DNA of 12,039 nucleotides, from contig JACQVL010000216.1 in NCBI GenBank assembly GCA_016209865.1, forward strand, positions 1 through 12,039. Reading direction: 5' to 3'. A program made the position numbers and the translations under genes. This document shows, one piece after another, positions 1 through 12,039 of this stretch. The DNA is from Candidatus Latescibacterota bacterium. Lineage in GTDB: Bacteria; JAAXHH01; JACQVL01. Position 1 is the stretch's first letter; each line of letters opens with the position of its first letter. Under the pieces are notes generated by a model, which saw only the letters and a list, made by a program, of their open reading frames with translations, searched no databases and was not told where the DNA came from.

Positions 1-1454
1 ACCGGTTCCTGCCGGATAAGGCCATCGACCTGATCGATGAGGCGGCGGCCAACCTCCGGATCGAGATCGACAGCATGCCCGCCGAGTTAGACGCGCTCGA
101 AAAACAGATTCGGCAACTGGAGATCGAGCGGGAGGCGGTCAAGCGCGAAAAAGACGCGGCGGAGCGGCTGAAGCCGATCTCGAAGGAATTGGCCGAACTG
201 GAGGAGCAGCGGACCGTCCTCCGGGCGCACTGGCTCAAAGAGAAGGAGATCGTGAAGGCGATCCACGAGATCAAGGGGAAGATCGAGCAACTCAAGGTTG
301 AGGCGGAGCAGGCCCAGCGGACGGCGAATTACGAGCGGGCGGCCCGCATCCAGTACGGGGAACTGGTCGACCTCAACCGGCAGGTTGAGGAGCAGAACCG
401 ACTGCTGGCCGACGTGCAGAAAGACCAGAAGATGCTGAAGGAGGAAGTGGATTCGGAGGACATCGCCGAGGTGGTGTCGAAGTGGACGGGGATTCCAGTG
501 ACCCGGCTGGTCGAAGGGGAAGTCGAGAAGCTCATCCGCATGGAAGAGCGGCTCCATCTACGGGTCGTCGGCCAGGATGAGGCCCTCCGCGCCGTCGCCC
601 ACGCGGTGCGGCGGAACCGCGCGGGACTGGGCGACCTCCACCGGCCGATCGGGTCGTTCCTGTTCTTGGGCCCGACCGGGGTCGGGAAGACGGAGCTCGC
701 CCGCGCCTTAGCCGAATTCCTGTTCGACGACGAGAACGCGATGGTCCGGATCGACATGTCCGAGTATATGGAGCGGCACACCGTCGCCCGGCTGATCGGC
801 GCCCCGCCCGGCTACGTCGGGTACGAGGAGGGCGGACAGCTCACCGAGGCGGTCCGCCGGCGTCCGTACCAGATCGTCCTGTTCGATGAGGTGGAGAAAG
901 CGCACGGCGACGTGTTCAACGTCCTGCTCCAGCTCCTCGACGACGGAAGGCTGACCGACGGCCACGGCCGGACGGTCGACTTCAAGAACACGGTCGTCAT
1001 CATGACGTCGAACGTGGGGACGCATCTCATCAGCGCGTACGAGACCTCTGATTATGAAGAACTGCGTTCACGTGTGATGGTGGCCGTCCGGGAGCAGTTC
1101 CGGCCGGAGTTCATCAACCGGATCGATGAGATCATCATCTTCCATCCGCTCACCCGCGAGCACATCCGGGAGATCGTCGGCATCCAGCTCAAGCGTCTGC
1201 ACGAGCGTCTGCTGGAGCGGGCGAACATCAGCCTGGAGGCCACATTCCACGCGCAGGACTTCTTAGCCGAGGAGGGGTACGACCCGGTCTACGGGGCCCG
1301 GCCGCTCAAGCGGGTTATTCAGCGTTTCATCGAGAACCCGTTAGCGGTCGAGATTCTGGAGCGCCGGTTCCAGGAAGGGGACACGGTCGTGGTTGACTGT
1401 GTCGCCGGGCAGCTCATCTTCTCGAAGAAGGAGGAAGCGGTCGCGGCGGCGTGA
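1..1454 (+). CDS. clpB: ClpB-type AAA+ disaggregase, C-terminal part (5' truncated by window edge)
   Basis: ClpB is a cytoplasmic hexameric ATPase that extracts polypeptides from aggregates together with the DnaK system. The frame is already open at base 3 and reads [15 protein letters not shown], the classic end of the first AAA+ module, so the ATG at 75 is not the start. About 483 residues are visible of the roughly 860 usual for the family. Counted from the first full codon: the middle-domain coiled coil spans about 28-150, followed by the WTGIPV linker; the second AAA+ module has Walker A GPTGVGKT near 223-230, pore loop GYVGY near 270, Walker B VLFDE near 292, sensor-1 TSN near 335, the [12 protein letters not shown] segment and a sensor-2 GARPLKR near the end. 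The M domain is full length, which favours ClpB over ClpA or ClpC. The gene ends with TGA at 1452-1454, and the next gene follows after 97 bp with its own promoter. Nothing looks damaged. Confidence 0.97.
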
Positions 1455-1468
1455 GGGCAAGATTGCGA

Positions 1469-1497
1469 TTGACAACCCCAGCCACGGGCGCTATTAT
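1469..1497 (+). promoter_or_regulatory. sigma70-type promoter of the DnaB-like gene
   Basis: A perfect -35 hexamer TTGACA (1469-1474) and a -10 hexamer TATTAT (1492-1497, 5 of 6 to consensus) are separated by exactly 17 nt. They lie in the 97-bp gap after the clpB stop. Transcription should begin near 1504, about 48 nt ahead of the ATG at 1552. This is the best promoter in the window and suggests the ATPase gene is not only read through from clpB. That it is used is inference. Confidence 0.75.
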
Positions 1498-1510
1498 GCA
1501 CTCGTGGCTG
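1479..1510. promoter_or_regulatory. 8-bp inverted repeat enclosing the -10 box (candidate operator or leader hairpin)
   Basis: CAGCCACG (1479-1486) and CGTGGCTG (1503-1510) are perfect inverted arms 16 nt apart. They bracket the TATTAT -10 box, and the right arm covers the expected transcription start. This is the geometry of a repressor operator. It does not match the CIRCE heat-shock operator. As RNA the two arms would be transcribed together only by readthrough from clpB, so a weak intergenic hairpin is the alternative. No protein can be assigned. Confidence 0.45.
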
Positions 1511-1551
1511 CGTTGTTTTGAAGCGGGCGGACTGCCAGGAGGTTCCCATCA

Positions 1552-2760
1552 ATGGCAACCCCTCAAATCGATTCCTCGCACGAAACGAATATACACGACG
1601 AACCTCCGGAACGCCCCATCGTGCCGTTCTCTGAAGAAACCCCCGATCTCCTCCGGGGTCTCCTCGAATCCAAAGAACCGCCCATCCCCACGTTCAGCGA
1701 AGCGCTCGACGACAACCTGAACGGCGGCCTCCGTCGCAAAGCGTTGATCGGGATCGCTGGACTGCCGGGGAACGGAAAAACCACGTTCGCCTGGCAACTC
1801 GCCCAGCACATCGCCGAACACGGCAAGACAGTGGCCGCCCACCAGGTGCCCGTCCCCTGTCTGTACGTGTCCCTGGAACTGTCCAAGCCCACGCTCTATC
1901 ACAAGGCGCTAAGCCGGATCGGCCGGATCGACGGCGGGGTTCTCTCCAGCCGCAGGTGGGTGACCGAGCCGGATGTCGAAGAAAAAGACCGCATCCTCAA
2001 AGACATCGTCAAAGCCAACACCCGGTTCAACCGCATCGCCCGCCACCTCGGCGTGCTCGACATGACCCAGGCCGTCCCGGGCCGGATGACGATCGAGCAG
2101 CTCCGCGAGAACGCCTCGACGTTTCTCGAATCCTACCGGGCCCACCTGGAACTGGAACTGATGCGCGGAGCCCCCGACCCGGGGGAACGGGAACGCCTGT
2201 CGTACGCCCTGGAACAAGACCCGCACCTCGTCATCTTCGTCGATCATCTCCAGTTGCTCAGCGCCCAACCCGACGCGTCGCGCGACGGCGCCCTCCCGCA
2301 TGATGCGATCATCTCCTACCATCTCAAACATCTGGCTGTTTCCATAGACTGCACCGTCGTGGCGCTGAGCCAGATGACTACGGCCGAGGCCGACCCGGTC
2401 GTCCAGGGCGCGGACATGACCGCCGTCCTGCGGACCGGGTATAAACTTATCGACGAGAAGATCAAGGACCTGGCGAAAGAGACGAAGGAGATGGCGAGCG
2501 AGGACGCCGCGCCGCAAGAACGGGAGGAAATAGAGAAGGAACGCACGGAGCACGAAAAGGTGCGGAGCCAGAAACCACTCCAGACCGAGGGCAGTCCGAT
2601 TTACGCCATCCTGGACATCGAGAAAAACCGGGACGGCAAGACCCGGCACGCCCTGTTCGTCTGGCGCCGGGCGTTCCACGAGTTCGAGGAAGTCAAAGAA
2701 GAGACGGAGGACGTGGATTTCCCCCGCTCCTTGATGCGCTTCCTGACGCGGGAAGGGTAG
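1552..2760 (+). CDS. DnaB-like (SF4) RecA-fold ATPase without the DnaB N-terminal domain, role unknown
   Basis: The 402-residue protein follows the pattern of the DnaB helicase C-terminal domain. An NGGL segment near 57-60 precedes Walker A (GLPGNGKT, 70-77). Then come LYVSLELS (104-111, DnaB-like SLEMS position), an RMTIEQLRENA helix (178-188), Walker B (LVIFVDHLQLL, 226-236), a TVVALSQM strand (268-275) matching the DnaB ALSQ motif, QGADMTAVLR and a final DIEKNRDGKTRHA strand. Residues 1-45 are Pro-rich and probably disordered; there is no DnaB N-terminal dimerisation domain and no signal or membrane segment. A very charged insert (about 300-342) replaces the short DnaB linker and may be helical. 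AGGAGG at 1537-1542, 9 nt ahead of the ATG, fixes the start. The gene uses no TTA codons, unlike most neighbours. DNA or RNA remodelling or a KaiC-like role are both possible; the fold is fairly sure, the function is not. No partner is apparent in the neighbourhood. Confidence 0.8.
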   Translation: MATPQIDSSHETNIHDEPPERPIVPFSEETPDLLRGLLESKEPPIPTFSEALDDNLNGGLRRKALIGIAGLPGNGKTTFAWQLAQHIAEHGKTVAAHQVPVPCLYVSLELSKPTLYHKALSRIGRIDGGVLSSRRWVTEPDVEEKDRILKDIVKANTRFNRIARHLGVLDMTQAVPGRMTIEQLRENASTFLESYRAHLELELMRGAPDPGERERLSYALEQDPHLVIFVDHLQLLSAQPDASRDGALPHDAIISYHLKHLAVSIDCTVVALSQMTTAEADPVVQGADMTAVLRTGYKLIDEKIKDLAKETKEMASEDAAPQEREEIEKERTEHEKVRSQKPLQTEGSPIYAILDIEKNRDGKTRHALFVWRRAFHEFEEVKEETEDVDFPRSLMRFLTREG

Positions 2761-2766
2761 GACTGA

Positions 2767-2797
2767 ATTTTGGATTTTAGATTTTAGATTTTGGATT
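2767..2797. repeat. Heptamer array, ATTTTGG/ATTTTAG x4 (left arm of inverted pair)
   Basis: Four tandem heptamers (ATTTTGG, ATTTTAG, ATTTTAG, ATTTTGG) plus a trailing ATT make 31 nt, starting 7 nt after the stop of the DnaB-like gene. It is AT-rich in a GC-rich region. It is inverted relative to the array at 2900-2924 (24 of 25 positions complementary), with 102 nt between them, in the gap between two convergent genes. Confidence 0.95.
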
Positions 2798-2899
2798 GGT
2801 GAGTTGCTTGTCTTTGTCGGGTGCCCCCTTACCAAGAAGGAATCCCCGCGGGGTCTCCATGACAGTCCAGCCATCATTCATGCAAAGCATTACCCCCTT

Positions 2900-2924
2900 A
2901 ATCCAAAATCTAAAATCCAAAATC
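2900..2924. repeat. Heptamer array, CCAAAAT/CTAAAAT x3 (right arm of inverted pair)
   Basis: AAT followed by three heptamers (CCAAAAT, CTAAAAT, CCAAAAT) and a C, 25 nt. It is the inverted partner of 2767-2797 and ends 8 nt from the tyrA-pheA stop. Either transcript entering this gap could fold a stem of about 25 bp with a 102-nt loop. A role in bidirectional termination or 3' end protection is inference; there is no terminal T-tract. Confidence 0.93.
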
Positions 2925-2932
2925 GCTCCCCC

Positions 2933-4699
2933 TCATCCCCCCCCATCCACCGTCCGCCCCTCCTCGTACGATCCCAGCAACTTGAAGTACGTGGCGATCT
3001 CCTGCAGGTGGGTGAGCGCCCGGCTGGACGGGAGGCTGTCCGCGCTGCCCCGGAAATCGAGGTAGAACAGGTAATCCCACGGCGTGCCGATCAGCGGGCG
3101 GGATTCGATCTTGCAGATGTCGATGTCCCGGAGCGCGAACACGCTCATCGCCTTGAACAGGCTGCCCGGTACATTCGCAACAGAAAAGACAATCGAGGTC
3201 TTCACGCGCTCCCCTTTGGGAGAGATCGCTTGCGGAGCCAGGACGAGGAACCGGGTGAAGTTCTGCGGACTGTCCTCGATGCTCCGGGCCAGGATGTCGA
3301 GGTCGTAGTGGACGGCCGCCTGGGCGCTGGCGATCGCGGCCACATCGCCAGACCCGCGCTCTTTGAGGAGCTTCGCCGCGCCGGCCGTGTCGTACACCGA
3401 CACCGGCTCCATCCCCGGATGGACGCGGAAGAACTCCCGGCACTGATCCAGCGCCTGAGGGTGCGAGTGCACCTGTCGGATGTCCTCCAGCTTGACTCCT
3501 TTGTTGACGAGCAGGTTGTGGACGATCCTGAGCTTGAGCTCCCCGACGATCGACAGGGTGTGCTGGAGCATCAGGTCGTAATTGCGATGGATACTGCCCG
3601 CTAAGGAATTCTCGATCGGCAGGATGCCGTACTCACTGTGGCCGCGCTCGACCGCGTCGAACACCGCCTCGAACGACGGCTGGGGGACGACTTCCGCCTC
3701 GTCCCCGAAGAACTCTAACGCCGCGATCTCGCTGTTCGCCCCCCGCTCCCCCTGAAAACTCACCGTCTTCGTGCTCACCGTCCGTCCCCTTTCTCCAAAT
3801 ACTGCCGTCCGCACCGTCTTCGCGCGGAGGAGCGCGGATTCCAGCGCCTGTTCATCCCCATCCTGAAGCCACCGCGCTGTCTGATCGAGCTCGGATTGCA
3901 TCCGCTGGATCACGTCGAGGATGGGTTCCCGGTTCGTCAGGCAGATGTCGACCATCACCCGGACGTTGCTCGACGCGACTCGACTCGTATCCCGGAACCC
4001 GCCCGCGGCGAACTCCCAGAGCCGGTGATCCTGATGCGCCGCCGCGTCCGCCGTCCGGACGAGCGCGGAGGAGACGAGGTAGGGCAGATGGCTGGTCACG
4101 GCGACGATCCGGTCGTGCCGGTCCGGGGGCAGGATGACCGGAGTCGCCCCGATCTGCCGGACCAACTGGCTCAGCAGGCGCAGCGCCTCCTCGTCCGGCG
4201 GCACGGTTGGGACGAGGGCGAACGTCGCGCCCGCGAACAGCCGGGCGTCCGCCGCGTCGATCCCCGACCGCTCGCTCCCCGCCATCGGATGGCCGCCGAC
4301 GTACCGCACCTTTTCCGACAACGCGGCAACTGCCCGGCTGACCTCCCCCTTCGTGCTCCCTAAATCAAACAAGATTGCCTGTTCCGGCATGGCGCGCGTC
4401 ACCGCCGCTAAGTCGCGGATGATCGTCCGGACGGGCGTCGCCAGGACGACCAGGTCCGCCTGGCGTACCGTGTCGGCCAGGTCGAGGCTCCCCCGGTCGA
4501 TCGCCCCGCGCTCCGCCGCCCGGTCGATCAACTCCTGGGTCAGATCTACGCCCACCACCTGACGGACCGCCCGCGCCTGCCGGACGGCAAGCCCGAACGA
4601 CCCGCCCAGCAGGCCAAGCCCGATGATGGCAACGCAGGTATCAGAGAGATTAGATTTTGGATTTTGGATTTTGGATTTTGGATTGTTAAACCAGAGCAC
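2933..4699 (-). CDS. Fused prephenate dehydrogenase - prephenate dehydratase (TyrA-PheA)
   Basis: One 588-residue polypeptide holds both exits from prephenate: oxidative decarboxylation to 4-hydroxyphenylpyruvate (Tyr branch) and dehydration to phenylpyruvate (Phe branch). Residues about 21-300 are TyrA: Rossmann GLGLLGG (27-33), acidic D52 at the end of the second strand (suggesting NAD+), HPMAGSERSG with H137, SHLPY with H204, and FRDTSR with R240. Residues about 312-588 are PheA: SFQGERGANSE, PIENSLAGSI, the catalytic TRF motif (482-484) and a C-terminal ACT domain with the ESRP effector motif (532-535), so Phe feedback is expected. There is no chorismate mutase domain; aroH supplies that activity. 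The start is GTG at 4699: an in-frame TAG lies 8 codons upstream, no other ATG, GTG or TTG exists before the Rossmann core, and AAGGAG (4715-4710) sits 10 nt away. The first 17 residues are therefore read through a heptamer array. aroF ends 125 nt upstream. All key residues are present; each half could be active alone. Confidence 0.95.
   Translation of the reverse strand: MLWFNNPKSKIQNPKSNLSDTCVAIIGLGLLGGSFGLAVRQARAVRQVVGVDLTQELIDRAAERGAIDRGSLDLADTVRQADLVVLATPVRTIIRDLAAVTRAMPEQAILFDLGSTKGEVSRAVAALSEKVRYVGGHPMAGSERSGIDAADARLFAGATFALVPTVPPDEEALRLLSQLVRQIGATPVILPPDRHDRIVAVTSHLPYLVSSALVRTADAAAHQDHRLWEFAAGGFRDTSRVASSNVRVMVDICLTNREPILDVIQRMQSELDQTARWLQDGDEQALESALLRAKTVRTAVFGERGRTVSTKTVSFQGERGANSEIAALEFFGDEAEVVPQPSFEAVFDAVERGHSEYGILPIENSLAGSIHRNYDLMLQHTLSIVGELKLRIVHNLLVNKGVKLEDIRQVHSHPQALDQCREFFRVHPGMEPVSVYDTAGAAKLLKERGSGDVAAIASAQAAVHYDLDILARSIEDSPQNFTRFLVLAPQAISPKGERVKTSIVFSVANVPGSLFKAMSVFALRDIDICKIESRPLIGTPWDYLFYLDFRGSADSLPSSRALTHLQEIATYFKLLGSYEEGRTVDGGG
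3776..3796 (-). promoter_or_regulatory. Possible internal Shine-Dalgarno and GTG start for a free PheA
   Basis: On the minus strand, GGAG (3796-3793) and AAGGGG (3791-3786) precede an in-frame GTG codon (3778-3776, residue V308), with 7 nt between AAGGGG and GTG. This is exactly where TyrA homology ends and PheA begins (TVSFQG at 312). It may be the preserved start of an ancestral separate pheA, still able to make free dehydratase. Chance is possible because the linker codes for Gly, Glu and Arg. Confidence 0.4.
4654..4684. repeat. Heptamer array, ATTTTGG x4, inside the tyrA-pheA N-terminus
   Basis: Four perfect ATTTTGG units plus ATT, 31 nt. On the minus strand it is CCAAAAT repeats translated as NPKSKIQNPKS, residues 6-16 of TyrA-PheA. 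The inverted partner is at 4790-4820 (29 of 31 positions complementary), 105 nt away. Confidence 0.97.
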
Positions 4700-4709
4700 A
4701 AAACGAATA

Positions 4710-4715
4710 CTCCTT
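4710..4715 (-). promoter_or_regulatory. Ribosome binding site AAGGAG that decides the tyrA-pheA start
   Basis: AAGGAG on the minus strand, 10 nt before the GTG at 4699-4697. It supports initiation upstream of the heptamer array and so translation of the array itself. Confidence 0.7.
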
Positions 4716-4731
4716 AGCTTGCTCTATCCGA

Positions 4732-4758
4732 ATGGATTCCCGATTGCTTGGGAATGAC
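4732..4758. repeat. dRS3-like palindrome ATGGATTCCC-N8-GGGAATGAC
   Basis: Arms ATTCCC (4736-4741) and GGGAAT (4750-4755) are separated by 8 nt, with flanking ATGG and GAC. This is the layout of the GTCATTCCC...GGGAATCCAT family known as dRS3 in Neisseria and seen in many other bacteria; that this copy belongs to the same family is inference. It sits in the core of the inverted heptamer pair 4654-4684 / 4790-4820, in the aroF to tyrA-pheA leader. Confidence 0.75.
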
Positions 4759-4789
4759 AATGTGGACACGGCGCATAACATGAGTTACT

Positions 4790-4820
4790 AATCCAAAATC
4801 CAAAATCGCAAATCCAAAAT
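4790..4820. repeat. Heptamer array, CCAAAAT x4 with one variant unit, just after aroF
   Basis: AAT followed by CCAAAAT, CCAAAAT, CGCAAAT, CCAAAAT, 31 nt. It ends 4 nt from the aroF stop codon (4827-4825) and is the inverted partner of 4654-4684. Confidence 0.95.
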
Positions 4821-4824
4821 TCAC

Positions 4825-5838
4825 TCACGCCGTCCGTCCGATCGCCTGAGCGACCGCCCGGAGTTGGGGCATCAATTCGGCGAACACCTCCGGCCGGATC
4901 GACTGCTCGCCGTCGGACAGCGCCTTCTCCGGGTTGGGATGGACTTCGATGATCAGCCCGTCCGCCCCGGCCGCGACCGCCGCGCAGGAGACGGCGCTGA
5001 CGTACTCGGCATGGCCGGTCGCCTGACTGGGGTCGATGAAGACGGGAAGATGGCTGTACCGCTTGAGCACCGGGACGGCGGAGATGTCCAGGGTGTTCCG
5101 GGTCCACGTCTCGAACGTCCGGATGCCGCGCTCGCAGAGGATCACCTGATGGTTCCCCCCGGCGAGGACGTACTCCGCCGCTAAGAGCATTTCCTCGATC
5201 GTCGCGGACAGGCCGCGTTTGAGCATCACCGGCCGGTGGCTCTTCCCCACCACCATCAGGAGCGGGTAGTTCTGCATGTTGCGCGCGCCGATCTGCAGGA
5301 TGTCCGCGTACTCGGCCACGACTGGCACCATCTCCGGCGACATCACCTCGGTGATGACGGGCAGACCGGTCTCTTTTTTGACTTCAGCCATGATCTTGAG
5401 ACCTTCGATCCCCAGGCCCTGGAAGCTGTACGGGGAGGTGCGCGGCTTGAACGCGCCCCCCCGGAGGATCTTCGCGCCAGCTTTCTGGACGGCGTGCGCC
5501 GTCTCCATGAGCTGCTTCTTCGACTCGACCGAGCACGGGCCGGCGAACACGACGACCTCATGCCCGCCGATCTCCACCCCATCGACTTGAATGATCGAAT
5601 CGGACGGCTGCACCTCGCGGCTGACCAGCTTGAACGGCCGCTGAATCCGCTGCACCCGGTCGACGCCGGGTATGATCTCTAATTGCTCCGGCTGCAGCCC
5701 GCGGGTGTTGCCGATCAGACAGATGATGGTGACCTCTTCGCCTTGAACATCCCGCGGCGTACAGCCGAGGGCCCGGATCGTCTCACGAACGTGTTCCTTC
5801 TGTGCTTCGGTGGCCTGAGGGTGCATCACGACGACCAT
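4825..5838 (-). CDS. aroF: 3-deoxy-D-arabino-heptulosonate 7-phosphate (DAHP) synthase, type I-beta
   Basis: It condenses phosphoenolpyruvate and erythrose 4-phosphate to DAHP, the committed step of the shikimate pathway. The 337 residues have a ferredoxin-like N-terminal regulatory domain (about 1-70, [11 protein letters not shown] to [10 protein letters not shown]), as in Thermotoga maritima DAHP synthase where it mediates Tyr feedback. A TIM barrel follows with FAGPCSVES (metal-ligand Cys), [17 protein letters not shown] (phosphate and substrate binding), [28 protein letters not shown] (metal His) and [17 protein letters not shown] (metal Glu and Asp). All expected ligands are present. The ATG at 5838 has AAGGAGG (5853-5847) at 8 nt, better placed than the Met five codons in. 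It overlaps the 3' end of aroH by 56 nt, so its RBS lies inside aroH and translation may be coupled. The TGA stop abuts a heptamer array. Feedback specificity cannot be read from sequence. Confidence 0.97.
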
Positions 5839-6208
5839 CGTCCATTCCTCCTTGAGCCAGGTCCGGGCGTAGGCTTGCCGCCTCGCCCAGGTACACGTGC
5901 TGGATCTCGTGCGGTTTCTTATCGGTGTTCACATGGAACATCACGCGAATACAGCGCGGCAGCCCGTCTTGGACTGCCATCTCTTGCATGCAAAACAACG
6001 GAACGGCTGTCCATCCCATCTCCCGCGCGGCGCGGGCCGGGACCTCGGCGTCCAGGTCGGGCGTCGCCGTGAAAAACACGCTGGCCAGGTCGTCCGCGAC
6101 CAGATGATTCCGTTGCATCATCGCCTGCAGCAACCGCTGCGTCGCCTCCCGGATGGTGTCTTTCGTGTTCGCGGGCACGGTCACCGCCCCACGGATGCCA
6201 CGGAGCAT
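5783..6208 (-). CDS. aroH: Chorismate mutase, AroH (Bacillus) type
   Basis: It rearranges chorismate to prephenate, the substrate of both halves of TyrA-PheA. The family is a homotrimer of about 120-130 residues. Landmarks match Bacillus subtilis Aro[12 protein letters not shown] with R6, [22 protein letters not shown] with C73 and catalytic E76, RCIRVM with R88, HVYL with Y106, and LRPDL at 113-117. The start at 6208 is set by GGAGG (6219-6215) 6 nt upstream; the frame continues upstream to 6268, but that part only translates heptamer repeats. The core ends near residue 121; the remaining 20 residues, rich in Gly, Arg and Ser, largely overlap the start of aroF in another frame (56-nt overlap). 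That tail is unlike family members and probably arose by run-on into aroF. The 213-bp gap upstream is filled with repeats. Confidence 0.95.
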
Positions 6209-6225
6209 GAGGCACCTCCGAAGAC

Positions 6226-6253
6226 AAGGACGAAGGACAAAGGACGAAGGACG
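6226..6253. repeat. Heptamer array, AAGGACG x4, upstream of aroH
   Basis: Four tandem units (AAGGACG, AAGGACA, AAGGACG, AAGGACG). It lies 7 nt upstream of the aroH Shine-Dalgarno. The opposite orientation of the same motif (CGTCCTT) recurs at 6361-6423, so this gap also carries an inverted pair around a core of about 107 nt. Confidence 0.93.
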
Positions 6254-6280
6254 AAAAAGAACACTCACATGATACAGGCA

Positions 6281-6350
6281 GTCATTCCCGCGAAACTTGT
6301 CCCCGTGAAACTTGTCCTCGCGAAAGCGAGGAACAGGGAGCGGGAATCCA
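6281..6350. repeat. Composite GTCATTCCC / GGGAATCCA palindrome with inner hairpin and 15-nt direct repeat
   Basis: Outer arms ATTCCCGC (6284-6291) and GCGGGAAT (6340-6347) are perfect inverted repeats with the GTC and CCA flanks of the dRS3-like family. Inside are a 15-nt direct repeat (6290-6304 and 6305-6319, sharing GAAACTTGTCC) and a perfect 7-bp hairpin TCCTCGC-GAAA-GCGAGGA (6315-6332). It looks like several palindromes of one family nested or expanded. It lies between the TIGR00300 gene and aroH, inside the inverted AAGGACG/CGTCCTT pair. On the minus-strand transcript the loop reads UUUC, so no GNRA loop forms there. Confidence 0.8.
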
Positions 6351-6360
6351 TTCTTTTTTT

Positions 6361-6423
6361 CGTCCTTTGTCCCTATCTCTTCGCTCTTGCTCTTTCGTCC
6401 TTCGTCCTTACCACTTCGTCCTT
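6361..6423. repeat. Degenerate heptamer array, CGTCCTT family, about nine units
   Basis: Units CGTCCTT (6361-6367, 6396-6402, 6403-6409, 6417-6423) are interspersed with diverged ones (TGTCCCT, TCTCTTC, GCTCTTG, ACCACTT). It is the opposite orientation of the array at 6226-6253. Its last unit supplies the TAA stop codon of the TIGR00300 gene. It is the longest and most decayed array in the window. Confidence 0.85.
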
Positions 6424-7651
6424 ACGTGACCAGCGCGTTCCGTAATTCTCGCAAGAACGACTCCACATCCGTCACCATGCCGAGCGCCTGATGACTGCCC
6501 CGGTCGGTCAGCTTCGTCACCGTCGCCGGGTTGATGTCGACGCACACCGTCTTCACGTCCGCCGGCAGGAGGTTGCCCGTCGCGATCGAATGGAGCATCG
6601 TGGCGATCATGATCGCCATCCGGACGCCGTCGATATGCGTCCGCATCGTGTCCTGCGCGGCGATCATGTCGGTGATGACCTCCGGGAGCGGGCCGTCGTC
6701 CCGGACCGACCCGGCCAGGACGTACGCGACACCCCGGAAGACGCACTCGTACATCACCCCGCTCGTCACCAGACCGCGTTCGACCGCGTGCTTGATCGAC
6801 CCGCAGCGTCGGATGGTGTTCACCGTCCGCAGGTGATGTTCATGCCCGCCCTCGATGTTGATCCCCTCGCGCAGGGAGACGCCTAAGGAAGTGCCGAACA
6901 TCGCCGTCTCCAGGTCGTGCACCGCTAACGCGTTCCCGGCGAACAGGACGTCGACGTACCCGGCGGCGATGATCTCTGACAGGTACGGCCCCGCGCCCGT
7001 ATGAATGATCGCCGGGCCTGCGACGACGAGCACTTTGCCGCCCTGGCGCTTGATCTCGCGAACCTCCTTCGCGACCCCGTCGATCAGCAGCTTCTTCGGC
7101 TTCTCCGACGAGACAGTGCTGCTCATGAACTCGAACAACTCGCGCTGGCGGGCACGCTCCAGAGGGACGACCCGGAACCCCTGTTTGCCCACCGCGATCA
7201 GGTCGCCCTGCTTCACCCAGTGCATCGGAATGCACCGGGCGGTGTTCGTCGCAGGATCGAGCCGGATGCCGCAGTCCATCTCCGGGTGGTCGACGGGCAG
7301 CCACCGGCCGTCATGCCGGATGAACGTCTGCAGGTTGGTCGTCGCGTAGAACTCTTCGGGGAAGACGCCGTCCATATCGGCGGGCACGAACGCCGCCGGC
7401 GGGTCCTCTAAGACCGCCGCCCCGAACCCACGGAGCTGGTCGAGGATGCCATCAAGCCGGGCCTTGTCGGGCGACTCGATCCTGATCCGGGCGTAGCTCG
7501 GGTCAGCTTTGTGCCGACCGATCGTGAACTCTTCCACCTCAAAGTTACTCTGGCCGTCCGCCATGATCGCTTCGAACACGCGCGGCAGGATGAGGGAGTC
7601 GATGATGTGCCCGCGGAGCTCGATATGGGCGGCGTACGGTTGGTCTGGCAT
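6422..7651 (-). CDS. TIGR00300 / LOR-SDH family protein, ornithine-cyclodeaminase-like
   Basis: The 409-residue protein matches the TIGR00300 family as I recall it. An N-terminal LOR/SDH domain spans about 8-100 (HIELRGHIIDSLILPRVFE). A Rossmann-like part from about 205 has GPAIIHTGAGPYLSEII (212-228), FAGNALAVHDLETA (237-250), GGHEHH (268-273), VDINPATVTKLTDRG (371-385). Related proteins include an archaeal ornithine cyclodeaminase and the C-terminal part of cyanobacterial AgrE/ArgZ; the arginine dihydrolase domain of the latter is absent here. The reaction would be ornithine to proline plus ammonia, but its place between trpA and aroH gives no support for proline metabolism, so function is left open. 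The ATG at 7651 has GGAG (7660-7657) at 5 nt. The stop TAA (6424-6422) falls in the heptamer array. It is probably soluble: no signal or membrane segment is seen. Family call fairly sure, substrate not. Confidence 0.82.
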   Translation of the reverse strand: MPDQPYAAHIELRGHIIDSLILPRVFEAIMADGQSNFEVEEFTIGRHKADPSYARIRIESPDKARLDGILDQLRGFGAAVLEDPPAAFVPADMDGVFPEEFYATTNLQTFIRHDGRWLPVDHPEMDCGIRLDPATNTARCIPMHWVKQGDLIAVGKQGFRVVPLERARQRELFEFMSSTVSSEKPKKLLIDGVAKEVREIKRQGGKVLVVAGPAIIHTGAGPYLSEIIAAGYVDVLFAGNALAVHDLETAMFGTSLGVSLREGINIEGGHEHHLRTVNTIRRCGSIKHAVERGLVTSGVMYECVFRGVAYVLAGSVRDDGPLPEVITDMIAAQDTMRTHIDGVRMAIMIATMLHSIATGNLLPADVKTVCVDINPATVTKLTDRGSHQALGMVTDVESFLRELRNALVT

Positions 7652-7664
7652 GGCAACTCCGTCG

Positions 7665-7695
7665 ATTTTGGATTTTAGATTTTGGATTTTGGATT
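7665..7695. repeat. Heptamer array, ATTTTGG/ATTTTAG x4, upstream of the TIGR00300 gene
   Basis: ATTTTGG, ATTTTAG, ATTTTGG, ATTTTGG plus ATT, 31 nt. It begins 5 nt upstream of the Shine-Dalgarno of the TIGR00300 gene. The inverted partner at 7737-7767 is 41 nt away (28 of 31 positions complementary), the shortest loop among the pairs. Confidence 0.96.
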
Positions 7696-7736
7696 AGAGA
7701 ATGTCATGACTCTCTGCCAGGATGCCCTGTTGTCCC

Positions 7737-7767
7737 AATCCAAAACCCAAAATCCAAAATCTAAAAT
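7737..7767. repeat. Heptamer array, CCAAAAT x4, carrying the trpA stop codon
   Basis: AAT plus CCAAAAC, CCAAAAT, CCAAAAT, CTAAAAT, 31 nt. The CTAAAAT unit supplies the TAG stop of trpA (7763-7761). It is the inverted partner of 7665-7695. Confidence 0.95.
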
Positions 7768-8552
7768 GCTTCTCTGAGCGATCCCACAAACTCCCCAACC
7801 CGCGTGACCAGCCCGTCCGCGTCCGGGCTGCGCTCCATCACGTCGATGATCGCGCTCCCGACGATCACCCCGTCAGCCAGGCGGGCGGCCGCGGCCGCGT
7901 GCTGAGGGGTGGCGATGCCGAACCCGATAGCGAGCGGATGGGTCGTGTGGGCGCGGACCGTCGAGACGAAGTCCTCGACTCCCTCCGCCAGGCGGCTGCG
8001 CGCGCCCGTCACCCCGGTGAGCGAGACGCAGTAGACGAACCCGGTCGTGTGCTGATCGATCAGCCGGATGCGCTCCACCGTGCTCGTCGGGGCGACGAGG
8101 AAGATCGACGCCATCCCCTGCTCGCGGCAGGCGGCGGTGAGGTCCCCTGCCTCTTCGGGCGGGAGGTCGGGGACGATCACCCCATCGACGCCCGCCCGCG
8201 CCGCCTCCCAGCAGAACGCCGGGATGCCATACGCGATGATCGGGTTGTAGTACGTCATCAGGACGATGGGGATACGGGCCTGCTGGCGGATTTCAGCCAC
8301 TGTCTGAACGATCGCCCGGAGGGTCGTCCCGGCCTGCAGCGCCCGCAGGGACGCCCGCTGGATCGTCGGCCCATCCGCCACCGGGTCGGAGAACGGGACG
8401 CCCAATTCGATGATGTCCGCCCCGCGTCCCGCCAGCTCGACGACGAGCCGCTTCGTCATCTCCAGAGTCGGGTCCCCGGCCGTGATGTAGGGAATGAGCG
8501 CTTTCCGGCCGTTCTTCAACGCCTCATCGAACGTCTGCGCGATCCGATTCAT
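7761..8552 (-). CDS. trpA: Tryptophan synthase alpha subunit
   Basis: It cleaves indole-3-glycerol phosphate to indole and glyceraldehyde 3-phosphate in the alpha2-beta2 tryptophan synthase and passes indole to TrpB. The 263 residues are the normal length and form a TIM barrel. Diagnostic motifs are [11 protein letters not shown] near 19-29, [19 protein letters not shown] (the family motif holding both catalytic acids, Glu in ELGVPFSDP and Asp in ADGP), [21 protein letters not shown], the GVTGARS phosphate loop and [10 protein letters not shown]. The ATG at 8552 begins [13 protein letters not shown]; the RBS is modest (AAAGGG about 12 nt upstream). It follows trpB after 60 nt, the usual trpB-trpA order. 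The TAG stop is contributed by a heptamer repeat unit, so the last residue or two may have been altered by the insertion. Confidence 0.98.
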
Positions 8553-8612
8553 GATGGGTTATCCCTTTTCCCACTTTTCACTGGACCTTGACAATAAGAC
8601 GAGCATCACCGA

Positions 8613-9842
8613 TTACTGTTTTTCCTGACCCCTGATCCCTGACCCCTGACCCCTTTTTTCCAGGTACTTCGCCACCGACTGCACGTCCTTATCCCCACGG
8701 CCGGACAGGCCGATGATGATGACCTGATCCTTCCGCATCACCGGGGCGAGCTTCATCGCGTGAGCGACCGCATGGGCGCTCTCTAAGGCGGGAATGATCC
8801 CCTCTGTCCTGGAGAGCAACTGGAGCGCGTCCAATGCTTCGTCGTCGGTCGCGCTCGTGTACTCCGCCCGGCCGGTCTCTTTCAGGTAACTGTGCTCCGG
8901 GCCGACCCCCGGGTAGTCCAGACCGGCGGAGATCGAATGGGCGACCTGTACCTGGCCGTGTTCGTCCTGCAACAGATAGCTCATCGACCCGTGCAGCACC
9001 CCCGGCGCGCCTTTTCCGAGCGTCGCCGCGTGCTGGCTGTGCAACCCGAACCCCGCGCCCTCCACCCCGATCATCCGCACACTCGCATCCTCCAGGAACG
9101 AATGAAATAGGCCGATCGCATTGCTCCCGCCCCCGACGCAGGCGATCAGCGCCTCCGGCAGCCGGCCTTCCTTCTCCAGAATCTGTGCCCGCGCCTCCCG
9201 GCCGATGATCGACTGGAAATCCCGGACGAGCATCGGGAACGGATGCGGGCCGGCGACCGAGCCGATGATGTAGTGGGTGTGCCGGACGTTCGTCGCCCAG
9301 TCCCGGAGCGCCTCGTTGAGCGCGTCCTTGAGCGTCCGGCTGCCCGACTCGACACCGATCACCCGCGCGCCCATCAGCCGCATCCGGAAGACGTTGAGCG
9401 CCTGCCGCTCCATGTCCTCCGTCCCCATGTACACGTCGCACTCGAAGCCGAACAGCGCGGCCACCGTCGCCGTCGCCACTCCGTGCTGTCCCGCCCCGGT
9501 CTCCGCGATCACCCGCGGCTTGCCCATCCGCTTCGTCAGGAGAATCTGGCCGATGGTATTGTTGATCTTGTGCGCCCCGGTATGGTTGAGGTCTTCACGT
9601 TTAAGGTAGATTCTCGCGCCGCCCAGCGTGTCAGTCAGCCGCGCCGCATGGTACAACGGGGTCGGCCGGCCGACGTACTCCGTGAGATAGTACCGCAGTT
9701 CCTCCTGAAACGCCGGGTCGCGCTGTGCTCGCTCGTACTCGGCCGTCAATTCCTCAAGGGCGGACATCAGCGTTTCCGGGACGTACCGGCCGCCGAAGAT
9801 GCCGAAATGCCCGGCCGCATCGGGCAAGGTGACGCTGGACAC
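8613..9842 (-). CDS. trpB: Tryptophan synthase beta subunit
   Basis: This PLP enzyme joins indole and serine to give tryptophan. The 409 residues have [13 protein letters not shown] near the start, GRPTPLYHA, the PLP lysine in HTGAHKINN (K92), ETGAGQHG with E114, [17 protein letters not shown], the phosphate-binding GGGSNAIG loop, GVEGAG and [15 protein letters not shown]. It is TrpB1-type by length and motifs. The start is GTG at 9842 with AAGGAG (9855-9850) 7 nt upstream; that RBS overlaps the aroQ stop, implying coupled translation with aroQ. The last 12 or so residues (GQGSGIRGQ then EKQ) are translation of a TGACCCC heptamer array and not native family sequence; the native end is near KYLEKR. 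The catalytic core is intact, so the enzyme should be active. Confidence 0.98.
8624..8654. repeat. Heptamer array, GACCCCT x4, encoding the TrpB tail
   Basis: CCT plus GACCCCT, GATCCCT, GACCCCT, GACCCCT, 31 nt, followed by T6. Read on the minus strand inside trpB it gives GQGSGIRGQ. It has the same length and unit number as the ATTTTGG arrays but an unrelated motif. No inverted partner was found in the trpB-trpA gap. Confidence 0.95.
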
Positions 9843-9849
9843 AGGCTGA

Positions 9850-9855
9850 CTCCTT
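9850..9855 (-). promoter_or_regulatory. trpB ribosome binding site overlapping the aroQ stop
   Basis: AAGGAG on the minus strand begins within the aroQ TAA (9856-9854) and sits 7 nt ahead of the trpB GTG (9842). It supports the GTG start and suggests ribosomes finishing aroQ help start trpB. A strong hairpin (9867-9884) lies just upstream. Confidence 0.8.
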
Positions 9856-10330
9856 ACGGGGTGTCGTTCCCGCGCACGCGGGAATCCATTTTTTTGAGAT
9901 GATCGATCAACGCCCTCAGTCCCAACAGGTAGCTGTCCGCCCCGAACCCGCAGATTTGGCCGACCGCGACGGGCGCGACGAACGACCGGTGCCGGAATTC
10001 CTCACGGGCATGGATGTTCGACAAGTGGACCTCGACCGCCGGCAGGCCGACGGCGGCGATCGCGTCCCGGATGGCGAGGCTCGTGTGCGTGTACGCCGCC
10101 GGGTTGATCAAGATGCCGTTCGCCCACTCCCGCGCCCGCTGAACCTCATCGACCAACTCGCCCTCGTGGTTCGACTGGACGCATCGCACCTCAACCCCTT
10201 CAGCCGCGGCCAGCGCGCCAAGCCGCTGGTTGATCTCATCGAGAGTCACGTGACCGTACACGCCCGGTTCACGTAGTCCCAACAGGTTGAGGTTCGGCCC
10301 GTGCAGGACGAGGATTCTTATCGTATCCAT
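9854..10330 (-). CDS. aroQ: 3-dehydroquinate dehydratase, type II
   Basis: It dehydrates 3-dehydroquinate to 3-dehydroshikimate, the third shikimate-pathway step, as a dodecamer. The 158 residues contain [20 protein letters not shown] (catalytic Tyr on the lid loop), [45 protein letters not shown] (catalytic His) and [15 protein letters not shown]. The ATG at 10330 has AAAGGA (10342-10337) 6 nt upstream; the frame is open for 20 more codons to 10390, but those codons only read an octamer repeat. The native protein should end near DHLKK at residue 147, matching family length. The final [11 protein letters not shown] (11 residues) is the translation of an inserted GTCATTCCC-family palindrome, a known signature peptide of that element. 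It lies 64 nt after aroKB and 11 nt before trpB, so it is very likely in one transcript with trpB. Confidence 0.97.
9863..9889. repeat. GTCGTTCCCGCG / CGCGGGAATCCAT palindrome inside the 3' end of aroQ
   Basis: Arms TTCCCGC (9867-9873) and GCGGGAA (9878-9884) form a 7-bp GC-rich hairpin with a 4-nt loop, extendable to 8 bp with a 2-nt loop. Flanks GTC and TCCAT match the dRS3-like family. It is translated on the minus strand as [10 protein letters not shown]7 follows on the plus strand (9889-9895), so it would look like a terminator only for plus-strand transcription. Confidence 0.85.
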
Positions 10331-10356
10331 AGGCAGTCCTTTTCTTTCGTTTTTTC

Positions 10357-10388
10357 CCCTCTGCTCCTCTGCCCCACTGCCCCTCTGC
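10357..10388. repeat. Octamer array, CCCTCTGC x4, in the aroKB-aroQ gap
   Basis: CCCTCTGC, TCCTCTGC, CCCACTGC, CCCTCTGC, 32 nt, ending 7 nt from the aroKB stop. This is the only array with an 8-nt unit, but it again has exactly four units. No inverted partner is visible. Confidence 0.93.
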
Positions 10389-10394
10389 ACTCGT

Positions 10395-11984
10395 TCATCT
10401 CACCCGTAAACTATCCCGAATCATCTCCCCCGTCACCCCGTCCACGACCTCGACCGCGCCGATCCGCGTCGGCAGGACAAACCGGAGCCGGCCGCCGACC
10501 GTCTTCTTGTCGTGCGTCATCGTCCGGAGCATCCCATCGATATCGAGGGCGAGCGGCGCGATGGGCAGTCCTGCCCGCTCGATCAGCCGGGCGATCCGGT
10601 CGACAGACTCGCCATCCAGGAGATTCATCAGCTCCGCGATCCGCGCCGCGCAGACCATCCCGATCGCCACCGCCTCGCCGTGCAGGAGGCCGGTGTAGCT
10701 GAGCTGCGCCTCGATCGCATGACCGATCGTGTGGCCGTAATTCAGGATTACCCGGCGGCCCTGCTCCCGCTCGTCCCCGGACACCACCTCCGCCTTGATC
10801 TCACACGACCGGGCGACCAGGTGCGCCAGCGCGTCCCCAGACCGGGCGAGGACGGTATCGAGATGCTGTTCGAGGTATTCGAACAACTCCGCGTCCGCGA
10901 TCACCCCGTGCTTGATGACCTCCGCTAACCCGGCCCGCAGTTCCCGGTCGGGCAGGCTCTGCAGCGTGTCAAGGCTGATCAGCACCAGCCTGGGCTGGTG
11001 GAACGCGCCGATCAGGTTCTTCCCGCGCGGATGATCGACCGCCACCTTGCCGCCCACGCTCGCGTCCACCTGCGCCAGCAGAGAGGTCGGGACCTGGACG
11101 AACGGTACCCCGCGCATGTAGGTGGCCGCCGCGAAGCCCGTCAGGTCGCCGATCACCCCGCCGCCTACGGCGATGACCGGCGACCGCCGGTCCATCCGAT
11201 GATCGAGCATCGCGTCGTACAACCGGCTCGCCCAGTCGAGCGACTTGTGCGCTTCCCCGTCCGGTACCTCGGCGACCGCCGGCTCGAACCCGGCGCTCCG
11301 CAGCGCCCGCTCGACTGTGTCCCCGTAGCACCGCCCGATGCCGGGGTTCGTCACGATCAGCGCCCGGCTCGTCAGATCGAACGCCCGGAGGAGCAGGCCG
11401 AGGTGGGAGAGCACGGACACGCCGATGACGATGTCGTAGCTGTCCGGCCCCAGGTCAACCCGAACCCGCCGGATGGTCGTCCCGTTCACCGACTCCAGCA
11501 CCCGCCGGGCGACGGCGTACGCATCCAGGTTCGAGGTGTCGATCGTGTCATCCGCCTGCGCGTAAAACGGCGCGCGAAAGGCCAGCAACTCCTTGATCCG
11601 CTCGAGCGCATCCGTCCCGGCTAACATCGGGCGCTCGCTCGCGTCCCCGCCCGTCCGGGCGAGGATGACCTCCGGGGCGGCCGTGAGATGGACGACCGGA
11701 CCGAGCAACTTCAGGATGCGCACGTTCTCCGCGTCCAGGACGACGCCCCCGCCCGTCGCGATGACGTGGTCGGTCGCCCCGGCCAACCCCCGGACGATCT
11801 CCTTCTCGATCGCCCGGAAGCCCGGTTCCCCCCGTGTGCGGAAGATCTCAGGAATCGACAGACCCGTCTGCATCTCGATCATCGCGTCCGTATCGACGAA
11901 CGCCAGGCCGAGCGCCGCCGCCAACGTCTTCCCGACCGCCGTCTTCCCCGTCCCCATGAACCCGACCAGGACGATGTTCCCCAC
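10395..11984 (-). CDS. aroKB: Bifunctional shikimate kinase - 3-dehydroquinate synthase
   Basis: The N-terminal domain phosphorylates shikimate with ATP (fifth pathway step) and the C-terminal domain cyclises DAHP to 3-dehydroquinate (second step). Of 529 residues, about 1-168 are AroK: Walker A GFMGTGKT (8-15), DTD (31-33), substrate-binding GGG (78-80), lid ERPML (R118) and R137. About 172-529 are Aro[29 protein letters not shown] (NAD binding), [23 protein letters not shown], and the zinc ligands in [10 protein letters not shown] (Glu), [11 protein letters not shown] (His) and [11 protein letters not shown] (His). All catalytic features are present. The start is GTG at 11984 with a GAGGG-type RBS about 4 nt upstream. 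AroK-AroB fusions are known from Thermotoga and, as I recall, some Chloroflexota. The stop lies 7 nt from an octamer array. What lies upstream is outside the window. Confidence 0.96.
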
Positions 11985-12016
11985 GTGTCCCTCACCTTAC
12001 CGCTTTCTTTGTTTTT

Positions 12017-12039
12017 ACTGATCACTGACCACTGACCAC
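12017..12039. repeat. Heptamer array, ACTGACC, truncated by the window edge
   Basis: ACTGATC, ACTGACC, ACTGACC and the start of a fourth unit, running off the window, about 32 nt upstream of the aroKB GTG. It is another motif variant (TGACCAC) of the heptamer system. Confidence 0.9.

Follow-up and report, generated by a model that had tools for sequence, protein, structure and literature searches.

Inverted pairs of short heptamer arrays at gene edges of a Latescibacterota genome: probable ends of small MITE-like elements

Tandem arrays of heptamers have been reported from scattered bacteria for decades and have no accepted origin. In cyanobacteria, the STRR heptanucleotide repeats were reportedly treated by Mazel (1990) and Costa (2002), and their class-1 motif, TDNGATT, fits the TTGGATT and TTAGATT units of the genome analyzed here. 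Cyanobacterial repeats of this kind, in the P6b stem of the tRNA-Leu intron, resemble ours in placing degenerate heptamers on either side of a hairpin, but their copy number varies freely and they sit inside an intron in another host group (PMC3488679). The GGGAATC repeats of Xanthomonas and the GGGGA(C/T)T repeats of Nostoc share with ours the heptameric unit, a preference for four units and an intergenic position near genes of all functional classes, with about 70 convergent inverted pairs per Xanthomonas genome; however, there was one motif per studied genome, up to 26 units were seen, and the repeats were read as G-quadruplexes (PMC4692102). The TAACTGA repeats of marine Beggiatoaceae are likewise intergenic arrays of two to six heptamers near gene starts, but are direct repeats of a single motif with one inverted case only (PMC4679880).

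Several repeat families coexist in the genome of Geobacter metallireducens, with three to five units of 7 or 8 nt in tandem (four octamers in class 1, five heptamers in class 3, four heptamers in H4), and classes 1 and 2 form opposite-strand pairs at variable distance (PMC2700814). The arrays analyzed here share this arrangement in unit number (3-5), unit length (7-8 nt) and opposite-strand pairing over variable distances. Unlike ours, the class 1 sites go with ISGme8/9 and those of H4 also occur inside genes; the printed consensus motifs differ, and the sites were read there as belonging to IHF/HU or a global regulator, apparently with insertion left aside. Two kinds of mobile element also bear comparison. 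MITEs are short, non-coding, bounded by terminal inverted repeats and dispersed among unrelated flanks, and REPINs, which go with RAYT transposases, consist of two repeats of about 30 nt in inverted orientation within intergenic gaps, with several families per genome. The four-unit preference and the pairing are therefore already known from single cases; new here are how many families a single genome carries, the agreement between the two arms of a gap, a rule of position at gene edges, and evidence for insertion and dispersal as a unit.

The window, a stretch of 12,039 nt, is one contig (JACQVL010000216.1) of a 3.75 Mb assembly (GCA_016209865.1) of 356 contigs that is 83% complete. Tandem Repeats Finder recovered every array of the preliminary description, at 3.6 to 4.6 copies each, and one further array that the contig end cuts off. 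That description had placed the arrays correctly and overlooked that eight of them form four inverted pairs around intergenic gaps; the window thus holds four inverted-pair elements and three lone arms (Table 1). The neighboring genes are ordinary (ClpB, DnaB-like, TyrA-PheA, AroF, AroH, TIGR00300 ornithine cyclodeaminase, TrpA, TrpB, AroQ and AroKB). The C-terminal residues GQGSGIRGQ of TrpB are read from the GACCCCT array, which has thus displaced the stop codon.

Table 1. Inverted-pair elements, their arms and lone arms in the window; copies are those of Tandem Repeats Finder.
Feature	Position	Strand	Structure	Copies	Flanks
Element 1	2767..2924	.	ATTTTGG arm, 102 nt spacer, inverted CCAAAAT arm (3 units)		DnaB-like gene stop (2760); pheA-tyrA stop (2933)
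Element 1, left arm	2767-2797		ATTTTGG array	4.4	
Element 1, right arm	2900-2924		array	3.6	
Element 2	4653..4820	.	perfect 4-unit arm, 105 nt spacer with REP-like palindrome (about 4732-4758), inverted arm with variant unit		tyrA start; aroF stop (4825)
Element 2, left arm	4653-4684		array	4.6	
Element 2, right arm	4790-4820		array	4.4	
Element 3	6226..6423	.	AAGGACG arm, REP-like palindrome in the spacer (6281-6353), inverted arm (decayed)		aroH start; TIGR00300 gene stop (6422)
Element 3, left arm	6226-6255		AAGGACG array	4.3	
Element 3, right arm	6361-6423		decayed arm (intact part 6394-6409)		
Element 4	7664..7767	.	ATTTTGG arm, 41-nt spacer, inverted arm		TIGR00300 gene start (7651); trpA stop (7761)
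Element 4, left arm	7664-7695		ATTTTGG array	4.6	
Element 4, right arm	7737-7767		array	4.4	
Lone arm, GACCCCT family	8624..8654	-	GACCCCT array	4.4	
Lone octamer arm	10356..10388	-	octamer array (CCCTCTGC)	4.1	aroQ start; aroB stop
Heptamer arm	12017..12039	-	ACTGACC, cut off by contig end		upstream of aroKB

Beyond the window we surveyed 641 kb, or 17% of the 83% complete genome, made up of 294 kb in 40 contig stretches taken blind to repeats, 335 kb in 20 stretches picked for carrying ATTTTGG, which bias the family counts, and the window itself. The unselected 294 kb held 47 arrays of period 7, 2 of period 8 and none of periods 5, 6 or 9-11, and shuffled sequence, the control for this set, yielded no period-7 array; the arrays are not chance. 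In the 641 kb, too, almost all tandem arrays were of period 7, and they fell into more than ten motif families. Among its 261 arrays, 17 had two units, 82 three, 127 four, 28 five and 7 more, with the four-unit class outnumbering the three-unit class (p=0.001); in the unselected 294 kb alone the peak is suggestive only (38 arrays of four units vs. 30 of three, p=0.2; 10 of five). ACCACCG arrays had three units more commonly than four. The claim that arrays contain exactly four units thus fails, four units being found in only 49% (127/261), while the claimed size peak near 31 nt holds beyond the window and has a sharp upper limit: instead of a broad and smoothly declining distribution we found a peak at four and a steep drop above five. 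Perfect four-unit arrays are scarce (4-6 of about 200). When arrays were anchored at one end, variant units made up 28-40% of the outermost, 57-70% of the two middle and 43-48% of the innermost positions; a strict rule that the variant unit always lies in the middle came from length-selected arrays and was dropped, since anchoring leaves only a tendency. Heptamer arrays measure 31 nt (4.4 units) and octamer arrays 33 nt (4.1 units) here, and the corresponding values in the sister genus G013 are 29 nt (4.1 units) and 30 nt (3.75 units). Because the octamer arrays of G013 are similar in both measures, length and unit count cannot be separated as the conserved quantity.

The arrays are ordered with respect to each other and to genes. 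Among neighboring arrays less than 300 nt apart, all 61 inverted pairs had the G-rich arm on the left and 0 had the reverse order, leaving spacers of 1-138 nt (nearly all 21-138 nt); these pairs have the form of a MITE, that is, terminal inverted repeats around a short non-coding spacer. Same-strand neighbors (13 GG, 8 CC) were mostly two arms stacked 1-10 nt apart, the CGGTGG-type often outside the AGTGACG-type, and unpaired arms were numerous. Both arms of one gap came from the same motif superfamily in 50 of the 61 pairs (13.4 expected; 0/2000 shuffles), whereas arms on either side of a gene matched at chance level (7/27 vs. 5.9 expected). Measured from gene edges set by a simple gene caller, the median distance was 11 nt for the outer end of an arm and 96 nt for the inner end, at starts and stops alike, and gaps shorter than 30 nt (n=138) were almost free of arms. 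The arms are constrained and the spacers are not: once the REP-like palindrome is set aside, few of the 58 spacers resemble another, which points either to old elements with only their ends conserved or to ends that acquire new spacers.

Some elements occur in dispersed copies. When one element was searched against the whole genome, four copies came up. Two of these (C219 and C189) are homologous over 107 nt at 92% identity; their homology starts and stops precisely at the outer ends of the two arms, and the flanks are unrelated. A second subfamily has two copies (C113 and C6). An AGTGACG element occurs twice in opposite orientation (L045 and L073), with 180 nt of homology coterminous with the arms, a case that is weaker because its spacer holds another dispersed repeat. 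A further similar pair (L035) was set aside, as duplicated flanking genes account for the likeness. Homology that ends at the terminal repeats amid unrelated flanks, as expected of MITEs, was found for a minority of elements only.

We also compared orthologous gaps in three sisters (G001, G011 and G013) that share the taxonomic order of this bacterium, though not its genus, and keep its gene order. Sister genes are only about 65-75% identical (73-75% for the TIGR00300 cyclodeaminase), so that junctions are not base-precise. Arrays were absent from the sisters at several gaps, and the missing length approximated the whole arm-spacer-arm unit rather than the 31 nt for which the preliminary description had proposed to look. 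Where sister gaps measured 27-38 nt, a 128 nt element stands here (gap differences 142/139/134 nt); differences were 142/125/70 for a 140 nt element, 138 for one of 131 nt, 154/68 for one of 147 nt, 106 for one of 123 nt, and 99/38/26 for element 4 of the window (104 nt), whose gap of 112-121 nt compares with 19 nt in G001. The closest sister value fitted the true element better than permuted elements (p=0.01, 10 gaps), although fits were poor for a 184 nt element (70 and -11) and an 81 nt element (32 and 9), and two gaps are longer in G011, at more than 700 nt, than here. Some orthologous gaps hold different arrays, such as the aroF-tyrA gap of G013, where the place of element 2 is taken by a TTCCGAG/CTCGGAA pair. 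G013 carries heptamers and octamers of other motifs, again in inverted same-motif pairs (9 inverted, 0 direct). ATTTTGGATTTTGG was counted 108 times here, 33 times in G011 and once in G013, and was found in 0/13 further genomes of the phylum set. Some 20-kb samples from distant genomes also contain period-7 arrays.

Taken together, the pairing, the matched motifs, the abutment on gene edges, the shorter sister gaps and the coterminous copies with unrelated flanks lead us to read the arrays as terminal inverted repeats of small, non-coding, dispersed MITE-like elements (about 80-180 nt) that probably inserted whole into short intergenic gaps, a reading to which we give a probability of about 0.6. 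The earlier suggestion that a preformed unit was inserted is supported, but the unit would be the whole pair rather than a single 31-nt array, because the gap differences to the three sisters match the pair and dispersed copies are homologous between outer arm ends. A trans-acting enzyme would recognize the repeated end of roughly 31 nt and move or copy the element; the motif families may represent different or drifted recognition, and intergenic gaps would be the places where insertions survive. Inheritance of each end as a whole, together with selection for its recognition, would then fix the number of units, and the arrays may be poor substrates for slippage owing to their scattered variant units, which tend to be the middle two.

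Target-site duplication was not above chance at k=2-9 in 30 ATTTTGG pairs and was likewise not detected in 68 pairs of all families; the elements also differ from MITEs in that no parent transposon was found in the 641 kb, in their tandem-heptamer ends and in their mostly unrelated spacers. Unlike REPINs, the arms have no internal short palindrome, and a Y1/RAYT transposase was rejected as mobilizer, as PF01797 gave no match in the assembly while the E. coli control matched. Three long brackets of inward-facing arms of one family, found in the 17% of the 83% complete genome that was read, were considered as autonomous elements and discarded, their contents (PhyH, M48-peptidase and trmB genes) being host genes rather than transposases.

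Four other explanations were weighed. Selection might have placed the arrays at gene edges as sites bound by a protein that is nucleoid-associated or a global regulator, with the pairs looped together by it, as was proposed for the paired four-unit octamers of G. metallireducens and IHF/HU (PMC2700814). That the arms hug gene edges at both starts and stops, and are constrained while spacers are not, would fit; however, we consider this unlikely, given that more than ten unrelated motifs per genome would need as many proteins, that dispersal involves whole elements, spacer included, that orthologous gaps of sister lineages lack the arrays, and that the neighbors are ordinary housekeeping genes.

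It appears quite improbable, too, that the pairs act as RNA, the arms forming a long hairpin in the transcript that protects or punctuates the mRNA between genes, or terminates it. Folding of three whole elements is indeed far stronger than that of shuffled sequence (z = -7.7, -6.7 and -7.8), and weaker for two stretches with a cut within one arm, but inverted repeats of any origin would fold. Compensating changes between arms were not found: arm identity within pairs was not above that between pairs (23.96 vs. 24.34 for AAAATCC, and slightly below for ATTTTGG), and the pairing of arms is therefore not maintained by such changes. Many arms lack a partner, and Rfam gave no match.

Polymerase slippage with a 7-nt preference would make the arrays ordinary microsatellites, and bacterial simple repeats are indeed enriched in heptamers; published work has proposed slippage at a unit of polymerase size (PMC4692102, PMC4679880). 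Already disfavored, it is very unlikely here in view of the four-unit peak with only 7/261 arrays above five, the rarity of perfect four-unit arrays, the strict inverted orientation with motif matching within a gap, and the coterminous ends of dispersed copies; insertion accounts for the fixed array size better than slippage does. The chance that four units reflect the four G-tracts of a G-quadruplex, as published for Xanthomonas GGGAATC and Nostoc GGGGATT repeats (PMC4692102), is slight enough that we reject it as a general reason in this genome, where only 57 of 131 four-unit arrays have at least four GG runs, 24 at least four GGG runs and 20 no GG, and where AGTGACG, among the commonest motifs, lacks GG, though it might still apply to the CGGGG and CAGGGG families.

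Returning to insertion of paired ends, we raise tentatively, and as something we would not bet on, a wider possibility: that the Xanthomonas, Geobacter, cyanobacterial and present repeats might all be members of an unrecognized, widespread class of insertion elements. Each end would always consist of some four 7- or 8-mers in tandem, about 31 bp or close to three turns of the helix, with a freely changing motif, and the elements would be moved without target duplication by an enzyme or a replication process sensitive to periodicity instead of sequence. For the present genome, the paired-ends reading recasts the question of why there are four units as one about a recognition site, which can be tested by comparing strains, and it accounts for the repeat-encoded tails of ordinary proteins, such as that of TrpB here.

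Around trmB and a small ORF, stacked arms stand on either side in mirrored order, with AGTGACG inner and CGGTGG outer. The genome of the window also carries an ACGTT-based octamer family, which forms inverted pairs with arms of 30-39 nt each. About one quarter of element spacers hold the REP-like palindrome TGTCATTCCCGCGCAAGCGGGAATCCAT, a dispersed repeat separate from the elements that lies inside or beside them; a distinct dispersed palindromic repeat, GTCATTCTGAGCGAAGCGAAGAATC, is nested within AGTGACG elements.

Coordinates of the features (L numbers, sequence stretches read beyond the window)
Feature	Stretch and positions	Remark
Hairpin GGTGGGAGTC...GACTCCCACC	L105 11755-11945; L106 15040-15290; L094 1070-1330	before aroH
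TGTCATTCCCGCGCAAGCGGGAATCCAT	window 4732-4758, 6281-6353, 9861-9890	REP-like
GTCATTCTGAGCGAAGCGAAGAATC	L045 7796-7855; L073 3326-3385; L044 4141-4203	palindromic
Tandem 15-mer CCCGCGAAACTTGTC	window 6287-6325	2.6 copies, within palindrome of element 3 (AAGGACG arms)
Copy related to CCCGCGAAACTTGTC	L077 2795-2837	
ACGTT octamer inverted pairs	L073 7-90, 4240-4351; L062 52-135; L035 4503-4604	
Stacked CGGTGG/AGTGACG arms	L075 2623-2675, 3816-3877	flanking trmB and small ORF

In the gap before aroH, sister lineages share a common hairpin, whereas in the window this hairpin is absent and the AAGGACG element occupies the gap. The sister-lineage hairpin had no match in Rfam, and it is possibly an unnamed leader RNA.
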